Shown here in pieces: positions 1 through 64,000 of a stretch of DNA of 64,000 bases; within the stretch, counting starts at the first letter, position 1, and each line of letters begins with the position of its first letter. The stretch lies in assembly GCA_025517465.1 (NCBI GenBank), contig JAOPKE010000004.1:200165-264164 (forward strand), written 5' to 3'. The translations under genes were made by a program, and so were the position numbers. The notes beneath the pieces were generated by a model. That model saw nothing but the letters and a program-made list of their open reading frames with translations, did no database searches and was not told the origin of the DNA. Origin of the DNA: Halobacteria archaeon HArc-gm2. Lineage in GTDB: Archaea > Halobacteriota > Halobacteria > Halobacteriales > Haloarculaceae.

Positions 1-134
1 GCCCGCATCACGTCGACCTGACTCGCGGCTGGCACGTAAAGCCTCGTTGTTCGGCCGCTGGCCGCCGGGCGCCGGACGCGACGACCGAACGTTCGACTGT
101 CGGGGCGGCCAGCCGTTCCAGTCGGAGCCGCTCA

Positions 135-199
135 TAGTGGTGGTTGTAACTTTTTACCGGCGTCCGGCCGGACGCCGGTACGGGCTTACAACCACTACT
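135..199. terminator. Large nested dyad downstream of the propeller gene
   Basis: A perfect 26-base palindrome (155-180, core ccggcgtccggccggacgcc) sits inside a second inverted repeat whose 15-base arms (135-149 and 185-199) match at 14 positions. A T5 run lies at 151-155 between the left arm and the palindrome. The structure begins one base after the stop codon of the minus-strand gene at 201-2111, so a transcription terminator or 3'-end stabiliser for that gene is the simplest reading. The two-tier symmetry is larger than ordinary archaeal T-tract terminators, and a small palindromic repeat element is an alternative. Confidence 0.5.
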
Positions 200-200
200 A

Positions 201-2111
201 TCAGGCGTCGTCGGCCATCGTCGAGACGGTCACCGACGCAGTGTCGGTCGCCCCCTGCGTGTCGATGACGCGTAGCGACACCGTCAGCGTCTCCTCCCTG
301 CACTCTTCGCCGAGAACGACCGTCTCGGCGTCGCCGTGTTTCTCGAACTCGCCGTCACCGTCGAGGTCCCACTCGTAGCGCTCGACGCCGGCCTCGGCTT
401 CCGATGGCTCGGCACTGAACGTCACCTCGTCCATCAGGTCGAAGTCCCTGCTCTCGGCGTCGGCGGGCTCGGTCTCGATGCGCGCAGTCGGTCCCGCACA
501 CTCGGCGATGTCGACGGTGACCGTGTCCCGCACGGTCCGGTCGTCGGGGCCTTCCCCAACGACTGCGACCTCGTACGTGCCGGGTTCGTCGTACGTGTGC
601 CGGACGAGTTCGCCGGCAGTTTCGGTCATCGGCTCGGAAGCCCCGGACTCGCCGTCGCCCGTGTCGAAGTCCATCTTCCAGGTGTAGTCGTCCTGGCCGA
701 AGTCGTTCGTCGAACCGGGCCCGGAGGCTTCCCGGATGAACGTGATCTGACTTCCGACACAGTAGGACTGGTCCGGTCCAGTGCGGAGTTCGACCTCGGG
801 TTCCGGCGGTTTGGACGACCCTGACGATCCATCCCCTCCGGTGATCGCGTAGAGGCCGGAGTCCGCGTTCCACACACCGACGAACGCCGTGCCGCCCGCG
901 ACAGTAGGCGGGCTGTGGCCGTCGCTGAATCCCCCGTCCGGGGCCTGACCCAGTTGCTCGCCGGTCTCGGCGTCGAAGGCGAAGACGCCGCCGATGAACG
1001 TTCCCACGTACAGCGAATCCTCCGTCGCCACGAGGTCGGTTCGGCCTCCCGGGTCGCGCTCGGTTTCCCAGACGGTCTGCCACTGCCGTTCGCCAGTCGC
1101 GCCGTCCAGGGCCACGAAGGCGCCCCCGTCTCGCAACGCGTAGACCGTTCCGTCCTGAACGACGGGAGAGTCGACGTCCGACTCCGACCACTGCACGTCG
1201 CCGGTCGCCGCGTCGAGCGCGAAGAGGTCCCCGACGTCGACGTAGACCGATCCGTCGGACACTGCGGGGGCGGAAGCACTGCCCGATTGCGCTGCGGGGA
1301 ACTCAGTAACCCACTGCCGGTCACCGGTCTCGGCGTCGAGCGCGAACCCTACCGACCGGGAGTCGCCGTCGTCGGGGTCCACGCGCGCGGTTCCGTAGAC
1401 GGTCCTGTCGGCCACTGCTGGCGCCGCGTACGCCGACCAGTCTACCGAATCGCTCGCCGGATCGAAGCGCCACTGCTCTGTCCCGTCCGCGGCGTCGAAA
1501 GCGGTGATCACGTTGTCGTCGGTCGCAGTGTACACCGTCCCGTTCGCCGCTCGCACCGACCCACGGACGACCGTCTCGCTCCGCCACAGCTCCGTGCCGT
1601 CTTCTGCGTCTAGCGCCAGCAAGGGGCCGTCGCCGACGAACACCCGCCCGTCCGCGACCGCCGGCGTCGACTCGTGCCGGTGCCCGTGTTCGGGGTTCGT
1701 TTCGCCGTGGCCGATCTCGATCGTCCAGATCTCCGATCCGTCCGTCGCGTCGATTGCGTGGACGCGCGAGGTATAGCCGATGTCGGTCTTCAGCGACGTT
1801 ACGTACAACGTGCCGTCGACCAGTGCCGGGGCGCTTTCGATCCCCCACGCGTCGACGTCCGTGTAGCTCCACTCGACCTGGAGGTCGGTCCGGGGACCGC
1901 TCGTCGGGGCAGCGCCGGTGTTCGCCGCGCCGGCCCCGTCCTGGGACCACGGCGCGGCCTGCGAAAAGCTGTCGCTGCCGGACTGTCCGTCCGCATCGGT
2001 CTGGGCGGCGACTCGTTCGAGCGCTCCCGATTGGACTCCAGTCGCGGCGGTCGCGCTGCCGGCTGCGGCTGTCAGGGCTCTCAGATACGCTCGCCTGCTA
2101 AAGTCGACCAT
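201..2111 (-). CDS. Tat-exported PQQ-like beta-propeller protein with PKD domains
   Basis: The 636-residue protein opens with a twin-arginine signal (SRRAYLRAL followed by an Ala/Gly-rich stretch), so it should be exported folded. Residues of about 60-420 contain repeated blades of the type 'DGTVY...ALDAEDGTELW', the signature of PQQ-like/PilQ-type WD40-like propellers. About 440-535 and 545-630 look like two PKD-type beta-sandwich domains ('HTYDEPGTYEVAVVG' and 'YEWDLDGDGEFE'). No catalytic residues are visible, so a binding or structural role at the cell surface is more likely than alcohol dehydrogenase activity. A TATA-like sequence near 2139-2146 would make the transcript almost leaderless and supports this start. 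It is divergent from dnaJ. Confidence 0.85.
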   Translation of the reverse strand: MVDFSRRAYLRALTAAAGSATAATGVQSGALERVAAQTDADGQSGSDSFSQAAPWSQDGAGAANTGAAPTSGPRTDLQVEWSYTDVDAWGIESAPALVDGTLYVTSLKTDIGYTSRVHAIDATDGSEIWTIEIGHGETNPEHGHRHESTPAVADGRVFVGDGPLLALDAEDGTELWRSETVVRGSVRAANGTVYTATDDNVITAFDAADGTEQWRFDPASDSVDWSAYAAPAVADRTVYGTARVDPDDGDSRSVGFALDAETGDRQWVTEFPAAQSGSASAPAVSDGSVYVDVGDLFALDAATGDVQWSESDVDSPVVQDGTVYALRDGGAFVALDGATGERQWQTVWETERDPGGRTDLVATEDSLYVGTFIGGVFAFDAETGEQLGQAPDGGFSDGHSPPTVAGGTAFVGVWNADSGLYAITGGDGSSGSSKPPEPEVELRTGPDQSYCVGSQITFIREASGPGSTNDFGQDDYTWKMDFDTGDGESGASEPMTETAGELVRHTYDEPGTYEVAVVGEGPDDRTVRDTVTVDIAECAGPTARIETEPADAESRDFDLMDEVTFSAEPSEAEAGVERYEWDLDGDGEFEKHGDAETVVLGEECREETLTVSLRVIDTQGATDTASVTVSTMADDA

Positions 2112-2397
2112 ACGGAGCGGGATAGCGCGTCCCCCGTCTTTACTATCTGACAGCTAAGCGACGAGTGGAGATCCGGCGTGTGAACGACGCTCACGCGCTG
2201 CCGTTTCTCGTGAGAACACGGAACGAAACGGGCGGAGCGCGCCGTTGTTCGACCCCATCCCGCAGTTAAGACGCCGTTATTAGCAGCCGACCAGTTGCCG
2301 CGGCACGTCGTTGGACGGCGTGTTCGAACCTGGACGTACCCCACCGGCCGCGACCCGTTCTTTTGAAGTGTTTCAACGAATTACAGTGGGACAACGA

Positions 2398-3537
2398 ATG
2401 AGCGAGGACTTCTACGAGGTGCTGGGGGTTTCACGCGACGCCAGCGAAGACGAGATCAAGGACGCGTACCGAAAGAAGGCACAGCAGTACCACCCGGACG
2501 TCTCCGACGAGGAGAACGCCGAGGAGAAGTTCAAGAAGGTCCAGAAGGCCAAGGAGGTCCTCACCGACGAGGAGAAGCGTCAGATGTACGACCAGGTCGG
2601 CCACGAGCGCTTCGAGCAGGCAGAGAAACACGGCGGCGTCGGCGGCGGTGGCGGCCGCCGTGGCGGCGACCCGTTCGGCGGAGCCGGCGGCATGGGTGGC
2701 ATGCAGGACATCTTCGACCAGTTCTTCGGCGGCGGCGGTCGCGGCCGGAGCGGCCCCCAGCAGGGCCAGGACCTGCGAACGACGCTGACCATCGATCTCG
2801 GAGACGCCTACGACGGCGTCGAGCAGGAACTGACCGTCCGGCGACCCGAGACCTGTTCCGACTGCGACGGGCGGGGCCACCCGGCGGACGCCGACTCGCG
2901 GACCTGCCCGCAGTGTAACGGCCAGGGCCAGCAGACCCGCGTCCAGCAGACGCCCATGGGCCGCGTCCAGCAGACCCAGACCTGTCGCCGCTGCGAGGGC
3001 GAGGGGACGCTGTACGACGAGACGTGTTCGACCTGCCGCGGCGAGGGGACCGTCCGCAACGAGGCGACCCTCTCCGTGGAAATCCCCGCCGGCATCCGCG
3101 ACGGCCAGACGCTCCGGATGGACGGCGAGGGCGCGCCGGGCGACCGCGGCGCGCGCAACGGCGACCTCCTCATCGAGGTCAGCGTCCGCGACCACCCCGA
3201 CTTCGAGCGCGACGGCGACGACCTGCGCCACAACCACGCCGTCTCCTTCCCGCAGGCCGTCTTCGGCGACACCGTCGAAGTGCCGACCCTTGACGGCAAG
3301 GCGGAGTTCGACGTCCCCGCCGGCACCCAGAGCGGCGAGGTGTTCCGCCTCGGCGGCAAGGGGATGCCCCACCTCCGCCGGCGCGGCCACGGCGACCTCT
3401 ACGTCCAGGTCCAGGTCGTTACGCCCGAGAGCCTGAACGAGGAACAGCGAGATGCCCTCGAAGCCTTCGCCGAGGCCGGCGGCGAGGAAGTCGAGGTCGA
3501 AGAGGGCTTCTTCGAGAAGATCAAGAACTCGCTGTAA
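2398..3537 (+). CDS. dnaJ: Molecular chaperone DnaJ
   Basis: This is a type I (full-length) DnaJ of 379 residues, the co-chaperone that stimulates the DnaK ATPase and delivers unfolded clients. The J domain spans about 1-66 with the HPD motif (YHPDVSDE); a Gly/Phe-rich linker covers about 75-125; four CxxCxGxG zinc motifs lie at about 145-230 (CSDCDGRG, CPQCNGQG, CRRCEGEG, CSTCRGEG); the two C-terminal client-binding beta domains follow. The frame is open 29 codons further upstream, but MSEDFYEVLGV is the standard DnaJ start. dnaK and grpE, often neighbours in haloarchaea, are not in this window. Its stop codon directly abuts the convergent MazG-like gene with no bases between. Confidence 0.97.
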   Translation: MSEDFYEVLGVSRDASEDEIKDAYRKKAQQYHPDVSDEENAEEKFKKVQKAKEVLTDEEKRQMYDQVGHERFEQAEKHGGVGGGGGRRGGDPFGGAGGMGGMQDIFDQFFGGGGRGRSGPQQGQDLRTTLTIDLGDAYDGVEQELTVRRPETCSDCDGRGHPADADSRTCPQCNGQGQQTRVQQTPMGRVQQTQTCRRCEGEGTLYDETCSTCRGEGTVRNEATLSVEIPAGIRDGQTLRMDGEGAPGDRGARNGDLLIEVSVRDHPDFERDGDDLRHNHAVSFPQAVFGDTVEVPTLDGKAEFDVPAGTQSGEVFRLGGKGMPHLRRRGHGDLYVQVQVVTPESLNEEQRDALEAFAEAGGEEVEVEEGFFEKIKNSL

Positions 3538-3843
3538 TCACTCGCCACTTCCAGCCGTTCCGCTCGTCTCCAGTCGCTTTTCGTACTTCTCTATCGCACT
3601 CGCCAGCGCGTCCTCGGCGTCGACGTCGGCCCGGTCACACAGCGCCAGCAAGGAGAACACTGCGTCGCCGAGTTCGTCCGCCGATAGCTCGACGTCGGTC
3701 GGTTCGTCGCCGTAACCAGTCGACTCGTTGGCCTCTTTCGCCAGCTCTCCGAGTTCCGACGTCAGGTCGAGGAGTCGGTACGCGACCGGTGCGTCGAGGT
3801 CGTATTCGGCTACGAACGCGGAAACGCGGTCCTGTGCGTCCAT
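3538..3843 (-). CDS. MazG-like nucleotide pyrophosphohydrolase
   Basis: A 101-residue all-alpha protein with the MazG-fold metal-binding pattern: ELGELAKE at about 25-32 and DELGDAVFSLLAL at about 52-64, where the Glu and Asp residues coordinate magnesium in this family. Members hydrolyse NTPs or dNTPs to the monophosphate and pyrophosphate, usually to clean up damaged nucleotides. The start MDAQDRVSAFV was chosen because upstream residues in the same frame look non-homologous and low complexity. The gene is convergent with dnaJ and has no linked partner. The precise nucleotide substrate cannot be read from the sequence. Confidence 0.85.
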   Translation of the reverse strand: MDAQDRVSAFVAEYDLDAPVAYRLLDLTSELGELAKEANESTGYGDEPTDVELSADELGDAVFSLLALCDRADVDAEDALASAIEKYEKRLETSGTAGSGE

Positions 3844-3942
3844 GGAGGCAGGACAAGCGCTGCAGGTTTTTGCGTTGCGGACCGCGGGGGACGCACGCGA
3901 CGGCCCCGTCCCTTCGAAATGCGACCGCTCCCAGCACACGGA

Positions 3943-4995
3943 TTACTCGAAGTGGATCAGCGGCTTGATCATCCCGTCTTCCTTCGTGTCCATCATGTCG
4001 AAGGCGGTCTCTATCTCCTCGAAGTCGAACTCGTGGGTCGTCATCTTCGTGGGGTCGACGCGGTCGGTCTCGATCAGCCGGAGCATTCTACTGATCCGCA
4101 GGCGGCCACCGGGACAGAGGTCGGTGACGATGTCCTTCTCCGCCATACCGACGCCCCACTCGACCCGCGGAATGTGGCGGAATTCGCCCTCGCCGTGGTA
4201 GCCGACGTTCGATATCGTTCCGCCGGGTTTGGTGACCTCGATGCAGTCCTGGAGCGTCTCGTCGGCCCCGAGGGCCTCGATGGCCGCGTCGACGCCCTCG
4301 CCGTCGGTGAGGTCCATGATCGCCTCGACGGGGTCGACGTCGGCGAAGTCGACGACCTGGTCGGCGCCGTACTCCCGGGCGAGTTGCTTGCGGTTGTCCA
4401 TCGTCTCGACGGCGATGATCTCACCGGCGCCCTGGAGCGCGGCGCCCTTCGTCGCCATCAGGCCGACGGGCCCCTGGGCGAAGACGGCGACCGTTCCGCC
4501 CATGGGGATGGCCGCGTTCTCCGCGCCGGCGAAACCGGTCGAGAGCATGTCCGCGACGTAGGTCGCCTCGTGGTCGGTGACGCCGTCCGGGATGTGTGCC
4601 ATGTTCCCGTCCGCGTCGTTGACGTGAGCGTACTCGGCGAACGTCCCGTCCTTGACGTTGGCGAACTTCCAGCCGCCCAGCGCCTCGTTCGACTGGGAGG
4701 GGTGTCCGTCCTGGGCCGCGAGCGAGTTCCAGTCCGGCGTGATGGCGCCGACGGCGACGCGGTCCCCCGCCTCGAACTCCGAGACCTCGTCCCCGACTTC
4801 GTCGACGACGCCGACGATCTCGTGACCGAGCGTCAGGTCCTCCCGTTCGCCGATCGCCCCGTGGACCGTGTGGCAATCGGACGTACAGATCAGCCCCTTC
4901 GTCGGTTTGACGATGGCGTCGTTCGGTCCAGGTGTCGGACGGTCTTTCTCCACGATACCAGTCTCGCCGATCGAACGCATGACGAATGCTTGCAT
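3943..4995 (-). CDS. Zinc-dependent secondary alcohol dehydrogenase
   Basis: The 350-residue medium-chain dehydrogenase resembles the isopropanol/secondary alcohol dehydrogenases of Thermoanaerobacter closely throughout: matching stretches include APGP/TPGPNDAIV, CTSDCHTV, AITPDW, GWKFANVKDG, HVNDAD and CPGGRLR. Catalytic zinc ligands expected are Cys37, the GHE histidine at about 58 and Asp in VADMLSTGF. As in that family the four-Cys structural zinc lobe is absent. The Rossmann region reads GPVGLMATKGA with VETMDNRK where the NADP-specific relatives have a GSRP-type motif; the glutamate there suggests NAD preference, which is inference. The start follows a short untranslated region; there is no operon partner. 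Confidence 0.93.
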   Translation of the reverse strand: MQAFVMRSIGETGIVEKDRPTPGPNDAIVKPTKGLICTSDCHTVHGAIGEREDLTLGHEIVGVVDEVGDEVSEFEAGDRVAVGAITPDWNSLAAQDGHPSQSNEALGGWKFANVKDGTFAEYAHVNDADGNMAHIPDGVTDHEATYVADMLSTGFAGAENAAIPMGGTVAVFAQGPVGLMATKGAALQGAGEIIAVETMDNRKQLAREYGADQVVDFADVDPVEAIMDLTDGEGVDAAIEALGADETLQDCIEVTKPGGTISNVGYHGEGEFRHIPRVEWGVGMAEKDIVTDLCPGGRLRISRMLRLIETDRVDPTKMTTHEFDFEEIETAFDMMDTKEDGMIKPLIHFE

Positions 4996-5187
4996 AGCAC
5001 AGACAGGTCGTGGGTTCGCCCCCTGTTGTCAAAAGTGTAACAGATTCCGGTGAGTACGTCAGGAGTGTTTCGCGAGTCGCCTGCAACGAAGTCGTAGGCA
5101 GCTCTCGACGAGCGCTCCCGCGTCGCGGCATCGACCGGAATGGATTCGATCGTCGCCACTATCTTCCCCGACGGTGAATTCCCGTCC

Positions 5188-5940
5188 ATGCAGACTATCG
5201 GTGACCTCGTCGCGGAGGCGCGCGAGCGCGAGGGCGCGCTCTTCGAACCGGCCGAGCGAGCCACGCCGTTCAGCTATCGGGATTTCTGTACGAACGCGTG
5301 GAAGGTCGGGAACCTCCTCCGCCACTACGGCGTCCGGGAAGGCGCGCGCGTCGCCATCGTCGCCGGGCCGAAAGCGCCTGTGGCCGACGACGTACCGGGC
5401 TGGATCCGCGAGTCCCCCGACGCACTCCAGGCGTTCCTGGGTGCGGCCCTCGACGGCGCGGTCGTCGACCTCGACCCGCCGGGGGCCGTCGATTCGAAAG
5501 TCCTGATCGCCCCGAGCGACTGGATGGACGACTACCAGTCGGGGCCGGGTACCAAACCGATCGCCTACGGTGGGCCGCCGGAGGACCCGCGGATCGCCCA
5601 CCTCGAGCGCGAGGCGTGGAGCGAGAACCCACTCCAGCCACCGGGTGAGTTCGGGCCGGAAAACGCGGTGCTCGCCGCGGACCGGACCTACACCCACGGC
5701 GACCTGCTCGCCGCGAGCCACCGCATCGTCTCGGAGTTCGACCTGACGAGCGAGGACAGAATCGCTCTCAGGGCGCCGGTCACCGAGCCCGGAGCCATCG
5801 TTGCGGGACTGCTCGCGCCCATGCGCGCGGGCGCGACAGTGCTCCTCGGGGAGGGAGAAGTCGGGACGGTCGCAGTTGCTGCCGACGACGGAGACGTACC
5901 CGAAGAACGAGTCATTCTGCCGGACGACGCGTCGCCCTAG
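5188..5940 (+). CDS. Degenerate acyl-CoA synthetase-like (ANL family) protein
   Basis: The 250-residue protein looks like the N-terminal part of acyl-adenylate-forming ligases: an early 'TPFSYRDFCTNAWKVGNLL' block (residues about 30-48) resembles the 'ltYreLde.vnrlA..L' region, followed by alternating alpha/beta segments such as VREGARVAIVAGP. The TSG-TTG-PKG P-loop that should bind ATP is replaced by AADRTYTHGDLLAAS (about 173-187), and the C-terminal swinging domain is missing. It is therefore unlikely to activate acids itself. Start MQTIGDLV is preferred over an ATG 16 codons upstream because homologous ligases begin near there. It is convergent with the small membrane gene that follows. 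Function unknown. Confidence 0.7.
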   Translation: MQTIGDLVAEAREREGALFEPAERATPFSYRDFCTNAWKVGNLLRHYGVREGARVAIVAGPKAPVADDVPGWIRESPDALQAFLGAALDGAVVDLDPPGAVDSKVLIAPSDWMDDYQSGPGTKPIAYGGPPEDPRIAHLEREAWSENPLQPPGEFGPENAVLAADRTYTHGDLLAASHRIVSEFDLTSEDRIALRAPVTEPGAIVAGLLAPMRAGATVLLGEGEVGTVAVAADDGDVPEERVILPDDASP

Positions 5941-5951
5941 ACGGGGTGTCG

Positions 5952-6143
5952 TCAGTTCGAGACGCTGGCCCGGTACTCCCCGTGCTTGACGCCGACGTAC
6001 AGCGTCAGGAGCATGAACACCAGCAGACCGGGCAGTATCATCATCGTGATCGAGGTCGGCATCCCGCTCGTGAGCGTGCCGCCGGCGAGAATCGCGAACA
6101 GGACGACGAAGGCCGCTCCCGTGACGGTCGTGTTGAACTCCAT
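5952..6143 (-). CDS. Small two-helix membrane protein
   Basis: A 63-residue protein with two hydrophobic helices (about 8-28 and 33-52), separated by a short polar turn (TSGMPTS), and a basic-leaning C terminus. It shares a promoter region direction with the larger membrane gene at 6182-6925, which lies just upstream on the same strand, so the two may be cotranscribed. I do not recognise the family and see no catalytic motif. Confidence 0.7.
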   Translation of the reverse strand: MEFNTTVTGAAFVVLFAILAGGTLTSGMPTSITMMILPGLLVFMLLTLYVGVKHGEYRASVSN

Positions 6144-6181
6144 AGGGGCGAGTTAGCGACGACGCGTGAAAAACGTACCAG

Positions 6182-6925
6182 TTACTCCGTCGGGCGGACG
6201 GCGTCGGCGAGCGTCACCAGCAGGCCGAGGATCCAGCCCAGCGGGACGGAGATGCCGAGCCACATCAGCGCGTAGCCGACGCCCTCGATGGAGAAGTTCC
6301 CGACGAAGAACTCGTAGAGGCCGAGCGGTCGGGCGACGTTGTCGAGCAGGACGTTCGCGAAGTCGCGGCTCCCGGGGAGGATGACGTTCCCGATCGCGGG
6401 AGAGAACAGCGCCGCGACGACGGGTGGCAGGAAGATGGCCGTCATCGCGAACGGATAGGACAGGAGCACCGTCGTTCCCCGACCGCCGACGCGGCGGGTC
6501 GCGAGGGCGAGCGCCGCGGATATCGTCGCGACCCCGCTGGCGGCGGCGATGGCGACGACGCCACCGGCCGCCATGTCGAGCTGAAACTGTGCGAGCGCCG
6601 TCAGCGCGCCCCAGACGACTAGCGAGAGGAGGACGACGCCGACGAGGCCGAGGCGAGTCGCCGTCCCGTCGATGCGTCGCGTCTGGAAGCGGACGACCGC
6701 ACCGAGCAGGACGAGCGGGTAGACGACGGCGATGACCGGGACGCCGAGGGCCGACCAGACGCGGTAGAGCAGCATCTGGCCCTGCGTGTTCGGCGTCCAC
6801 TTGCCGAGGACGGTGTCGTTGGCGCCGCGTTGGCGCGGCCAGACGATCTCCATCCACGTCTCGTGGAGCCGCTGCAAGTCGATCTGGATACCCCCGACGA
6901 TACCCGGCTCGTTCCCGACGGACAT
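6182..6925 (-). CDS. Multi-pass membrane protein of unknown function
   Basis: The 247-residue protein has an N-terminal soluble stretch of about 50 residues (containing WMEIVWPRQRG) followed by roughly five or six membrane helices. An intra-membrane region reads 'FAMTAIFLPPVVAALF' and the last helix 'SVPLGWILGLLVTLA' ends near the C terminus. No transporter or enzyme motif is visible. The gene is followed on the same strand after 38 bases by the 63-residue membrane protein, suggesting a small operon. The ATG at 6925 fits the divergent promoter region before the aldo/keto reductase side. Confidence 0.75.
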   Translation of the reverse strand: MSVGNEPGIVGGIQIDLQRLHETWMEIVWPRQRGANDTVLGKWTPNTQGQMLLYRVWSALGVPVIAVVYPLVLLGAVVRFQTRRIDGTATRLGLVGVVLLSLVVWGALTALAQFQLDMAAGGVVAIAAASGVATISAALALATRRVGGRGTTVLLSYPFAMTAIFLPPVVAALFSPAIGNVILPGSRDFANVLLDNVARPLGLYEFFVGNFSIEGVGYALMWLGISVPLGWILGLLVTLADAVRPTE

Positions 6926-7041
6926 ATTGACTCGTTCGACAGCCCGGCCTTTAATTCTTCTCGCACGGGCGTCCTGAGTGACAGAAAGGGAGACGACGGC
7001 CGGACCCGAACGGCGGGCGTCGGCCGGTGCGTCGGATGCGG

Positions 7042-7878
7042 TCAGTCCCAGCTATCGGGCCCGAAGCCGGGGTTCACCTGCCGTTCCGTGCGGTCGATGC
7101 CGTCGATGGCGGCCACGTCCTCGTCGTCGAGTTCCAGGCCCAGGCTGGCCCAGTTGTCGGCGACGTGGTCACGGCTAGTCGCCTTCGGGATGGCGGTGAC
7201 GCCCTTCTGTCGGAGCCAGGCGAGGCTGACCTGGGCCTCGCTCACGTCGTGTTTCTCGGCGACGTCCTGGATCTCGGGGACGTCGAGCACCTGCCCGCGG
7301 GCGAGCGGGGAGTAGCCGACGAGTTCGACGTCGGTTCCCTCGGCGTACTCGCGGAGTTCCTCCTGGGGAAGCAGCGGGTGCATCTCCACCTGGTTCGCGA
7401 AGATGGGGTCGTCGACGGCGTCGCGGGCGGCGTCGAGGTGGTGGGGTTCGAAGTTCGAGACGCCGATGCGGTCGATCAGGCCCCTGTCTTTCAGTTCGGC
7501 GAACGCCGAGAGCGTGTCCTCGGGATCGTAGTTCGCCGACGGCCAGTGGACGTACAGCAGGTCCACCGAGTCGACGCCGAGCTTGTCGAGGCTCTCCTCG
7601 GTGCTCGAAATCACGTCGTCGTGGGCGTGGTTTGTGTTCCACACCTTCGTCGCGAGGAAGACGTCCTCGCGGTCGACGTCCGCCGCGGCGATGCCGTCGC
7701 CGACGGCGGCCTCGTTGCCGTATATCTGGGCCGTGTCGACGTGGCGATACCCCATCTCCAGCGCGGTCCTGACGCTCTCCGCACACTGCTGTGGGTCCTC
7801 GTTCTGCCAGGTGCCGAGTCCCAGCGTCGGCATCTCCTGTGCGAGCGGCGCGCTCTCGGGAGTCTGTTCGGTAGCCAT
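7042..7878 (-). CDS. Aldo/keto reductase
   Basis: A 278-residue single-domain NADPH-dependent reductase of the AKR superfamily (AKR5-like). The catalytic tetrad is visible: Asp and Tyr in 'GYRHVDTAQIYGNE' (about 44-57), Lys in 'VFLATKVWN' (about 76-84) and His in 'VDLLYVHWP' (about 108-116). The cofactor region includes 'GVTAIPKATSRDHV' near 230-243. Members reduce aldehydes or ketones to alcohols; the physiological substrate is not evident. The ATG at 7878 gives the compact N terminus MATEQTPESAPLAQEMPTLG; the frame is open further upstream but without AKR similarity. It is divergent from the halocyanin gene. Confidence 0.93.
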   Translation of the reverse strand: MATEQTPESAPLAQEMPTLGLGTWQNEDPQQCAESVRTALEMGYRHVDTAQIYGNEAAVGDGIAAADVDREDVFLATKVWNTNHAHDDVISSTEESLDKLGVDSVDLLYVHWPSANYDPEDTLSAFAELKDRGLIDRIGVSNFEPHHLDAARDAVDDPIFANQVEMHPLLPQEELREYAEGTDVELVGYSPLARGQVLDVPEIQDVAEKHDVSEAQVSLAWLRQKGVTAIPKATSRDHVADNWASLGLELDDEDVAAIDGIDRTERQVNPGFGPDSWD

Positions 7879-8059
7879 CACCGAAACCGAAGGGAAGGCG
7901 ACGAAAAGAGGTTGCGGATGCGGTGTCGGTCGTGTATTCGACGCGCAAAACCGATTCGGACGGCGGGCCGAGCGCTCGCTCGAACCGGGGCGGGGACCGC
8001 GAGAAAACCAGCCAGTACGAAACGGTGGATTCACTACGGGCGATTCCGAACTCCAGCAC

Positions 8060-8731
8060 ATGAGCGACGGTACTGCGGACGTGTCGCGCCGGACGTTCCT
8101 CCGGACGGCGACGGGGACAGCCGCCATCGCGGGGGCGGGCGCCGCGTCGGCCCAGGAGAACGAGAGTGGCGGGAACGAGAGTAGCGGTGGTGGCGGCGGT
8201 GGCGGCGGACCGCCGGACTTCGGCGGCTACCTCGACGACGCAAACGAGTTCGGCGGAAGTGCCGAAGACGCCACCGGACAGGGCGAAGTCGCGGTCGACG
8301 TCGGTGGCGGCAGCGACGGCCTCGCCTTCACACCGGCGGCCGTCAAGGTCGACAACGGCGCGACGGTGGTCTGGGAGTGGACCGGTGAGGGCGGCGCCCA
8401 CAACGTGGTCTCGAACGACGGCGATTTCGAATCAGGTGATCCGGTCGCCGAGGCCGGGACGACCTTCGAGTACACGTTCGAGGAAGACGGCGTGTACAAC
8501 TACCACTGCGTCCCCCACGAGGCCGTCGGCATGAAAGGTGCCATCGTCGTCGGCTCCGACTATCCGACTATCGGGGGCGGCGGGAGCGGCGGAGGAGGCG
8601 GTGGTGGGGCCACGCTGCCCGACAGCGCCAAGTCCCTCGGCGTCGCGGCGTCGTTCGTGATGGCGGCGACGCTCGGCCTGGCGTACTTCTTCATGAAGTT
8701 CGGCGGCGACTACGAACAGCCCGACGCGTAG
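8060..8731 (+). CDS. Halocyanin-type blue copper protein, membrane anchored
   Basis: The 223-residue protein has a Tat signal (SRRTFLRTATG), a Gly/Ser-rich linker at about 35-55 and a plastocyanin-like domain at about 75-175. Type 1 copper ligands are visible: His in GGAHNVV, then Cys, His and Met in 'YNYHCVPHEAVGMKG'. A second Gly-rich linker leads to a C-terminal helix (KSLGVAASFVMAATLGLAYFFM). Halocyanins carry electrons at the outer face of the membrane between respiratory complexes. Unlike many halocyanins it seems anchored by a C-terminal membrane helix rather than a lipobox. ATG 8060 was chosen because it begins the Tat signal. No oxidase gene is adjacent; the coxA gene is about 30 kb away. 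Confidence 0.93.
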   Translation: MSDGTADVSRRTFLRTATGTAAIAGAGAASAQENESGGNESSGGGGGGGGPPDFGGYLDDANEFGGSAEDATGQGEVAVDVGGGSDGLAFTPAAVKVDNGATVVWEWTGEGGAHNVVSNDGDFESGDPVAEAGTTFEYTFEEDGVYNYHCVPHEAVGMKGAIVVGSDYPTIGGGGSGGGGGGGATLPDSAKSLGVAASFVMAATLGLAYFFMKFGGDYEQPDA

Positions 8732-8768
8732 CGACGACAGCCGTTTCGAGTTCGTTTCTTCCCGCGGA

Positions 8769-9299
8769 TTACACCGAGTCCGGCGTCGTGTGTATCTCGA
8801 GGTCGACCTCGCGGGGCTCACCCTCGAGGTCGGTGACGATGCGCTCGACGATCCGTTCGGCCTCGTCCTGCACGAGGGGTTTCACCTTGCCGATGACCCA
8901 GTCCAGCGAGACGAGTCGCGGCAGGTCGAGTGTGCCCGAATCGGCCGTGTCGGGGTCGAACCGGATCGAGAGGGCGACGCGGGAGGCGTGGTCCTCGCCG
9001 GCAGGTGCGGCCTCTGGTACCGGGTCGACTCGCCAGTGCCCGTGGGCGTGGATGTCCTTGACGAGTTTCCAGTCGATCTGTTCCGGCGGGTCGACGGCGG
9101 TCACTTCCGAGCGCGCGGTGTAGGAGACCTTCCACCAGGCGAAGGTGAGCCCGTAGCGCGTTCCCGAGGAGCCGTCGCCGTCCTGGGTCACGGATTCGAG
9201 GTACTTAGAGTACTTCGCGTAGCCCGGGAAGTCCAGGAGGAACTCGTAAACCTCCGCGGGCGGCAGGTAGACGACGGTACTGACCTCGACGTTGTCCAC
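8769..9299 (-). CDS. SRPBCC (START/coenzyme Q-binding-like) protein
   Basis: A 176-residue protein with the helix-grip fold pattern of SRPBCC proteins: an opening beta strand (DNVEVSTVVYLPPAEVYEFL), the 'FPGYAKYSKYLESV' helix and a long C-terminal amphipathic helix. These domains bind hydrophobic ligands such as quinones, polyketides or lipids. The GTG at 9299 is chosen as start because it begins directly at the first strand, and upstream residues in frame are Arg/Pro-rich with no domain character. It is divergent from trpB. Ligand unknown. Confidence 0.8.
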   Translation of the reverse strand: MDNVEVSTVVYLPPAEVYEFLLDFPGYAKYSKYLESVTQDGDGSSGTRYGLTFAWWKVSYTARSEVTAVDPPEQIDWKLVKDIHAHGHWRVDPVPEAAPAGEDHASRVALSIRFDPDTADSGTLDLPRLVSLDWVIGKVKPLVQDEAERIVERIVTDLEGEPREVDLEIHTTPDSV

Positions 9300-9421
9300 G
9301 TGGGTCCATCGGCGCGCTCCGCCTTGAGCGTTCGTCCTTCGACGAACTGTCACGTCGTGCCGCGGGCGGGGAGCGCTCGGTCCATAGAGCTTTGTAGGCG
9401 ACCCGGCATACGGTGTGACGT

Positions 9422-10594
<1,173 letters not shown>

Positions 10595-10599
10595 CCCTC

Positions 10600-10605
10600 T
10601 TTTTT
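10600..10605 (+). terminator. T-tract terminator after trpB
   Basis: Six consecutive T residues start six bases after the trpB stop codon in the context ccctcttttttgtcc. Short T runs after stop codons are the usual intrinsic termination signal in archaea. The next gene starts 26 bases further on, so termination here may be partial. Confidence 0.5.
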
Positions 10606-10630
10606 GTCCACCCCTGCCCCACATCCCTCC

Positions 10631-11404
10631 ATGAGTGACGAGTCAGAATCCGTCGTCGTCGTCGGCGGCGGCGTCGCCGGTCTCTCGGCGGCGCTGTTCA
10701 CGGCGCGAGCGGGGCTCCCGACCCGCGTCGTTTCGGCCGGCGAACCGATCCTCGCGCGCAACGCGCACCTGGAGAACGTCCCCGGGTTCCCCGCAGGCGT
10801 CAACGCACGACTCCTGCTGGAGATGACCCGCGACCAGGTCGACGACGCGGGCGCGGAGTTCGTCGACGGACAGGTCGTGGACGTCACGCCGGTCGACGAA
10901 GGCGCTGCCGACCAGGACCGTTCCGACGACGGCGCTGGCTTCACGGTCGCGCTCGAAGACGGCCGGGACCTGTCCGCCGACTGCGTCGTCGCGGCCTCGT
11001 GGTCAGACGCCACCTACCTAGACGACCTCGACCTGGGTCTGATCGACCGGGGGAGCAAACGATACGTCGACGTCGACGAGTTCGGCCGGTCGGCCGTCGA
11101 CGGCCTGTACGCCGCTGGCCGGCTCGCCGGCACGTACCACCAGGCCATCGTCGCCGCTGGCCACGGCGCGACGGTCGGCCGAACCGTCGTCGAGGACTCG
11201 GAGGTGCCGTTCTACAACGACTGGGTCGCGCCGGAGGGGTACTTCACCGGCCGCGGGCGCGAGGTCCCGCCCGGCTGCGAGGAGATCGGCGAGGCGGAGT
11301 GGCAGCGACGGGCCGACCGGTCGGCGGAGACGATGCGAGAATACTTCGAGGACCCAGCCGTCGAACCGCCGACGATGCATCCGTCCGTGGACGACGACGA
11401 ATAG
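10631..11404 (+). CDS. Thioredoxin-reductase-like FAD protein lacking the redox disulfide
   Basis: The 257-residue flavoprotein has an N-terminal dinucleotide motif (VVVVGGGVAGLSAALFTAR), the 'HLENVPGFPAGVNARLL' block typical of thioredoxin reductases and a C-terminal FAD motif (VDGLYAAGRLAGTYHQAIVAAG). It is shorter than TrxB (about 310-340 residues) because the NAD(P)H domain with its CxxC pair is missing. Without CxxC it cannot work as a classic thioredoxin reductase; a one-domain FAD oxidoreductase or an FAD-bound accessory protein is more likely. The C-terminal tail of about 75 residues is acidic and Arg-rich. Start ATG 10631 lies at the beginning of the FAD fold. It lies 36 bases after trpB on the same strand. 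Confidence 0.8.
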   Translation: MSDESESVVVVGGGVAGLSAALFTARAGLPTRVVSAGEPILARNAHLENVPGFPAGVNARLLLEMTRDQVDDAGAEFVDGQVVDVTPVDEGAADQDRSDDGAGFTVALEDGRDLSADCVVAASWSDATYLDDLDLGLIDRGSKRYVDVDEFGRSAVDGLYAAGRLAGTYHQAIVAAGHGATVGRTVVEDSEVPFYNDWVAPEGYFTGRGREVPPGCEEIGEAEWQRRADRSAETMREYFEDPAVEPPTMHPSVDDDE

Positions 11405-11437
11405 GACGTCGTCGTGACCCGGGCCATCGCGCGTCCG

Positions 11438-12535
11438 CTAGCTCGTGTCCTGTTCGGAGAAGGTGAGCCACCAGTTCGACGCGTCGGTAATGTCGACGCC
11501 GTTGTGGGACCAGTCGCCGGTCAGCGACCGGACCACGTGCGTCGTCGGGTTCGCGACGCTGCCCAGCGGTGGCCGGTCGTCGCTCCGGAACCCCGCGCGC
11601 CCCAGCGCTGACCGCGACAATGCCGACGGCGCGGCCAGGACGTCGGATTCTGCGTAGTCGCGAACCAGCCGGTGGAGGAGCGCGTCCTGCGCGTCGGTCG
11701 CCTCCCCGTCCGGCGTCGGGACCACGTCGGTCACCTTCGTCGTGCGGAGTCCGGACTCGACGGAGGTGCCGACGACCATCCCGGCGACCGGCTCGCCGTC
11801 CCGCTCGGCGACGTAGGCCGCGTAGTCCCACGCGGGAGTCTGGAAGCGCCAGTCGTAGAACTGTTCGTCCCGCCAGACGTGGATGCCACTCGACGTCTCG
11901 CTGGCCGCCAGGTCCGCCATTGTCTCGGCCGGAACCGACTCGTAGCGCCGCACAGTCACGCCGTCGGGGGACCGGGTCCGCAAGTCAGACAGGCGGTTGT
12001 AGCCGCCGAGTGCGAGTCCAGCGGCGCCGGCCACCGACTTCCACGCCGCCGACTCGTCGAGTCCGAACGCGTTCGTGTTCTGTATCCGATAGTACGTCGT
12101 CTCTTCACCGACCGTCTCCCAGCCGAGTTTCAGGTAGCCCGGTCCGGAGCGGTGGTTGGGGAAGTTGAAGAAGAAGGCCGGCTCCCCCTCGCCGTACTTT
12201 TCGATGGCAGCCTCGGTCATCCGGGTGAACAGGCCCTGACGCCGGTGGTCGGGGTGGACCATCGTGTCTCCGGGCTGGAGCGCCAGCGCACGCTCGCCGT
12301 CGACGGCCACGTCGAGCGCGAAGAACGGACGCGCACCGACGAGCTCACCGCCCCGTTTCGCGACGAGGATGGGGACGTGGTCGACGTAGGGGTTGTCTTC
12401 GTACTTCCACGCGAACCACTCGGGACCGTAGTTCGGTTCGAACGTCTCCGAGTGCAGGTCGAGGAACGCCGTGAGGTCGCTCGACTCGAACTCCCGGACG
12501 GCGTACTCCCGCTGGACAGGCTCCTGACGGCTCAT
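11438..12535 (-). CDS. GNAT family N-acetyltransferase, copy 1
   Basis: The 365-residue protein has a GNAT domain at about 8-150, with the acetyl-CoA pyrophosphate-binding motif A 'MVHPDHRRQGLFTRMTEAA' (about 90-108). A second, more divergent half at about 200-350 is consistent with a double-GNAT architecture. GNAT enzymes transfer an acetyl group from acetyl-CoA to an amine; the substrate is unknown. It is strongly similar over its full length to the next gene upstream (12599-13714), including the blocks NPYVDHVPILVA, FFFNFPNHRS and ending S/NWWLTFSE. A TATA-like sequence near 12561-12571 on this strand lies about 27-30 bases before the ATG, supporting an independent, nearly leaderless transcript. 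Confidence 0.88.
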   Translation of the reverse strand: MSRQEPVQREYAVREFESSDLTAFLDLHSETFEPNYGPEWFAWKYEDNPYVDHVPILVAKRGGELVGARPFFALDVAVDGERALALQPGDTMVHPDHRRQGLFTRMTEAAIEKYGEGEPAFFFNFPNHRSGPGYLKLGWETVGEETTYYRIQNTNAFGLDESAAWKSVAGAAGLALGGYNRLSDLRTRSPDGVTVRRYESVPAETMADLAASETSSGIHVWRDEQFYDWRFQTPAWDYAAYVAERDGEPVAGMVVGTSVESGLRTTKVTDVVPTPDGEATDAQDALLHRLVRDYAESDVLAAPSALSRSALGRAGFRSDDRPPLGSVANPTTHVVRSLTGDWSHNGVDITDASNWWLTFSEQDTS

Positions 12536-12598
12536 GCGTACTCCCAGGCAGATGAATCGTATAGTAATACGATCGCTACCGCCGTATCGGGCGCGGCG

Positions 12599-13714
12599 CT
12601 AGTTCGAGTCCTTCTCGGCGAAGGTGAGACGCCAGTTCGCCGGGTCCGTCACGTCGAGCCCGTCGACGCGCCACTCCCCGGTCAGCGACCGCACGACGTG
12701 CGTCGTCTGGGTCGCGACGCGCGAAAGCGGCGGTCTGTCGTCGCGCCTGAACCCGCGCCCGACGGCGACCGAATGCGGAAGCGTCGCCGGTGCGGTCAGG
12801 ACGTCCGACTCGGCGTTGTCCCGCACCGCTCGCCCGAGCAACGCGTCGAGACAGTCCGCGGTGCGACCGCCACCGACAGCGTCGTCTGGCAGTGGAAGGA
12901 CGTCCACGATCTTCGTCTGGACGATGCCCGCGCTGACCCCCGTCCCGGTGACCATCGCCGCGACCGCGTCACTACCGTCCACCGCGACGTAGGCGTCGTA
13001 GGTCCAGACGGGATTGTCGAACCGCCAGTCGTAGAACTGCTCGTCCCGCCACGCCCGGATCCCCATCCGGTCCTCCGGCGCGGCCAGCGACCCGAGTGTC
13101 GCTGACGGAACCGTCTCGCGACGCTGTACCGTCACGCCGTCGGCGGTATCCGTCCGACGGTCGGACAGCCAGTTGTGACAGCCGACCACTGGCCGCAGGC
13201 CGAGCGCCGCGACTGTGCTCCACGGCGCCGACAGGCTCGTCGCCATGGCAGACGGATCCTGAACACGATAGTACGTCGGCCGATCGGCGACTCGCTTCCA
13301 CCCCAGTTTCAGGTTCCCCGGCGCGGACCGGTGGTTGGGGAAGTTGAAGAAGAAGGCTGGTTTCCCCTCGTCATACTTCTCGATCGCGGCCTCGGTCATC
13401 CGGGTAAACAAGCCCTGACGGCGGTGGTCGGGGTGGACCATCGCGTCGGCCGGCTGGAGTGCCAGGCGGCGCTCGCCGCCGACCGACACGTCGAGCGTGA
13501 AGAAGGGCCGGGCACCCACCAGGTCGCCGTCCCGTTCCGCGACGAGTATCGGAACGTGGTCGACGTAGGGGTTGTCACCGTACTTCCAGTCGAACCACTC
13601 CCGGTCACGGTCGGTGCCGAAAACCTGCGCGTAGAGGTCGAGAAATCCGTCGAAGTCGCTGGCCTCGTACGGCCGAATAGCGTATTCGGACTGCCGCACC
13701 GAAAGTTGGCCCAT
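12599..13714 (-). CDS. GNAT family N-acetyltransferase, copy 2
   Basis: The 371-residue paralogue of the preceding gene has the same motif A (MVHPDHRRQGLFTRMTEAA) and shares long identical blocks, while the middle part (about 150-230) has diverged. The start MGQLSVRQSEYAIRPYE was chosen because it aligns with the first residues of copy 1; a TATA-like gataagtata at 13741-13750 on this strand sits 27-30 bases before that ATG. The pair looks like a tandem duplication followed by divergence, perhaps to acetylate related substrates. No biosynthetic cluster nearby hints at the acceptor. Confidence 0.88.
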   Translation of the reverse strand: MGQLSVRQSEYAIRPYEASDFDGFLDLYAQVFGTDRDREWFDWKYGDNPYVDHVPILVAERDGDLVGARPFFTLDVSVGGERRLALQPADAMVHPDHRRQGLFTRMTEAAIEKYDEGKPAFFFNFPNHRSAPGNLKLGWKRVADRPTYYRVQDPSAMATSLSAPWSTVAALGLRPVVGCHNWLSDRRTDTADGVTVQRRETVPSATLGSLAAPEDRMGIRAWRDEQFYDWRFDNPVWTYDAYVAVDGSDAVAAMVTGTGVSAGIVQTKIVDVLPLPDDAVGGGRTADCLDALLGRAVRDNAESDVLTAPATLPHSVAVGRGFRRDDRPPLSRVATQTTHVVRSLTGEWRVDGLDVTDPANWRLTFAEKDSN

Positions 13715-13874
13715 CGTCGTATGCAGACGCGCGGGCGAACTATACTTATCTTCCTCGTAATCTCTCACAGCCGTCCATGAGCGGGAATGCGGACGTCTAT
13801 CGCGACGTTACCGACCGCCTAAAATCCGTTCTCGGGTGACAGATCGCACCGAATACGTCTGTTTGAGTGGCGGT

Positions 13875-13884
13875 GCTTAAATGA
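13875..13884 (+). promoter_or_regulatory. TATA box for coaBC
   Basis: The sequence gcttaaatga is centred about 27 bases before the ATG at 13907, which places transcription start on or next to the start codon. This predicts a leaderless coaBC message, common in haloarchaea. Confidence 0.55.
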
Positions 13885-13906
13885 CAGGCAGGACAATCTA
13901 CGGGCA

Positions 13907-15064
13907 ATGTTGCAGGGAGCGAACGTCGCGCTGGGCGTCACGGGGTCGATCGCGGCCGTCAAGACCGTCGAACTGGCCCACGAACTCCGGCGCCGGGGTG
14001 CGACGGTCAGGGCGGTGATGACGGGGAGCGCCCGGGGCATCGTCCACCCCTGGGCGCTGGAGTACGCCACCGGGAACGACGTGGTGACGGAGCTGACGGG
14101 ACGCGTCGAACACGTCGAACTGTGCGGCGTCGACGGCTGGGCCGACGTGTTGCTCGTCGCGCCGGCGACCGCGAACACGGTCGGCAAGATCGCCGCCGCG
14201 GTCGACGACACGCCCGTGACGACGTGTGCGACGACGGCGCTCGGGGCGGGCGTCCCCGTCGTCGTCGCGCCCGCGATGCACGAACCGATGTACGACCATC
14301 CGGGCGTGCTGGACGCCATCGACCGCGTCGAGGAGTGGGGCGTCGACTTCGTCGACCCCCGGATCGAGGAAGGGAAGGCGAAGATCGCGAGCGAGGAGGC
14401 CATCGTCACCGACGCCGCGCGCGCCGCGACCGACTCGCCCCTCGAGGGCCGGCACGTCGCCGTGACCAGCGGGGCGACGACGGAGTCGATCGACCCGGTA
14501 CGGACCCTCTCGAACCGGGCGTCGGGCAAGACCGGGCGTGCGGTCGCTCGCGCGTGCTACGTTCGCGGGGCGGACGTCACGCTCGTTCACGACGGATCGG
14601 ACGTGCCGTACGCGGGCGTACGAGACGTCGAGTCGGCCGCGGAGATGACCGACGTGGTGGCGGATCTGGGCCAGCAAGCGGACGCGCTGGTCTCGGCCGC
14701 CGCCATCTCCGACTACACGATGGACGGCGAACCCGAGAAGATTCCCTCCGGGCAGGAGCGGCTGACGCTCGAACTCGAACCCACGCCCAAGCTCATCGAC
14801 GCTGTCCGGGAGGCCCACCCCGACCTCCCCATCGTCGGGTTCAAGGTCGAGACCGACGCGGACGACGATCAGCTCGTCGAGCGGGCCCGTGAGATACAGG
14901 AGCGAGCGGGCCTCGCGTTCGTCGTCGCGAACGACGCGACCGTCATGGGGGAGGACGGGACCCGGGCACTGGTAGTCGACGGCGAGGACGCGCGCGAGTA
15001 CGAGGGATCGAAGGACGGACTCGGTGCCCGGATCGCCGACGAACTCGTCGCCGAACTGATCTGA
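13907..15064 (+). CDS. coaBC: Bifunctional phosphopantothenoylcysteine decarboxylase/phosphopantothenate-cysteine ligase
   Basis: This 385-residue bifunctional enzyme carries out two steps of coenzyme A synthesis: ligation of cysteine to 4'-phosphopantothenate and FMN-dependent decarboxylation to phosphopantetheine. The CoaC flavoprotein domain spans about 1-175 (GVTGSIAAVKTVELAHEL; LLVAPATANTVGKIA; APAMHEPMYDHP). The CoaB ligase domain covers about 185-385 (TSGATTESIDPVRTLSNRASGKTG; VSAAAISDYTM; GFKVET). It is a complete fused form. It stands alone, followed by the Mrp operon after 121 bases, which has its own TATA box. Confidence 0.95.
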   Translation: MLQGANVALGVTGSIAAVKTVELAHELRRRGATVRAVMTGSARGIVHPWALEYATGNDVVTELTGRVEHVELCGVDGWADVLLVAPATANTVGKIAAAVDDTPVTTCATTALGAGVPVVVAPAMHEPMYDHPGVLDAIDRVEEWGVDFVDPRIEEGKAKIASEEAIVTDAARAATDSPLEGRHVAVTSGATTESIDPVRTLSNRASGKTGRAVARACYVRGADVTLVHDGSDVPYAGVRDVESAAEMTDVVADLGQQADALVSAAAISDYTMDGEPEKIPSGQERLTLELEPTPKLIDAVREAHPDLPIVGFKVETDADDDQLVERAREIQERAGLAFVVANDATVMGEDGTRALVVDGEDAREYEGSKDGLGARIADELVAELI

Positions 15065-15100
15065 TCCGGGCGTTCGGGCCCCGCTGGTCGACCGGTTACG

Positions 15101-15110
15101 AAATAGTTAT
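15101..15110 (+). promoter_or_regulatory. TATA box of the Mrp antiporter operon
   Basis: The A/T-rich aaatagttat is the best TATA candidate upstream of the antiporter genes. Transcription would start near 15130, downstream of the GTG at 15123, which argues for the GTG at 15186 as the first start codon and a leader of roughly 55 bases. Confidence 0.45.
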
Positions 15111-15185
15111 CCTTGTGGTAGGGTGAATGTCGGACGACAACTGAATCGCTCGCCAGACAGCGCTGCAGCGAGATTTCCCACGACT

Positions 15186-16223
15186 GTGACATCGAAAGAG
15201 GCCCGTCGTTTGCTCGTGCCAGTGGCCGACTCCGTGACGTTGCGAAACACGGTCGCCTACGCCGTCGAGGAGGCGGCCGCCGCGTCGGACGGGGCGCCCG
15301 CGACGATCCACTTCGTCGTCTTCGAGAGCGCCCGCGCCGTCGACCCGACCGGTCCAGCGGACCTGGGCGACGACCACGAACTCCTCGACCGCGTCTCCGT
15401 GTGGGCCGACGAGGACCGCGCCGGTCAGGAAGCGTCCGTCGAGGTCGAACTGGCCGTCGTCGGCGCCGACCGCTACCTGTTCAGCCCGGACCAGTACGCC
15501 GACGCGCTCGCCGACTACGCGGCCGCTCACGACGTCGACCGTGTCGTCCTCGACCCGGAGTACGACCCCGGGTCGGGCGCACCGATGCTCTGGCCGCTGG
15601 CGACGGAACTACAGCGTCGCGACCTCGACGTCGAGGAGGCGCCCGTCGAGCGGCCGCGCCGACAGACCGTCCTCGGTCGCACTGGCACCGCGCGGAAGTA
15701 CGTCGCCATCTTCGGCGCCTCGTTCCTCTTCTACCAGGCGCTGGGCGCGTGGACGACGTTCGACCTCGTGACCGGCGGGCTCACCGCCGGCCTCGTCGCC
15801 GCGCTGCTCGCACCCATCGTGTTCGGTCACCAACCTTCCCTGACTCACCTCGCCGTCCAGACCGTCCGCATGGCCGTCTACGCCCCCTACCTGCTCTGGG
15901 AGATCGCGAAGGCGAACCTCCAGATCGCCTACGTCGTGCTCCACCCTTCGCTCCCCATCGACCCGGAGATGGTCGAGTTCGACGCTGCCGTCTGGGGCGA
16001 CACCCCTGTGACGACACTGGCCAACAGCATCACGCTGACCCCGGGAACCCTGACCGTCGACGTGACCGAGCAGTCGTTCGTCGTTCACTCGCTGACCGAA
16101 GCGACGCGCGACGGCCTCTTCGAGGGGAGTCTCGAACGGGCCGTCCGCTTCGTCTTCTGGGGCCGTGCGGCGGCCAGGATACCGAGCCCGCGCGAACGCG
16201 GGGAGGAGGGCGACGATGGTTAA
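15186..16223 (+). CDS. mrpE: Mrp antiporter subunit E with N-terminal Usp-like domain
   Basis: The 345-residue protein fuses a universal-stress-protein-like alpha/beta domain (about 1-150; opening RRLLVPVADSVTLRNTVAYAVEEA) to an MrpE/MnhE membrane domain (about 170-345). The latter has helices at 'YVAIFGASFLFYQALGAW' and 'TAGLVAALLAPIVFG', the conserved 'YAPYLLWEIAKANLQIAYVVLHP' and the 'TLTPGTLTVDV' signature. Bacterial MrpE is only about 160 residues; the Usp fusion is a feature seen in haloarchaeal homologues. It is the first gene of the antiporter operon and overlaps mrpF by 8 bases. The GTG start is preferred on promoter position and because the fold begins right after it. Confidence 0.9.
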   Translation: MTSKEARRLLVPVADSVTLRNTVAYAVEEAAAASDGAPATIHFVVFESARAVDPTGPADLGDDHELLDRVSVWADEDRAGQEASVEVELAVVGADRYLFSPDQYADALADYAAAHDVDRVVLDPEYDPGSGAPMLWPLATELQRRDLDVEEAPVERPRRQTVLGRTGTARKYVAIFGASFLFYQALGAWTTFDLVTGGLTAGLVAALLAPIVFGHQPSLTHLAVQTVRMAVYAPYLLWEIAKANLQIAYVVLHPSLPIDPEMVEFDAAVWGDTPVTTLANSITLTPGTLTVDVTEQSFVVHSLTEATRDGLFEGSLERAVRFVFWGRAAARIPSPRERGEEGDDG

Positions 16224-16491
16224 CGTGGAGGCCGCGCTGCTCGTCGGCGCCGGCGCGTTCGTCGCCTTCGCAATCGTCGGTCTCTACCGGATACTCCAGG
16301 GGCCGACGATGCACGACCGCGTCGTCGCGGTCAACGTCGTCGGGACGAACACCGTCATCGCCATCGCGCTGGTCGCCGGTGCCTACGACAATCAGATGTT
16401 CCTCGACATCGCGCTCGTGTACGCCCTGCTCAACTTCCTGCTGAGCATCGCCATCTCGAAGTTCAGCGTCGAACACGGAGGGGTGCTCTGA
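16216..16491 (+). CDS. mrpF: Mrp antiporter subunit F
   Basis: A 91-residue hydrophobic protein with three membrane helices and the MrpF/MnhF signature 'YRILQGPTMHDRVVAVNVVGTN' (about 22-43). MrpF is a small structural subunit at the interface of the Mrp complex. The ATG at 16216 overlaps the end of mrpE, and the last base of its stop is the first base of mrpG, indicating translational coupling. Confidence 0.93.
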   Translation: MVNVEAALLVGAGAFVAFAIVGLYRILQGPTMHDRVVAVNVVGTNTVIAIALVAGAYDNQMFLDIALVYALLNFLLSIAISKFSVEHGGVL

Positions 16492-16817
16492 TGGCCATCT
16501 CCGAGTACGCAGCCGTCGCGCTCGTCGCGGGCGGCGCCTTCTTCGGCCTCGTCGCCGCCGTCGGGCTGGTGCGACTGCCCGACGTCTACACCCGGACCCA
16601 CGCCGCCTCCAAGAGCGACACGCTCGGGGCGGTGCTCGCGCTCGGCGGCGTCGCCCTCGTCATCGACGCGCAGCTGGCCACGGTCAAGGCCGTCTTCCTG
16701 CTCCTGTTCATGTTCCTGACCAACCCCACCGCGGCACACGCCATCGCCCGCGCGGCCCGTGACCAGGGTATCGAGCCGTGGACCACCGACGACGCCGACG
16801 CCGGAGGTGAGCCGTGA
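16491..16817 (+). CDS. mrpG: Mrp antiporter subunit G
   Basis: The 108-residue subunit has three membrane helices and the family-typical 'GLVRLPDVYTRTHAASKSDTLGAV' block at about 25-48, plus 'LFMFLTNPTAAHAIARAA' near 75-92. It belongs to the membrane arm of the multisubunit Na+/H+ antiporter. The start shares a base with the mrpF stop, and the gene overlaps the next one by four bases. Confidence 0.95.
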   Translation: MAISEYAAVALVAGGAFFGLVAAVGLVRLPDVYTRTHAASKSDTLGAVLALGGVALVIDAQLATVKAVFLLLFMFLTNPTAAHAIARAARDQGIEPWTTDDADAGGEP

Positions 16818-17353
16818 CCCCGTCCGTCCTCGAGGTCGTCCTGCTCGTGTTCGTGCTGACGAGCGCGCTGGGCGCGGCCCTGCTGAAGGACACGCTCGCC
16901 GCCGTGATGGCCTTCGCCGCCTACAGCCTGGGCATCTCCATCATCTGGGTGCTGCTCCAGGCGCCCGACGTCGGCCTGACCGAGGCCGCCGTCGGCGCCG
17001 GCGTGATGACCATCCTCCTCCTCATCGCGCTGGCCAACACCGTCCGGCCGTCGGAAGACCAGCTCTTCGAGCGGGTCCGGCCCCGGACGGTGCTGGCCGT
17101 CGGCGCGTTCGTCCTCGTCATGGGGGCGACAGTCCCCGCGCTCCCGGCGGTCGGCGCGACCGACTCGCCCGTCGGCTCCGGCGAGGTGACCGACTACTAC
17201 CTCGACAACGCCTACGAGGAGACCGAGGTGCACAACGCCGTCACCGCCGTGCTCGCCGCCTACCGCGGGTTCGACACGCTCGGTGAAGCGGTGGTCGTCT
17301 TCGTCGCCGGCGTGGCGACGCTGACAGTGCTTCGCACGGAGGCGTTCGCATGA
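16814..17353 (+). CDS. DUF4040 subunit, equivalent of the MrpA C-terminal part
   Basis: The 179-residue membrane protein matches the DUF4040 (MbhD-like) segment that in bacteria is fused to the C-terminal end of MrpA: 'ALLKDTLAAVMAFAAYSLGISIIWVLLQAPDVGLTEAAVGAGV' spread over about 22-64, including the acidic Glu in LTEAAVGAG that is conserved in proton-pathway subunits. The second half (about 95-179) with a helix and a final 'GEAVVVFVAGVATLTVLRTEAF' resembles the MbhE/MrpB N-terminal module. Thus the bacterial MrpA is split here into separate genes. GTG start, overlapping mrpG by four bases. Confidence 0.88.
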   Translation: MTPSVLEVVLLVFVLTSALGAALLKDTLAAVMAFAAYSLGISIIWVLLQAPDVGLTEAAVGAGVMTILLLIALANTVRPSEDQLFERVRPRTVLAVGAFVLVMGATVPALPAVGATDSPVGSGEVTDYYLDNAYEETEVHNAVTAVLAAYRGFDTLGEAVVVFVAGVATLTVLRTEAFA

Positions 17354-17817
17354 GCGGGCGCGACCAGGCGCCGCTGTACGTCGAGAGCCCGATCATCATG
17401 ACCACCGTCAGGGTCGTCGCGCCCTTCGTGCTCACGTTCGGCCTGTTCATCATGCTTCACGGGGCCGACTCTCCAGGCGGCGGGTTCCAGGGCGGCGTCA
17501 TCGCCGGGTCCGTCGTCATGATGACCGCCTTCGCCTTCGGCATCGACGCGACCCGGGAGTGGATCGACGCCCGCGCCATCGTCGGGCTGACGTCCCTCGG
17601 CGTGTTGACGTTCGCCGGCATCGGCCTGGGTGCGATGGCGCTCGACGGCGCGTTCCTGCAGTACGACGTCTACGCGCCCTACATCTCGCACGCCAGCAAG
17701 TACGGCATCGAACTGGTCGAACTCGCCATCGGGGGCATCGTGGCCGGCGTCGTCGTCGGCCTGTTCTTCGTCCTCTCGGCCGGGTTCGGCCACGCAGACG
17801 GAGGTGAGGAGGCGTGA
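17350..17817 (+). CDS. mrpB: Mrp antiporter subunit B (MnhB domain)
   Basis: The 155-residue subunit shows the MnhB signature: 'VRVVAPFVLTFGLFIMLHG' followed by 'DSPGGGFQGGVIAGSVVM' (about 22-58), and four predicted membrane helices ending 'AIGGIVAGVVVGLFFVLSAGFG'. The ATGA overlap with both neighbours keeps it in the same translationally coupled operon. Confidence 0.94.
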   Translation: MSGRDQAPLYVESPIIMTTVRVVAPFVLTFGLFIMLHGADSPGGGFQGGVIAGSVVMMTAFAFGIDATREWIDARAIVGLTSLGVLTFAGIGLGAMALDGAFLQYDVYAPYISHASKYGIELVELAIGGIVAGVVVGLFFVLSAGFGHADGGEEA

Positions 17818-18176
17818 GCGTGATAGACGCCCTCCTGACCCACTACAACTACTACGCCGTCGTCCTGTTGCTGGGCATCGGCGTGTACATGCTGGTCGAA
17901 TCGACGAACCTGATCAAGAAAGTCATCGGGATGAACATCTTCCAGACCGGCATCTTCCTCTTTTTCATCACCGCGGCGTACGTCGAGGGCGGGGCCGCAC
18001 CGGTCGTCCACGAGGGCGGCGGGCCGTACGTGAGTCCGCTTCCCCACGTGCTCATCCTGACGGCCATCGTCGTGGGCGTGGCGCTGACTGCGGTGGCGCT
18101 CGCGCTCGTCGTCCGTATCTACGACGAGTACGGGACGCTCGACGAGGAGGTGTTGCGACAGCTCTACCATGATTGA
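17814..18176 (+). CDS. mrpC: Mrp antiporter subunit C
   Basis: A NuoK-like subunit of 120 residues with three membrane helices: 'YYAVVLLLGIGVYMLVES', 'VIGMNIFQTGIFLFFITAAY' and 'HVLILTAIVVGVALTAVALALVVRIYD'. The conserved 'NLIKKVIGMNIFQTGI' and 'LPHVLILTAIVVG' segments mark MrpC/MnhC. A stretch after the second helix (EGGAAPVVHEGGGPYVSP) is the usual extracellular loop. It overlaps mrpD by eight bases. Confidence 0.94.
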   Translation: MSVIDALLTHYNYYAVVLLLGIGVYMLVESTNLIKKVIGMNIFQTGIFLFFITAAYVEGGAAPVVHEGGGPYVSPLPHVLILTAIVVGVALTAVALALVVRIYDEYGTLDEEVLRQLYHD

Positions 18177-19683
18177 ACACGTGCCCGTTCTGCTGGTCGT
18201 GGCCCCCATCGTCGGGGGTGCGCTGCCGCTACTCGTCGGACTGCTCACCGACCGCGCCGGGTGGTCGGTCGCGACGCTGACTCTCGGCGTCCACGCCGCA
18301 CTCGCCGCCTGGCTCGTCGCCACCGTCGCCGGCGGCCAGCCAGTCGTCTACGAGGTGGGCGGCTTCGCGGCACCGTACGGCATCGAACTCGTCGTCGACG
18401 GCCTCTCCGCGGCCGTCGTCGGGCTGGTCTCGGTCGTCTCGCTGGGCGTGCTCGCGTACGCGCGCCGCGCCGGACCCCACACGAACAGCTTCTACACCCT
18501 CTACCTGCTGCTCGTCGCCGGACTGTCGGGGATGAGCATCACCGGCGACGTGTTCAACCTCTACGTCTTCCTGGAGATAACCGGGCTCGCCGCCTACGCC
18601 CTGGTCGCCAGCGGTGACCAGGACGCGGCCGCCGTCGCCGCGCTGCGGTACCTGATCATCGGGACGTTCGGCGCGTCGCTGTACCTGCTCGGCGTGGGCT
18701 ACCTGCTGGTCGCGACGGGGACGCTCAACATGGCCGACCTCGCGACGAAGATTCCGCAGGTCGCCGGCGGCTACACGTCGACCCTGATACTCGCTGCGTT
18801 CGGCCTCATGACCGCCGGACTCGCGGTGAAGGTGGCGCTGTACCCCGTCCACACCTGGCAGCCCGACGCTTACGCCAATTCGCCCGACTCGGTGAGCACG
18901 CTCATCTCGGCGCTCGTCTCGACCGTCGCCGCGTACTCGCTGGCGCGAATCGTCTTCTCCGTGTTCACCGTCGATTTCTTCGCCGCGGTGCCGCTGGCCC
19001 AGGACGCGCTGTTCGCCGTCGCCGCGATAAGCGTCGTCGTCGGCTCCGCACTGGCCGTCTCCCAGCGCGACGTCAGGCGGATGCTCGCGTACTCCTCCGT
19101 CTCGCAGTTCGGCCTGGTGATAGCCGGGTTCGCCGTGGCCTCCTCGACGGCCGTCGTCGGCGCAATAATCCACCTCGTGGGCCACGCCGTGATGAAGGGC
19201 GGCCTGTTCGCCACCGCGGGGATCATCGAACGGAAGACCGGCGCCCGGACCATCGAGGAGTACGCCGGGCTGACCGACCGCGCGCCCGTCGCCGCGGGTG
19301 CCTTCGCCGTCCTCGCGTTCTCGATGGTCGGCGTCCCGCCGGCCGTCGGCTTCGTCGGCAAGTGGTACATCGTCCTCGGCGCCGTCGAGGTGGGCGCGTG
19401 GGCGCTCGTCGCCGTCTTGCTGCTGAGCACGGTGCTCACGCTGGCGTACTTCGCCCGCCTCGTCGAGTCGATGTACTTCACGGACGCGCCGACGGCTGCC
19501 GAGGCCGAGGCCGTCGCCGAACCCGAAGCGGCCGGCGCGGCCATCCCCGACGGCGGTGACGCCGCCGTCTCGCCGGGGATGGTCGCCGTCGCCGTGGCTG
19601 CGGCCGTGCTCGCGGTGGCGCTCGGCCTCGCGTTCCCCGGCGTAGAACAAGCGCTCGAAAACTCGCTTCCATTCCTCCCATGA
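18169..19683 (+). CDS. mrpD: Mrp antiporter subunit D, NuoN/M-like
   Basis: The 504-residue, about 14-helix protein belongs to the proton-pumping antiporter-like family shared by Mrp and complex I. Visible hallmarks are Glu in 'FLEITGLAAYALVA' (about 127-140), the Lys-containing 'GLAVKVALYPVHTWQPDAYANSPD' region (about 222-245), broken-helix and Lys in 'RRMLAYSSVSQFGLVIAG' and 'SMVGVPPAVGFVGKWYI'. The C-terminal loop has an Ala/Glu-rich acidic stretch (AEAEAVAEPEAAGAA). It is the first of three such large subunits in the operon. Confidence 0.93.
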   Translation: MIEHVPVLLVVAPIVGGALPLLVGLLTDRAGWSVATLTLGVHAALAAWLVATVAGGQPVVYEVGGFAAPYGIELVVDGLSAAVVGLVSVVSLGVLAYARRAGPHTNSFYTLYLLLVAGLSGMSITGDVFNLYVFLEITGLAAYALVASGDQDAAAVAALRYLIIGTFGASLYLLGVGYLLVATGTLNMADLATKIPQVAGGYTSTLILAAFGLMTAGLAVKVALYPVHTWQPDAYANSPDSVSTLISALVSTVAAYSLARIVFSVFTVDFFAAVPLAQDALFAVAAISVVVGSALAVSQRDVRRMLAYSSVSQFGLVIAGFAVASSTAVVGAIIHLVGHAVMKGGLFATAGIIERKTGARTIEEYAGLTDRAPVAAGAFAVLAFSMVGVPPAVGFVGKWYIVLGAVEVGAWALVAVLLLSTVLTLAYFARLVESMYFTDAPTAAEAEAVAEPEAAGAAIPDGGDAAVSPGMVAVAVAAAVLAVALGLAFPGVEQALENSLPFLP

Positions 19684-21407
19684 CCGATCTCACCTCACTC
19701 CGACCGCTGCTCGCAGTGCTTGCCTCCGCCGTGGCGATTCCGCTGATCTACGCGGCACGCGGCCGGCCCAACCGCCGGGAGGCCGTCACCGTCGCGGCGG
19801 CGGTCACCAAGTTCCTGATCGTGGCCAGTATGGTCCCCGGCGTGCTCGCGGGCGAGCGTTACGAGGCCTCACTGGGGACGTTCGCCACCGGTATCGAACT
19901 CGTCCTCCGGGTGGACCCGCTGGGGCTCCTGTTCGGCCTGCTGGCGAGCCTGCTGTGGATCGTCACCAGCTTCTACAGCATCGGCTACATGCGCGGGCTG
20001 GACGAACACGCCCAGACGCGCTACTTCGCCTCCTTCGCCGCGAGTCTCGCGGCGGCCATCGGGGTCGCCTTCGCCGGCAACCTCCTGACGCTATTCGTCT
20101 TCTACGAACTGCTGACGGTGGCGACGTACCCGCTGGTCACCCACGACGAGACGCCCGAGGCCCGGAGCGCGGGTCGAAAGTACCTCGCGTACACCTTCGG
20201 TGGCGGCGTCGCCGTGCTCGCAGGCACCGTGCTCGTGTTCTGGATGACCGGGACGACCGGGTTCACGCCGGGTGGCATCGCCGCGCTCGCGACGGCGGAC
20301 CCGATGCTGGCACGGGCGGCGTTCGCGCTGCTCGTCGCCGGCTTCGGCGTCAAGGCCGCGCTCATGCCGATGCACTCCTGGCTCCCGGACGCGATGGTCG
20401 CCCCGACGCCCGTCTCCGGCCTGCTCCACGCCGTCGCCGTCGTCAAGAGCGGCGTCTTCGGCCTGGCCCGCGTCGTCCTCGACGTGTTCGGCCCGGAGAC
20501 AGTCGAACAGATCGGCGGCGGCGTACCGCTGGCGACGGTGGCCGCTATCACCTTGCTCACCGCGAGCGTCATCGCGCTCCGGCAGGACAACCTCAAGCGC
20601 AGACTGGCATACTCCACAGTGAGCCAGCTGTCCTACATCGTCCTCGGACTCGGCTTGCTCAGCGGAGACGCGCTCGTCGGCGCCCTCCTCCACATCCCCG
20701 CCCACGCGTTCATGAAGCTCACCCTGTTCTTCTGTGCCGGGATCATCCACGTCGAGACCCACACCGACGACATCAGTAACATGGCCGGCATCGGGAAGCG
20801 GATGCCGCTGACGATGGCCGCGTTCGCGCTGGCGGCGGCCGGGATGGCCGGCATCCCGCTCGTGGCCGGCTTCGTCAGCAAGTGGTACCTGCTGATCGGT
20901 GCCATCCAGGCCGAGCAGGCCATCTTTGCGGGCGCACTGCTCGTCTCGGGCGTGCTCAACATCGCCTACTTCTGGCCCATCGTCTACCAGGCGTACTTCG
21001 AGTCCCCCGAAAGCCACGACGACAAACCGCTGATCGAGGGACCCTACGGCGGCCGCGAGATCCTCCGGGCCGACGGCGACGGTCGAGGGGGCGACGACGT
21101 CGACGGTGACGTCGACGAGGACATGGACCTCGAGGAGGCCGAGGCGGCCGCGGCGGCCGACCCCGACGTGGACGTCGACGAGATGCTCGGCGAGAGCCAG
21201 GGCGCCCACGAGGGCCACTACGCCGGGCCGCCCGCCGGCGGCTGGGAGAAACGCAACTGGCGCGGCGGCGAGAGCACCTGGTTCATGCTCGGCCCCATCC
21301 TCGCGGCCGCGACCGGCGCCTTCCTGCTCGGCGTCGTCCCCCACGCCGCCGTCTTCCTGCAGATCGTCCAGCGCATCGTCCGCGACCTCCCGGGGGTGGG
21401 GCTCTGA
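19680..21407 (+). CDS. Mrp antiporter large subunit, MrpD/A-like, with acidic insertion
   Basis: The 575-residue member of the proton-pump antiporter family has 'FYSIGYMRGLDEHAQTRYF' near 99-117 (a MrpA/NuoL-like loop), Glu in 'FVFYELLTVATYPLV', Lys in 'GVKAALMPMHSWLPDAMVAPTPVS' and 'RRLAYSTVSQLSYIVLG'. Residues of about 440-515 form a very acidic loop (DVDGDVDEDMDLEEAEAAA, DVDVDEMLGES) rarely seen outside halophiles, before a final membrane helix. It overlaps its neighbours by four bases and one base. Assignment to D versus A type is uncertain from motif reading alone. Confidence 0.88.
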   Translation: MTDLTSLRPLLAVLASAVAIPLIYAARGRPNRREAVTVAAAVTKFLIVASMVPGVLAGERYEASLGTFATGIELVLRVDPLGLLFGLLASLLWIVTSFYSIGYMRGLDEHAQTRYFASFAASLAAAIGVAFAGNLLTLFVFYELLTVATYPLVTHDETPEARSAGRKYLAYTFGGGVAVLAGTVLVFWMTGTTGFTPGGIAALATADPMLARAAFALLVAGFGVKAALMPMHSWLPDAMVAPTPVSGLLHAVAVVKSGVFGLARVVLDVFGPETVEQIGGGVPLATVAAITLLTASVIALRQDNLKRRLAYSTVSQLSYIVLGLGLLSGDALVGALLHIPAHAFMKLTLFFCAGIIHVETHTDDISNMAGIGKRMPLTMAAFALAAAGMAGIPLVAGFVSKWYLLIGAIQAEQAIFAGALLVSGVLNIAYFWPIVYQAYFESPESHDDKPLIEGPYGGREILRADGDGRGGDDVDGDVDEDMDLEEAEAAAAADPDVDVDEMLGESQGAHEGHYAGPPAGGWEKRNWRGGESTWFMLGPILAAATGAFLLGVVPHAAVFLQIVQRIVRDLPGVGL

Positions 21408-23215
21408 TGTCCGCACTCACAATGGTTCCGCCGGCGGTCGTGCTGCTGTCCGTGGCAGTCGCCGTCGCGGTACTTCCCCGACGAATCGGGCACGCCCTGG
21501 GGATACTGGCGACCGGTGCGACCGCCGCCTGGGCCGTCGTCGTGCCCGCGGGGACGTACCTCACCGACCTCCAGTTCCTCGGGTTCAAGACCGCACTGGT
21601 CCACGTCGACGAGTTCAGCCGTCTGATGGCGATCATCTTCGGCCTCATCGGCGCCGTCGCAGTGCTGTACTCCTACGCCTCGGAGGCGGACAGTCGACAG
21701 ACCGCCTTCGCGCTCTCGTACGTCGCCACGAGCGTCGGCGCGGTGACGGCGGGTGACTGGCTTACGCTCCTGTTCTTCTGGGAACTGATGGCCGTCACGA
21801 GCACGCTGCTCGTCTGGCACTACGGCGGCCGGGCAGTCAGGGCTGGCTTTCGCTACGCCGTCTTCCACGGCATCGGCGGCAGCCTGTTGATGGGCGCCAT
21901 CGTCTGGCACTACACCATCACGGGGACGTTCCTCTTCGACGGGAGCGGTATCGCCGCCGGCACCGGCGCGCTCGCCGGACTGCCCCAGGTGATGGCCGCC
22001 ATCGGCATCGGCGTCAACGTCGGCTTCGTCGGCCTCCACGCCTGGCTGCCCGACACCTATCCGCGCCCGCACATCGCCGCCAGCGTCTTCCTCTGCGTGT
22101 TCACGACGAAGACCGGCGTCTACGGGATGTATCGGGCGTTCCCCGACGGCAACGTGTGGATAGCCTACATGGGCGGCGCGATGGCGGTCTTCGGCGTCTT
22201 CTACGCCCTGCTCCAGAACGACATGCGGCGGCTCCTCTCCTATCACATCCAGTCCCAGGTCGGCTACATGATAGCCGGCGTCGGCATCGGCAGCGCGCTG
22301 GCCCAGGCCGGCGCGTTCGCCCACGTCTTCAACCACATCCTCTACAAGAGCCTGCTGTTCATGACCGCCGGCGTCGTCATCTACCGCACCGGCGAGGAGG
22401 ACCTGAAGAAACTCGGCGGCCTCGCCCGCGAGATGCCCATCACTGCCACGGCCTTCACCGTCGCTGCCCTCTCCATCGCCGGCTTCCCCTTCTTCAACGG
22501 CTTCGTCAGCAAGGGCATCGTCATCTCGGCGAGTCACTACACCTTCGACTACGCGTTCAAGCTGGCGGACTACACCGGGCTGGAAATCATGCTCCTCGTC
22601 GGCGGCGTCGGCACGTTCGCGTCGTTCATCAAGTTCGGCTACTACGCCTTTTTCCACGGAACGCACGATGGCGAGGTGGAAGACGCCAACCGCGGCCAGA
22701 GCGTCGCGATGATCGTCGTCGCGGTGTTGTGCGTCGTCTATGGCGTCTTCGACTCCGCGCTGTTCGCCATCCTCCCCTTCGACGTCACAGACGGCGCCGT
22801 CGTCGACCACGTGTACAAAACATACACCATTGCCCACCTCGTCGAAGGCGTCGCGCTCGCCCTCGCCGGCCTGGTCCTCTTCGTCGCGACGAAGAAGCCT
22901 CTCGGTAAACTCGGTCGCGTCCGCGACGTCGACTCGGCGTACAACCCCCTGACCTTCTACGCGACGCGGGGCCTCGTCCGTGGCGTCACCGAACTCTACG
23001 CCGCCGTCGACCGCCTGGCCGTCCGCGTCGCCCGCGGCGTCACCTACGCCGTGACCTCGCCCACCGCAGTCGTTGACGAACTCCGCCGGCGCGTGACCGG
23101 CGGCGGGGTCGACACCGAGGACCGCCCGGCGCACCCGCTGCGGGCCTCCATCGGGACGAGCATCCTCGTCCTCGCGCTCTTCGCGACGCTCGGTATCGTG
23201 ATTCTGTCGCTGTAG
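21407..23215 (+). CDS. Mrp antiporter large subunit, MrpA/NuoL-like
   Basis: The 602-residue subunit has about 15-16 membrane helices. Hallmarks are 'FFWELMAVTSTLLVWH', 'VGLHAWLPDTYPRPHIAASVFL', Lys in 'VFTTKTGVYGMYR', 'RRLLSYHIQSQVGYMIAG' and 'HILYKSLLFMTAGVVIYRTGEEDLKKLGGL'. The C-terminal part (about 500-590) carries amphipathic stretches like the lateral helix region of NuoL. It ends the nine-gene operon; 272 bases of noncoding DNA follow before the pilin genes. The set EFG-DUF4040-BC plus three large subunits should form one Na+/H+ antiporter, used to keep sodium out and pH steady. Confidence 0.9.
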   Translation: MSALTMVPPAVVLLSVAVAVAVLPRRIGHALGILATGATAAWAVVVPAGTYLTDLQFLGFKTALVHVDEFSRLMAIIFGLIGAVAVLYSYASEADSRQTAFALSYVATSVGAVTAGDWLTLLFFWELMAVTSTLLVWHYGGRAVRAGFRYAVFHGIGGSLLMGAIVWHYTITGTFLFDGSGIAAGTGALAGLPQVMAAIGIGVNVGFVGLHAWLPDTYPRPHIAASVFLCVFTTKTGVYGMYRAFPDGNVWIAYMGGAMAVFGVFYALLQNDMRRLLSYHIQSQVGYMIAGVGIGSALAQAGAFAHVFNHILYKSLLFMTAGVVIYRTGEEDLKKLGGLAREMPITATAFTVAALSIAGFPFFNGFVSKGIVISASHYTFDYAFKLADYTGLEIMLLVGGVGTFASFIKFGYYAFFHGTHDGEVEDANRGQSVAMIVVAVLCVVYGVFDSALFAILPFDVTDGAVVDHVYKTYTIAHLVEGVALALAGLVLFVATKKPLGKLGRVRDVDSAYNPLTFYATRGLVRGVTELYAAVDRLAVRVARGVTYAVTSPTAVVDELRRRVTGGGVDTEDRPAHPLRASIGTSILVLALFATLGIVILSL

Positions 23216-23376
23216 AGATTTCGCCGATGGTCGTCGTGCGCTACCTTACAGGCTCTCGATCCAGCTCGGAGTGAGTGTTTCTCTATTCACGAGCGTAGCC
23301 TAACTTCCGTCCTCCAGCGATCCCAGCAATCCGAATTCAGCCGAGTGGTTATCACTCGTTGTACTCGGGTGCGAAC

Positions 23377-23384
23377 TTTTTATA
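23377..23384 (+). promoter_or_regulatory. TATA box upstream of pilin 1
   Basis: A strong tttttata preceded by a purine-rich gcgaac element. It predicts transcription start near 23408 and a leader of about 80 bases before the ATG at 23489, long for this organism. It also shows that the open frame upstream of 23489 is not translated. Confidence 0.6.
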
Positions 23385-23488
23385 CCGGGTATTGCCTCCT
23401 TGCCAACACACACGACTCACGGCACGCTGGGATCCCCGTGCAGACGGGCGATTCTCCGGCCACTGGGTGCGTGTCGCATACCAAAACC

Positions 23489-23962
23489 ATGCAACTCAAA
23501 GAACTCCTCTCAGACGACGACGCCGTATCACCAGTGATAGGCGTCATCCTGATGGTCGCCATTACCGTGATTCTCGCGGCCGTCATCGCCACGTTCGTCC
23601 TCGGCCTGGGCGACCAGGTCAGCAACACCGCACCGCAGGCGAGTTTCAGTTTCGACTTCGACGAAACTGGAACTTCCGGCCATGATATCACTGATGACGG
23701 GTCACCAGATTCCGGAACATTGACCGTCACCCATGAAGGAGGAGATTCGATTCCTGCTTCAGGTATCTCGATAATCGCAAATCCAGGCGATTCAGCGGCC
23801 GGTGGCTCCAGCGGTGACGTCTTCACGAGCGGGAACGACCTCTCGGCAGGTTCCAGTGACACAGTCCTCGTCGATACTGACGCGACTATTCGAGTCACGT
23901 ACTCGGACAGCAACGGTGGCAGTTCCGCCACTCTCGGAACCTGGGAAGGCCCCGACGCTTAA
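23489..23962 (+). CDS. Archaeal type IV pilin 1
   Basis: The 157-residue protein has a class III signal peptide: short charged head, then '[37 protein letters not shown]' (about residues 8-44, given here in full as two parts: [15 protein letters not shown] and [17 protein letters not shown]). Cleavage before the hydrophobic helix by a PibD-type peptidase is expected, and the helix forms the filament core. The exposed part is Ser/Gly/Asp-rich and ends [12 protein letters not shown]. This is the DUF1628/archaeal pilin N-terminal family. A related pilin follows after 9 bases, so both share a promoter. Confidence 0.93.
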
Positions 23963-23971
23963 GCAATCACA

Positions 23972-24394
23972 ATGAACTTCAAATCACTCATCGCTGACGA
24001 CGACGCCGTTTCGCCGGTGATCGGCGTCATCCTGATGGTCGCTATCACCGTGATCCTCGCGGCCGTCATCGCCACGTTCGTCCTCGGCCTGGGCGACCAG
24101 GTTAGCAGCACCGCGCCGCAGTCGAGCTTCACGTTCGACTACGATGGGTCAGATCTGACTATCACTCACAACGGTGGTGATTCCATCCAGGCGAACGAGC
24201 TGTACCTCAAGGGGGCAGTATCTGGCGACTGGACATCTGTTGGGTCCGCAAGCTACACTAGTTCGGATATGATCTCGGCGGGTTACGGAGTCACGGTCGG
24301 CGTGAGCGATACCGACACCATTCGCGTCGTCTACCAGTCCAGCGAAGGTGGAAACTCCGCGACGCTGGGTACGTGGGAAGGCCCGAACGCCTGA
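23972..24394 (+). CDS. Archaeal type IV pilin 2
   Basis: The 140-residue pilin has the same class III signal peptide core ([19 protein letters not shown]) and a C-terminal '[13 protein letters not shown]' nearly identical to pilin 1, while the middle differs (DYDGSDLTITHNGGDSIQAN). The nucleotide sequence in the N-terminal helix region is also very close to pilin 1 (for example gtcatcgccacgttcgtcct in both). It probably assembles with pilin 1 into one filament or offers an alternative major subunit. No pilus ATPase or membrane platform gene is in this window. Confidence 0.93.
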   Translation: MNFKSLIADDDAVSPVIGVILMVAITVILAAVIATFVLGLGDQVSSTAPQSSFTFDYDGSDLTITHNGGDSIQANELYLKGAVSGDWTSVGSASYTSSDMISAGYGVTVGVSDTDTIRVVYQSSEGGNSATLGTWEGPNA

Positions 24395-24551
24395 TAGCGC
24401 GCGATACCCTTCTTTTCATCTCTCCGTTCAGTAGGGGACGCCACTGTCTCCCAGCCACCGCTGCGATTATATAGTGGGCCACCACATGCGGGAACGTAGA
24501 ACGACAGCCGCGACGGCGTCGATGGGGCCGACGCAGGGGATTGACGTCACT

Positions 24552-25127
24552 ATGAGTAACCAGACAGAGCAAGTCACGAACGTGGGCAGGGGTGTCCAGG
24601 ACCTCTCGAAGGGGGAGATATTCGATGTGTTGCAGAACAAGCGACGGCGATTCGTTCTCCAGTACCTCCGTCGGCACGGCGGGCCGGTGGAACTCGGCGA
24701 CCTAGCGACGCAAGTCGCCGCCTGGGAGTACGAAACTTCCTGCGAGGGCATCTCGAAGAAACAGCGCAAGCGGGTCTACACGACGCTCCAGCAGACGCAC
24801 CTCCCGCGCATGGCCGACGTGGGCATCGTCGCGTACGACTCCGACGACGGCGTCATCGACACGACGTCGCAGACCGACGACCTGACCGTGTACCTCGAGA
24901 TCGTCCCCGGCGGGGAGTTCCCCTGGCGCGAGTACTACCTCTCCGTCGGCGCGGTCAGCCTGGCCCTCGTCGCGACGCTGTGGGTGGGCCTCTTTCCGTT
25001 CACCAGGATTCCACCGCTCGTACTGGCGACGGTTATCGCCATCGTCCTCACGATATCGGCCGGGTACCAGAACCTGCACGGGCGCGAGATGACGCTCTCG
25101 GAGTACGAGAGTCCCGGGGACGACTAG
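24552..25127 (+). CDS. Winged-helix regulator-like protein with two membrane helices
   Basis: The 191-residue protein has an N-terminal helix-turn-helix-like region (about 15-100; 'SKGEIFDVLQNKRRRFVLQYL', 'ELGDLATQVAAWE', 'KRVYTTLQQTHLPRMADVGIV') of the haloarchaeal DUF7344 type. Two membrane helices follow at about 135-155 and 158-175. Such proteins are common next to surface-structure genes and are thought to be regulators; the DNA-binding role is inferred. ATG 24552 is chosen because the domain starts just after; attatatag at 24466-24474 is a TATA candidate and gives a leader of about 50 bases. Likely functional link: the pilin pair directly upstream. Confidence 0.82.
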   Translation: MSNQTEQVTNVGRGVQDLSKGEIFDVLQNKRRRFVLQYLRRHGGPVELGDLATQVAAWEYETSCEGISKKQRKRVYTTLQQTHLPRMADVGIVAYDSDDGVIDTTSQTDDLTVYLEIVPGGEFPWREYYLSVGAVSLALVATLWVGLFPFTRIPPLVLATVIAIVLTISAGYQNLHGREMTLSEYESPGDD

Positions 25128-25288
25128 TGGGCCGGATTTCAGCGTCCCGGATACGCCGTTGAGAACGCTTCACTCCGGAAGAGACTACGCGCTTTCACGC
25201 TGTGATTCAGACACGATAGCGACGTGTGTAAATCACCGACGTCGCAGGCACGATGGATTTATCTGCGGGGTTACTCTCCGTTGGGACG

Positions 25289-25777
25289 ATGAATACGGAA
25301 CGGGGCGTCGTCTACGGGGTTATCGGCCTCGTGCTCGCGACGACACTCGTTTCGGGACCGCTCGTCGGAGTGGTCGACTTCACGACCGCTCCAGAACGAG
25401 CCTCGTTCGACGGCGGCGACGCGACGGTCACTGACGTCTCACTCCCATCGAGTACCGAAATCACGTCCGGTCGCTTCGGTTCGGGCGAGAACTACGTCCT
25501 CGTCCCGGACGCGACACTCACAGTGGCGAACGTCACCGGAACGCCGTTGCTCGCCTACCAGTTCTCGATTCCCGCGCTGGGGTACTCGCGCTCGACGACC
25601 CACTTCGTGACGGCAGCCGATACGGGAGCGTACGGGCTCTCGCTCGAACGGGACGCTATCGAACCCTCGCGCGTGGAGAGTCGGAGCTACGACGGGAGTG
25701 TCACGGTGTTCCTGCGCTCGAACGAATCCGAGCGACGGCTGGCCGAGCGGAACGTCACCGTCGAGGTGACTGGATGA
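25289..25777 (+). CDS. Secreted or membrane-anchored hypothetical protein
   Basis: The 162-residue protein starts with a short polar head and a membrane helix (RGVVYGVIGLVLATTLVSGPLVGVV), then a mostly beta-strand domain with 'DATLTVANVTGTPLLAYQFSIPALGYS' and a final 'RNVTVEVTG'. I do not recognise the family. Its stop overlaps the start of the large membrane gene at 25774 by four bases, so the two are cotranslated and probably act together at the envelope. Confidence 0.75.
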   Translation: MNTERGVVYGVIGLVLATTLVSGPLVGVVDFTTAPERASFDGGDATVTDVSLPSSTEITSGRFGSGENYVLVPDATLTVANVTGTPLLAYQFSIPALGYSRSTTHFVTAADTGAYGLSLERDAIEPSRVESRSYDGSVTVFLRSNESERRLAERNVTVEVTG

Positions 25778-27753
25778 GCGTCCGGCCGGGGTGGGACGAT
25801 TCGACCAGTCCGCTCCGGCGGAGGGCACTCTCGCTACTCTGGGGCGACCGCATCGGACTCCTGATCTTCCTCCTGAGCCTCTGCCTGTTCGGACTGACCT
25901 GGCGGACGGCGTTCCTGATCAACGACAGCTACACCATCGCGAACGGGCTCTACGCGCTGGAGCACGGGTCCCTGGACATGACGACCGCGGCATACGGACC
26001 CGGCCTGGAGACGCCGGGGGCTGAGTGGTACGACGGCGAGCTGTTCTCGCGCAACTACGGCGTCATCTTCGCCGCACTGCCGCTGGTCTATCTGCTCAGA
26101 GCGCTGGAACTCGTCGCGGACCTCCGAATCGTCGTCGTCGCCGCCTGGTGTCTCACCCTCCTTGCCGCGACGCTTCTGGCCGGCCGGATTCTGGATCGTC
26201 GACGAACGGCGACGTACGCTGGCAGCGTCGCCGTGTTCGGCCTGTTTTCACTGAACGTCGCGCTGGCGACGCCCCTCGACCCCGTTCAGCACCACCTGAT
26301 CGCCCTCCAGATCGTCCACGTGGTCGGCGCGGCGTTCGTCGGCGTCTTCGCCTACCGACTGGTCCGGGAACTCCACGACCGCCGGCGGGCCGTGCTGGCG
26401 GCGGTTCTCGTCACGCTCGCCACGCCGCTCCCGTTCTGGGCCGCGGTTCCCAAACGACACGTCCTCACGGCCGCCGTCGTGCTCGCCGTCGCGTTCGCCA
26501 TCACTCGTAGCCGCAACGGGGAGCGGGCGTACGCGACGGAGTCCCGCGCACTCGCGTACGTCCTCGTCGGCCTGCTCGCCTGGGTCCACGCCCCGGAGGC
26601 GCTCGTCGTGCTGGTCGCGCTCGTGGTCGTCGACGTCCCCTCGGCGCCGGCGAACGACGCCCGCTCGCTCGCGGTCGTCGGCGGCGCGTTCCTCGTCTCC
26701 CTCGTCCCGATGCTGGCAACGAATTTCGCGCTTACCGGCGACCCGCTGACCGTCCCGCGTGCGCTTCGGAACGCGCCCCCCGATGCGGACCTCGCGATAG
26801 ATGGCCGTTCGGGGTCGAATCCAGACGCCGCTGGCGGTGACACCCAGACCGATACTGTGCCGGAGCACTCTGCCGCCGGGAACGAGTCGAACGAAGAGAC
26901 CAGCACGGTGACCGAAGGCAGCGCTCGTGATGGACGCGAGGGCTGGTCGACACCACCGATTCTCCTCCTGGGTTTCGCACTGGTCGAGTCGGCGTTCGAG
27001 GCGCTCGCGACGTTCGGCGAGTTGCTCTCGCAGGGCCTGTCGAAACTCTCGACCCGGCCCGACCAGGTCTACCACTCGTTCGTCCGCAGCGGCTACGTCG
27101 ACCGCGTCGCCAGGCGGGCACAGGACGCGCCCAGTGCGAACCTCTCCTTCCTCGAATCGGCGCCCGTCGTCGCCGGGCTCGTCGCGGTGATACCGGCAGC
27201 GTGGACGAGGCTGAGGGCCTACGGAGGTTCGTCTCGACTCCGACCACACATTCCACCGGTCGACGCCTTCGTCGTCGTGTTCGCCGTCTGCTACTCGCTC
27301 GTGTACGTCTCCCGGTTACCGGTTCACGCCCAGGTCACGGTCCGCTATCTCTTCCCGCTCTATCCGGTCGCAGTGTACGGGCTCGTGCGGCTTCCGCCCG
27401 TCGGAGCTATCCTAGACCGACACTGGCGGACGTTCGCCTGGACGTATAGCGCGGGGTTACTGGTCGGAAGCCAGCTCCTGTTCGTCGCACTCGTCCTCCT
27501 CACCCCAGGGCGTGGCGAAGCGTTCCAGTTTCACGCGCTCCTCGCACTCAGTACGGCAGGACTCGTCGGAGCCTGGGCCCTCACGGGCCGAACAGTCGGG
27601 AAGTGTGGCCAGTTCGGCGCGCTCTCGATCGGGTTCGCGACGGCGGCGGCGACGACCTTCCTCCTCTTCGTCACGGTCGAATACTTCGCCCTCGGAGACA
27701 GCCACGCGTTGCCGATGGTACGGGTCCTCGCAGAGCTGGTCGACCTCGTCTAG
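25774..27753 (+). CDS. Large multi-pass membrane protein, possibly glycosyltransferase-like
   Basis: The 659-residue protein has roughly 12 membrane helices and resembles the layout of GT-C-type enzymes: a first helix followed by an acidic loop (residues about 47-75, NDSYTIANGLYALEHGSLDM), then alternating helices. A long soluble and acidic loop at about 335-390 (GGDTQTDTVPEHSAAGNES) interrupts it. No definite catalytic motif can be read, so activity on polyprenyl-linked sugars is only a suggestion. It overlaps the preceding secreted protein gene by four bases. GC content and codon use match the surroundings. Confidence 0.7.
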   Translation: MSVRPGWDDSTSPLRRRALSLLWGDRIGLLIFLLSLCLFGLTWRTAFLINDSYTIANGLYALEHGSLDMTTAAYGPGLETPGAEWYDGELFSRNYGVIFAALPLVYLLRALELVADLRIVVVAAWCLTLLAATLLAGRILDRRRTATYAGSVAVFGLFSLNVALATPLDPVQHHLIALQIVHVVGAAFVGVFAYRLVRELHDRRRAVLAAVLVTLATPLPFWAAVPKRHVLTAAVVLAVAFAITRSRNGERAYATESRALAYVLVGLLAWVHAPEALVVLVALVVVDVPSAPANDARSLAVVGGAFLVSLVPMLATNFALTGDPLTVPRALRNAPPDADLAIDGRSGSNPDAAGGDTQTDTVPEHSAAGNESNEETSTVTEGSARDGREGWSTPPILLLGFALVESAFEALATFGELLSQGLSKLSTRPDQVYHSFVRSGYVDRVARRAQDAPSANLSFLESAPVVAGLVAVIPAAWTRLRAYGGSSRLRPHIPPVDAFVVVFAVCYSLVYVSRLPVHAQVTVRYLFPLYPVAVYGLVRLPPVGAILDRHWRTFAWTYSAGLLVGSQLLFVALVLLTPGRGEAFQFHALLALSTAGLVGAWALTGRTVGKCGQFGALSIGFATAAATTFLLFVTVEYFALGDSHALPMVRVLAELVDLV

Positions 27754-27847
27754 TCCGCCGACGGCGCCACGACGGACCCGACACTCGAACCTCGACAAAG
27801 CAGAGCGTTGACGGTGGGTTTTTGTGCCGCCTCGCAGTACCGCCAGC

Positions 27848-28417
27848 ATGGATCAGCTCAAGCAGTCGTTGCTCGATGCACCGATCATCGAGAAGAACGG
27901 GTATCACTACTTCGTCCACCCGATCAGCGACGGCGTGCCGATGCTGCGGCCGGAATTGCTCCGCGAGATCGTCATCAAGATCATCCGGAAGGCCGAACTC
28001 GAAGACGTCGACAAGATCGTCACCCCGGCGGCGATGGGCATCCACATCTCCACCGCCGTCTCGCTCATGACCGACATCCCGCTCGTGGTCGTCCGAAAGC
28101 GCCAGTACGGCCTCGAGGGCGAGGTCGCGCTCTCACAGGTCACGGGCTACTCCGAGAACGAGATGTACGTCAACGACGTCTACGAGGGTGACCGCGTGCT
28201 CCTCCTCGACGACGTGCTCTCGACCGGCGGGACGCTCGCGGCCCTCACCGGCGCGCTGGACGAAATCGGCGCCGACGTCCGCGACATCGTCAGCGTCATC
28301 AAGAAGGTCGACGGCGAGAACAAACTCGCCGACGCCGGCTACGAGGCCAAGACGCTCATCAACGTCGACGTCGTCGACGGCGAGGTCGTCATCGTCGACG
28401 AGCACGGCGACGACTAG
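27848..28417 (+). CDS. hpt: Hypoxanthine/guanine phosphoribosyltransferase
   Basis: The 189-residue purine salvage enzyme carries the PRPP-binding motif '[18 protein letters not shown]' (about 118-135), with the two Asp residues and the STGGT loop, and the archaeal type I block '[20 protein letters not shown]' near the N terminus. It converts hypoxanthine or guanine plus PRPP to IMP or GMP. Archaeal Hpt proteins of this branch resemble adenine phosphoribosyltransferases, so substrate choice between purines is not certain. ATG 27848 is chosen because the fold begins with [13 protein letters not shown]. Confidence 0.93.
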
Positions 28418-28521
28418 CGAGCGACCAGGCCTGTGTGGGAGCGGGTGGGAATTTCTGCACCGACTGAACCGTACTGACGAGCGGTGTGTGTAGCCCGAGT
28501 GACGCCCCCCTTTTTCCCGAG

Positions 28522-29121
28522 CTATGCGGGATACGGCCGGTCCACTGCGTCGGCGACCGTCGAGTCCGCGGTGGACCCGATAATCCACTCCAGGGGAACC
28601 TCCCGCGTCCGGTCACCGACGTCGAGCACGGCCCTGTCGGCGATCAGTTCTCCCTGGCCCGGCACGCCCCGGTGCCAGGGCGGAACCTTCTCGACGACAC
28701 CCTCGGCGATGTACCCGTAGACGGCGCTGTGTGGCCCTTCGACGTAGTAGGCGACGCGGTCGCCCTCGGCAAGCGCGTCCGCGTCGACGCCCGGTTCGGG
28801 ACCGTCGATGGGTTCTACTTCAGGTTCGTCGGCCGGATCCTCGCCCCGGTCGAGGGCGTCCCCACGCCGACACTCGATCCGTTCGACGACTTCGAACGAC
28901 TCGACCGTGACCTCGGACTGGCCTTCGTACCACGCGGTCAGGGCGTCCTCGATAACGCCCTTGGTGGCGTCCCGCCGCGACGTGACGTCGAGATCGACGG
29001 TCGCCGACTCGAGGCCGGCCGCGCCGCGGTACTCGACGACGAGGACGAACCTCTGGTCCGCTTCCCCTCGTGCGATCTGTTCGAACGACAGCGTCTGATC
29101 GTCGACTGTGAGTGTCCCCAT
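28522..29121 (-). CDS. Haloarchaeal conserved hypothetical protein
   Basis: The 199-residue acidic soluble protein begins MGTLTVDDQTLSFEQIARGE and ends DAVDRPYPA. A Pro/Asp-rich linker at about 100-130 (EDPADEPEVEPIDGPEPGVD) separates an N-terminal alpha/beta part from a beta-rich C-terminal part that contains 'GDRVAYYVEGPHSAVYGYIAEG'. I do not recognise it. A TATA-like ttttaac on this strand (29145-29151) lies 27 bases before the ATG, supporting this start and a leaderless message. Convergent with hpt. Confidence 0.7.
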   Translation of the reverse strand: MGTLTVDDQTLSFEQIARGEADQRFVLVVEYRGAAGLESATVDLDVTSRRDATKGVIEDALTAWYEGQSEVTVESFEVVERIECRRGDALDRGEDPADEPEVEPIDGPEPGVDADALAEGDRVAYYVEGPHSAVYGYIAEGVVEKVPPWHRGVPGQGELIADRAVLDVGDRTREVPLEWIIGSTADSTVADAVDRPYPA

Positions 29122-29411
29122 TTTGTGACCCCCTCTGCTCTCCGTTAAAATCAACTCAGTTCGTGCCACTAAAAATCGTTCGGCTCGAAAGTCGATGCCC
29201 CGGCCTCAGTTGAGAATCGCTTCGACAATGGAGACAGAGGGCTCTGTTGAAATCCACAGCAGTGCCAAAATTCGACGTGGTTGCCGTCTATACAGCGGGC
29301 TCAGGGGACACGTATGTAGCGCCCCCATCGTATAGTCGTCGTGAACTGCGCGCTGAATACGGAGTGTGAATCCGACGAGTCGCGAAGGGAAGACGTCTCA
29401 GCAGGTCTGAT
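29122..29411. other. Intergenic stretch with a possible insertion-sequence end
   Basis: No gene is visible in these 290 bases apart from the promoter of the flanking minus-strand gene. The string ggctctgttgaaatccacag at 29240-29259 resembles the outer ends of haloarchaeal insertion sequences as I remember them, but no matching inverted end or transposase is present. I treat it as a weak hint of an old insertion in a scarred region. Confidence 0.3.
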
Positions 29412-29660
29412 TCATGTACCCTCTTCGACTTCGAAGATTTCGTCTGCGGTGAGACCGTGTGCTTCTTCGTGAACCTTCTCACCCGCTTCTTTGCTGGGGC
29501 CTTCAAAGAGGCAAAAGACGGCCCCCTCGTCGTCGTCTACCCAATAATTCAGGTAATTCACGCCGTGTTTTTCCTGAGCCTCGATGTCTTTTTTGTGAGC
29601 TTCGACAACATCCTCGACGCTTGCATCCACGTCTCGGTGAACGTCCATATACAGTGCCAT
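29412..29660 (-). CDS. DUF4242 (SCO4226-like) small protein
   Basis: The 82-residue protein reads MALYMDVHRDVDASVEDVVEA and includes 'DVEAQEKHGVNYLNYWVDDDEGAVFCLFEGP', here in approximate form; the 'H..H..D' early positions and 'FCLFEGPSKEA' mark the DUF4242 ferredoxin-like fold. The characterised member SCO4226 binds nickel, so metal binding is possible. The protein is less GC-biased in codon use than its neighbours (several att, ttt and aaa codons), and it lies next to a scarred region, so recent acquisition is possible. The start is followed by a TATA-like caataact near 29693-29700. Confidence 0.85.
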   Translation of the reverse strand: MALYMDVHRDVDASVEDVVEAHKKDIEAQEKHGVNYLNYWVDDDEGAVFCLFEGPSKEAGEKVHEEAHGLTADEIFEVEEGT

Positions 29661-29718
29661 AGTACGCTTTGATCCAACACAGGGACGCGGTTAGTTATTG
29701 AGGCGTCATTTTTGCTAG

Positions 29719-29922
29719 GAGGTCATTATATGGCTGCCTGCTCGTTCGTCCAGGGCCCTCGTGGCCGCTGCGATCGGTATCGACATTTCGCTGCGAGCCC
29801 GCCGAGAGAGAGACTTGCGCTGTATTCAGCGCGACACTACAGAGATTAACGACACCCCGCAGGACCACCAGTGGTCAGTACGCTCCACCTACCCAGCGGT
29901 CGAATCGTGGTTGAAGACTTAG
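29719..29922 (+). pseudogene. Coding-like remnant ending before the tRNA-Met repeat array
   Basis: An open frame without a clear start runs from the codon after a stop at 29716 to a TAG at 29920-29922. The last part reads RDTTEINDTPQDHQWSVRST then YPAVESWLKT and has protein-like composition, while the first part is Arg/Ala-rich. There is no ribosome-independent start signal and no recognised domain. It could be the tail of an integrase or another element gene lost by deletion; this is a guess from its location beside repeated tRNA ends. Confidence 0.3.
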
Positions 29923-29936
29923 ATTTCGACAGGGCT

Positions 29937-30008
29937 CGGGTGGTGGATTTTAACCGGAGGAAGACTCGCTGACGCTCGTCTTCCAGGGCTCAAATCCACT
30001 CTATACGA
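29937..30008. repeat. tRNA-Met 3'-end/hairpin repeat, unit A
   Basis: A 72-base direct repeat, matching 30048-30119 at all but three positions. It begins with a diverged copy of the tRNA-Met 3' end (cgggtggtggattttaacc) and continues with a gaagac...gtcttc hairpin. Arms at 29943-29965 and 29978-29999 pair around a 12-base loop; the left arm is tRNA T-arm sequence and the right arm is its inverse complement. Confidence 0.85.
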
Positions 30009-30045
30009 TATTCGCTGCTCGCCGGTTGGCGAGCGGCAGAAGTAT

Positions 30046-30119
30046 AGCGGGAGGTGGATTTGAACCGGAGGAAGACTCGCTGACACTCGTCTTCCAGGGC
30101 TCAAATCCACTCTATACGA
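30046..30119. repeat. tRNA-Met 3'-end/hairpin repeat, unit B
   Basis: It begins with 21 bases (30046-30066) identical to the 3' end of the adjacent tRNA-Met gene and then repeats unit A. Inverted arms at 30054-30076 and 30089-30110 enclose a 12-base loop. A GC-rich hairpin (ctgctcgcc...ggcgagcggcag, 30015-30039) separates it from unit A. Confidence 0.88.
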
Positions 30120-30175
30120 CTGTTGGCGACGCTGAACTCCTCGCTTCGCTCGTCGTTGTTGCGTCGCCAAAAAGT

Positions 30176-30245
30176 AGCGGGAGGTGGATTTGAACCACGC
30201 CCACTTCGGTCGCTTCGCTCCCTCGTGGTCTGCTTCAAACCACCG
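30176..30245. repeat. tRNA-Met 3'-end/hairpin repeat, unit C
   Basis: Positions 30176-30197 are a 22-base exact copy of the tRNA-Met 3' end. Further on, cgtggtctgcttcaaaccac (30224-30243) pairs imperfectly with gtggatttgaaccacg, giving a third large hairpin of the same plan with a different loop. Short GC hairpins flank the unit (ttggcgacgc/gcgtcgccaa at 30123-30171; cgcggtcac/gtgaccgcg at 30257-30303). Confidence 0.8.
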
Positions 30246-30308
30246 TGACCAATTTTCGCGGTCACGGGACTCGTCACTCCGTTCCTCGTCATTGTGACCG
30301 CGAGAAAT

Positions 30309-30382
30309 AGCGGGAGGTGGATTTGAACCACCGATCTACGGGTTATGAGCCCGCCGGAATCTCCTGGCTATCCCATCCCGCT
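30309..30382 (-). tRNA. Elongator tRNA-Met (anticodon CAT)
   Basis: Read on the minus strand, a 74-base cloverleaf begins AGCGGGA and ends TCCCGCT, forming a perfect 7-bp acceptor stem. The anticodon loop GGGCTCATAACCC carries CAT with a 5-base stem, and the T arm reads GGTGGTTCAAATCCACC. The sequence does not have the initiator features (CCC/GGG anticodon stem with A1-U72), so it is the elongator form; a tRNA-Ile2 with modified CAT is a less likely alternative. No CCA is encoded and no intron is visible. Its 3' end is duplicated three times downstream. Confidence 0.93.
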
Positions 30383-30404
30383 ACTACATTCATACCCGAG
30401 TCGG

Positions 30405-30413
30405 TTTATTAAG
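30405..30413 (-). promoter_or_regulatory. TATA box of tRNA-Met
   Basis: On the minus strand cttaataaa is centred 27 bases before the tRNA 5' end, the spacing expected for archaeal promoters. Confidence 0.6.
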
Positions 30414-30454
30414 GGTTGTGATCCAACTGCCGTCCGGGAACGCCTCCCGCGGTG

Positions 30455-30913
30455 TTACGTATCGTGGACTCGCCAGGTGAACAGGCTCTCGAAGACGTAG
30501 TTGACGAACATGGCGATGGCGATGGCGATGGGGCTCGCAGCGAGGAACCACAGGTCCACGCCGAACACCGGCAGCTCCACGGTCAGTTCCTGTGTGAGGA
30601 ACCAGTAGACGGTGAGCTGGATGGCGACGCCGCCGGAGCGGACGAGGTGGGACTTCACCAGGCGCTTGAGCAGCGGGCCGCGGCCGGCCTTGCCCGCGCC
30701 AGCGAACGTCCAGTGCTCGTTGACGAGGAACATCACCAGAATCGCCGTCTCGACGCCGGCGGCCTTCGACCACATCTCCTGGACGCCCACGAGCAGCGTG
30801 AGGACTGCCAGGACCGTGTTGTCGCTGATGGCGCCGACGACGCCGACGGAGGCGAACTTCCCGAACCGGACGCCGGAGAGGAGTTCACCGACGGCGGGCG
30901 TCGAGTCACTCAT
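30455..30913 (-). CDS. GtrA family membrane protein
   Basis: The 152-residue protein has four membrane helices in the GtrA/DPMS pattern: 'RFGKFASVGVVGAISDNTVLAVL' at the start, 'LVNEHWTFAG' between helices 2 and 3, and 'FVNYVFESLFTWR' at the end. GtrA proteins help move polyprenyl-linked sugars across the membrane or anchor glycosyltransferases. It overlaps the upstream glycosyltransferase gene by 8 bases, so the two are a functional pair. Confidence 0.92.
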   Translation of the reverse strand: MSDSTPAVGELLSGVRFGKFASVGVVGAISDNTVLAVLTLLVGVQEMWSKAAGVETAILVMFLVNEHWTFAGAGKAGRGPLLKRLVKSHLVRSGGVAIQLTVYWFLTQELTVELPVFGVDLWFLAASPIAIAIAMFVNYVFESLFTWRVHDT

Positions 30914-31673
30914 CTTTCTCCACGAGGGCCGTCGGCTCCTCGCGTCGGGCGGCGATGGCGGTGTGGAGGCGACTGTTCCTGACCTGTTTCGCGCGATGAC
31001 GCGCGGTCACGAGCGCGCGTGCCATCCTGAGGGACGTCCGGACGGGCGAGACGGTCGACCCTGGTCGGTCCTCCCACTCGATGGGGACTTCGTCGATGTG
31101 CAGGTCGAGCGCGGCGGTCATGGCGACGAGTTCGACGTCCCAGGCGAAGCCGGCGTCGTAGAGGTGCTCGCGCACCATCGCCCAGGCCTCGGCGTCGATG
31201 GCCTTCGCCCCGCACTGGTAGTCGTACAGCGCCTCGTCGAGCAACTGGCCGGCGAGCCAGGCGAACCCGTCGCCCAGGAATCTCCGGGCGAGCGTCTGGT
31301 GGCTCTGGACCGTCGCGTCGGGGTGACGCCGCGACCCGACGGCCAGGTCGGCCTCGCCGTCGCGAACGCGGTCCACGATAACCGCGAACCACTCGGCGGG
31401 CGTGGACCCGTCGGCGTCGGCGAAAGAGAGGACGTCGGTGTCCAGGGCCTCGAAGCCGGCGGTGACGGCCGCACCCTTCCCGCGACGATACGGGACGGCG
31501 TTGACCGTCGCCGGCAGGTCCGCGAGCTCACCGGGCACCGCTTCCTTCGGATCGTCGAGTTCGATTCGGATCGCGTCCGGGTCCAGTGCCTCGTCGAGGT
31601 CGCGCACGTACCGGCGGAGGCGTTCGACGTCGGGCCTGAACGCGGGGACCACGATACCGACGGACCGCGCCAT
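30906..31673 (-). CDS. Family 2 glycosyltransferase, dolichyl-phosphate hexose synthase-like
   Basis: The 255-residue GT-A enzyme starts 'MARSVGIVVPAFRPDVERLRRY' and carries 'GKGAAVTAGFEALDTDVLSFADADGSTPAEW' spread over about 67-98, containing the DAD metal/nucleotide motif, and the late 'YDYQCGAKAIDAEAW' and 'GFAWDVELVAMTAAL' blocks typical of dolichyl-phosphate mannose/glucose synthases. It likely loads a sugar onto a polyprenyl phosphate for surface glycan or glycoprotein synthesis, with the overlapping GtrA protein as membrane partner. ATG 31673 was preferred over one 14 codons upstream. Confidence 0.92.
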   Translation of the reverse strand: MARSVGIVVPAFRPDVERLRRYVRDLDEALDPDAIRIELDDPKEAVPGELADLPATVNAVPYRRGKGAAVTAGFEALDTDVLSFADADGSTPAEWFAVIVDRVRDGEADLAVGSRRHPDATVQSHQTLARRFLGDGFAWLAGQLLDEALYDYQCGAKAIDAEAWAMVREHLYDAGFAWDVELVAMTAALDLHIDEVPIEWEDRPGSTVSPVRTSLRMARALVTARHRAKQVRNSRLHTAIAARREEPTALVEKDE

Positions 31674-31823
31674 TAGATACCCCCACCCGGGGCGCGAGTA
31701 AAAACGGTTCGACATGTGTCGCGCTCACAGGAACCGGGTGGCTGGACCGGGCCCGACCCAGTTGTGTCGAACGGGCACGTCGGTTCAAAAAACGTATAGT
31801 TCCGGCTTGCGCTGTGTCCGATA

Positions 31824-34211
31824 ATGGAATTCGGCCTCGTCGTGCTGTGGCTCCTGGTCTACCTGGCCCTCCTCTACGCGGGCGCGACGCTCGCGTCGGC
31901 GCTGTTCCCCCGCTTCGCCGACCGCGGCGTGGGCGTCGCGTTGCCGCTGGCGCTGGCCGTCCTCTGGCTCGTCACCTACTTCGTCGGCCGCCTGTCGCTG
32001 ACCGCCGGCGTCTGGCTCGGTGTGCTCGTCCTGGTCGCCCTCGCAGCGTACGCTGGATACCGCGGGGAGACGGTCGATCGCGGGCTGTACCTGGAAATCG
32101 CGGCGGTGTTCACCGTCGCCTTCCTCTTCCTCGTCGCCATCCGGTCGGCCGACCCGGGCATCCGCCCCATCGGCGGCGAGAAGTTCCTCGACTTCGGCCT
32201 GCTGAAGTCGCTCCTCAGGGCCGACCGCCTCCCGCCGGAGGACATGTGGTTCGCCGGTGAGCCGGTCGCCTACTACTACGGCGGTCACCTCGTCGCGGCG
32301 ATCCTGACGAAGATTACGGGGACCGCCGGCCACTACGCGTACAACCTCGCGCTGGCGGGGTTCTACGCCGCGCTCGTCACCGCGGTCTACGGCCTGGCGG
32401 GCTCCGTCGCCGCCGAGCGTGGACTCTCCCGGCGCACCGCTGGCGTCTTCGGCGCCTTCTTCGTCGGCATCGCGAGCAACCTCTCGACGCCAGTGAAGTT
32501 CCTCGTCTGGTTCCTGCCCGACGGCCCCGCGAACTGGCTCGCCGAGACCAGCGGGCTCCCCGTCGAAGGGCTGGCCGACGGCGGCCCGTCGGCCTTTGGC
32601 TACTGGGACGCCAGCCGGGTCATCGAGGACGACGTCGCCGACTTCGCCGGCTTCGAACCCAGTGCCGCGTTCGTCATCGACGAGTTTCCCTTCTTCTCCT
32701 GGCTCAACGGCGACCTGCACGCCCACATGATGAGCACGGCCTTCCTCCTGCTCGCGGCCGCGCTCTGTTTCGCCTACTACCAGACGCCAGCCACCGAAGT
32801 CCGGCGCCGCCGAGCGCTCCTCCTCGGCTGTCTGCCGCCGCTGGCCGGACTCGTCGCCGTCGTCAACACCTGGTCGTTCCCCTCGGTCGGCGGGCTGGTC
32901 GCCCTCACTGTTATTCTCGCGCCGGCCGACCCCCGGAGCCTGCTCCCCGCTGGCGCCGGCGGCCACGCTGACGAGACCAGGCTTCGCGACGAGGGGGCAC
33001 GCCTCGCGCTCGGACTGGGCGCAGCAGTCGTCGTCCTCGCACTCGGCCTCCTCTGGTCGCTCCCCTTCTGGCTCGGTGCGGCCAGCGGTCGGGAGGTGGC
33101 GTTCCTCCCCGACCGCTCGTCGCTGGTCGAACTCCTCCTCGTCCACGGCGTCTTCCTGGCCGCGTTCGTCCCGTACCTCTACCGTCAGACCGCCGACGCG
33201 ACGGACCGTGAGACCGCCCGCATCGTCGGCCTCGTTGCGTTCGGGATCGCCGCGTTCGCCGCGTCGGTGGACCTGGCCGCGCTCGGCCTGTTCCTCCCGC
33301 TGATCCTGGGCGGCTGGGTCCTCCGGCGCGGCCCCGTCCACCTCGACGGTTTGCGGGCCGCGACGACGACGAGTTCCGACGGCGGCCAGGTCGGCGATGT
33401 CGAATCTAGCGTCGCCCGGGACGGCCTACTCGGGTCCTCCCCCGTCGGCTTCGAGATGGTCCTCGTCGTCGCCGGCGCCGGCCTGGTCACCCTCGTCGAG
33501 TTCGTCTTCGTCGCCGAGAACGTCGGCCGGATGAACACCGTCTTCAAGACCTACATGCAGGTGTGGGTGCTCTGGGCCGTCGCCGGCGGCGTCGCGCTGG
33601 CCGGGATTCTCGACGGCTGGCCGGCCCGCTCGACCCCGACCTGGAAACCGGCGGCCGCCCGCGTCTTCACCGCGCTCCTGCTCGTCTCGGCGTCGCTGTA
33701 CGCGGGCCTCGCGCTGTCCTCGCACTTCGCCGGGAACGACGTCGCCGGGAGCGACGGCCCCACGCTCGACGGGCGCGCCTGGATGAACGAGAGCCACCCA
33801 GACGAGGCCCAGGCCATCCGGTGGCTCGATTCGAACGTCGAAGGGCGACCGACGATCGTCACCGGCACTCCGGCGGGATACAGCTGGTATCCCCCCGACG
33901 GCGAAGGTTCGAGCGCGCCCGCCAGCATGACCGGCATCCCGACCGTGCTCGGCTGGCACCACGAGGCCCAGTACCGCAACGACACAGTCTACCGCGAGCG
34001 ACTCGGCCACGTCGAGACCATCTACACCGGCCAGCCGGATCAGCAGGCCGCACTGCTCGCGGAGTACGACGTCCGCTACGTCTACGTCGGCCCCGCCGAG
34101 CGCAACAACTACGGCGAGATCACCGTCGGCGACGTCGACGGCGTGAGCGCCCACCGGACGTGGGGAGAGGTGACGCTCTACCGGATCGACGGCGACGAAC
34201 TGCCGGAATAG
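31824..34211 (+). CDS. DUF2298 large membrane protein (YYY type)
   Basis: The 795-residue protein has about 14 membrane helices with the family signature 'GGEKFLDFGLLKSLLRADRLPPEDMWFAGEPVAYYYGGHL', here spread over about 114-155, including the three consecutive tyrosines. A soluble loop 'FVIDEFPFFSWLNGDLHAHMMS' (about 285-306) and the C-terminal globular part (about 650-795) with 'VLGWHHEAQYR' follow. These proteins resemble GT-C glycosyltransferases and are common in archaea and Chloroflexi; the reaction is not known. Placed next to GtrA and GT2 genes, a role in surface glycosylation is reasonable inference. Confidence 0.9.
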   Translation: MEFGLVVLWLLVYLALLYAGATLASALFPRFADRGVGVALPLALAVLWLVTYFVGRLSLTAGVWLGVLVLVALAAYAGYRGETVDRGLYLEIAAVFTVAFLFLVAIRSADPGIRPIGGEKFLDFGLLKSLLRADRLPPEDMWFAGEPVAYYYGGHLVAAILTKITGTAGHYAYNLALAGFYAALVTAVYGLAGSVAAERGLSRRTAGVFGAFFVGIASNLSTPVKFLVWFLPDGPANWLAETSGLPVEGLADGGPSAFGYWDASRVIEDDVADFAGFEPSAAFVIDEFPFFSWLNGDLHAHMMSTAFLLLAAALCFAYYQTPATEVRRRRALLLGCLPPLAGLVAVVNTWSFPSVGGLVALTVILAPADPRSLLPAGAGGHADETRLRDEGARLALGLGAAVVVLALGLLWSLPFWLGAASGREVAFLPDRSSLVELLLVHGVFLAAFVPYLYRQTADATDRETARIVGLVAFGIAAFAASVDLAALGLFLPLILGGWVLRRGPVHLDGLRAATTTSSDGGQVGDVESSVARDGLLGSSPVGFEMVLVVAGAGLVTLVEFVFVAENVGRMNTVFKTYMQVWVLWAVAGGVALAGILDGWPARSTPTWKPAAARVFTALLLVSASLYAGLALSSHFAGNDVAGSDGPTLDGRAWMNESHPDEAQAIRWLDSNVEGRPTIVTGTPAGYSWYPPDGEGSSAPASMTGIPTVLGWHHEAQYRNDTVYRERLGHVETIYTGQPDQQAALLAEYDVRYVYVGPAERNNYGEITVGDVDGVSAHRTWGEVTLYRIDGDELPE

Positions 34212-34235
34212 ACCGCAGAATCGAAGCGACCGTCC

Positions 34236-34496
34236 TCAGGCCTGGGACTTCCGCTGGAGGACGTCGACCGCCTCGGCGTCGACGTTCTCCGTCTCCAGGT
34301 GCATCGGAATGAAGTCCTGGTACTGGAACGTCTCGCGCTCGTCGTCCTTCCCGATGGTACACCAGAGCTGGGGTTCCTCGGGCCCGTGCCACTCGCCCTG
34401 GACGTTGACGGCGAACACGTTCCACTCCTCCCCGTCGTACTCGATGACGCCGCCCTTCCTGACGCCGGGGTTCCCGTGGATGATCAGCTTCTTCAT
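34236..34496 (-). CDS. HAH_0734-type small haloarchaeal protein
   Basis: The 86-residue protein begins MKKLIIHGNPGVRKGGVIEY and contains 'FAVNVQGEWHGPEEPQLWC'. I recall this as a small conserved haloarchaeal family; the function is unknown. It looks like a compact beta-rich protein with no membrane helix. It is convergent with the DUF2298 gene and upstream of a 510-base noncoding stretch. Confidence 0.82.
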   Translation of the reverse strand: MKKLIIHGNPGVRKGGVIEYDGEEWNVFAVNVQGEWHGPEEPQLWCTIGKDDERETFQYQDFIPMHLETENVDAEAVDVLQRKSQA

Positions 34497-35010
34497 GCGC
34501 CTGGGTTTGTGGACGCTCTACTTAGTGACTTCGAAGCGAGGAAAGTGAGGCGTTGTTGTCCGGGTTGTCAAGGGCGCAGTTCGTTCGGCCGTTACGGTAG
34601 TAGTCGGCAACGATACCGCAAACAGAGGAAAGCCCTCGGCCCGCTCGACCACCGAAAGACTCGCTTCGCTCGTCTTTCGAGCTCTCGTTCGCTCCGCTCA
34701 CGAGAATCGCGCGGCTCGCTGCGCCCTTCGCTCACTCCGTTCGCTCCAGAGCTTGCTTCGTCGACCGAACCTCACCCTTTCATTCCGCCAGGAGCTTGCA
34801 TGACCAATAGGCGCAAGTATCCGGCGGCCTCCGGCCGCCGGTTCACCGGTCGCGCGTCGCGCGACCGGGACTTTTTCACCGACGTTTTTCAAGGAGCGGT
34901 GCCCGCAGGACGCCGCAGGCGGCCGAGGACACCCGACGTAGAAAAAGGTCGTAAGCGAACCAAACGGGTTTTAAGCAACCATGTCTAATCTCGCCGTAAG
35001 GTAGATATCT
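34497..35010. other. Noncoding region before the ribosomal protein operon
   Basis: About 510 bases without a convincing gene. It contains several hairpins built from cgcttcgctcg-type sequence (34666-34730), a GC palindromic stretch (ggcggcctccggccgcc, 34822-34838) and cggtcgcgcgtcgcgcgaccg (34849-34869), and the promoter of rpl44e at the right end. The stretch gaaagccctcggcccgctcg (34629-34648) looks like a haloarchaeal dispersed repeat, from memory only. Confidence 0.5.
34969..34975 (+). promoter_or_regulatory. TATA box of the rpl44e translation operon
   Basis: The sequence ttttaag with purine-rich flanks lies 36-42 bases before the ATG at 35011, giving a short leader. It serves rpl44e, rps27e, aIF2-alpha, nop10 and the PAC2 gene, which are closely spaced. 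Confidence 0.6.
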
Positions 35011-35289
35011 ATGGAGATGCCACGCCGGTTCAATACGTACTGTCCGCACTGCAACGAGCACCAGGAACACGAGGTCGAGAAGGTCCGTACCGGGCGTCAG
35101 ACCGGGATGAAGTGGATCGACCGACAGGAGAAGCGCAACTCCGGCATCGGGAACGACGGCAAGTTCTCGAAGGTCCCCGGTGGCGACAAGCCCACCAAGA
35201 AGACGGACCTGAAGTACCGCTGCAGCGAGTGCGGCAAGGCCCACCTCCGTGAAGGATGGCGCGCCGGTCGACTGACGTTCCAGGAGTAA
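35011..35289 (+). CDS. rpl44e: Large ribosomal subunit protein L44e (eL42)
   Basis: The 92-residue ribosomal protein begins [20 protein letters not shown] and is almost identical to the Haloarcula marismortui L44e as I remember it ([15 protein letters not shown]). Two CxxC pairs (CPHC at 11-14 and CSEC at about 71-74) bind zinc. It sits near the E site of the 50S subunit. rps27e follows after three bases, so they are cotranscribed. Confidence 0.98.
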
Positions 35290-35292
35290 ATC

Positions 35293-35466
35293 ATGCCAGG
35301 AAGCTTCCTCTCCGTCGAGTGCCCGGATTGCGAGAACGAACAGACCGTCTTCAGCAAGGCCGCCTCCGAGGTCGCCTGCGCCGTCTGTGGCCACACGCTC
35401 GTGCGGCCCACCGGCGGCGAGGCGGACATCGAGGGTGAGGTCCTCGAAACCGTCGCACACCGATGA
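35293..35466 (+). CDS. rps27e: Small ribosomal subunit protein S27e (eS27)
   Basis: The 57-residue protein translates as [20 protein letters not shown] and continues with [14 protein letters not shown]; the CPDC and CAVC pairs form a C4 zinc ribbon. It binds the 30S subunit. The coding frame is short but clear, with its stop overlapping the next start by four bases (ATGA). Present in the expected archaeal position between L44e and aIF2-alpha. Confidence 0.97.
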
Positions 35467-36266
35467 AGTTCAGTGGCTGGCCGGAACCCGGCGAACTCGC
35501 CGTCGGCGAAGTAGACGACGTCAACGAAGACCGCGGGGTGTACGTCGACCTCGACGAGTACGAGGACAAGCGCGGGTTCGTCCACATCAGCGAGGTCGCC
35601 AGCGGGTGGATCAAGAACGTCCGCGACCACGTCAGTGAGGGCCAGACCGTCGTCGTGAAGGTGCTCGACGTCAACGAGTCCTCGCGACAGATCAACCTCT
35701 CGATCAAGGACGTCAACGACCACCAGCGCAAGGACAAGATCCAGGAGTGGAAGAACGCCCAGAAGGCCGACAACTGGATGGAACTGGCCTTCGGAGAGGA
35801 CATGGAGGACGAGCAATACTCTGCCATCGCCAACGCGCTGCTGGCCGAGTTCGGCTCGCTGTACGACGGCTTCGAGCAGGCCGCCATCCACGGCCACGAG
35901 GCCCTCGAGGACACCGATCTCGACGAGGACGAAGTCGACGCCATCGTCGAGACCGCCCGGGACAACGTCTCGGTGCCCTACGTCACAGTCACGGGCTACG
36001 TCGACCTGACCTGTCCCGAGAGCGACGGCGTCGAGTGCATCAAGGATGCGCTGCAGGCCGCCGAGGGGAACGGGGAGGTGCCCGAAGAGGTCGACCTCGA
36101 AGTGACCTACGTCGGCTCGCCCGAGTACCGCATCCGCGTGCAGGCCCCCGACTACAAGCAGGCGGAGTCCCAGCTCGAAGAGAGCGCCGACCGCGCCCGC
36201 GCCGTCGTCGACGGCCACGGCGGGACGACCGGGTTCCACCGCGAGCGAAACGTCGAAGACGAGTAA
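35463..36266 (+). CDS. eif2a: Translation initiation factor aIF2 subunit alpha
   Basis: The 267-residue subunit has an N-terminal S1/OB domain (about 1-85; '[33 protein letters not shown]'), a helical middle domain (about 90-170; '[19 protein letters not shown]') and an alpha/beta C-terminal domain that contacts aIF2-gamma. It delivers initiator tRNA to the small subunit as part of the aIF2 trimer. Ser51 of eukaryotic eIF2-alpha has no obvious equivalent to claim here. It overlaps rps27e by four bases. Confidence 0.97.
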
Positions 36267-36286
36267 CCGAGCGGTTCTTTCTACCC

Positions 36287-36469
36287 ATGCGCGCCGACAT
36301 CCACGTTTGCTCGGACTGGCGCGCGGCCCACGACCGCCCAGTGTACACGCTGGAGAACGCCTGTCCCGAATGCGGCGCAGACGCCGTCAACAGCGCTCCT
36401 GCGCCCTTCAACCCCGAGGACCCACACGGCAAGTATCGACGGTCTCTTAAGCGCCGACGCCGCGACTAG
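36287..36469 (+). CDS. nop10: H/ACA RNA-protein complex protein Nop10
   Basis: The 60-residue protein reads MRADIHVCSDWRAAHDRPVY and ends PHGKYRRSLKRRRRD. The 'CPECG' zinc ribbon and 'YTLENACP' and 'PAPFNPEDP' patterns mark Nop10, which with Cbf5, L7Ae and Gar1 guides pseudouridine formation in RNA. Twenty bases separate it from aIF2-alpha; the order aIF2-alpha, nop10, PAC2 is conserved in archaea. Confidence 0.96.
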   Translation: MRADIHVCSDWRAAHDRPVYTLENACPECGADAVNSAPAPFNPEDPHGKYRRSLKRRRRD

Positions 36470-36473
36470 GCGC

Positions 36474-37229
36474 ATGGACGAGTTCGAAATCGAGTGGGTC
36501 GCGGACGTCGATCTCGACGCGCCGGTACTGGTCGAGGGGCTCCCGGGCGTGGGACACGTCGGCAAACTGGCCGCCGAGCACCTCCTCGAGGAACTCGAGA
36601 GCGAACTCCTCGCGCGGGTGTACTCCCAGCACTTCCCGCCGCAGGTCAGCGTCGAGGACGGGCACGCCGAACTGGCCAACGCCGAGTTCCACGCCGTCAC
36701 CCCCGACGAGGGCCAGGACGTGCTCGTGCTCTCGGGCGACCACCAGGCCCAGGACAACGTTGGCCACTACGGCCTCACCGACGCCTTCCTCGACGTCGCC
36801 GAGGAGGTCGGCGTCGAGACGGTGTACGCGCTGGGCGGCGTCCCCACCGGCGAACTCATCGAGGAGTACGACGTCCTCGGGGCCGCCACGGTCGACGAGT
36901 TGACCGACGAACTCGAAGGCGTCGGCGTCGAGTTCCGCGACAACGAGCCCGCTGGTGGCATCGTCGGCGTCTCCGGCTTGCTTCTCGGTCTGAGTGAACG
37001 GCGTGACATCCCCGCGGCCTGCCTGATGGGCGAGACGTCGGGCTACCTCGTCGACCCCAAGAGCGCCCAGGCCGTCCTCGAGATACTCCAGGACCTGATC
37101 GGCTTCGACGTCGACTACGCGTCGCTGGAGGAGCGCGCCGAGGAGATGGAGGAGGTCGTCCGGAAGATTCAGGAGATGGAGCAGGGGCCCGCGACGCCCT
37201 CGGACGAAGACCTGCGCTACATCGGATAG
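36474..37229 (+). CDS. PAC2-family proteasome assembly chaperone
   Basis: The 251-residue protein has the PAC2 fold pattern: 'LVEGLPGVGHVGKLAAEHLL' (about 19-38), 'YGLTDAFLDVAEEVGVETVYALGG', and 'GIVGVSGLLLGLSERRDIPAACLMGETSGYLVDPKSA' (partial). Archaeal members (PbaA/PbaB type) assist assembly of the proteasome. A coiled-coil C-terminal tail (EERAEEMEEVVRKIQEME) is typical. It starts four bases after nop10, last gene of the translation operon. Confidence 0.93.
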   Translation: MDEFEIEWVADVDLDAPVLVEGLPGVGHVGKLAAEHLLEELESELLARVYSQHFPPQVSVEDGHAELANAEFHAVTPDEGQDVLVLSGDHQAQDNVGHYGLTDAFLDVAEEVGVETVYALGGVPTGELIEEYDVLGAATVDELTDELEGVGVEFRDNEPAGGIVGVSGLLLGLSERRDIPAACLMGETSGYLVDPKSAQAVLEILQDLIGFDVDYASLEERAEEMEEVVRKIQEMEQGPATPSDEDLRYIG

Positions 37230-37295
37230 GGACTGGCCGTTGGCCAGCGAGGCCGCGGCGATTCTTTCTTAATCGCTCGCTGCCAAGGGCGCCAC

Positions 37296-37901
37296 GTGCT
37301 CGCGGAACTGGGACCGTTTCCGGAGTGGCTCCTCGTCGGCACGCTGCTGGGCGTACTCGGCAGCGTCGTCGTCGCCGGGCTCTTCCTCGTCGCGAACCGG
37401 CTCTATCCGACGCCGACGGCGACGAGCGACGGCCGGGGCGACGGCGAGGGACGGCGCCGCGACGAGCTCCGGGCGTACCTCCAGGCCATCGACGAGTCCT
37501 ACGCAGAGGACCACTTCGTCGAGGGTCAGCACGTCGCTTTCTACCTCCCGAAACGCGACGTCGCCATCACCTTCGACGCGCGCGCGTTCTACCGCATCGA
37601 GCGGTCGCCGACGACGCCGGTGCTCGTCGAACACGAGATGCCCGGCGTCCAGCTCGGCGCGCGTCTGCCCTTCGAGACGCCGGAGGTCGACTTCGGGACG
37701 CAGGCCGACCGGGACAAGGTCCACCCCGCGACGGCGGCGTTCCGCGAACTCGGCCTCCCGGCGGGCGCGACGCTGGAGGAGGTCAAGCGAGCCTACCGAC
37801 GCCGCGTCAAGGAGGTCCACCCCGACCGCGGCGGCGACGAGGACGCCTTCAAGCGCGTCCGCGAGGCCTACACCACGGCCAAGCAACATGCAGCGGAGTG
37901 A
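37296..37901 (+). CDS. Membrane-anchored J-domain protein
   Basis: The 201-residue protein starts at GTG (MLAELGPFPEWLLVGTLLG) with one membrane helix (about 10-32), then a soluble region and a C-terminal J-like domain at about 145-201: 'AFRELGLPAGATLEEVKRAYRRRVKEVHPDRGGDED', with the HPD tripeptide present. J domains recruit Hsp70 (DnaK). The placement of the J domain at the C terminus, behind a middle alpha/beta domain of unknown function, separates it from DnaJ. It lies 66 bases after the PAC2 gene. Confidence 0.88.
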   Translation: MLAELGPFPEWLLVGTLLGVLGSVVVAGLFLVANRLYPTPTATSDGRGDGEGRRRDELRAYLQAIDESYAEDHFVEGQHVAFYLPKRDVAITFDARAFYRIERSPTTPVLVEHEMPGVQLGARLPFETPEVDFGTQADRDKVHPATAAFRELGLPAGATLEEVKRAYRRRVKEVHPDRGGDEDAFKRVREAYTTAKQHAAE

Positions 37902-37934
37902 GCGACGCTTCCGTCCGGTCGTTCCGCCGGTCGC

Positions 37935-39119
37935 CTACATTCCCTGGCTCATCAGGTAGCTCCGCAGCAGGTCGGCCTCTTTGCTTCCAGCGACCGGATT
38001 GAGCAGTGCGACGGTATCGTCGGCGTTCAGGTGGCCGTCGTCTGCAAGTGCGCGCGCGCCAGCGACGGCGACGCCGCCGGTGGCACCGACTTCGACGCCG
38101 GTCTCGCTCGCCGCGTCGGCGCCGGCCTCCAGGATGGCGTCGTCGTCGACGACCACGGCCCGGCCGTCGGTCCGGTCGACCGCGTCGACGGCCAGGTCCC
38201 CGGCGGCGGGGTCGCCGATCTCCAGGGGGCCGACGATGGTGTCGGGCGTCTCGACCGAGTCGAGTTGCCCCTGTTCGGCCCAGCTGTCGTACACCGGCGG
38301 ACAGCCCTCGGGCTGGACGGCGTAGAGCCGTGGACTGTCCGCGACGATACCCGCGGCGTCAAGGTCGTCGATGGCGGCCGCGAGACCGGCGATCACGTTT
38401 CCGTGACCCACCGGAACCACGACGGCATCCGGCGCTTCCCAGCGGAGTGCCTCGACGAGTTCGAAGTAGACGGTCTTGGCGCCTTCCCGGCGGTACGGCG
38501 AGGCGGGGCCGACGGGCGCCCACTCCTCGCCGTCGGCCACGGCGTCCTCGTAGGCGGCGAGCGCGTCGGCGTACCGGCCCTCGACGACGTTCATGTCGCC
38601 GCCGTGGACGTTGACCATCGCCTTGTTGACGAACGGACAGCGCGTCGGGACGAACGAGTGCGAGTCGATGCCGGCGCGGCCGGCGTAGGCCGCGGCGGAC
38701 TGCCCGCCGTTGCCGGTCGTCGGGAGTGCGACGTCGGTCGCGTCGCGCTGGACTGCGGCCGTGACGGCCAGCGAGAGCCCGCGGTCCGCCGCCGCGCCCG
38801 TCGGGTTGCGCCCCTCGTCCTTGATCAGCGCCGTCGCGACGCCCAGGTCGTCGGCGAGCGACGGGCAGTCTACGGCCGGCGTGTTGCCTTCGTCGAGAGA
38901 GACGGTCGCGTCGGCACTGAACGGGAGAAACTCGGCGTAGCGGCGCGGACCGGCGGCGTCACGCGCGGCGACGGTGGCTCGATCCGGAAAGGCCGATTCG
39001 TCGTAAGAGGCCCCGAGCAGGCCGTCGCAGTCGGGACAGCGATACGCGACCCCGACGTCGTCGACCGTCCGTCCGCAATCGAGACACTCGAACACGCGAA
39101 ACGCCGTGTCAGTCGTCAT
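37935..39119 (-). CDS. Threonine-synthase-like protein lacking the PLP lysine
   Basis: The 394-residue protein matches threonine synthase across its length: N-terminal zinc ribbon (CLDCGRTVDDV...CPDCDG), 'LKDEGRNPTG' at about 99-107 and a GTGN-type phosphate loop (PTTGNGGQSAAAYAGRAG). However, the family's SFKDRG, whose Lys forms the Schiff base with PLP, is AAADRG here: the lysine position is Ala111. The nucleotides (gcggcggac) are clear, so it is not a sequencing-type ambiguity. It therefore cannot make the normal internal aldimine and may be a pseudoenzyme or bind PLP differently. It starts 30 bases after coxA on the same strand, so may be cotranscribed. Confidence 0.85.
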   Translation of the reverse strand: MTTDTAFRVFECLDCGRTVDDVGVAYRCPDCDGLLGASYDESAFPDRATVAARDAAGPRRYAEFLPFSADATVSLDEGNTPAVDCPSLADDLGVATALIKDEGRNPTGAAADRGLSLAVTAAVQRDATDVALPTTGNGGQSAAAYAGRAGIDSHSFVPTRCPFVNKAMVNVHGGDMNVVEGRYADALAAYEDAVADGEEWAPVGPASPYRREGAKTVYFELVEALRWEAPDAVVVPVGHGNVIAGLAAAIDDLDAAGIVADSPRLYAVQPEGCPPVYDSWAEQGQLDSVETPDTIVGPLEIGDPAAGDLAVDAVDRTDGRAVVVDDDAILEAGADAASETGVEVGATGGVAVAGARALADDGHLNADDTVALLNPVAGSKEADLLRSYLMSQGM

Positions 39120-39149
39120 ACCGGTGTCTGGCAAGCCGGAAGTAAATCT

Positions 39150-40904
39150 CTACGGATCGTCGTCGGCGGTGTCCTCGCCCCCGTCACTGGCGGTATATTC
39201 GACGGCGAGTTCGCGGTCGAACCATCGGAACTCACGACCGAGGAGCCCGTCCTGTTCCAGGTTCCAGACGTCACCGTCCCGGACGACCGGACCGTCGACC
39301 CACGACGTGACCACGTTCCAGACGAGGAGCAACTGTCCGAGCAACAGGATGAACGCGCCGACGGTCGTCACCTGGTGGAGCGTCGTGAACTGTGCGAGGG
39401 GACCGGCCGTGATGCCATCGTACGCCGCGTAGCGGCGTGGCATACCCAGGTAGCCGAGCACCATCATCGTGAAGAAGACGACGTTGGTCCCGACCATCGA
39501 GAGCCAGAAGTGCCACTTCGCGAGCGTGCGCTGGTACCGCCGACCGGTGACGACCGGGTACCAGAAGTACAGCGCCGCGAACAGGCCGAAACCGATCACG
39601 CCCATGACCATGTAGTGAAAGTGGCCGACGACGTAGTAGGTGTCGTGGATGATGAGGTTGACGGGGACGGCGGCGAGGAAGACGCCCGTGACCCCGCCGA
39701 TGATGAAGTTGAACACGAAGCCGATACAGAACAGCATCGGCGCTGTCAGGCGGAGTCGACCGTTCCACATCGTCGTGATCCAGTTGAACGTCTTGACCGC
39801 ACTCGGTATCGCGATGGCCAGCGAGACGGCCATGAACGACGCACGCAGGCGCGGGTCGATACCAGTCGCGAACATGTGGTGGGCCCAGACGCCGAAGCTC
39901 AGGAGGCCAATGGCCAGCGTCGAGTAGACGACGAACTTGAATCCGAACAGCTTGCGCGCGGAGAAGCGCGGGAGCACGTAGCTGACGACGCCCATCGGCG
40001 GGAGCACGAGGATGTACACCTCGGGGTGGCCGAAGAACCAGAACAGGTGTTGCCAGAGGATGGGGCCCCCGCCGTCGACGGTGAAGAACGTCGTGCCGAG
40101 GTTTCGGTCGAGCAGCAACATGATGAGCGCGCTGCCCAGCAGCGGGAACGCGAAGAGGATGATACCGGACTGCGTGAGGATGGTCCAGCTAAAGATATCC
40201 AGCGTCGCCCAGTTGACGTCCTCGCCGCGCTCGGTGAAGATGGTCGCCATGAAGTTGATCGCCCCCATCGTCGTCGAGATCCCGGAGAGGTGGAGGCCGA
40301 GCAACATCAGGTCCGGACCCGGACCCGGCTGTTCGATCGACAGCGGGGGGTACATCGTCCACGACGTCTGTGAGGGACCGAACGCCGGAACGAAGAATCC
40401 GGCCCAGATGAGTACCGCCGCGGGGGGCAACAGCCAGAAGGCGATGGCGTTGATCCGCGGGAACGCCATGTCGTCGGCGCCGATGAGCAGCGGGATGAAG
40501 TAGTTCCCGAACGCCGCGATCATCGGCGTCCCGAAGAGGAACAGCATCGTGATCCCGTGGCTCGTCAGGAGGGCGTTGTAGAAGTTCGAATCGACGAGCG
40601 TCTGTGCAGGGAACAGTAACTCCGTTCGCATGATGACGACGGCGATTCCACCCCAGGCGAACGAGACGAGCCCGAACACCCCGTAGAGGATTCCGACGTC
40701 TTTGTGGTCGACCGTGGTCAGCCACCTGACGATCCCACCCGGTTTATCCACTGCCGGAAACGAGGGCTCCACCTCACCAGTCCCGCTCCCGGCGCCGCTC
40801 AACGGACTGTACCATCGCCACTCCTGAATCCGCGAGACGAGGACGGCGACCAGTACGACCACGACGACCATCGCGACCGCGATGGCCAGTTCGGCGCTTG
40901 CCAT
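39150..40904 (-). CDS. coxA: Cytochrome c oxidase subunit I, aa3 (A1-like)
   Basis: The 584-residue haem-copper oxidase subunit reduces oxygen to water and pumps protons. Visible residues: His in 'YNALLTSHGITMLFLFG', the D-channel 'GADDMAFPRIN', 'FWFFGHPEVYILVLPP' with the Glu and cross-linked Tyr of A1 oxidases, 'WAHHMFATG' with two Cu/haem His, K-channel Lys in 'PSAVKTFNWI', and 'YYVVGHFHYMVMG'. An extra N-terminal helix precedes the core. ATG 40904 is preferred to a GTG 24 bases earlier. Subunits II and III are not adjacent, which is unusual. Confidence 0.93.
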   Translation of the reverse strand: MASAELAIAVAMVVVVVLVAVLVSRIQEWRWYSPLSGAGSGTGEVEPSFPAVDKPGGIVRWLTTVDHKDVGILYGVFGLVSFAWGGIAVVIMRTELLFPAQTLVDSNFYNALLTSHGITMLFLFGTPMIAAFGNYFIPLLIGADDMAFPRINAIAFWLLPPAAVLIWAGFFVPAFGPSQTSWTMYPPLSIEQPGPGPDLMLLGLHLSGISTTMGAINFMATIFTERGEDVNWATLDIFSWTILTQSGIILFAFPLLGSALIMLLLDRNLGTTFFTVDGGGPILWQHLFWFFGHPEVYILVLPPMGVVSYVLPRFSARKLFGFKFVVYSTLAIGLLSFGVWAHHMFATGIDPRLRASFMAVSLAIAIPSAVKTFNWITTMWNGRLRLTAPMLFCIGFVFNFIIGGVTGVFLAAVPVNLIIHDTYYVVGHFHYMVMGVIGFGLFAALYFWYPVVTGRRYQRTLAKWHFWLSMVGTNVVFFTMMVLGYLGMPRRYAAYDGITAGPLAQFTTLHQVTTVGAFILLLGQLLLVWNVVTSWVDGPVVRDGDVWNLEQDGLLGREFRWFDRELAVEYTASDGGEDTADDDP

Positions 40905-41081
40905 GGCTGGCACGTGGGAGGCCGACACGATATCCCTATCAATTGTTCACTACGTTTTGCAGTCCTTTCTGGTGCGTGCGCGTGGCCTTCGTACGGGACG
41001 TAGACCAGTTGACGGAGGCTACTATCGAAAATCCACGCCTACCACCGTCGATCCTTTCCGGTTCGTCCTCGAACGAGGACC

Positions 41082-42350
41082 ATGAGCGACGTCGTCGTGG
41101 CCGGTGGCGGGCTCGCTGGACTCGTCGCGGCCCGTCACCTCGCCGAGTCGGGCGCGGACGTGACGGTGTTCGAACGTGAATCGCGCGTCGGTGGCCGGGT
41201 CCGGTCCCGCCGCCTGAACGGCTACACGGTGGATCGCGGGTTCCAGGTGCTGTTCTCGGCGTACCCCGCCGTCCGTCGAGAGCTGAACCTGGACGCGCTC
41301 GATCTGCGGTACTTCACGCCGGGCGCGACCATCGCCCGCCCCGGCGAGCGGTCGGTGCTCGTCGACCCGCGCCGCGCGCCGACGGACGGGCTGGCGACGT
41401 TGTTCAACGGGGACGTCACGTTCGGCGACAAGCTCAGGTTGTTCATCCTCCAGCGGGAACTCGCCGGACGTACGACCGGCGAGATACTGAATCGCGGCGG
41501 CACGAGCACCCGGGAGTACCTCGACAGGGTCGGGTTCTCGACGAAGTTCGTCGACAACTTCGCGGCGCCGTTCTACGGCGGCATCACGCTGGATCGGGAC
41601 CTGGAGACCGACAGCCTCGTCTTCGAGTACACGTTCAAGATGCTCTCGGAGGGGCGTATCGGCGTGCCGGCCGCGGGCATGGGCGCGATTCCCGACCAGC
41701 TAGCGAAGCGAGCGGAGATGGCGGGAGCGACGATCGAGACCGATGCGACGGTGTCGTCGGTCGAGTCCAGTTCGACCGAGGCCGTCCTCACGGTCGACGG
41801 CGAGACCGTCGTCGCCGACGCCGTCGTCGTGGCGACCGACCCGCCGACCGCCAGGGACCTGACCGGCGTCGGCTCGATTCCGACCGAGGCGCGAAGCTGC
41901 GTCACCCTCTCCGTCGCGCGCCAGTCCCGGACCGGTCTCCCGACGGGCAAGCGCCTGGTGCTCAACGCCGACGAGTCCGGCCCGAATCAGGTGGCCCCGC
42001 TGTCAGCCGTCGCGCCCGAGTACGCGCCGAGCGACGCGACACTGTACAGCGCGACGTTCCTGGGCGAGCGCGAGGAGAGCGACGAGGCGCTGTTCGAGTC
42101 GGTGCAGGAGACGATGGCGTCGTGGTACCCCGAGGCCAACCTGGCGGACCTTGAACTGGTCGCGACCGACCGCGTTCCGTTCGCCCAGTTCGCCCAGCCG
42201 CCGGGGTTCCGCGTCGGCCTGCCCCCCGCCGACGACCCGGACGGGCCGGTGTTCCTCGCCGGGGACTACACCAGGTGGTCGTCGATACAGGGTGCGCTGG
42301 AGAGCGGACGGGTGGCAGCGGACGCAGTCGTCGAAGAACTGGGGCGATAA
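41082..42350 (+). CDS. FAD-dependent amine oxidase/phytoene desaturase-like enzyme
   Basis: The 422-residue flavoprotein has an N-terminal Rossmann motif (VVVAGGGLAGLVAARHLAE), 'ESRVGGRVRSRRLNGYTVDRGFQVLF' in the FAD-binding region and a C-terminal 'DGPVFLAGDYTRWSSIQGALESG' motif. This pattern is shared by amine oxidases, protoporphyrinogen oxidases and carotenoid desaturases. I cannot choose the substrate. It is divergent from coxA and starts near the transcript start (TATA region about 40950-41060 not obvious). Confidence 0.88.
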   Translation: MSDVVVAGGGLAGLVAARHLAESGADVTVFERESRVGGRVRSRRLNGYTVDRGFQVLFSAYPAVRRELNLDALDLRYFTPGATIARPGERSVLVDPRRAPTDGLATLFNGDVTFGDKLRLFILQRELAGRTTGEILNRGGTSTREYLDRVGFSTKFVDNFAAPFYGGITLDRDLETDSLVFEYTFKMLSEGRIGVPAAGMGAIPDQLAKRAEMAGATIETDATVSSVESSSTEAVLTVDGETVVADAVVVATDPPTARDLTGVGSIPTEARSCVTLSVARQSRTGLPTGKRLVLNADESGPNQVAPLSAVAPEYAPSDATLYSATFLGEREESDEALFESVQETMASWYPEANLADLELVATDRVPFAQFAQPPGFRVGLPPADDPDGPVFLAGDYTRWSSIQGALESGRVAADAVVEELGR

Positions 42351-42416
42351 CGGAGCGGTACCGGCGCGGTGACGGAGCAGTGCCGGAGCGGTGCTGGAAC
42401 GGTACCGACCCCGGAT

Positions 42417-42569
42417 TCAGCTCGGGCGACCGGCGTCGGCGTGCGGGTCGTCGGCGTGGTCTTCGCCGTTCAGGATCCGCGGGACGTAGTACACCGTCCC
42501 CCAGCAGAGGAGGGTGAATCCGAGAAGCGTCGTTCCGATGAGCGCGAGTGCGACTTGCGTCGTAGCCAT
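42417..42569 (-). CDS. Small single-helix membrane protein
   Basis: A 50-residue open frame reads MATTQVALALIGTTLLGFTL then LCWGTVYYVPRILNGEDHAD and ends GRPS. One hydrophobic helix (about 4-28) is followed by an acidic, His-containing tail. The length and layout resemble tiny respiratory-chain subunits, but nothing proves that. It is convergent with the FAD oxidoreductase. Too small to be sure; the clear helix and good Met start support it. Confidence 0.6.
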   Translation of the reverse strand: MATTQVALALIGTTLLGFTLLCWGTVYYVPRILNGEDHADDPHADAGRPS

Positions 42570-42656
42570 GTGGGAGCGAGCGCCGCCGCGGCCAAAATAG
42601 CTTCCGGGATCGATCCAGATTCCTGCAGACCGCGCCCCGACGGCATCCGGCGGAAC

Positions 42657-43337
42657 CTACAGCATCCGGCGGAACTCCCCCAGCGGCGGGAACTCCAGGG
42701 TCTCGTCGGCGTCCTCGTCGCGAACGATGGGCCTGAACGCCTCGGCGCTTCGGACGAGGGGTGACATGAAGTCACCGGCGTACATCCCGTTGACCCTGAC
42801 GCCGCGGACGAGGCGGTTGAACGAGGGGAGCATCAGGACGTCGGCACCGCGAAAGGCGTCCTCACCGTAGAGGTAACATGGTCGGCGCTGCCCCTCGATG
42901 ACGATGGTCGGGTGGTCGTGGCCGACGACGTACCGGTCGGCGTCGGCGTCTGGCGTCTCGTGACCGTGGAGAACCACCGTGTCACCGACGCGGTACTCGT
43001 CCCGGATCGCGCCGCCCCAGAGCGACTCGATCATCGGGTCGTGGTTCCCCGGCGTGACGGTGATCTCGACGTCGTACGCCTCGCCGATGCGAGAGACCTC
43101 CCGGACCGTCTCCTCGACCGTCCGGGGGATCGTGCCGAACGAGTGGAGGAAGTCGCCGGCGACGACGACGGCCGAGACGTCGCCCTCGCTCACCAGCGCC
43201 TCGAAGCGCCCGGTCATGTCCGCGCTGTCGCCGACCGGAAGCTCCAGGTTCGCCGTCTCCCCCTTCCCGACGTGGAGGTCCGCGAGCACGAGGACGTCGT
43301 CGAGGACGAGCGCCCGGTCCCGGTAGGCCAGTTCCAT
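42657..43337 (-). CDS. Metallophosphoesterase (calcineurin-like)
   Basis: The 226-residue protein has calcineurin-family motifs: 'LADLHVGKGET' (D-x-H), 'VVVAGDFLHSFG' (GD), 'VTPGNHDPMI' (GNHD) and 'VVLHGHETPDADADRYVVGHDHP' (H..GHDH). This subgroup (YkuE/ SbcD-like, haloarchaeal 'ICC-like') hydrolyses phosphoesters with two metal ions; the substrate is unknown. The short distance to the next small gene is divergent. ATG at 43337 is the only good start. Confidence 0.92.
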   Translation of the reverse strand: MELAYRDRALVLDDVLVLADLHVGKGETANLELPVGDSADMTGRFEALVSEGDVSAVVVAGDFLHSFGTIPRTVEETVREVSRIGEAYDVEITVTPGNHDPMIESLWGGAIRDEYRVGDTVVLHGHETPDADADRYVVGHDHPTIVIEGQRRPCYLYGEDAFRGADVLMLPSFNRLVRGVRVNGMYAGDFMSPLVRSAEAFRPIVRDEDADETLEFPPLGEFRRML

Positions 43338-43452
43338 GGGCGGCGGGTCAGTGCCGCCCGGCTATCAACCTGACGCCACGCAGTCTGTGACCAGTTCGAG
43401 TCTCACGGACCGGAATCGCCAGCTTTCAACCGTCCCGCGACGAACGGGACGT

Positions 43453-43602
43453 ATGGACGACATCGAAGCGACCGTCCGGGAGTTCCTGGCCAGCGCCGAC
43501 GACTGTTACAGCGAGTACGACAACGGGTACACCGACGCGGACGCGACGCTCCGCCGCCTCGAAACGCACATCGACGACCTCCGTGACGCGGTCGAGGAGT
43601 AA
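43453..43602 (+). CDS. Small acidic helical protein
   Basis: The 49-residue protein starts MDDIEATVREFLASADDCYSE and has a helical, amphipathic pattern with a Cys at residue 18, ending RRLETHIDDLRDAVEE. It resembles small conserved haloarchaeal proteins without a known role. It stands alone before a 396-base noncoding region. Confidence 0.6.
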   Translation: MDDIEATVREFLASADDCYSEYDNGYTDADATLRRLETHIDDLRDAVEE

Positions 43603-43998
43603 TACTCGCTTCACTTCCCTCGGCCACTGAGGAAGCGTGGCAGCCGGCGGAGGGAGGAGCGCGATGCGCGGCGTCGTGGTCCGGGCGGTCTACTCTGGTC
43701 TTCGAAAGCCACCGTTATCCGGGGAGTGCGTCGGCTTAACTCGGTCGTGCCAGGTCCTGTCAGTCCGACGGGGAGACGGCGGAGGCGAACGTCCCTCCGC
43801 CTCGCGACGGATGTGACAGAATCCAGTTGTGTTTTTCGAATCGGTACAGGACGGTTCTGACGCGCTCGTCAGTACTCCTGTAAGCGCACGTTGTCGGTCG
43901 GATCGTCGCGAGTTACTCGCCCGGCTTCGACCGGTAATATCCCTTACTCTCGTTTCTCTATTTATAACAAAGGTGACTGGTCGGGTACCGTCGAAGGA
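43603..43998. other. Noncoding region upstream of the surface protein
   Basis: No gene is visible. It contains a hairpin-forming stretch (ggcggaggcgaacgtccctccgcct, 43782-43806) and the promoter of the following gene. Confidence 0.5.
43961..43967 (+). promoter_or_regulatory. TATA box of the FG-GAP surface protein
   Basis: The sequence tttataa is centred about 27 bases before 43991, so transcription would start a few bases before the ATG at 43999. This makes the longer frame starting at 43891 unlikely to be translated. Confidence 0.6.
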
Positions 43999-46506
43999 AT
44001 GCTTCCAAAGCGAATCTCCACGACAGCGGTGTCGAACGGGACAGTCGTCGCGATCACACTCCTCGTGGTCGCGAGCACGATGGTGATTACCGCCGGCGCC
44101 GTCACGACCGGCGGCCAGTCACAGGTCGCACAGCAAGCCGAACCGGACGGGCTCTCCGGCGAGACGAACCTCTCGGACGCGGACACGGTGTTCCACGGTG
44201 AAGACGTGAACGATACCGCGGGGCGATCGGTAGCCAGCGCCGGTGACGTCAACGGCGACGGCGTCGACGACCTGATCATCGGCGCGCCGCACAACGACAC
44301 CGGCGGCGAGGACGCCGGCGCGGCCTACGTCGTTTACGGGCCCGTCGACACCGACGAGGTGGAGCTGGAAGACGCCGACGTCAAACTCGTCGGCGCCTCG
44401 GCCGACGACATGGCCGGCTGGTCCGTCTCGCACGCGGGCGACGTGAACGACGACGGCTACGACGACGTCGTCGTCGGTGCGCCGAACCACGACTCGACCG
44501 GGTCGAACACCGGCGCGGCCTACGTCGTCTACGGTGGCGACTCGCTCCCCGCGAATATGAGCCTCGCCGACGCGAACGCCACGTTGCAGGGCACCGACGC
44601 GGACGCCCGCGCGGGCTGGTCGGTGTCGAACGCGACCGACGCAGACGGTGACGACGCGGTCCTGGTCGGAGCGCCCTACGCGAACGACGGGGCGGGCGCC
44701 GCGTACCTGGTCCCCGGTGCGGACGCCGACGGGACCGCCACGCTCGACGACGCGGCCGCGGCGACGATGGAAGGCGAGTCGGCCGGCCACCTGGCGGGCT
44801 GGTCCGTCTCCGGTGCCGGTGACGTCGACGACGACGGCACGGCCGACGTCGTCGTGGGCGCGATGAACTGGTCCGGCGAGACGAACGAGACGACGAGTGC
44901 CGGCGGCGCCTACGTCGTCTCCACCGACGTCTCGGGGACGGTCGACCTCGGTTCGGCCGACCTGATCCTCACCGGCGCCTCGGACCGCGACCGCGCCGGG
45001 TGGTCGGTGTCCAGCGCCGGTGACGTGAACGACGACGGCGTCGCGGACGTCGTCGTCGGCGCGCCGTACCACGACGCCGACGCCGTCGACGCGACCGGCG
45101 CGGCCTACGTCGTCTACGGCGGCACCGACGCCGAAGGAGTGCGCTCCCTGGCAGACGCCGACCGAACGCTGACGGGCGACCGTGAGGGCGACCTGGCGGG
45201 CTGGTCCGTCTCCGACGCCGGCCCGGCCGACGTCACCTGTGACGGAATCGACGACCTGCTCGTCGGCGCGCCCGGCCACGACGAGAACGGGAACGACTCT
45301 GGTGCCGCCTACGTCGTCGCCGGAGCCCAGTCACCTCCGGCGTTCCAGTCACTCGGTGAGGCATCGTCCACGTTCTACGGCGAGGCCGCCGATGACCGCG
45401 CCGGTCACGCCGTCTCCGGCGCCGGCAACGTGACCGACGACGGCGGACCGGCTGTCCTCGTCGGCGCGCCGGACAACGACAACGACGGAGAGACCGACGC
45501 CGGCGCCGCGTACCTCCTGGACAGCGACTGCGGCGACGTGACGACAGAGAACGAGACGGAGAAGCCGACCGACAACGAGACAGAGAAGCCGACTGACACG
45601 GATACGGAGACGAAAACGGACACGGAGACCGAGACTGATACCGACACCGAGACGAGGACCGAGAAGCCGACTGACGCGCCGTTGACCGAGACGGAGACGA
45701 AGACTGACACGGACACGCCAGACACTGACACCCCGGACACGGACACGCCAGATACGGATACGCCGGATACTGATACGCCAGACACCGACACGCCGGACAC
45801 CGATACGCCGGACACTGACACGCCGGATACCGACACTCCGGACACGGATACTCCGGATACCGACACTCCGGACACCGATACGCCGGATACCGACACCCCA
45901 GACACCGACACGCCGGATACGGATACGCCGGACACTGACACCCCGGACACTGACACGCCGGATACTGATACGCCAGACACCGACACGCCGGATACTGATA
46001 CGCCAGACACCGACACGCCGGACACCGAAACCGAGACGGAAGACCAGCGTGCGGCGATCAGCTTCGTCCTGCTCTGTACCACCGACGAGGGAGCGCCCAC
46101 AGTAGGTGGAGCCGGATCCGGTGACTGTCCAGAGGGCGAACCGTTCGTCAGGTGGGAGTGGACCGGTAGTTCGTTCACCGTCGAAGACGGCGACGCGGGA
46201 ACGACGATGGAACCGTCCCTGTTCAAGGAGCCGAACGAGCCGGTCGAGGCCCAGTGGACGTCGACGACCTACGACGTCACCGGCGCCGTCGTCGGGGCGG
46301 GCGGAGAGACCTGCACGTTCCCCGGCGACCCCGGAGACCTCCCGGACACCGGGGACGTCGAGTCCTGTGAGGGAACGGGCGCCGCGTCGATGAGCAACCC
46401 GGCCGGTAGTGGAATAGTCCCCGGATCGGCACCCGGCGGACTGATCGCCGGGACGTTCGCGTTCGCCGGCGCGTCGGTCCTGGCCATCAGGCGACGGAAC
46501 TACTGA
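43999..46506 (+). CDS. FG-GAP/integrin-alpha-like surface protein with DTDTP stalk
   Basis: The 835-residue protein has a Sec-type signal and hydrophobic helix near the N terminus (about 12-36), then seven FG-GAP-type repeats ('AGWSVSSAGDVNDDGVADVVVGAPYHD', with Asp-rich Ca2+ loops) forming a beta-propeller at about 60-510. A Glu/Thr/Asp-rich section leads into 21 perfect DTDTP repeats (45706-46020), then a small domain with two Cys pairs (LLCTTDEGAP..SGDCPEG and ETCTFPGD..VESCEG) and a C-terminal helix followed by RRRNY. This is an exported cell-surface protein anchored at its C terminus, probably for adhesion or calcium-linked binding. No PGF-CTERM motif is seen. Confidence 0.92.
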   Translation: MLPKRISTTAVSNGTVVAITLLVVASTMVITAGAVTTGGQSQVAQQAEPDGLSGETNLSDADTVFHGEDVNDTAGRSVASAGDVNGDGVDDLIIGAPHNDTGGEDAGAAYVVYGPVDTDEVELEDADVKLVGASADDMAGWSVSHAGDVNDDGYDDVVVGAPNHDSTGSNTGAAYVVYGGDSLPANMSLADANATLQGTDADARAGWSVSNATDADGDDAVLVGAPYANDGAGAAYLVPGADADGTATLDDAAAATMEGESAGHLAGWSVSGAGDVDDDGTADVVVGAMNWSGETNETTSAGGAYVVSTDVSGTVDLGSADLILTGASDRDRAGWSVSSAGDVNDDGVADVVVGAPYHDADAVDATGAAYVVYGGTDAEGVRSLADADRTLTGDREGDLAGWSVSDAGPADVTCDGIDDLLVGAPGHDENGNDSGAAYVVAGAQSPPAFQSLGEASSTFYGEAADDRAGHAVSGAGNVTDDGGPAVLVGAPDNDNDGETDAGAAYLLDSDCGDVTTENETEKPTDNETEKPTDTDTETKTDTETETDTDTETRTEKPTDAPLTETETKTDTDTPDTDTPDTDTPDTDTPDTDTPDTDTPDTDTPDTDTPDTDTPDTDTPDTDTPDTDTPDTDTPDTDTPDTDTPDTDTPDTDTPDTDTPDTDTPDTDTPDTDTPDTETETEDQRAAISFVLLCTTDEGAPTVGGAGSGDCPEGEPFVRWEWTGSSFTVEDGDAGTTMEPSLFKEPNEPVEAQWTSTTYDVTGAVVGAGGETCTFPGDPGDLPDTGDVESCEGTGAASMSNPAGSGIVPGSAPGGLIAGTFAFAGASVLAIRRRNY
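45706..46020 (+). repeat. 21 tandem 15-base repeats encoding DTDTP
   Basis: Twenty-one in-frame units of 15 bases encode DTDTP without a single amino-acid change, while the codons vary freely (gac/gat, acg/acc/act, ccg/cca/ccc). A 30-base pair of units (gatactgatacgcca plus gacaccgacacgccg) occurs three times, at 45766-45795, 45961-45990 and 45991-46020, the latter two in direct tandem. It forms an extended, highly acidic and Thr-rich stalk suitable for O-glycosylation. Confidence 0.95.
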
Positions 46507-46601
46507 CCGAGCGGCCGAACGAGCCGAACCACGTCGACTTTTCTTTCTTCGACCGCGGCGGACCACCAACAGTTATCGGCGAGCGCGACACCCCGTAGAG
46601 T

Positions 46602-47726
46602 ATGACCGACTTCTCCGCGCGCGTGGAGGCGATATCGATCAGCGGCATCCGGGAGGTGTTCGAGGCGGCCGGCGAGGACGCCATCAACCTCGGGCTGGGC
46701 CAGCCCGACTTCCCGACGCCCGAGCACGCCAGGCAGGGAGCCATCGAGGCGATTCGGGCCGGCGACGTCGACGCCTACACGTCGAACAAGGGGACCGAGT
46801 CGCTGCGAGAGGCTATCGCCGACAAGCACGCGCGGGACAACGACCTCGACGTCGACCCCGAGGATATCATCGCCACCGCTGGCGGGAGCGAGGCGCTCCA
46901 CGTCGCCATCGAGGCCCACGTCGACGCCAGTGACGAGGTCGTCTTCCCTGACCCGGGGTTTGTCTCCTACGACGCGCTGACGAAACTCGCGGGGGGGACG
47001 CCCAAGCCCGTGCCGCTTCGCGAGGACCTCACGATGGACCCCGCGGCCGTCGAGGAGGCTATCACCGACGACACGGCCGCATTCGTCGTCAACAGCCCCG
47101 CGAACCCGACCGGCGCCGTCCAGTCGCCGGAGGACATGCGCGAGTTCGCCCGCATCGCCAGCGACCACGACGTGCTGTGCATCTCCGACGAGATGTACGA
47201 ACACATCGTCTTCGACGGCGAACACCGCTCGCCCGCGGAGTTCGACGACACCGGCAACGTCGTGGTAGTCAACGGCTGCTCGAAGAGCTACTCGATGACC
47301 GGCTGGCGACTCGGCTGGGTGACGGGATCGAACGAGCGCGTCGAACGCATGCTGCGCGTCCACCAGTACGCCCAGGCCTGTGCCGCCGTGCCGTCCCAGT
47401 ACGCCGCCGAGGCCGCGCTGAACGGACCCCAGGACGCTGTCACCGAGATGACCGCCGCCTTCGAGGAACGCCGCGACGTCCTCGTCGACGGGCTGGCCGA
47501 CGCCGGCCTCGACTGTCCCACGCCCCAGGGCGCCTTCTACGCGATGCCGAAGGTCCCCGAGGGGTTCGTCGACGAGGTCATCGACCGCGGCGTCGTCGTC
47601 GTGCCGGGCGAGGCCTTCGGCGAGCACGGCGCGGGGTACGCGCGCATCTCCTACGCCGTCGACGTCGAGACGCTGAAGGAGGCCCTGGAAATCATGGACG
47701 ACGCTGCACAGGCAGTCCGACCCTGA
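46602..47726 (+). CDS. Class I/II pyridoxal-phosphate aminotransferase
   Basis: The 374-residue enzyme has the fold type I motifs: 'NSPANPTGAVQSPEDM' (about 165-180), 'CISDEMYEHIVFDGEH' with the Asp that binds the PLP ring nitrogen, Lys in 'VNGCSKSYSMTGWRLGW' (about 222-238) and the C-terminal Arg in 'GYARISYA'. It resembles aspartate/alanine-type aminotransferases of archaea (I-gamma). The donor and acceptor cannot be fixed from sequence. It is the first gene of a plus-strand run, with intervals of about 150 bases to the next. Confidence 0.93.
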   Translation: MTDFSARVEAISISGIREVFEAAGEDAINLGLGQPDFPTPEHARQGAIEAIRAGDVDAYTSNKGTESLREAIADKHARDNDLDVDPEDIIATAGGSEALHVAIEAHVDASDEVVFPDPGFVSYDALTKLAGGTPKPVPLREDLTMDPAAVEEAITDDTAAFVVNSPANPTGAVQSPEDMREFARIASDHDVLCISDEMYEHIVFDGEHRSPAEFDDTGNVVVVNGCSKSYSMTGWRLGWVTGSNERVERMLRVHQYAQACAAVPSQYAAEAALNGPQDAVTEMTAAFEERRDVLVDGLADAGLDCPTPQGAFYAMPKVPEGFVDEVIDRGVVVVPGEAFGEHGAGYARISYAVDVETLKEALEIMDDAAQAVRP

Positions 47727-47873
47727 CCGCCGCACAGGCGGTCCGTCCGCGACGGCACCCGGCGCGTGACCGATCCGGTATGAGTTTCTATCCCTCGATC
47801 GCGACGCCGTCCGGCGAACTGTCACCGGGCCCGACGACAGGCCAATAGTGTTCCAGTCCGTACAGTCACACCG

Positions 47874-48245
47874 ATGGATTACCTGGCGTCCTCGAACGTC
47901 CCCGTCTACGAGACGGTCGACGAACAGCGGGCTCTCTGGGAGCGCTGTGCCGAACGCGGCCAGCCAGTGCTCGCCGTCCGCGACGCCGCGCGCGGCTACG
48001 TCGTCCACTACGACCTCCAGCACCTCGACGCCGAACTGACCCAGGCCGCCCTCCAGGCCCTGCGCGACCGCGTCCGCTCGCGACGCCCCTACCCCACCGG
48101 GACAGACCCCGTCTCCGAGACGGAGGGCGTCGGCGGCGAGGCCGGACCAGTCTCCGGCGAACTCCACGCGCCCACCGAACGCGACGCCCGTGACCTCGCC
48201 TCGCACGTCTCCGGGTTCGTCCTCGACCGGGGGAACTGGCGGTAA
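47874..48245 (+). CDS. Haloarchaeal hypothetical protein
   Basis: The 123-residue protein starts MDYLASSNVPVYETVDEQRA and has an alpha/beta pattern with a Gly/Glu-rich insertion (SETEGVGGEAGPVSGE, about 83-98) and a C-terminal helix 'ERDARDLASHVSGFVL'. I do not recognise it. It lies 63 bases before the UbiA gene. Confidence 0.65.
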   Translation: MDYLASSNVPVYETVDEQRALWERCAERGQPVLAVRDAARGYVVHYDLQHLDAELTQAALQALRDRVRSRRPYPTGTDPVSETEGVGGEAGPVSGELHAPTERDARDLASHVSGFVLDRGNWR

Positions 48246-48308
48246 GCGAGCGGGTCGACCACCCACACTCTGATTGGATTTTTAACACGAGCGCCCCTTT
48301 GACCGCAC

Positions 48309-49163
48309 ATGGCAATCGCGCGGCACGGATCCGGCGTCGCGGCCGCCGTTCGGGCGCTCGCCTCGCAGATCCACCCCGTCTTCATGCTCCCGCCGCTCGC
48401 GGCGTCGCTGTTCGGCGGGCTACTGGCCGACCAGTTCTCCCTCCCGCTCGCCGGCGTCCACCTCGCCGCCGTCTTCTTCGGCCTCTACACCGCCCACGTG
48501 AAGGACGGCTACGTCGACTTCTACGGCCGCGGCGAGGACGACGACCACCCGCTCTCGGAACGGGGCTGTCGTCTCGCGCTGGCCGGCGCCTCCGTCGGGT
48601 TCTTCGCCTGCACGCTCGGCCTGTTCGCGCTCGTCGACGTCTGGGCCGCCCTGATCACGCTCCCGGGGTGGCTCATCGGCTACCACCACGCCCCCCGACT
48701 CGACATGCATCCGGTCACCGCGAGCGTCGGCTACCCGACCGGCATCGCCTTCGCGCTACTCGGCGGGTTCTACGTCCAGACGGCCGGGCTTGCGCCCGTC
48801 GTCGTGGCACTGGCCGTCGTCTTCCTGGTCGTCCTCTCGGGGATCAAGGTCATCGACGACTCGACCGACGTCGAGTACGACCGCTCCATCGACAAGCGAA
48901 CCGTCGCCGTCGTCCTCGGGCGAACTCGGGCACGGCAGCTGGCCTACGGACTGATGTTTCTGGGAATGGTCGCCGTGCTCGGGATGGCCGTCGTGATGAG
49001 TTCCATCCCGCCGAGCGCGGCACTCGCAGCTCTCGCGTTCGGTCTCGTGGCCGTACTCTCGCGGAACGCCGACGCCGAACTCGCGACGATGCTCCTCATC
49101 CGCGGGTCCTACGTCTTTCTCGCCCTGTTGCTCGCGGCCGTGTGGTTCCGGCCGCTGGCCTGA
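48309..49163 (+). CDS. UbiA family prenyltransferase
   Basis: The 284-residue protein has eight or nine membrane helices and two Asp-rich motifs: 'VKDGYVDFYGRGEDDDHP' (about 64-81, D-x3-D) and 'KVIDDSTDVEYDRSIDKRT' (about 179-197). UbiA enzymes transfer prenyl chains to aromatic or glycerol acceptors, for menaquinone, archaeol or haem A synthesis. The acceptor here is undetermined. A TATA-like attttt-aac (48278-48286) sits 27 bases before ATG 48309, predicting a leaderless transcript. Confidence 0.9.
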   Translation: MAIARHGSGVAAAVRALASQIHPVFMLPPLAASLFGGLLADQFSLPLAGVHLAAVFFGLYTAHVKDGYVDFYGRGEDDDHPLSERGCRLALAGASVGFFACTLGLFALVDVWAALITLPGWLIGYHHAPRLDMHPVTASVGYPTGIAFALLGGFYVQTAGLAPVVVALAVVFLVVLSGIKVIDDSTDVEYDRSIDKRTVAVVLGRTRARQLAYGLMFLGMVAVLGMAVVMSSIPPSAALAALAFGLVAVLSRNADAELATMLLIRGSYVFLALLLAAVWFRPLA

Positions 49164-49192
49164 CGTGTCAGAAACCGGAAACCGGCAATCGG

Positions 49193-50395
49193 TCACTCGC
49201 CGGCCAGCGAGGTCCCGCAGTTGGGACAGAACCGGACGTCCGCCTCCATCGAGAAGGACTCGCCACAGGCGTCACAGCGAGCACCGCCGCCAGTCGAGGA
49301 CGTCCCTTCGTCGTCGGTCCCCGGGACTGCGTTCGTCTCGCCGGCCGTAGTGGACCCGAACCCGCCGTCACCGTCGTCGGCGGGCGGCGTGAATACGCGC
49401 GTGTTACTGACGTCGTCGAGGTCCTCCCCGTCGTCGTCGGATTCCACCGAATCCTCCGAATCCGTCCCGTCCCCGTCCGATTCGGTCGGCCCCCGGTCGG
49501 CAGTCGAGGTGTCGGTGTCCGTGCCAGTCGACCCGGCTGACGAATCCGACGTATCGGCGGGGGTCCCGACCGGCGTCGTCGAGTCCAGGAACGGCGGGTA
49601 TCGCTGGCCAGTCCGCATCGAAGACCGGTCGACGTCGGGTTCGACGAGCCGAACGCCGAGCGAGACGACCGTCTGGATCAGTACGTACGCCAGGGCCAGG
49701 GCGAGCGGGAACGCCGCCACCGCGGCGACGCCCGACACGACGAACCCCTCCACAGAAACGGACCCGAGTACCCACGCCGGGAGCCCCGCCGCGCGGAGCG
49801 CCCGTTCCGCGAGTTGGCCCCGTCCAGTCGCCGTTCCGACTGCCGCCAGCGCGCTCCCGAACGCCACGACAGTCGAGACGACGGCGAGGAACTGCACCAC
49901 GAGCGGGTGCGAAAAGGAGTACACCCGGTACGTGAAGGCGAGCGTCCGGACCAGGGCGAACAGGCCGACGGGGAGCAGTACCAGGGAGAAGTACCACGGG
50001 AACCCGCCGAGGGCCAGTCCGACCACGACTGCCACGACGACGAGGAGCGTCGGCGGCGCGAGTAACGTGGCCGGATGTTCGAAGCGGTAGTACTGTTCGA
50101 CGTTGCCGCGGAGGTTCAGCGTCCGTCGCCGTATACGGACCGTGACGGCGACGGCCGGGACGGCGAGCCAGAGGACGGCGAAGAGGCCGACCGCGAGCGG
50201 CGACGGGCTCTCCCCGGCCGCGAGCCCGAGTGAAACCCCGAGTACGTCGGCAACCTGAACGGCGAGCGCACCCGTCCCGCCGATCCAGACGACGGCCGCG
50301 ACGACGCCGACCAGCAGGTCGCGGAGGAACCACTGCTCGTCACCAGTGACGAGGCGAAACGAATCGGCGAGTTCGCGCCGTCGGCGTCCTGACAT
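49193..50395 (-). CDS. Multi-pass membrane protein with C-terminal zinc ribbon
   Basis: The 400-residue protein has an N-terminal basic stretch (MSGRRRRELADSF), five or six membrane helices over about 20-260, a long acidic linker (SDGDGTDSEDSVESDDDGED; about 300-330) and a C-terminal zinc ribbon, CDACGESFSMEADVRFCPNCG. Thr332 in 'SNTRVFTPP' lies in the linker. It is the last gene of the kinase/phosphatase cluster (104 bases after the FHA protein) and shares its ribbon style with the FHA protein, suggesting the two work together at the membrane. Function unknown. Confidence 0.85.
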   Translation of the reverse strand: MSGRRRRELADSFRLVTGDEQWFLRDLLVGVVAAVVWIGGTGALAVQVADVLGVSLGLAAGESPSPLAVGLFAVLWLAVPAVAVTVRIRRRTLNLRGNVEQYYRFEHPATLLAPPTLLVVVAVVVGLALGGFPWYFSLVLLPVGLFALVRTLAFTYRVYSFSHPLVVQFLAVVSTVVAFGSALAAVGTATGRGQLAERALRAAGLPAWVLGSVSVEGFVVSGVAAVAAFPLALALAYVLIQTVVSLGVRLVEPDVDRSSMRTGQRYPPFLDSTTPVGTPADTSDSSAGSTGTDTDTSTADRGPTESDGDGTDSEDSVESDDDGEDLDDVSNTRVFTPPADDGDGGFGSTTAGETNAVPGTDDEGTSSTGGGARCDACGESFSMEADVRFCPNCGTSLAGE

Positions 50396-50499
50396 TGCTT
50401 GGAGGGTGTTTTTCGCCGGGTGGGAAAGCTGTTACGCGACAGCTTCGACTCGCCGCATTATACGCTGCGATCGGAACGGGGAAACTACCGGCAGCGTGG

Positions 50500-51573
50500 T
50501 CAGGCCGCTTCGACGTCCAGGGTGACGACGTCGGAGAGTTCGAGTTCGTCGCCTGGCGCGACCGCCTCCCGGTCGCCTTTCGTCAGCGACGTGCCGTTCA
50601 CGCGGGTCGGGTTCTGGCCGAGCGCGACCGCGTAGAACTGGCCGTCCTCGCGGACGAACCGGACGTGTTCGCGGTGGACGCGAACCGCCTCGTCCTCCGG
50701 ACGGCCGGCCTCGGTCAGTAACGACCGTATCTCCCGGCCGACGATGTCGCCATCACCGGCGACGACGGTCTTGCCGTGGGCGGTCAGCGCGAGCGCACTG
50801 GGCGCGCTACCGCCGGACGATGCGTCGCCGGCTCCCACAGCGGCACCCGAGCGGGCGGCGTCGAGGTCGGCCCCGCAGCCCGCACAGAAACTGTTGTCCG
50901 GACCGACGTCGGTTCCGCAGTCGGGACACTCCGTCAGGACGCTCGCGCCACCGCGGTGGGCGTCGAGGTCCTCGCCGCACTGCGCACAGAAGCTGTCGTC
51001 CGCGTCGACGTCGCCGCCACAGGACGGACAGGCGGCGAGTTCGTCGCCGGCGCCGTCGTCGGCCGGGAAACTGCTCACGTCCGCGCCGCAGTCGGGGCAG
51101 AAGTTGACGTCGGCCGCGAGCTCGGTGCCACAGCCCGGGCAGTCGAACGACTCCGCGTCGGCCGCGCCGTCGCCCGCGTCTGCCGCCGACGCGTCGTCTG
51201 TTTCGGTTTCCTCGACGTCTGCCTCGGCGTCCGCGTCAGCACCGCCCCACTCGTCAGCGGATTCGTCGCCTGCCGCCGACTCGTCCGACTCCGTGTTCTC
51301 GTCGGAGTCGGCCTCCTCGTCGGCCGATTCGTCGTCGGACTCCTCCATCCACGACGGTGGGTCCGGTGACTCCGAATCGTCGGCGACGTCGGCGAGCGGG
51401 TCGCCATCGTCGCCCGAATCGTCCGCACCCACCGATTGCTCGTCCGACGTGGCGTCGGCTTCGTACTGCCACTCGCCACAGTCGGAGTTTGTACACCAGC
51501 CCCCAGCGGCCGCCGGGTCGAACGCCTCGCCGCAGAGCGGGCATTCGACCGACGCCGTGTCACTCTCGGACAT
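50500..51573 (-). CDS. FHA-domain protein with four zinc ribbons
   Basis: The 357-residue protein opens with a zinc ribbon (CPLCGEAF...CTNSDCGEW, about 11-36), then a very acidic linker of about 110 residues, three further ribbons (CPGCGTEL..CPDCGADV, CPSCGGDV..CAQCGEDL, CPDCGTDV..CAGCGADL; about 150-255) and a C-terminal FHA domain (about 270-357: 'GREIRSLL', 'VHREHVRFV', 'NPTRVNGTSL'). FHA domains bind phosphothreonine peptides. Four CxxC pairs in tandem suggest a protein or nucleic-acid scaffold. A possible TATA (gggtatagtgta) lies about 20-25 bases before the ATG, so it may have its own promoter in addition to read-through. Confidence 0.9.
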   Translation of the reverse strand: MSESDTASVECPLCGEAFDPAAAGGWCTNSDCGEWQYEADATSDEQSVGADDSGDDGDPLADVADDSESPDPPSWMEESDDESADEEADSDENTESDESAAGDESADEWGGADADAEADVEETETDDASAADAGDGAADAESFDCPGCGTELAADVNFCPDCGADVSSFPADDGAGDELAACPSCGGDVDADDSFCAQCGEDLDAHRGGASVLTECPDCGTDVGPDNSFCAGCGADLDAARSGAAVGAGDASSGGSAPSALALTAHGKTVVAGDGDIVGREIRSLLTEAGRPEDEAVRVHREHVRFVREDGQFYAVALGQNPTRVNGTSLTKGDREAVAPGDELELSDVVTLDVEAA

Positions 51574-51706
51574 GCCTGGGAATACACTATACCCAGGTGG
51601 TGAAAATAGTTTCCGTCAGCGAACCGGAAAAATACACTCCAGTGGGCCCGAGACGGGGGCGCTCACGCTTCGGGGTCAGCCGCTCCTCGGGAAGCTTCGG
51701 AGACAG

Positions 51707-52801
51707 TCACTCCTCGGGAACGATCACGGTCTCCCGGTCCTCGACCGGGCCGTCCGGGTCGACGGCCCTGACCGGCATCCCTTCGTCATCGCCGGGGGTC
51801 GACGGGAGTTCGGGGTCGCGGGCCAGGACGACCGACAGGTTGTCCTTTCCGCCGCGTTCGTTCGACAGGTCGATCAGGCCCGACGCGGCGTCGTCCAGCG
51901 AGTCCGACCCGAGAACCAGGTCGCGGATCTCCTCGTCCGTGACGACGGCCTCGCGCACGACCTCGGCGGCCTCGTCGCTCCGGCCTGCCTCGACGTATCG
52001 CTCGTACAGCGCGGGCGCGTCGGTCTGGGCGTCGATCAGCCCGTCGCTCGTCACGAGCAGGACGTCCTCGGCGAACAGCGTGACGGAGTTGGTCTCGACG
52101 GGGACCGACGCCGTCTCCGGGTCGCCGTCGCCCGCGCCGCCGAGTGCGCGCGTTATCTCGTTGCCCCTGGGGTGGACGTGGGCCGCGACGTCGTCGATTT
52201 CGCCCCGGTCGTGTAGCTCCTGGACGACGCCGTGGTCCTTCGTGAGCAGTTCGATGGACTGGCGCGCGCCGTTGACGAGGTAGGCGCGGCTGTCACCGAC
52301 CCAGCCGTAGTGGACTTCGCCGTCGACGACGACGCCCGCGACGGCCGTCGTGTAGGCCTGGGTCCCGCTCTCGGCGGCGTACCGGACGACTTCACGGTGG
52401 GCGGCGACGATGGCATCCGCGACGGCCGTCTGGAGGTCAGTGGCGGTCGGCCGGTCGGGCAGCAGCGACTCGTCGATATCGACAGCGAAGGCGTCGGGGT
52501 TCCGCCTGCTCGCCTCGGCGACGACGGGTGCCAGTTCCTCACAGATGACCGTCGTCGCCAGGTAGGAGGCGACGTCACCGGCGTCGTGGCCGCCCGCGCC
52601 GTCGGCGAGGGCGAACACCGCGGCGCTCCGATTCGCTGGCGGGTCCTCGTCGTCTCGCTCGCCGGTTCGATCTTCGCCGACCCCGTCCGTGGTCACACCC
52701 GACCGGTGGCCCTGTTCGAAGACGGACAGCGCGACGCTGTCCTCGTTGATACCCCCGCCGCGCTTGCGGTCCCCGACGTCGTAGTTGGTAGCGTAGTCCA
52801 T
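51707..52801 (-). CDS. PP2C family serine/threonine phosphatase
   Basis: The 364-residue protein has the PP2C motifs in order: 'RKRGGGINEDSVAL' (about 12-25), 'ALADGAGGHDAGDVASYL', 'GWVGDSRAYLV', 'LLVTSDGLIDAQ' and 'GGKDNLSVVLA', with the Asp residues for two metal ions. It should remove phosphates from Ser/Thr and reverse the neighbouring kinase. It carries a C-terminal tail with DRETVIVPEE (Thr358). It follows the kinase after three bases, so they are cotranslated. Confidence 0.95.
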   Translation of the reverse strand: MDYATNYDVGDRKRGGGINEDSVALSVFEQGHRSGVTTDGVGEDRTGERDDEDPPANRSAAVFALADGAGGHDAGDVASYLATTVICEELAPVVAEASRRNPDAFAVDIDESLLPDRPTATDLQTAVADAIVAAHREVVRYAAESGTQAYTTAVAGVVVDGEVHYGWVGDSRAYLVNGARQSIELLTKDHGVVQELHDRGEIDDVAAHVHPRGNEITRALGGAGDGDPETASVPVETNSVTLFAEDVLLVTSDGLIDAQTDAPALYERYVEAGRSDEAAEVVREAVVTDEEIRDLVLGSDSLDDAASGLIDLSNERGGKDNLSVVLARDPELPSTPGDDEGMPVRAVDPDGPVEDRETVIVPEE

Positions 52802-52804
52802 GGT

Positions 52805-54037
52805 TCAGTGCTGGTGGAACTCGAAGGTGACCCCGTAGCTCGGGTGGACGAGCGCGACGAGGTCGCCGTCCTGCAGGCGGAAGGTGGTCGGCGGGACGTT
52901 GCCGTGGCGGTCCGTCGGGTCCTCGCCCTGCTCGCGCAGGCGCTCGCGGCCGGCCTCGCCGAGGACGCGCTGCCAGCCGTCGCCGGTCTGGACGTACGTC
53001 CCGTTGAGGCTCCGGTCGCGCAGCACCCAGTTGCCGTGGTCGTCGACGTCGAACTGGACCTGGACGGTCGAGATGTACTCGTCGTCGTCCTGGATGGCGA
53101 CGGCAGGCGAGGGGCCCACCGCGTCCTCGCGACCGATGGTGTCCCCGACGTGGATGGTGTAGCGGTCCTCCTGCTGGAGGTAGCGGACCGAGGCCTGCGG
53201 CGGCGGCGTCGGGTCCTTCTCGCGGAGGACGTGCTCCATCGCCGTCGCGTTGTGATAGCGGTCCTCGTAGCTCGTCGCCGTCGCCCGCTCGACGATCTCG
53301 GCGAGGTAGGGCGGACAGTCGACGCCGAAGTCCCGCGGGTCGACGCCGTCCATCTTCGGAACCGTCCCCTTCAGGAGAAAGAGCAGGATCTTCCCGATGG
53401 AGTAGACGTCGGACCAGGGGCCCTGGCGGGCCTCCGAGCGACTCGCGTCGGCGACTTCTCGGGGTTTGTAGGGGCCCAGGATCGTAGTCCCTGAGTCCTC
53501 GGCCTCCCCGGAGGCGTCGAAGCCCGTTGCCGTGTTGAAGTCGATGAGCACCGGCGTGACGCGGCCGTTCCGCTCAGTAAGCATGACGTTGTCCGGCTTC
53601 AGGTCGCGATAGACGATCTCGTTCTCGTGCAGGAACGACATCGCGCCACAGAGGCCGACGCCCACCTCGCGGACTTCTGCGGGGTCGAGCGGCCCGGTCT
53701 TGTCGATAGCGTCGTCCAGTTCGTAGCCGTCGACGAACTCCACGACGAGGACCGGACCGTCGTCGTCCTCGTGGCGGTCGAGGAGGTTCATCACGTTCGG
53801 GTGGCCGCCCGCGTCGCGGATGCTCTCCAGCGCGGTGGCCTCCTTCAGGAAGTACTCCTCGACGACGGCCGCGTCGTTGCTCGACCCGGCGGTGTTGGGA
53901 ACCTTCACTGCGACCGTGTCACCGGTCTGCGTGTCGACGGCCTCGTACGCGATGGCGAAGCCGCCGCTGCCGGCCTCGTTCTCGATGCGGTACCGGCCGG
54001 CGACGAGGTCGCCGCTGGCGAGCGCGGTGGCGCTCAT
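52805..54037 (-). CDS. Serine/threonine protein kinase with C-terminal FHA domain
   Basis: The 410-residue protein has a bilobal kinase domain (about 10-275): Gly loop GSGGFAIAY, AVKVP lysine, 'YRDLKPDNVML' in place of HRD, 'LIDFNTATG' in place of DFG, 'GPYKPREV' where APE is expected and 'WSDVYSIGKILLF'. The catalytic Asp and metal-binding Asp are present, so it is probably active. An FHA-like domain follows at about 290-410 ('GREDAVG', 'DRSLNGTYV'), and no membrane helix is present. Kinase plus FHA in one chain is a bacterial-style arrangement. It stands 34 bases after the vWA gene and 3 bases before the phosphatase. Confidence 0.94.
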   Translation of the reverse strand: MSATALASGDLVAGRYRIENEAGSGGFAIAYEAVDTQTGDTVAVKVPNTAGSSNDAAVVEEYFLKEATALESIRDAGGHPNVMNLLDRHEDDDGPVLVVEFVDGYELDDAIDKTGPLDPAEVREVGVGLCGAMSFLHENEIVYRDLKPDNVMLTERNGRVTPVLIDFNTATGFDASGEAEDSGTTILGPYKPREVADASRSEARQGPWSDVYSIGKILLFLLKGTVPKMDGVDPRDFGVDCPPYLAEIVERATATSYEDRYHNATAMEHVLREKDPTPPPQASVRYLQQEDRYTIHVGDTIGREDAVGPSPAVAIQDDDEYISTVQVQFDVDDHGNWVLRDRSLNGTYVQTGDGWQRVLGEAGRERLREQGEDPTDRHGNVPPTTFRLQDGDLVALVHPSYGVTFEFHQH

Positions 54038-54071
54038 CGGCGGATACCTCCCGTATCGTCCCGTCGACCGG

Positions 54072-55253
54072 TCATCCGAGCCGGTCGCCGTCGTCGACGA
54101 TCTGGGTGGCCTGGCTCTGCTCGGCGCGGCCGCCCTCCTTGACGATCTGGGTCTGGCGGTCGGCCTCCTGGACGGCCTCGGCGTCCTCGCCGTGGACGAC
54201 GGTCATCTTCTCGACCTGGGTCTCGGCGGCCTCGACGTTGCCCTTGCCGAGTTCCGTCCGGATGACGGTCTGCTTGTGGTCGATGGAGACCGACTCGTCG
54301 TGCTCGGCGAGCAACTCCTGGTCGTCGGTGTACTCGACCGTGACGTCGTCGCTCGCGGTGTCGCCGCGCGCGGAGAGGGTCACGTCGGCGAGGGTCACTT
54401 CTTCGAGTTCACGACGCGCGGGCGCGTGAATCTTCAGGACGACGCGCTGGTGTTCGCGCTCGGTCAGGTCCGGGAGCTTCACCACGGCGGCGTTGTTCTC
54501 CCACTCGACGTCGACCTCCTGGGCCTGCGGGAGCGCGCGGTACACCTCGCTCACCTCGACGCCGGGGGCCACGTCGAGTTCGACCTGTGCGTCCGGCGCG
54601 ACGACGGAGGCCGCCTGCTCGACGGCGTCGCCGAAGAACTCCTCGATGTCGCCCGGCGCTTCGAGGTGGGTCCAGGTGCCGCGGGCGGTCGTTCCGAGCG
54701 TCCGGATGGTGTCCTCGTTGTAGTCCTCGCCGATGCCGGCGGACTGGATGCGGACGCCCGAGTTGTCGATTTCGCGGGCGAGTTCCTCGAAGTCGTCGGG
54801 CTCGTGTTCGTTGTCCTTGCCGTCCGAGAGCAGCAGGAGGCGCTTGACGGCGTCTGGGCCGGCGCGAGAGGACGCGAGTTCCTCGCGGGCCGACGCCAGC
54901 CCACCGAACATGTCGGTGCCACCGCCTGCAGTCAGGTCCTCGACGGCGTCCATCGCCTCGTCACGCTCCAGTCGGCCCCAGCGCGTCGTGGGGATGTGGA
55001 CCGTCGCGTCGGTATCGAAGCCGACGAGGCTGACGTAGTCGTCGTCGTCGAGCAGTCCGAACACCCACGCGGCCCCGTCACGGGCCTGCTGGATCTTCGC
55101 GCCGCCCATCGATCCGCTGGTGTCGATGCACAGCGCGACGTGTCGGCGCACGCTCTGGTCCTGTTCGCCCGGTTCTACGTCGATTTCTGCCGTGATTTTC
55201 GCACCGTCGGAGGGAAGGTATGGGCGGTTGACGTCGGTCGAAATTGTCGCCAT
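54072..55253 (-). CDS. vWA-domain protein, TerY/YfbK-like
   Basis: The 393-residue protein has a von Willebrand A domain at about 38-215 with an intact metal (MIDAS) site: 'CIDTSGSMGGAK' (DxSxS), Thr in 'AGGGTDMFGGLAS' and Asp in 'LLSDGKDNEH'. A beta-rich domain follows (about 220-330) and then a helical, Gln/Glu-rich tail with two TQIV motifs (Thr368 and Thr383) 15 residues apart. vWA proteins of this type bind metal and partner proteins. The ATG is nearly at the transcript start set by the TATA box at 55281-55290. It is the first gene of the vWA-kinase-phosphatase operon. Confidence 0.94.
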   Translation of the reverse strand: MATISTDVNRPYLPSDGAKITAEIDVEPGEQDQSVRRHVALCIDTSGSMGGAKIQQARDGAAWVFGLLDDDDYVSLVGFDTDATVHIPTTRWGRLERDEAMDAVEDLTAGGGTDMFGGLASAREELASSRAGPDAVKRLLLLSDGKDNEHEPDDFEELAREIDNSGVRIQSAGIGEDYNEDTIRTLGTTARGTWTHLEAPGDIEEFFGDAVEQAASVVAPDAQVELDVAPGVEVSEVYRALPQAQEVDVEWENNAAVVKLPDLTEREHQRVVLKIHAPARRELEEVTLADVTLSARGDTASDDVTVEYTDDQELLAEHDESVSIDHKQTVIRTELGKGNVEAAETQVEKMTVVHGEDAEAVQEADRQTQIVKEGGRAEQSQATQIVDDGDRLG

Positions 55254-55280
55254 GTCTGTGACTCTGTGGCCAACCGTATG

Positions 55281-55290
55281 AATATATTGT
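55281..55290 (-). promoter_or_regulatory. TATA box of the vWA-kinase-phosphatase operon
   Basis: On the minus strand acaatatatt is a strong TATA element about 27 bases before 55258, leaving a leader of only about five bases before the vWA ATG. It separates the vWA-kinase-PP2C unit from the two PH-domain genes upstream. Confidence 0.65.
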
Positions 55291-55339
55291 GCCGCTTTCG
55301 GGCCACGATTTCCAGCTGGCGGCCGGACCCCATACCGGT

Positions 55340-55924
55340 TCAGTCAGCCGTGAGGACGATCCTGAGCCGTCGAACCTCGTCAAGCACCGCTCGCCACTGC
55401 TCGACCGTTCCGGGAATATGGTCCTCGCCGCCGGCCGCCCCCGCTCGGTCCGCGACGAGGCGGTGGACGTCGTCCGGGTCGTCGAGTGCGCGGAGCCGGA
55501 GTTCGGCCCCCTCGCTCCCGGCGGTGTCCACCGTCACGGTCCCGTGGTCGAACATCGCCCCGAAGACGCCCTGTGAGTAGGCGCTGTTCTGGACCTTGTC
55601 GAGACCGAGTTCGGTGACCGTGACCCAGACGGCACCGGTCCGGTGGTACAGCGCCGCCTCCGTCAGGAGGTAGTCGGTGTGGGCCCGCCAGAGATAGGCG
55701 GAACCGGCCGGCACGGCTAATCCCAACACGGCGACCGCGAGGAACGCGGTGAGGAGGAGGGGTCCGATGGCACCGGTCTGCCAGAGGAACCCACCGACGC
55801 CGAGGATCGTCACCGCGACCAGTGCGCCGACGACGACGCCCCAGTGCACGACGCGAGCGCGCGGTTTTCCCTGCCAGACTGCGGTCTCGTCGGCCGACGC
55901 CGGGGCCCAGTCGGGGAGACTCAT
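55340..55924 (-). CDS. PH-domain membrane protein 2 (bPH2-like)
   Basis: The 194-residue protein has two membrane helices (about 28-48 and 55-76) followed by a bacterial PH-type domain (about 80-165): 'HTDYLLTEAALYHRTGAVWVTVTELGLDKVQNSAYSQG', cited in part, 'GTVTVDTAGSEGAELRL' and 'DPDDVHRLV'. It matches the DUF304/bPH2 (YdbT-like) family. It overlaps the preceding PH gene by four bases and shares its layout, so they probably form a heteromer. The C-terminal helix is amphipathic. Confidence 0.9.
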   Translation of the reverse strand: MSLPDWAPASADETAVWQGKPRARVVHWGVVVGALVAVTILGVGGFLWQTGAIGPLLLTAFLAVAVLGLAVPAGSAYLWRAHTDYLLTEAALYHRTGAVWVTVTELGLDKVQNSAYSQGVFGAMFDHGTVTVDTAGSEGAELRLRALDDPDDVHRLVADRAGAAGGEDHIPGTVEQWRAVLDEVRRLRIVLTAD

Positions 55925-56481
55925 CTGTCGGCGCGGCCGCTCGTCTCTCGCGGGCCGTCCGCGCCGCTGGTCTCGACCGACTGGCGGATCGCCCGGAGCT
56001 CGACCAGGATATCGCCGAGGACGTCCGCCTTCCCGTCCGACTCCTCCTCGCTACGGGCGCCCTGGGCGCGCTTGACGAGCCGGGAGAGACGCTTCTGGAC
56101 GTCCTGGGGGTCCTCGACGGCCCGGAGCTTCATCTCGACGCCCGACCCCCCGGCCGTGCTGATGTCGACGTCGCCGTAGCCGAAGTAGCGGGCGACCGGC
56201 CCCGCGGAGAAGGCGGTGTTCTGGATCTTCTCGTACTCGATTTCGGTGACCGAGCGGCTGAGGATGCCGGTCTTCTTGTAGACTCCCTTGCTCGTGATGA
56301 CGTAGTCGGTGTGTTTGACGATCAGGTACGAGGGGACGATGATCAACAGCCCGAGGCCAAGCAGGAGGATCAGCGGCACCCCGACGACGTAGGTGCCTAT
56401 CATCGACTTCTGGGATATCTTTCCCTCCCAGAGTATCTCCTCGTCGTCGTCCAGCGTCAGCCAGTCGTACTTCCCACTCAT
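55921..56481 (-). CDS. PH-domain membrane protein 1 (bPH2-like)
   Basis: The 186-residue protein has one or two membrane helices near 30-52 ('YVVGVPLILLLGLGLLIIVPSYLIV') and the bPH2 domain 'HTDYVITSKGVYKKTGILSRSVTEIEYEKIQNTAFSAG' in part, with 'GDVDISTAGGSGVEMKL' and 'DPQDVQKRLSRLV'. The DUF304 family includes membrane-embedded PH-like domains of unknown ligand. The ATG at 56481 is chosen because MSGKYDWLTLDDDEEILWEG opens the domain. It is cotranslated with the next gene and adjacent to the kinase cluster, of which it may be part. Confidence 0.9.
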   Translation of the reverse strand: MSGKYDWLTLDDDEEILWEGKISQKSMIGTYVVGVPLILLLGLGLLIIVPSYLIVKHTDYVITSKGVYKKTGILSRSVTEIEYEKIQNTAFSAGPVARYFGYGDVDISTAGGSGVEMKLRAVEDPQDVQKRLSRLVKRAQGARSEEESDGKADVLGDILVELRAIRQSVETSGADGPRETSGRADR

Positions 56482-56571
56482 GACCGACCCTGCGACGGGC
56501 GGGCTGTTGAGTGTTGTGTCACGACCGCGCACGCGGCTAGAAGAAAACCGCTCGAAAACGACTCGCCTACG

Positions 56572-57549
56572 TCACATGTAGCCCAGGTCGCGGAGGCGCT
56601 CCATGAGGTCCTCCTTGTCCTGGGCGCGGCCGGCGCGTTCGGTGGTGTTCTCCATGTCCTGGAGCCACGCGGGCTCCTGGGCGGACTTGTCGGTGCTCAC
56701 TTCGCTCCCGAGCGAGCGGAAGCCGGCGAAGTACTTCGGCGAGACGGGGACGTCGTCCTTCTCGATGCCCTCGGGGAGGTCGTCCTGCCCCTGCGGGACG
56801 TAGCCTTCGTCGGGGAAGTCCTCGACGGTGTCCGGCACGACGAAGTTCCAGAAGGCCTCCCAGACGTCGGCCTCGGCGAACTGGAGGATGGGCTGGACGC
56901 GGTCGTGGGGCGGGTAGATGTCGGGGTCGTGTCGCGGCGAGAAGAACGTCTCGTCGGCACGAGCCTCCTGTTCGTCCCAGCGGACGCCAGAGAGGACGGC
57001 GTCGACGTCGTACTCCTCGAGCGTGTCGTTGAGCGCGACGGTCTTCAGCAGGTGGTTCCCGACGTAGGTGTCGAGCAGGAACGGGAACGTGTCCTCCTCG
57101 TACTCGAGCAGGTTGCGAACGTGGTGCTGGTTGTGCTCCGAGAGCGCGTCGACCGGGATGTCGTCGCCCGGTTCGAGGCCGTGTTCGTCGACGTAGTCGC
57201 CGATGTCCTCGTTACGCGCCCAGATGACGTCGAGGTCCCACTCGTCGGCCCAGTGCTTGCAGAAGTCGATGAGTTCGTCGAAGTGCTGGTAGTGGTCGAT
57301 GAAGACGACCGGGGGAACCTCCAGGTCGAAGCGGTCGGCCACTTCCTTGACGAAGTACAGCGTCAGCGTCGAGTCCTTGCCGCCGGTCCACATGATGACC
57401 GGGTTGTCGTACTGTTCGAGGCCTTCCTTCGTGACTTCGATCGCCTTCTCGATCTTGTGGTTGACGGAGGGATAGTCCTCGGGCGACTCGCCCTCGCCGT
57501 CGGCGTAGTCGACGTCGAGGTAGTCGGGGAAACTCTCTGACTCTGACAT
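56572..57549 (-). CDS. PP-loop ATPase, phosphoadenosine phosphosulfate reductase family
   Basis: The 325-residue protein carries the PP-loop 'IMWTGGKDSTLTLYFV' (about 52-67) of the adenine nucleotide alpha hydrolase superfamily, and 'IDHYQHFDELIDFC', 'VLSGVRWDEQEARADETFF' and 'RVQPILQFAEADVWEAFW', as in CysD and PAPS reductases. It may activate sulfate or a tRNA/molybdopterin sulfur acceptor; no CysN partner is next to it. ATG at 57549 fits a promoter near 57580. Haloarchaeal annotations usually call it a PAPS reductase; the activity is unproven. Confidence 0.88.
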   Translation of the reverse strand: MSESESFPDYLDVDYADGEGESPEDYPSVNHKIEKAIEVTKEGLEQYDNPVIMWTGGKDSTLTLYFVKEVADRFDLEVPPVVFIDHYQHFDELIDFCKHWADEWDLDVIWARNEDIGDYVDEHGLEPGDDIPVDALSEHNQHHVRNLLEYEEDTFPFLLDTYVGNHLLKTVALNDTLEEYDVDAVLSGVRWDEQEARADETFFSPRHDPDIYPPHDRVQPILQFAEADVWEAFWNFVVPDTVEDFPDEGYVPQGQDDLPEGIEKDDVPVSPKYFAGFRSLGSEVSTDKSAQEPAWLQDMENTTERAGRAQDKEDLMERLRDLGYM

Positions 57550-57854
57550 CGGTAATGAGATGTAATTAGGAGAGGCTGTAAGTACTTTTTGGATGCCGGG
57601 GGAGTTAGGCACCCCATAGCCACTGTTTTCACGGTAGGCCGTCCTTAGCAACCCGTTAACCAGGTTGGATTCCAGGCCCGGAAAGACGACGCGACCGGCG
57701 GCGGTCGGAGAGGCCGAGATAGCGGTATCCGCCTGGACGTGGGGCGCTGGCGCCGAAGAGTGAGCGGTAACTTTTTACAACCAGTCCAATTTCTCACTGT
57801 ATCTGGGTGGAAAAAGGTGAGTGAACGCAGAAGGGGAACTATCGGTGACTGGCC
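57550..57854. other. Noncoding divergent promoter region
   Basis: No gene is visible. The stretch taactttttacaacc (57768-57782) is a TATA candidate for the M50 protease gene, and ttttggatgcc-like sequence on the other strand serves the PP-loop gene. Confidence 0.4.
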
Positions 57855-58598
57855 GTGAGCTGGCGCCCGGGCGGTAATCGGGCGCCGCCGCCGAAGGAGA
57901 TACGGTCGACGTCGGACGTCGAATCGGGATATCGTCCGAGCCGGTGGGAGCTTCGGGACTTCGCCCTCTCCTACGTCGTTCTGAGCATCTCGTTCGGCGT
58001 CCTGTTCGCCGGTGGCGGGCGGGGCCTGCTGGACTCGGCGAGAGAGATGCCTGAGCTAACGGCCTACCTGTTCGTGCTCAGCTTTCTAACCGCCGGCGTC
58101 GGGTTCGTGGTACACGAGCTGGCCCACCGGATGGTTGCCGTCCAGTTCGGCCGTGCCGCGGCGTTTCGCGCCCACTACGGCATGCTGGTACTCGGCGTCG
58201 CCACCGCCCTCGGCGGGTTCATCTTCGCCGCTCCCGGCGGCGTCTACCACCGACGAGACGTCCCGCGCCGCGAACGCGGGCTCATCGCCCTGGCCGGACC
58301 GGTGTCGAACCTCGTCCTGGCGGTCGGTTTCGGAGTCGTCCTCGCCGCTTCGTTCGTCGTCCCGGGCGGAACCCTCGGAATCGGCAGCGTGGACTACTCG
58401 TATTCGGGCCTACTACTCACCATCGGCGGAGCGGGGGTCCTGATCAACTGCATTCTCGCGGGGTTCAACATGCTCCCGGTCGGTCCGCTCGACGGTGGGA
58501 AAGTGTACATGTGGAACGGACTCGTCTACGTCGCCGTCGCGCTTCCGAGCGTCCTCGTCGGAGCCGCATCCGTACTCTTCGTTTTCGTCGCTCTGTGA
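57855..58598 (+). CDS. M50 family site-2-type membrane metalloprotease
   Basis: The 247-residue protein has six membrane helices. 'FVVHELAHRMVAV' (about 92-104) holds the HExxH zinc site and 'NMLPVGPLDGGKVYMWNG' (about 206-223) provides the third ligand Asp, both inside helices as in site-2 proteases. These enzymes cut regulatory proteins within the membrane. The start is GTG (MSWRPGGNRAPPPKEI); upstream the TATA candidate lies about 75 bases away. Substrate unknown; a PDZ domain is absent. Confidence 0.92.
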   Translation: MSWRPGGNRAPPPKEIRSTSDVESGYRPSRWELRDFALSYVVLSISFGVLFAGGGRGLLDSAREMPELTAYLFVLSFLTAGVGFVVHELAHRMVAVQFGRAAAFRAHYGMLVLGVATALGGFIFAAPGGVYHRRDVPRRERGLIALAGPVSNLVLAVGFGVVLAASFVVPGGTLGIGSVDYSYSGLLLTIGGAGVLINCILAGFNMLPVGPLDGGKVYMWNGLVYVAVALPSVLVGAASVLFVFVAL

Positions 58599-58621
58599 CC
58601 GGCTCCGAAAGCCAGTTTCCG

Positions 58622-58894
58622 CTACGCTCCCTCGCCGCGGTCTAGCCACTCCCGGAGGTCGCTGGACCGGTCGACGCGCCAGAACACCTTGGTACGTCCG
58701 ACCATCCGCGAGGCGACCAGGCCGCGCTTCTCCAGCAAATCGAGTTTCCGCCTGGCCGTATCACGCGTACATCCCAGGTGATTCGCGACGTCGGCGGAGC
58801 CCAGGACCGGGCCGTCGACGACGTCGAAGAGTTCGACGACGTCCGCCGTGGTGACCGTCGATCGGAACGTCCCCTCCGGGCCGCGCTCGGGCAT
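58622..58894 (-). CDS. Winged helix-turn-helix regulator
   Basis: The 90-residue protein contains a wHTH core: 'VVELFDVVDGPVLGSADVANHLGCTRDTARRKLDLLEKRGLVASR', in which 'SADVANHLGCTRDTARRKL' (about 33-51) is the recognition part. Such small regulators are abundant in haloarchaea. It is convergent with the M50 protease gene, so a regulatory link is possible but not shown. Confidence 0.85.
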   Translation of the reverse strand: MPERGPEGTFRSTVTTADVVELFDVVDGPVLGSADVANHLGCTRDTARRKLDLLEKRGLVASRMVGRTKVFWRVDRSSDLREWLDRGEGA

Positions 58895-59007
58895 ATGCAG
58901 TGATTATCGAAGTACGGCCTTAATTGTATCCGGTGGTGGTCACCGAGTGCAGGACAGCGTCGTGACTCCGCGAACGCTGGTCGGCGAAAGAATAGCCCGT
59001 CTAACGG

Positions 59008-59604
59008 CTACGAGATGAACTTGTTGTCGCGCCAGTTGACGCCCTCGGCGGCCTCGTCCTCGCGCGGTTCTTCGACGACGTTGATCGTCGCGGGTCGATC
59101 CTCGCCGTCGACGATACGGACCGCCTCGAGCTCGTCGTCGACGCACGCGATGGCGGTAAGGGTCCCTTTCTCCGCGTTCCGCGCGACCTCACACAGTACC
59201 AGGAACATCGGATACTGCAGGGCCGTGTTCTGGAGGACGGTCTCCCGGTCGCCCTTGAAACAGGCGTATTCGACGAGTTCCGAGGGAATCTCCTCCTCTT
59301 CCTCTTCCAGCGCGCCCCACTGGGGGCCACCCGGGCCGCTGCTCGGGCCGGGACCGCTCTCTTCTTCCTCGGGAAGTTCCTCGTACACGCGGTTCTCGGT
59401 GACGCTGGCTTTCAGCTGAGCCGTCGGCGTGTACTTGCTGATCTCTTCGTCGTCCGACACCGCGCTGATGATGAGCGTGTTGTTCCGACGGGTGATGTCC
59501 ACGTCGTTGATCTCTGGGGGGAGATCGGCGTCCTCGAAGAAGTCGTATGTGTCTTCCAGTGGCAGTTCGAGCGTCGAGTGAAGTCTGTATACGCGGCTGG
59601 TCAT
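59008..59604 (-). CDS. Haloarchaeal hypothetical protein with acidic insertion
   Basis: The 198-residue protein begins MTSRVYRLHSTLELPLEDTY and has an alpha/beta pattern with a Glu/Gly/Pro insertion (EELPEEEESGPGPSSGPGG; about 75-103) and a helical second half (FKGDRETVLQNTALQYPMFLVL). I do not recognise it. It probably binds something as a soluble protein; no metal or nucleotide motif is visible. Confidence 0.7.
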   Translation of the reverse strand: MTSRVYRLHSTLELPLEDTYDFFEDADLPPEINDVDITRRNNTLIISAVSDDEEISKYTPTAQLKASVTENRVYEELPEEEESGPGPSSGPGGPQWGALEEEEEEIPSELVEYACFKGDRETVLQNTALQYPMFLVLCEVARNAEKGTLTAIACVDDELEAVRIVDGEDRPATINVVEEPREDEAAEGVNWRDNKFIS

Positions 59605-59809
59605 GGTTGTGAACGTGTGTCAGTCTTCGACAGCCGTCCCCTGGCGAAGGTGCAGGTGTCTACTACCCCATACGCACCACTACCATATATGACCTGTCCT
59701 TCCACAGACCGCGATCTAGAATCGCTCAGACGGAGTTAACAGACCGTTTACCGGCAAAAGGACCACATAATACTTTGTTTCTTTAATTCCTGCCAGAAAC
59801 CGAAACTCG

Positions 59810-60145
59810 TCAGTCGTCGGCCGCCGCCGCGTCGTCGCCGGCGACCGCGGATGTGCCGCCTTCGATAGACGGTGGGTACTTTCCACGGTCGAGAACGAGG
59901 TCGGATGCCGGCCTGGCCATGCACGTCAGCGCGTAGGCTTCCCGTTCTTTCTCCGAGAGTCCCCTGGCAGCGGGCTGGGTGACCTCGCCTTCGACGATTT
60001 CCGCCGAACACGCGAGACACATCCCGACGCGACAGGAGTACTCCTGGGCGATCCCTTCCTCGATGCATCGCCCCAGGATCGTCTCGGTGTCGGAGACGGT
60101 GATCGTCTCCCCCGTCCCGACGAACTCCACGGTGTAGTCGGTCAT
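59810..60145 (-). CDS. Plant-type 2Fe-2S ferredoxin
   Basis: The 111-residue protein has 'YSCRVGMCLACSAEIVEG' (about 35-52; C-x4-C-x2-C) with a fourth Cys in 'YALTCMARPASD', the cluster ligands of plant-type ferredoxins. The C-terminal tail is acidic and Ala-rich. It transfers electrons in the cytosol. It is shorter than the canonical haloarchaeal ferredoxin, which has an N-terminal insertion. It is divergent from the geranylgeranyl reductase gene at 60272, and both promoters share 126 bases. Confidence 0.94.
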   Translation of the reverse strand: MTDYTVEFVGTGETITVSDTETILGRCIEEGIAQEYSCRVGMCLACSAEIVEGEVTQPAARGLSEKEREAYALTCMARPASDLVLDRGKYPPSIEGGTSAVAGDDAAAADD

Positions 60146-60271
60146 GCCCCGGGGTTCGGAACCGCCCGACAAAACGTTTGTCACTGGCTAATCGGCACCT
60201 AACCCCAGCGAAGCGACAGGTATCCGCGAAGTGAATAAAGAGTTTTCTCCCTCGGGCCAGCAGACCATGCC

Positions 60272-61690
60272 ATGACCACTACGAAGCCCGGTTCCGCCGA
60301 CGGCGCGTCGGCGACGCCCCGCACCGAGTCCGTCGACGTCGCGGTCGTCGGCGCGGGGACCTCCGGCTGTTACGCCGCGGCCACGCTCGCCCGCGAGGGG
60401 TACGACGTCGTCGTCGTCGAGCGCAAAGACGAGTCCGAGGCGGGTCACATCGCCTGTGGGGACGCGCTCAAGGGGGCGAGCAACTTCCCTGACGCCATCC
60501 CGAAATCGCAGATCGAGGACGCCTTCACCAACACCGGCGTCGACCACGGTCGTTTCGAGATTCCACAGGAGGACACCGTCCTCGAGATTCCCGTCCCGGG
60601 CGAACTGGCCGTCATCGACCGCTGGGAGTACGGCCGCCTCCTCATCGAGGGCGCCGCGAAGACGGGCGTCGAGTTCCACTACGACACCGTCGTCAAAGAC
60701 GTCACCCAGGACGACGATGGCGTCGTCACCGGCCTGTCGGCCGTCCGCAAGGGCGACACCGTCACCTACGAGGCCGACGTCGTCGTCGACGCCGCGGGGT
60801 CGCTCTCCCTGCTCCAGGACAAGGTCGACTTCGACGACGCGACGTTCGACACCAACGTCACCTACTCCCAGTTCTGCTCGGCGTACCGCGAGATAGTCGA
60901 GACCGAGGAACCCGTGCCGTGGGACGACGCCCTCGTCTTCAAGCCCACGGACCGCGCCGCGGGCTACCTCTGGTACTTCCCGCGCACGGACACGGAGATA
61001 AACGTCGGCCTCGGCTTCCAGATGAACGAAGAGCCCATGGAACTCGTCGACGACCTCAAGGAAGACCTGGAGGGGCGCTCTGAGTTCCGCAACGCCGAGG
61101 TGAAGGACAAACTCGGCGCCGCTCTCCCGACCCGCCGGCCCTACGACTCGGCGGTCGCCCCGGGCTACATGGCTGTCGGCGACGCCGCTGGTCACGTCAA
61201 CCCCACCACCGGCGGCGGCATCGCCGGCGCGGCCTACGCCGGCCAGTACGCCGGTGAGCAGGCCATCGAGGCCATCGAGGACGGCACCACCGACCAGGAG
61301 GCCGCCCTCTGGCGCTACAACGAGCGCGTGATGGACCACTTCGGCGCCCGCTACGCGGCACTGGACGTCTACAACATCTTCACGACCGCCGTCGAGGTCG
61401 ACGACCTGATGGGGCTGCTCGCCTCGCTGCCCGCGAACAAGATCGCCGACGCGCTGTACTCGGGGTCTGCGGAGATCAGCCTGGGACTCAAGCTCAAGAC
61501 AGCGATGAAGAGCTTCGGCCACTGGGGCACCATCTACGACCTCTACAAGGCGAAGGGGCTCGCCGACCAGTTGAAGGACCACTACGAGTCGTACCCGTCG
61601 AGTCCCGACAGGTTCGACCAGTGGCAGTCCGAGCGCGACGACCTGATGGACGAGATATACGAGGTCACCGGCGCCGACGCGAAGTACTGA
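60272..61690 (+). CDS. Geranylgeranyl reductase family flavoprotein
   Basis: The 472-residue protein has an N-terminal FAD motif (VDVAVVGAGTSGCYAAATLARE; about 21-42), 'ERKDESEAGHIACGDALKGA' in the GGR-type region, and 'PGYMAVGDAAGHVNPTTGGGI' (about 299-319). The family saturates the isoprenoid chains of archaeal lipids (digeranylgeranylglycerophospholipid reductase). In Methanosarcina a ferredoxin supplies the electrons, so the divergent 2Fe-2S ferredoxin gene is a plausible partner. The exact substrate could also be quinone or chlorophyll-like isoprenoids. Confidence 0.88.
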   Translation: MTTTKPGSADGASATPRTESVDVAVVGAGTSGCYAAATLAREGYDVVVVERKDESEAGHIACGDALKGASNFPDAIPKSQIEDAFTNTGVDHGRFEIPQEDTVLEIPVPGELAVIDRWEYGRLLIEGAAKTGVEFHYDTVVKDVTQDDDGVVTGLSAVRKGDTVTYEADVVVDAAGSLSLLQDKVDFDDATFDTNVTYSQFCSAYREIVETEEPVPWDDALVFKPTDRAAGYLWYFPRTDTEINVGLGFQMNEEPMELVDDLKEDLEGRSEFRNAEVKDKLGAALPTRRPYDSAVAPGYMAVGDAAGHVNPTTGGGIAGAAYAGQYAGEQAIEAIEDGTTDQEAALWRYNERVMDHFGARYAALDVYNIFTTAVEVDDLMGLLASLPANKIADALYSGSAEISLGLKLKTAMKSFGHWGTIYDLYKAKGLADQLKDHYESYPSSPDRFDQWQSERDDLMDEIYEVTGADAKY

Positions 61691-61708
61691 GTGTACTCCG
61701 GTCCCGGT

Positions 61709-62989
61709 TCAGTTTCCTGCATTCGTGCCGAGTTTCTCGACGACGGCACTCAGCCAGTCCACGCCGATAGCGATGGAGTCCTCGTCGACGTCGAACGTCG
61801 CCGTGTGATGCCCGCCCGGATGATCAGTTCCGACGGCGACGTACGCCGCTAGCCCGCCCTGCTCTTGCACCCGGCGCATCAGGAAGGTCGCGTCCTCGCT
61901 CCCGCCCAGGGGGTCGGTTCGAAGACGTGAAGATATCGACGGAATCTCGCCCGCGACGTCGGAGGCCAGGTCGACGAGCACGTCGTCGTTCTCGGCGCTG
62001 GGAGCCTCACCCGTCGTCTCGACCGACACCTCGCACTGGTGCATCCCGGCGGCGTGGTCGAGGACGTCGTCCGCGCGCTCGCGCATGTACTCCATGAGCT
62101 GGGTCGTCTCGCCGCGGACCTCGCCCTCGATGGTGGCCTGCTCGGGGACGATGTTCGTCGCGGTGCCGCCCTCGACGACGCCGGCGTTGACGCGAGTCGC
62201 GCCGCCCTCGTTTCGCGGGATGGCGTAGAGGTTCTGGACGGCGGCGGCCATCGCCTGTACGGCGTTGCGGCCCTGGGCCGGGTGACCGCCGGCGTGGGCC
62301 GGTTCGCCGGTGAAGTTCGCCGCGAACTGGCTGACGGCGAGGAAGTCGGTGATGCCGGCGACGACCTCGCCGGTCGTGTGGTCGAGACCGACGTGGACGG
62401 CCAGGAACGAGTCGACGTCGTCGAGGTGGCCGCTCTCGGCGACGGGTTTCGCCCCGCCGACGACCTCTTCGGCTGGCTGGAAGAGAACTTTCAGCGTCCC
62501 CTCGAAGTCGCTCTCGGCGACGGCCTCCAGGACGCCGAGGCCGAAGACGGCGTGGGCGTCGTGGCCGCAGGCGTGCATCGCGCCGGTCTCCGAACGGAAC
62601 CCCTCGTCCGCGGGAAGGTGACCCGGGTCGGTCGATTCCTCGCGCGGCAGGCCATCGATGTCGACGCGCAAACCGACGGTGGGCCCAGGTCCCTTCTCCA
62701 GCACGGCGAGGACTCCGGTGTTGCCACCTCGGAGTCGTTCGAGGACGTCGGGGTCAGCGCCGGCATCGCGTGCGCGGTCGTACCAGCGGTCGAGTTCGTC
62801 GGCGTCGGGGACGGCGAGGCGGTCCTCGGGCGAGTAGAGGTCCGGACCGACGTACTGGCGGTCGACGCCGATGCGGTCCAGCTCGTCGACGATTCGTGCA
62901 GTCGTGTAGAACTCGCACCACGCGGGCTCTGGATGACGGTGTAACTCGCGTCGGAGCGAGACGAGTCGGTCGAAGCGGTCGGCGTCCAT
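61709..62989 (-). CDS. M20 family amidohydrolase, AbgA/AbgB-like
   Basis: The 426-residue protein has the M20D motifs 'GAMHACGHDAHAVFGLGVLEAV' (about 136-157), 'LFQPAEEVVGGA' and 'TDHPGGHHTATFDVDE'. The family hydrolyses amide bonds such as in aminobenzoyl-glutamate or N-acyl amino acids. An insertion of about 50 residues before the first motif (YVGPDLYSPEDRLAVPDADE) is the same type as in AbgA-type proteins. It is convergent with the geranylgeranyl reductase. Substrate unproven. Confidence 0.9.
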   Translation of the reverse strand: MDADRFDRLVSLRRELHRHPEPAWCEFYTTARIVDELDRIGVDRQYVGPDLYSPEDRLAVPDADELDRWYDRARDAGADPDVLERLRGGNTGVLAVLEKGPGPTVGLRVDIDGLPREESTDPGHLPADEGFRSETGAMHACGHDAHAVFGLGVLEAVAESDFEGTLKVLFQPAEEVVGGAKPVAESGHLDDVDSFLAVHVGLDHTTGEVVAGITDFLAVSQFAANFTGEPAHAGGHPAQGRNAVQAMAAAVQNLYAIPRNEGGATRVNAGVVEGGTATNIVPEQATIEGEVRGETTQLMEYMRERADDVLDHAAGMHQCEVSVETTGEAPSAENDDVLVDLASDVAGEIPSISSRLRTDPLGGSEDATFLMRRVQEQGGLAAYVAVGTDHPGGHHTATFDVDEDSIAIGVDWLSAVVEKLGTNAGN

Positions 62990-63016
62990 ACCCGAGCGAC
63001 GACGCCGGAGAACTTA

Positions 63017-63072
63017 GGATCAGTTGCCGGGAGTCCGGGGATCAGTTGCCGGAGAACCGGGGATCAGTTGCC
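63017..63072. repeat. Three 22-base tandem repeats at a gene end
   Basis: The 12-base core ggatcagttgcc occurs at 63017, 63039 and 63061 with an exact 22-base period. The third copy contains the stop codon of the uS10-like gene, so the repeat duplicates the last codons and stop. The first two differ only in three bases. Confidence 0.85.
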
Positions 63073-63390
63073 TGCGTGCGTACGCTGTTCGACTTCGGCC
63101 TCGACGTGGATCCCCTCGGGATACTCGCTGCCGGCGACGTCGCGGGCGAAGTCCTCGTACCCGACGATCTCGATGGTGCGCGTGTAGACGGTGTACTCCC
63201 AGGACTCGAAGCGGGCGCTCCCGGGACCGAGGGTCTTCGACTGGGGCACCCGGAGGTGCTCGGGGGGGCTCGGGTGTGGCCCCTTCAACTCGACGCCCTT
63301 GCGCGAGGCGCGGCGCTTGATGTCGTCGACGACGTCGTCGAGACGGTGCCGGTCCCCGCTTTCCAGGGTGAGTTTGGTGACGAACGGCAT
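63064..63390 (-). CDS. uS10/mL48 family protein
   Basis: The 108-residue protein begins MPFVTKLTLESGDRHRLDDV and carries 'KGPHPSPPEHLRVPQSKTL' (about 36-54), resembling the 'GPxPLP' region of ribosomal protein S10. It is a paralogue-type member, not the S10 of the str operon, and the role is unknown; RNA binding is likely. It is isolated, with the M20 gene 75 bases downstream on the same strand. Confidence 0.85.
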   Translation of the reverse strand: MPFVTKLTLESGDRHRLDDVVDDIKRRASRKGVELKGPHPSPPEHLRVPQSKTLGPGSARFESWEYTVYTRTIEIVGYEDFARDVAGSEYPEGIHVEAEVEQRTHAGN

Positions 63391-63545
63391 CTGTCGATCC
63401 GTCCGAATGCGAGGGTGAAAAGCGCACCTCTTCGTGGGCGGCATGTCACTCGTCCACCACGAGTGGCCACGCGCGCGTCGCTGCACCCGGTCTGGCCGTC
63501 GGGCGTCCGATATGCTCTTAAGTTACGGTCGTATACCCGTTGATA

Positions 63546-63998
63546 ATGATAGAGGCCACGAGCGCGGGAGCCATCCTCTTTCGCGACACGCGTGGCCGGC
63601 GGGAGTACCTGCTGCTCAAGAGCCGCCCGGGTGACTGGGAGTTCCCCAAAGGTGGGGTCGAGGGCGAAGAGGAGCTACAACAGACCGCCATACGCGAAGT
63701 GAAAGAGGAGGCCGGAATCGGCGATTTCCGGCTGTTAGACGGCTTTCGCAAAGACTACGACTACGTCTTCGAGGCGAACGGGAAGACCATCCACAAGACG
63801 GTCCACCTGTTCGTCGCGAAATCGTACGAGGCGTCGGCAGAACTGTCCAACGAACACCGCGACCTGCAGTGGCGCGACTACGAGCAGGCGATCAACACGG
63901 TCACGCAGGACGGCCCCCGCGAGATCCTCGAAGAGGCCCACGAGTTCCTCGACGAGAAACTCGAAGCGGGCGAGGACGAAGAAGAAGTCGAGGAGTAG
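63546..63998 (+). CDS. NUDIX hydrolase, Ap4A hydrolase-like
   Basis: The 150-residue protein contains a NUDIX box, 'GGVEGEEELQQTAIREVKEEAGI' (about 36-58; split as GGVEGEEELQQ and TAIREVKEEAGI), followed by acid residues for metal binding. Such enzymes cleave dinucleoside polyphosphates or related nucleotides. A TATA-like cttaagtt at 63517-63524 lies 27 bases before ATG 63546, so the message is leaderless and the earlier TTG is not used. The C-terminal tail is very acidic (EAGEDEEEVEE). Confidence 0.92.
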   Translation: MIEATSAGAILFRDTRGRREYLLLKSRPGDWEFPKGGVEGEEELQQTAIREVKEEAGIGDFRLLDGFRKDYDYVFEANGKTIHKTVHLFVAKSYEASAELSNEHRDLQWRDYEQAINTVTQDGPREILEEAHEFLDEKLEAGEDEEEVEE

Positions 63999-64000
63999 CG

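Follow-up and report, generated by a model that had tools for sequence, protein, structure and literature searches.

Seven open reading frames, all on the minus strand, occupy positions 49193-56481 of the window (the whole stretch of 64,000 nucleotides from Halobacteria archaeon HArc-gm2); this interval was analysed in detail, and searches were extended to the whole genome (4.25 Mb in 18 contigs). A preliminary description of the sequence had placed all seven correctly, and its domain assignments were borne out. Pfam assigned bPH_2 to each of the small membrane proteins and also matched VWA, Pkinase plus FHA, and PP2C_2; the 357-aa protein was matched by several zinc-ribbon models, and the 400-aa membrane protein had a zinc-ribbon match below threshold (Table 1). 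The spacings of 34 and 3 bases reported for the vWA, kinase, and phosphatase genes were also correct. The TATA box proposed for this unit, TATATTCATA, was found 24-33 bases upstream of the vWA ATG, in a position kept in relatives of the same genus.

Table 1. Genes, domains, threonine tags, and promoter element at the locus, in window coordinates.
Feature	Position	Strand	Basis
Multi-pass membrane protein, disordered linker, C-terminal zinc ribbon, 400 aa	49193..50395	-	Pfam (zinc ribbon sub-threshold)
Membrane protein linker tag, TRVF (of TRVFTP)	49391..49402	-	18/18 orthologs
357-aa protein of ArnA-like layout: four zinc ribbons, FHA domain at the C terminus	50500..51573	-	Pfam, profile search
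Divergent FHA domain (predicted) of the zinc-ribbon protein	50500..50829	-	Alignment, structure model
PP2C phosphatase, 364 aa	51707..52801	-	Pfam PP2C_2
PP2C C-terminal tag, TVIV (T358)	51719..51730	-	26/26 family orthologs
Ser/Thr kinase with C-terminal FHA, 410 aa	52805..54037	-	Pfam; conserved residues
Kinase activation-loop TTIL (T184), tag-like pattern	53477..53488	-	TTI[LV] in 26/26 family orthologs
vWA scaffold protein (putative), 393 aa, ArnB-like	54072..55253	-	vWA with intact MIDAS, beta-sandwich, C-terminal helices, disordered tail
vWA tail tag 2, TQIV (T383)	54096..54107	-	26/26 family orthologs; stretch with pLDDT <50
vWA tail tag 1, TQIV (T368)	54141..54152	-	Two T-x-[ILV]-V in last 40 aa, 26/26 family orthologs
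TATA box TATATTCATA of the vWA-kinase-PP2C unit	55277..55286	-	Position conserved among genus relatives
bPH_2 membrane protein, neighbour outside conserved core	55340..55924	-	Pfam; locus comparison
bPH_2 membrane protein, neighbour outside conserved core	55921..56481	-	Pfam; locus comparison

Gene order was compared across relatives sampled from the family of the window genome, from its class, and from named records. The vWA, kinase-FHA, and PP2C genes lay on one strand and in the same order in all 25 other family loci, with median gaps of 25 and 2 bases; an order conserved in no relative, which would have spoken against the cluster, was not what we found. The gene for the zinc-ribbon FHA protein came next after this triad in 20/25 loci (it was not found beside the triad in the other five), and the membrane zinc-ribbon gene was present in 17/25 (not found in eight). 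The conserved block comprises these five genes. Close copies occur in the named relatives Haloarcula, Halosimplex, and Halomicroarcula and distant copies in Halobiforma and Halovivax; class-wide, a relative of the vWA protein (E < 1e-20) was detected in 46 of 292 sampled genomes. Linkage of the triad to the zinc-ribbon FHA gene extends to loci of other families, in which the latter gene precedes the vWA gene and PP2C can carry an FHA domain. Trees of the vWA protein and the kinase, suggested earlier as a check, agreed in their main groups, and the corresponding distance matrices were correlated (r = 0.935; 0 of 999 permutations as high).

Residues expected of a working kinase are in place. K45, E66, D145, K147, N150, and D166 are conserved in the alignment, with variant forms of two motifs (YRD for HRD and DFN for DFG), and the FHA domain of the kinase is canonical, retaining R303, S323, and N345-G-T. 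Because the catalytic and kinase-FHA residues are intact, the gene order is kept, and the vWA and kinase trees are congruent, the original reading of the locus as a phosphothreonine signalling cluster is well supported at the level of sequence. Both the kinase and PP2C match the general Stk1/Stp1 models at scores below the cut-offs, as might an ordinary kinase-phosphatase pair of the PknB/PP2C type whose unrelated neighbours stayed with it by chance in related archaea. Joint conservation across families, congruent trees, and a tag shared among the proteins (described below) all argue against such an accident, which we consider very improbable. A defence system was also considered and rejected, as PADLOC gave only generic kinase matches.

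The vWA protein carries an intact metal site: MIDAS residues D44, S46, S48, T113, and D144 are invariant in the ortholog alignment. Its best sequence match in the PDB was chain A of 8S05 (E 3.5e-10), the ArnAB complex of S. acidocaldarius (PMC12852372). A structure model of the protein (pLDDT 85.5, falling below 50 in the last 16 residues) matched the same chain with a Foldseek E of 1.2e-24 (Z 25.0, rmsd 4.7 over 304 residues). The alignment to 8S05 runs up to model residue 340, the last helices lying outside it, and matches to 4fx5, 8S05, and 5a8j cover the vWA domain, the beta-sandwich, and the first helices. As modelled, the protein appears to have the ArnB-type layout, in which a MIDAS vWA domain is followed by a beta-sandwich and a C-terminal helical part. 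ArnB_C (IPR040929) was absent from the 25 families listed for 20 vWA members at E<=1, in a library that may not contain that model.

In bacteria, the genes of the TerY-P triad similarly link a vWA protein, a kinase, and a PP2C phosphatase. The preliminary description compared the locus with this triad while remarking on the lack of TerC and TerD genes; the lack was confirmed genome-wide, but the likeness proved the weaker of two. Neither TerD nor TerC was found in the genome with models that match in control genomes, and a TerD/TerC link was rejected. The TerY_C metal-binding domain likewise had no match in the genome, though its model matched no control genome either. Together with the sequence and fold of the vWA protein, which point to ArnB, the absence of TerD and TerC makes it quite unlikely that the cluster is a haloarchaeal form of the TerY-P triad acting in metal or chemical stress, even though the same three protein types are linked, both in that triad and in an actinobacterial set of kinase, PP2C, and stand-alone vWA with a zinc ribbon on the kinase (PMC7159879). 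Compared with these bacterial neighbourhoods, the haloarchaeal cluster further differs in its FHA readers and shared threonine tags. Since the genome is without TerD and TerC, and since the vWA protein shares with ArnB an additional beta-sandwich and helical part, the closest known system is the ArnA/ArnB phospho-module of Sulfolobus.

The least certain claim made earlier was that the 357-aa zinc-ribbon protein contains an FHA domain. Pfam found none in the window copy; it detected the domain in 7 of 10 aligned members. A profile reached the FHA domains of Rad53 and GarA (E 2.5e-4 to 1e-3). An AlphaFold model of its last 109 residues (pLDDT 91.7) had only FHA domains as its top structural matches (Foldseek E 2e-5; Z 12.0, rmsd 1.9 over 87 residues), and on this predicted fold the claim holds. 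The binding pocket keeps R280 and N321, with serine changed to histidine (HREH) and NPT replacing NGT; in two relative loci (L073 and L079) it is canonical. Because of these changes, phosphothreonine binding by the window copy is uncertain as judged from its residues.

Four proteins of the cluster (the kinase, vWA protein, PP2C, and membrane protein) carry a conserved tag of the form T-x-[I/V]-hydrophobic, located in tails or linkers that are otherwise variable and, in the kinase, in a loop. FHA ligands typically have their threonine in a disordered tail, with hydrophobic residues after it as far as position +3. Compared with shuffled sequences, which ignore the shared ancestry of the orthologs, two T-x-[ILV]-V motifs within the last 40 residues of the vWA protein were observed in 26/26 family orthologs (0.01 expected), [DEQA]T-x-[ILVM] within the last 16 residues of PP2C in 26/26 (3.6 expected), and T[RK][VI][FYV] in the membrane-protein linker ahead of the zinc ribbon in 18/18 (shuffled mean 0.05, maximum 2). 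Among 403 control ORFs, 16 had the PP2C-type pattern and two the vWA-type. In some PP2C orthologs the residue after [IV] is G, E, or Q, and the last position of that tag is thus not always hydrophobic. The linkers around the membrane-protein tag vary both in length (57 to 265 residues) and in sequence. A genome-wide DNA search for TRV[FY][TS]P yielded four matches, one of them the membrane protein itself; the others were rejected as clients (TRVFWP in a metallo-hydrolase-like ORF, the rest in doubtful frames).

The preliminary description had also proposed a membrane-linked version of the system, with both PH and zinc-ribbon proteins as partners. Given the conserved tag in its linker, a membrane link through the zinc-ribbon membrane protein is supported. 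The PH proteins, by comparison, fall outside the conserved unit: apart from the window genome, the pair adjoins the cluster in the closest relative alone (1 of the 25 other family loci), and they were ruled out as core parts. A second PH pair is present elsewhere in the window genome, and there are counterparts across the genus.

Diverged clusters of a Natrialbaceae type carry related sequences. In these, VTRIE and TTVV[YF]D stand in the vWA tail, and PP2C has a [QR]ET-x-I-[ED] motif followed by an FHA domain in the same chain. The window genome itself contains a second cluster of this type (L033), in which the vWA protein and kinase are 69% and 72% identical, respectively, to those of another locus (L074) and 42% and 47% identical to those of the window cluster. 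The membrane zinc-ribbon neighbour in L033 carries TRIYTP; in this second cluster and a relative, the membrane zinc-ribbon protein has either TRIYTP or TRIFTD. The pairing of tag and FHA domain in one PP2C chain resembles the GarA/OdhI switch of actinobacteria, where a threonine in a disordered segment of GarA is bound by the protein's own FHA domain (PMC5448819). In the window, by contrast, the PP2C tag is on one protein and the FHA domains are on others, and the tags occur on components of a signalling system instead of a metabolic inhibitor. Adjoining a further diverged cluster (L057) is a J-domain membrane protein in which the tag recurs about six times (7 matches to the pattern against 1.0 expected).

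The kinase, FHA readers, and phosphatase are encoded next to one another, and the simplest interpretation is that they form a writer-reader-eraser set that has its own members as clients. From these sequences we infer that the tags are phosphorylated, that FHA domains pair with them, and that a complex assembles at the membrane. The steps would be these: to begin, the kinase would phosphorylate the TTIL of its own activation loop. It would then mark the tag threonines, two in the vWA tail, one at the C terminus of PP2C, and one in the linker of the membrane protein, and the marked tails would be bound by the FHA domain of the kinase and, perhaps, that of the zinc-ribbon protein. The vWA protein, having two tags, would act as the hub, bringing the reader together with the kinase and phosphatase at the membrane protein, which would serve as the anchor. 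Finally, PP2C, recruited by its own tag, would erase the marks and the complex would disassemble. By analogy with ArnA/ArnB, the switch might regulate gene expression or a surface structure.

The same tails could be read without phosphorylation, as docking peptides (for instance, strands that pack against the kinase, against a zinc ribbon, or against the MIDAS of the vWA protein) or as a degradation signal; the cluster would still be a kinase-phosphatase unit but not one assembled by FHA domains. The tags are defined by their hydrophobic positions as much as by threonine, the pocket of the zinc-ribbon FHA domain is changed, and the unphosphorylated ArnAB complex is kept together by its zinc finger alone (PMC12852372). 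Docking would not, however, account readily for a threonine kept in every family ortholog at all four places alongside a kinase with a canonical FHA domain, nor for the FHA domain that follows the tag in another family's phosphatase, and we regard it as unlikely. We lean instead, with some confidence, towards a core that functions as a phosphothreonine switch of the ArnA/ArnB type, for which a single gene block supplies the kinase, the phosphatase, and a membrane partner. The more specific proposal of a compact phosphothreonine code seems to us evenly poised: a single short tag, recurring in the kinase loop, the scaffold, the phosphatase, and the membrane protein, would by way of FHA domains build and dissolve the whole complex; the very mark that the phosphatase erases would recruit it, and relatives would extend the code to further proteins such as the J-domain protein.

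The likeness to the ArnA/ArnB/ArnC/PP2A module of S. acidocaldarius lies in the layout and fold of the vWA protein (8S05, 5a8j) and in its ArnA-like partner, which combines a zinc finger with FHA in Sulfolobus and has four zinc ribbons, not one, with a predicted FHA fold here. In Sulfolobus, the vWA protein is targeted at its C terminus by both a Hanks-type kinase and a phosphatase (PMC6509490, PMC12852372, PMC7472852). The haloarchaeal cluster differs in having all genes in one block, PP2C in place of PP2A, a kinase with its own FHA domain, a membrane zinc-ribbon partner, and predicted phosphosites in short tags common to several proteins; the phosphosites of Sulfolobus ArnB lie in an ETT setting (PMC12852372), unlike the tag described here. 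We suggest that the cluster works like ArnA/ArnB and has ArnB architecture, yet we do not file it as an Arn module, because the phosphatase type, kinase FHA, four ribbons, membrane partner, and tag all differ and motility control is only a candidate function. Archaellins were present in 40/40 good-quality family genomes bearing the cluster and in 38/56 others (Fisher 2e-5), an association by genome that shared ancestry can explain; counted by genus it was not seen (7/7 versus 12/15, p 0.52), and an archaellum link was not adopted. As ArnB-like architectures have already been noted in Halorubrum (PMC12852372), the vWA fold is not new to haloarchaea. The conserved cluster and the shared tag appear to be new relative to known systems: no description of either was found in the open-access literature, of which coverage was incomplete.

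The best studied Ser/Thr phospho-module in archaea is that of Sulfolobus, where the phosphosites of ArnB are promiscuous and single-site mutations have little effect. In the haloarchaeal cluster, carried by Haloarcula and Halosimplex among others, writer, readers, eraser, and membrane partner occur together and the candidate phosphosites are few and precisely conserved, so that its logic could be tested directly by mutation of single threonines. If the proposed switch is real, ArnA/ArnB-type switches would occur widely among archaea instead of being confined to motility in the Sulfolobales.

Among related loci, the activation segment of the L072 kinase ortholog carries an inserted zinc ribbon (CPNCG...CPGCN), and similar insertions were observed in the L082 and L083 kinases. 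In Haloarcula rara (L048), the frames of the PP2C and membrane zinc-ribbon genes are apparently disrupted; L084-L090 are distant vWA relatives (27-34% identity) without kinase-PP2C neighbours. Within the window, the FG-GAP-repeat surface protein contains a long (DTPDT)n run and its C-terminal end resembles a membrane anchor.

Locations of features
Feature	Position	Strand	Genome
Large FG-GAP-repeat surface protein	window 43891-46506	+	
J-domain membrane protein with cysteine-rich repeats	L057:9372-11435		G082
Kinase ortholog	L072:5403-6740		
Second, diverged cluster (L033): zinc-ribbon-FHA / vWA / kinase-FHA / PP2C-FHA	G000:C14:116000-132000		same as window

The J-domain membrane protein bears about six copies of the T-x-[IV]-x tag, and its gene adjoins a diverged vWA-kinase-PP2C cluster.

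In the Natrialbaceae-type clusters L074-L078 and L080, the gene for PP2C-FHA is followed downstream by one for a second kinase-FHA protein. Clusters of this type are the nearest relatives of L033, which is neighboured by a membrane zinc-ribbon protein with TRIYTP; the window genome possibly acquired L033 through transfer.
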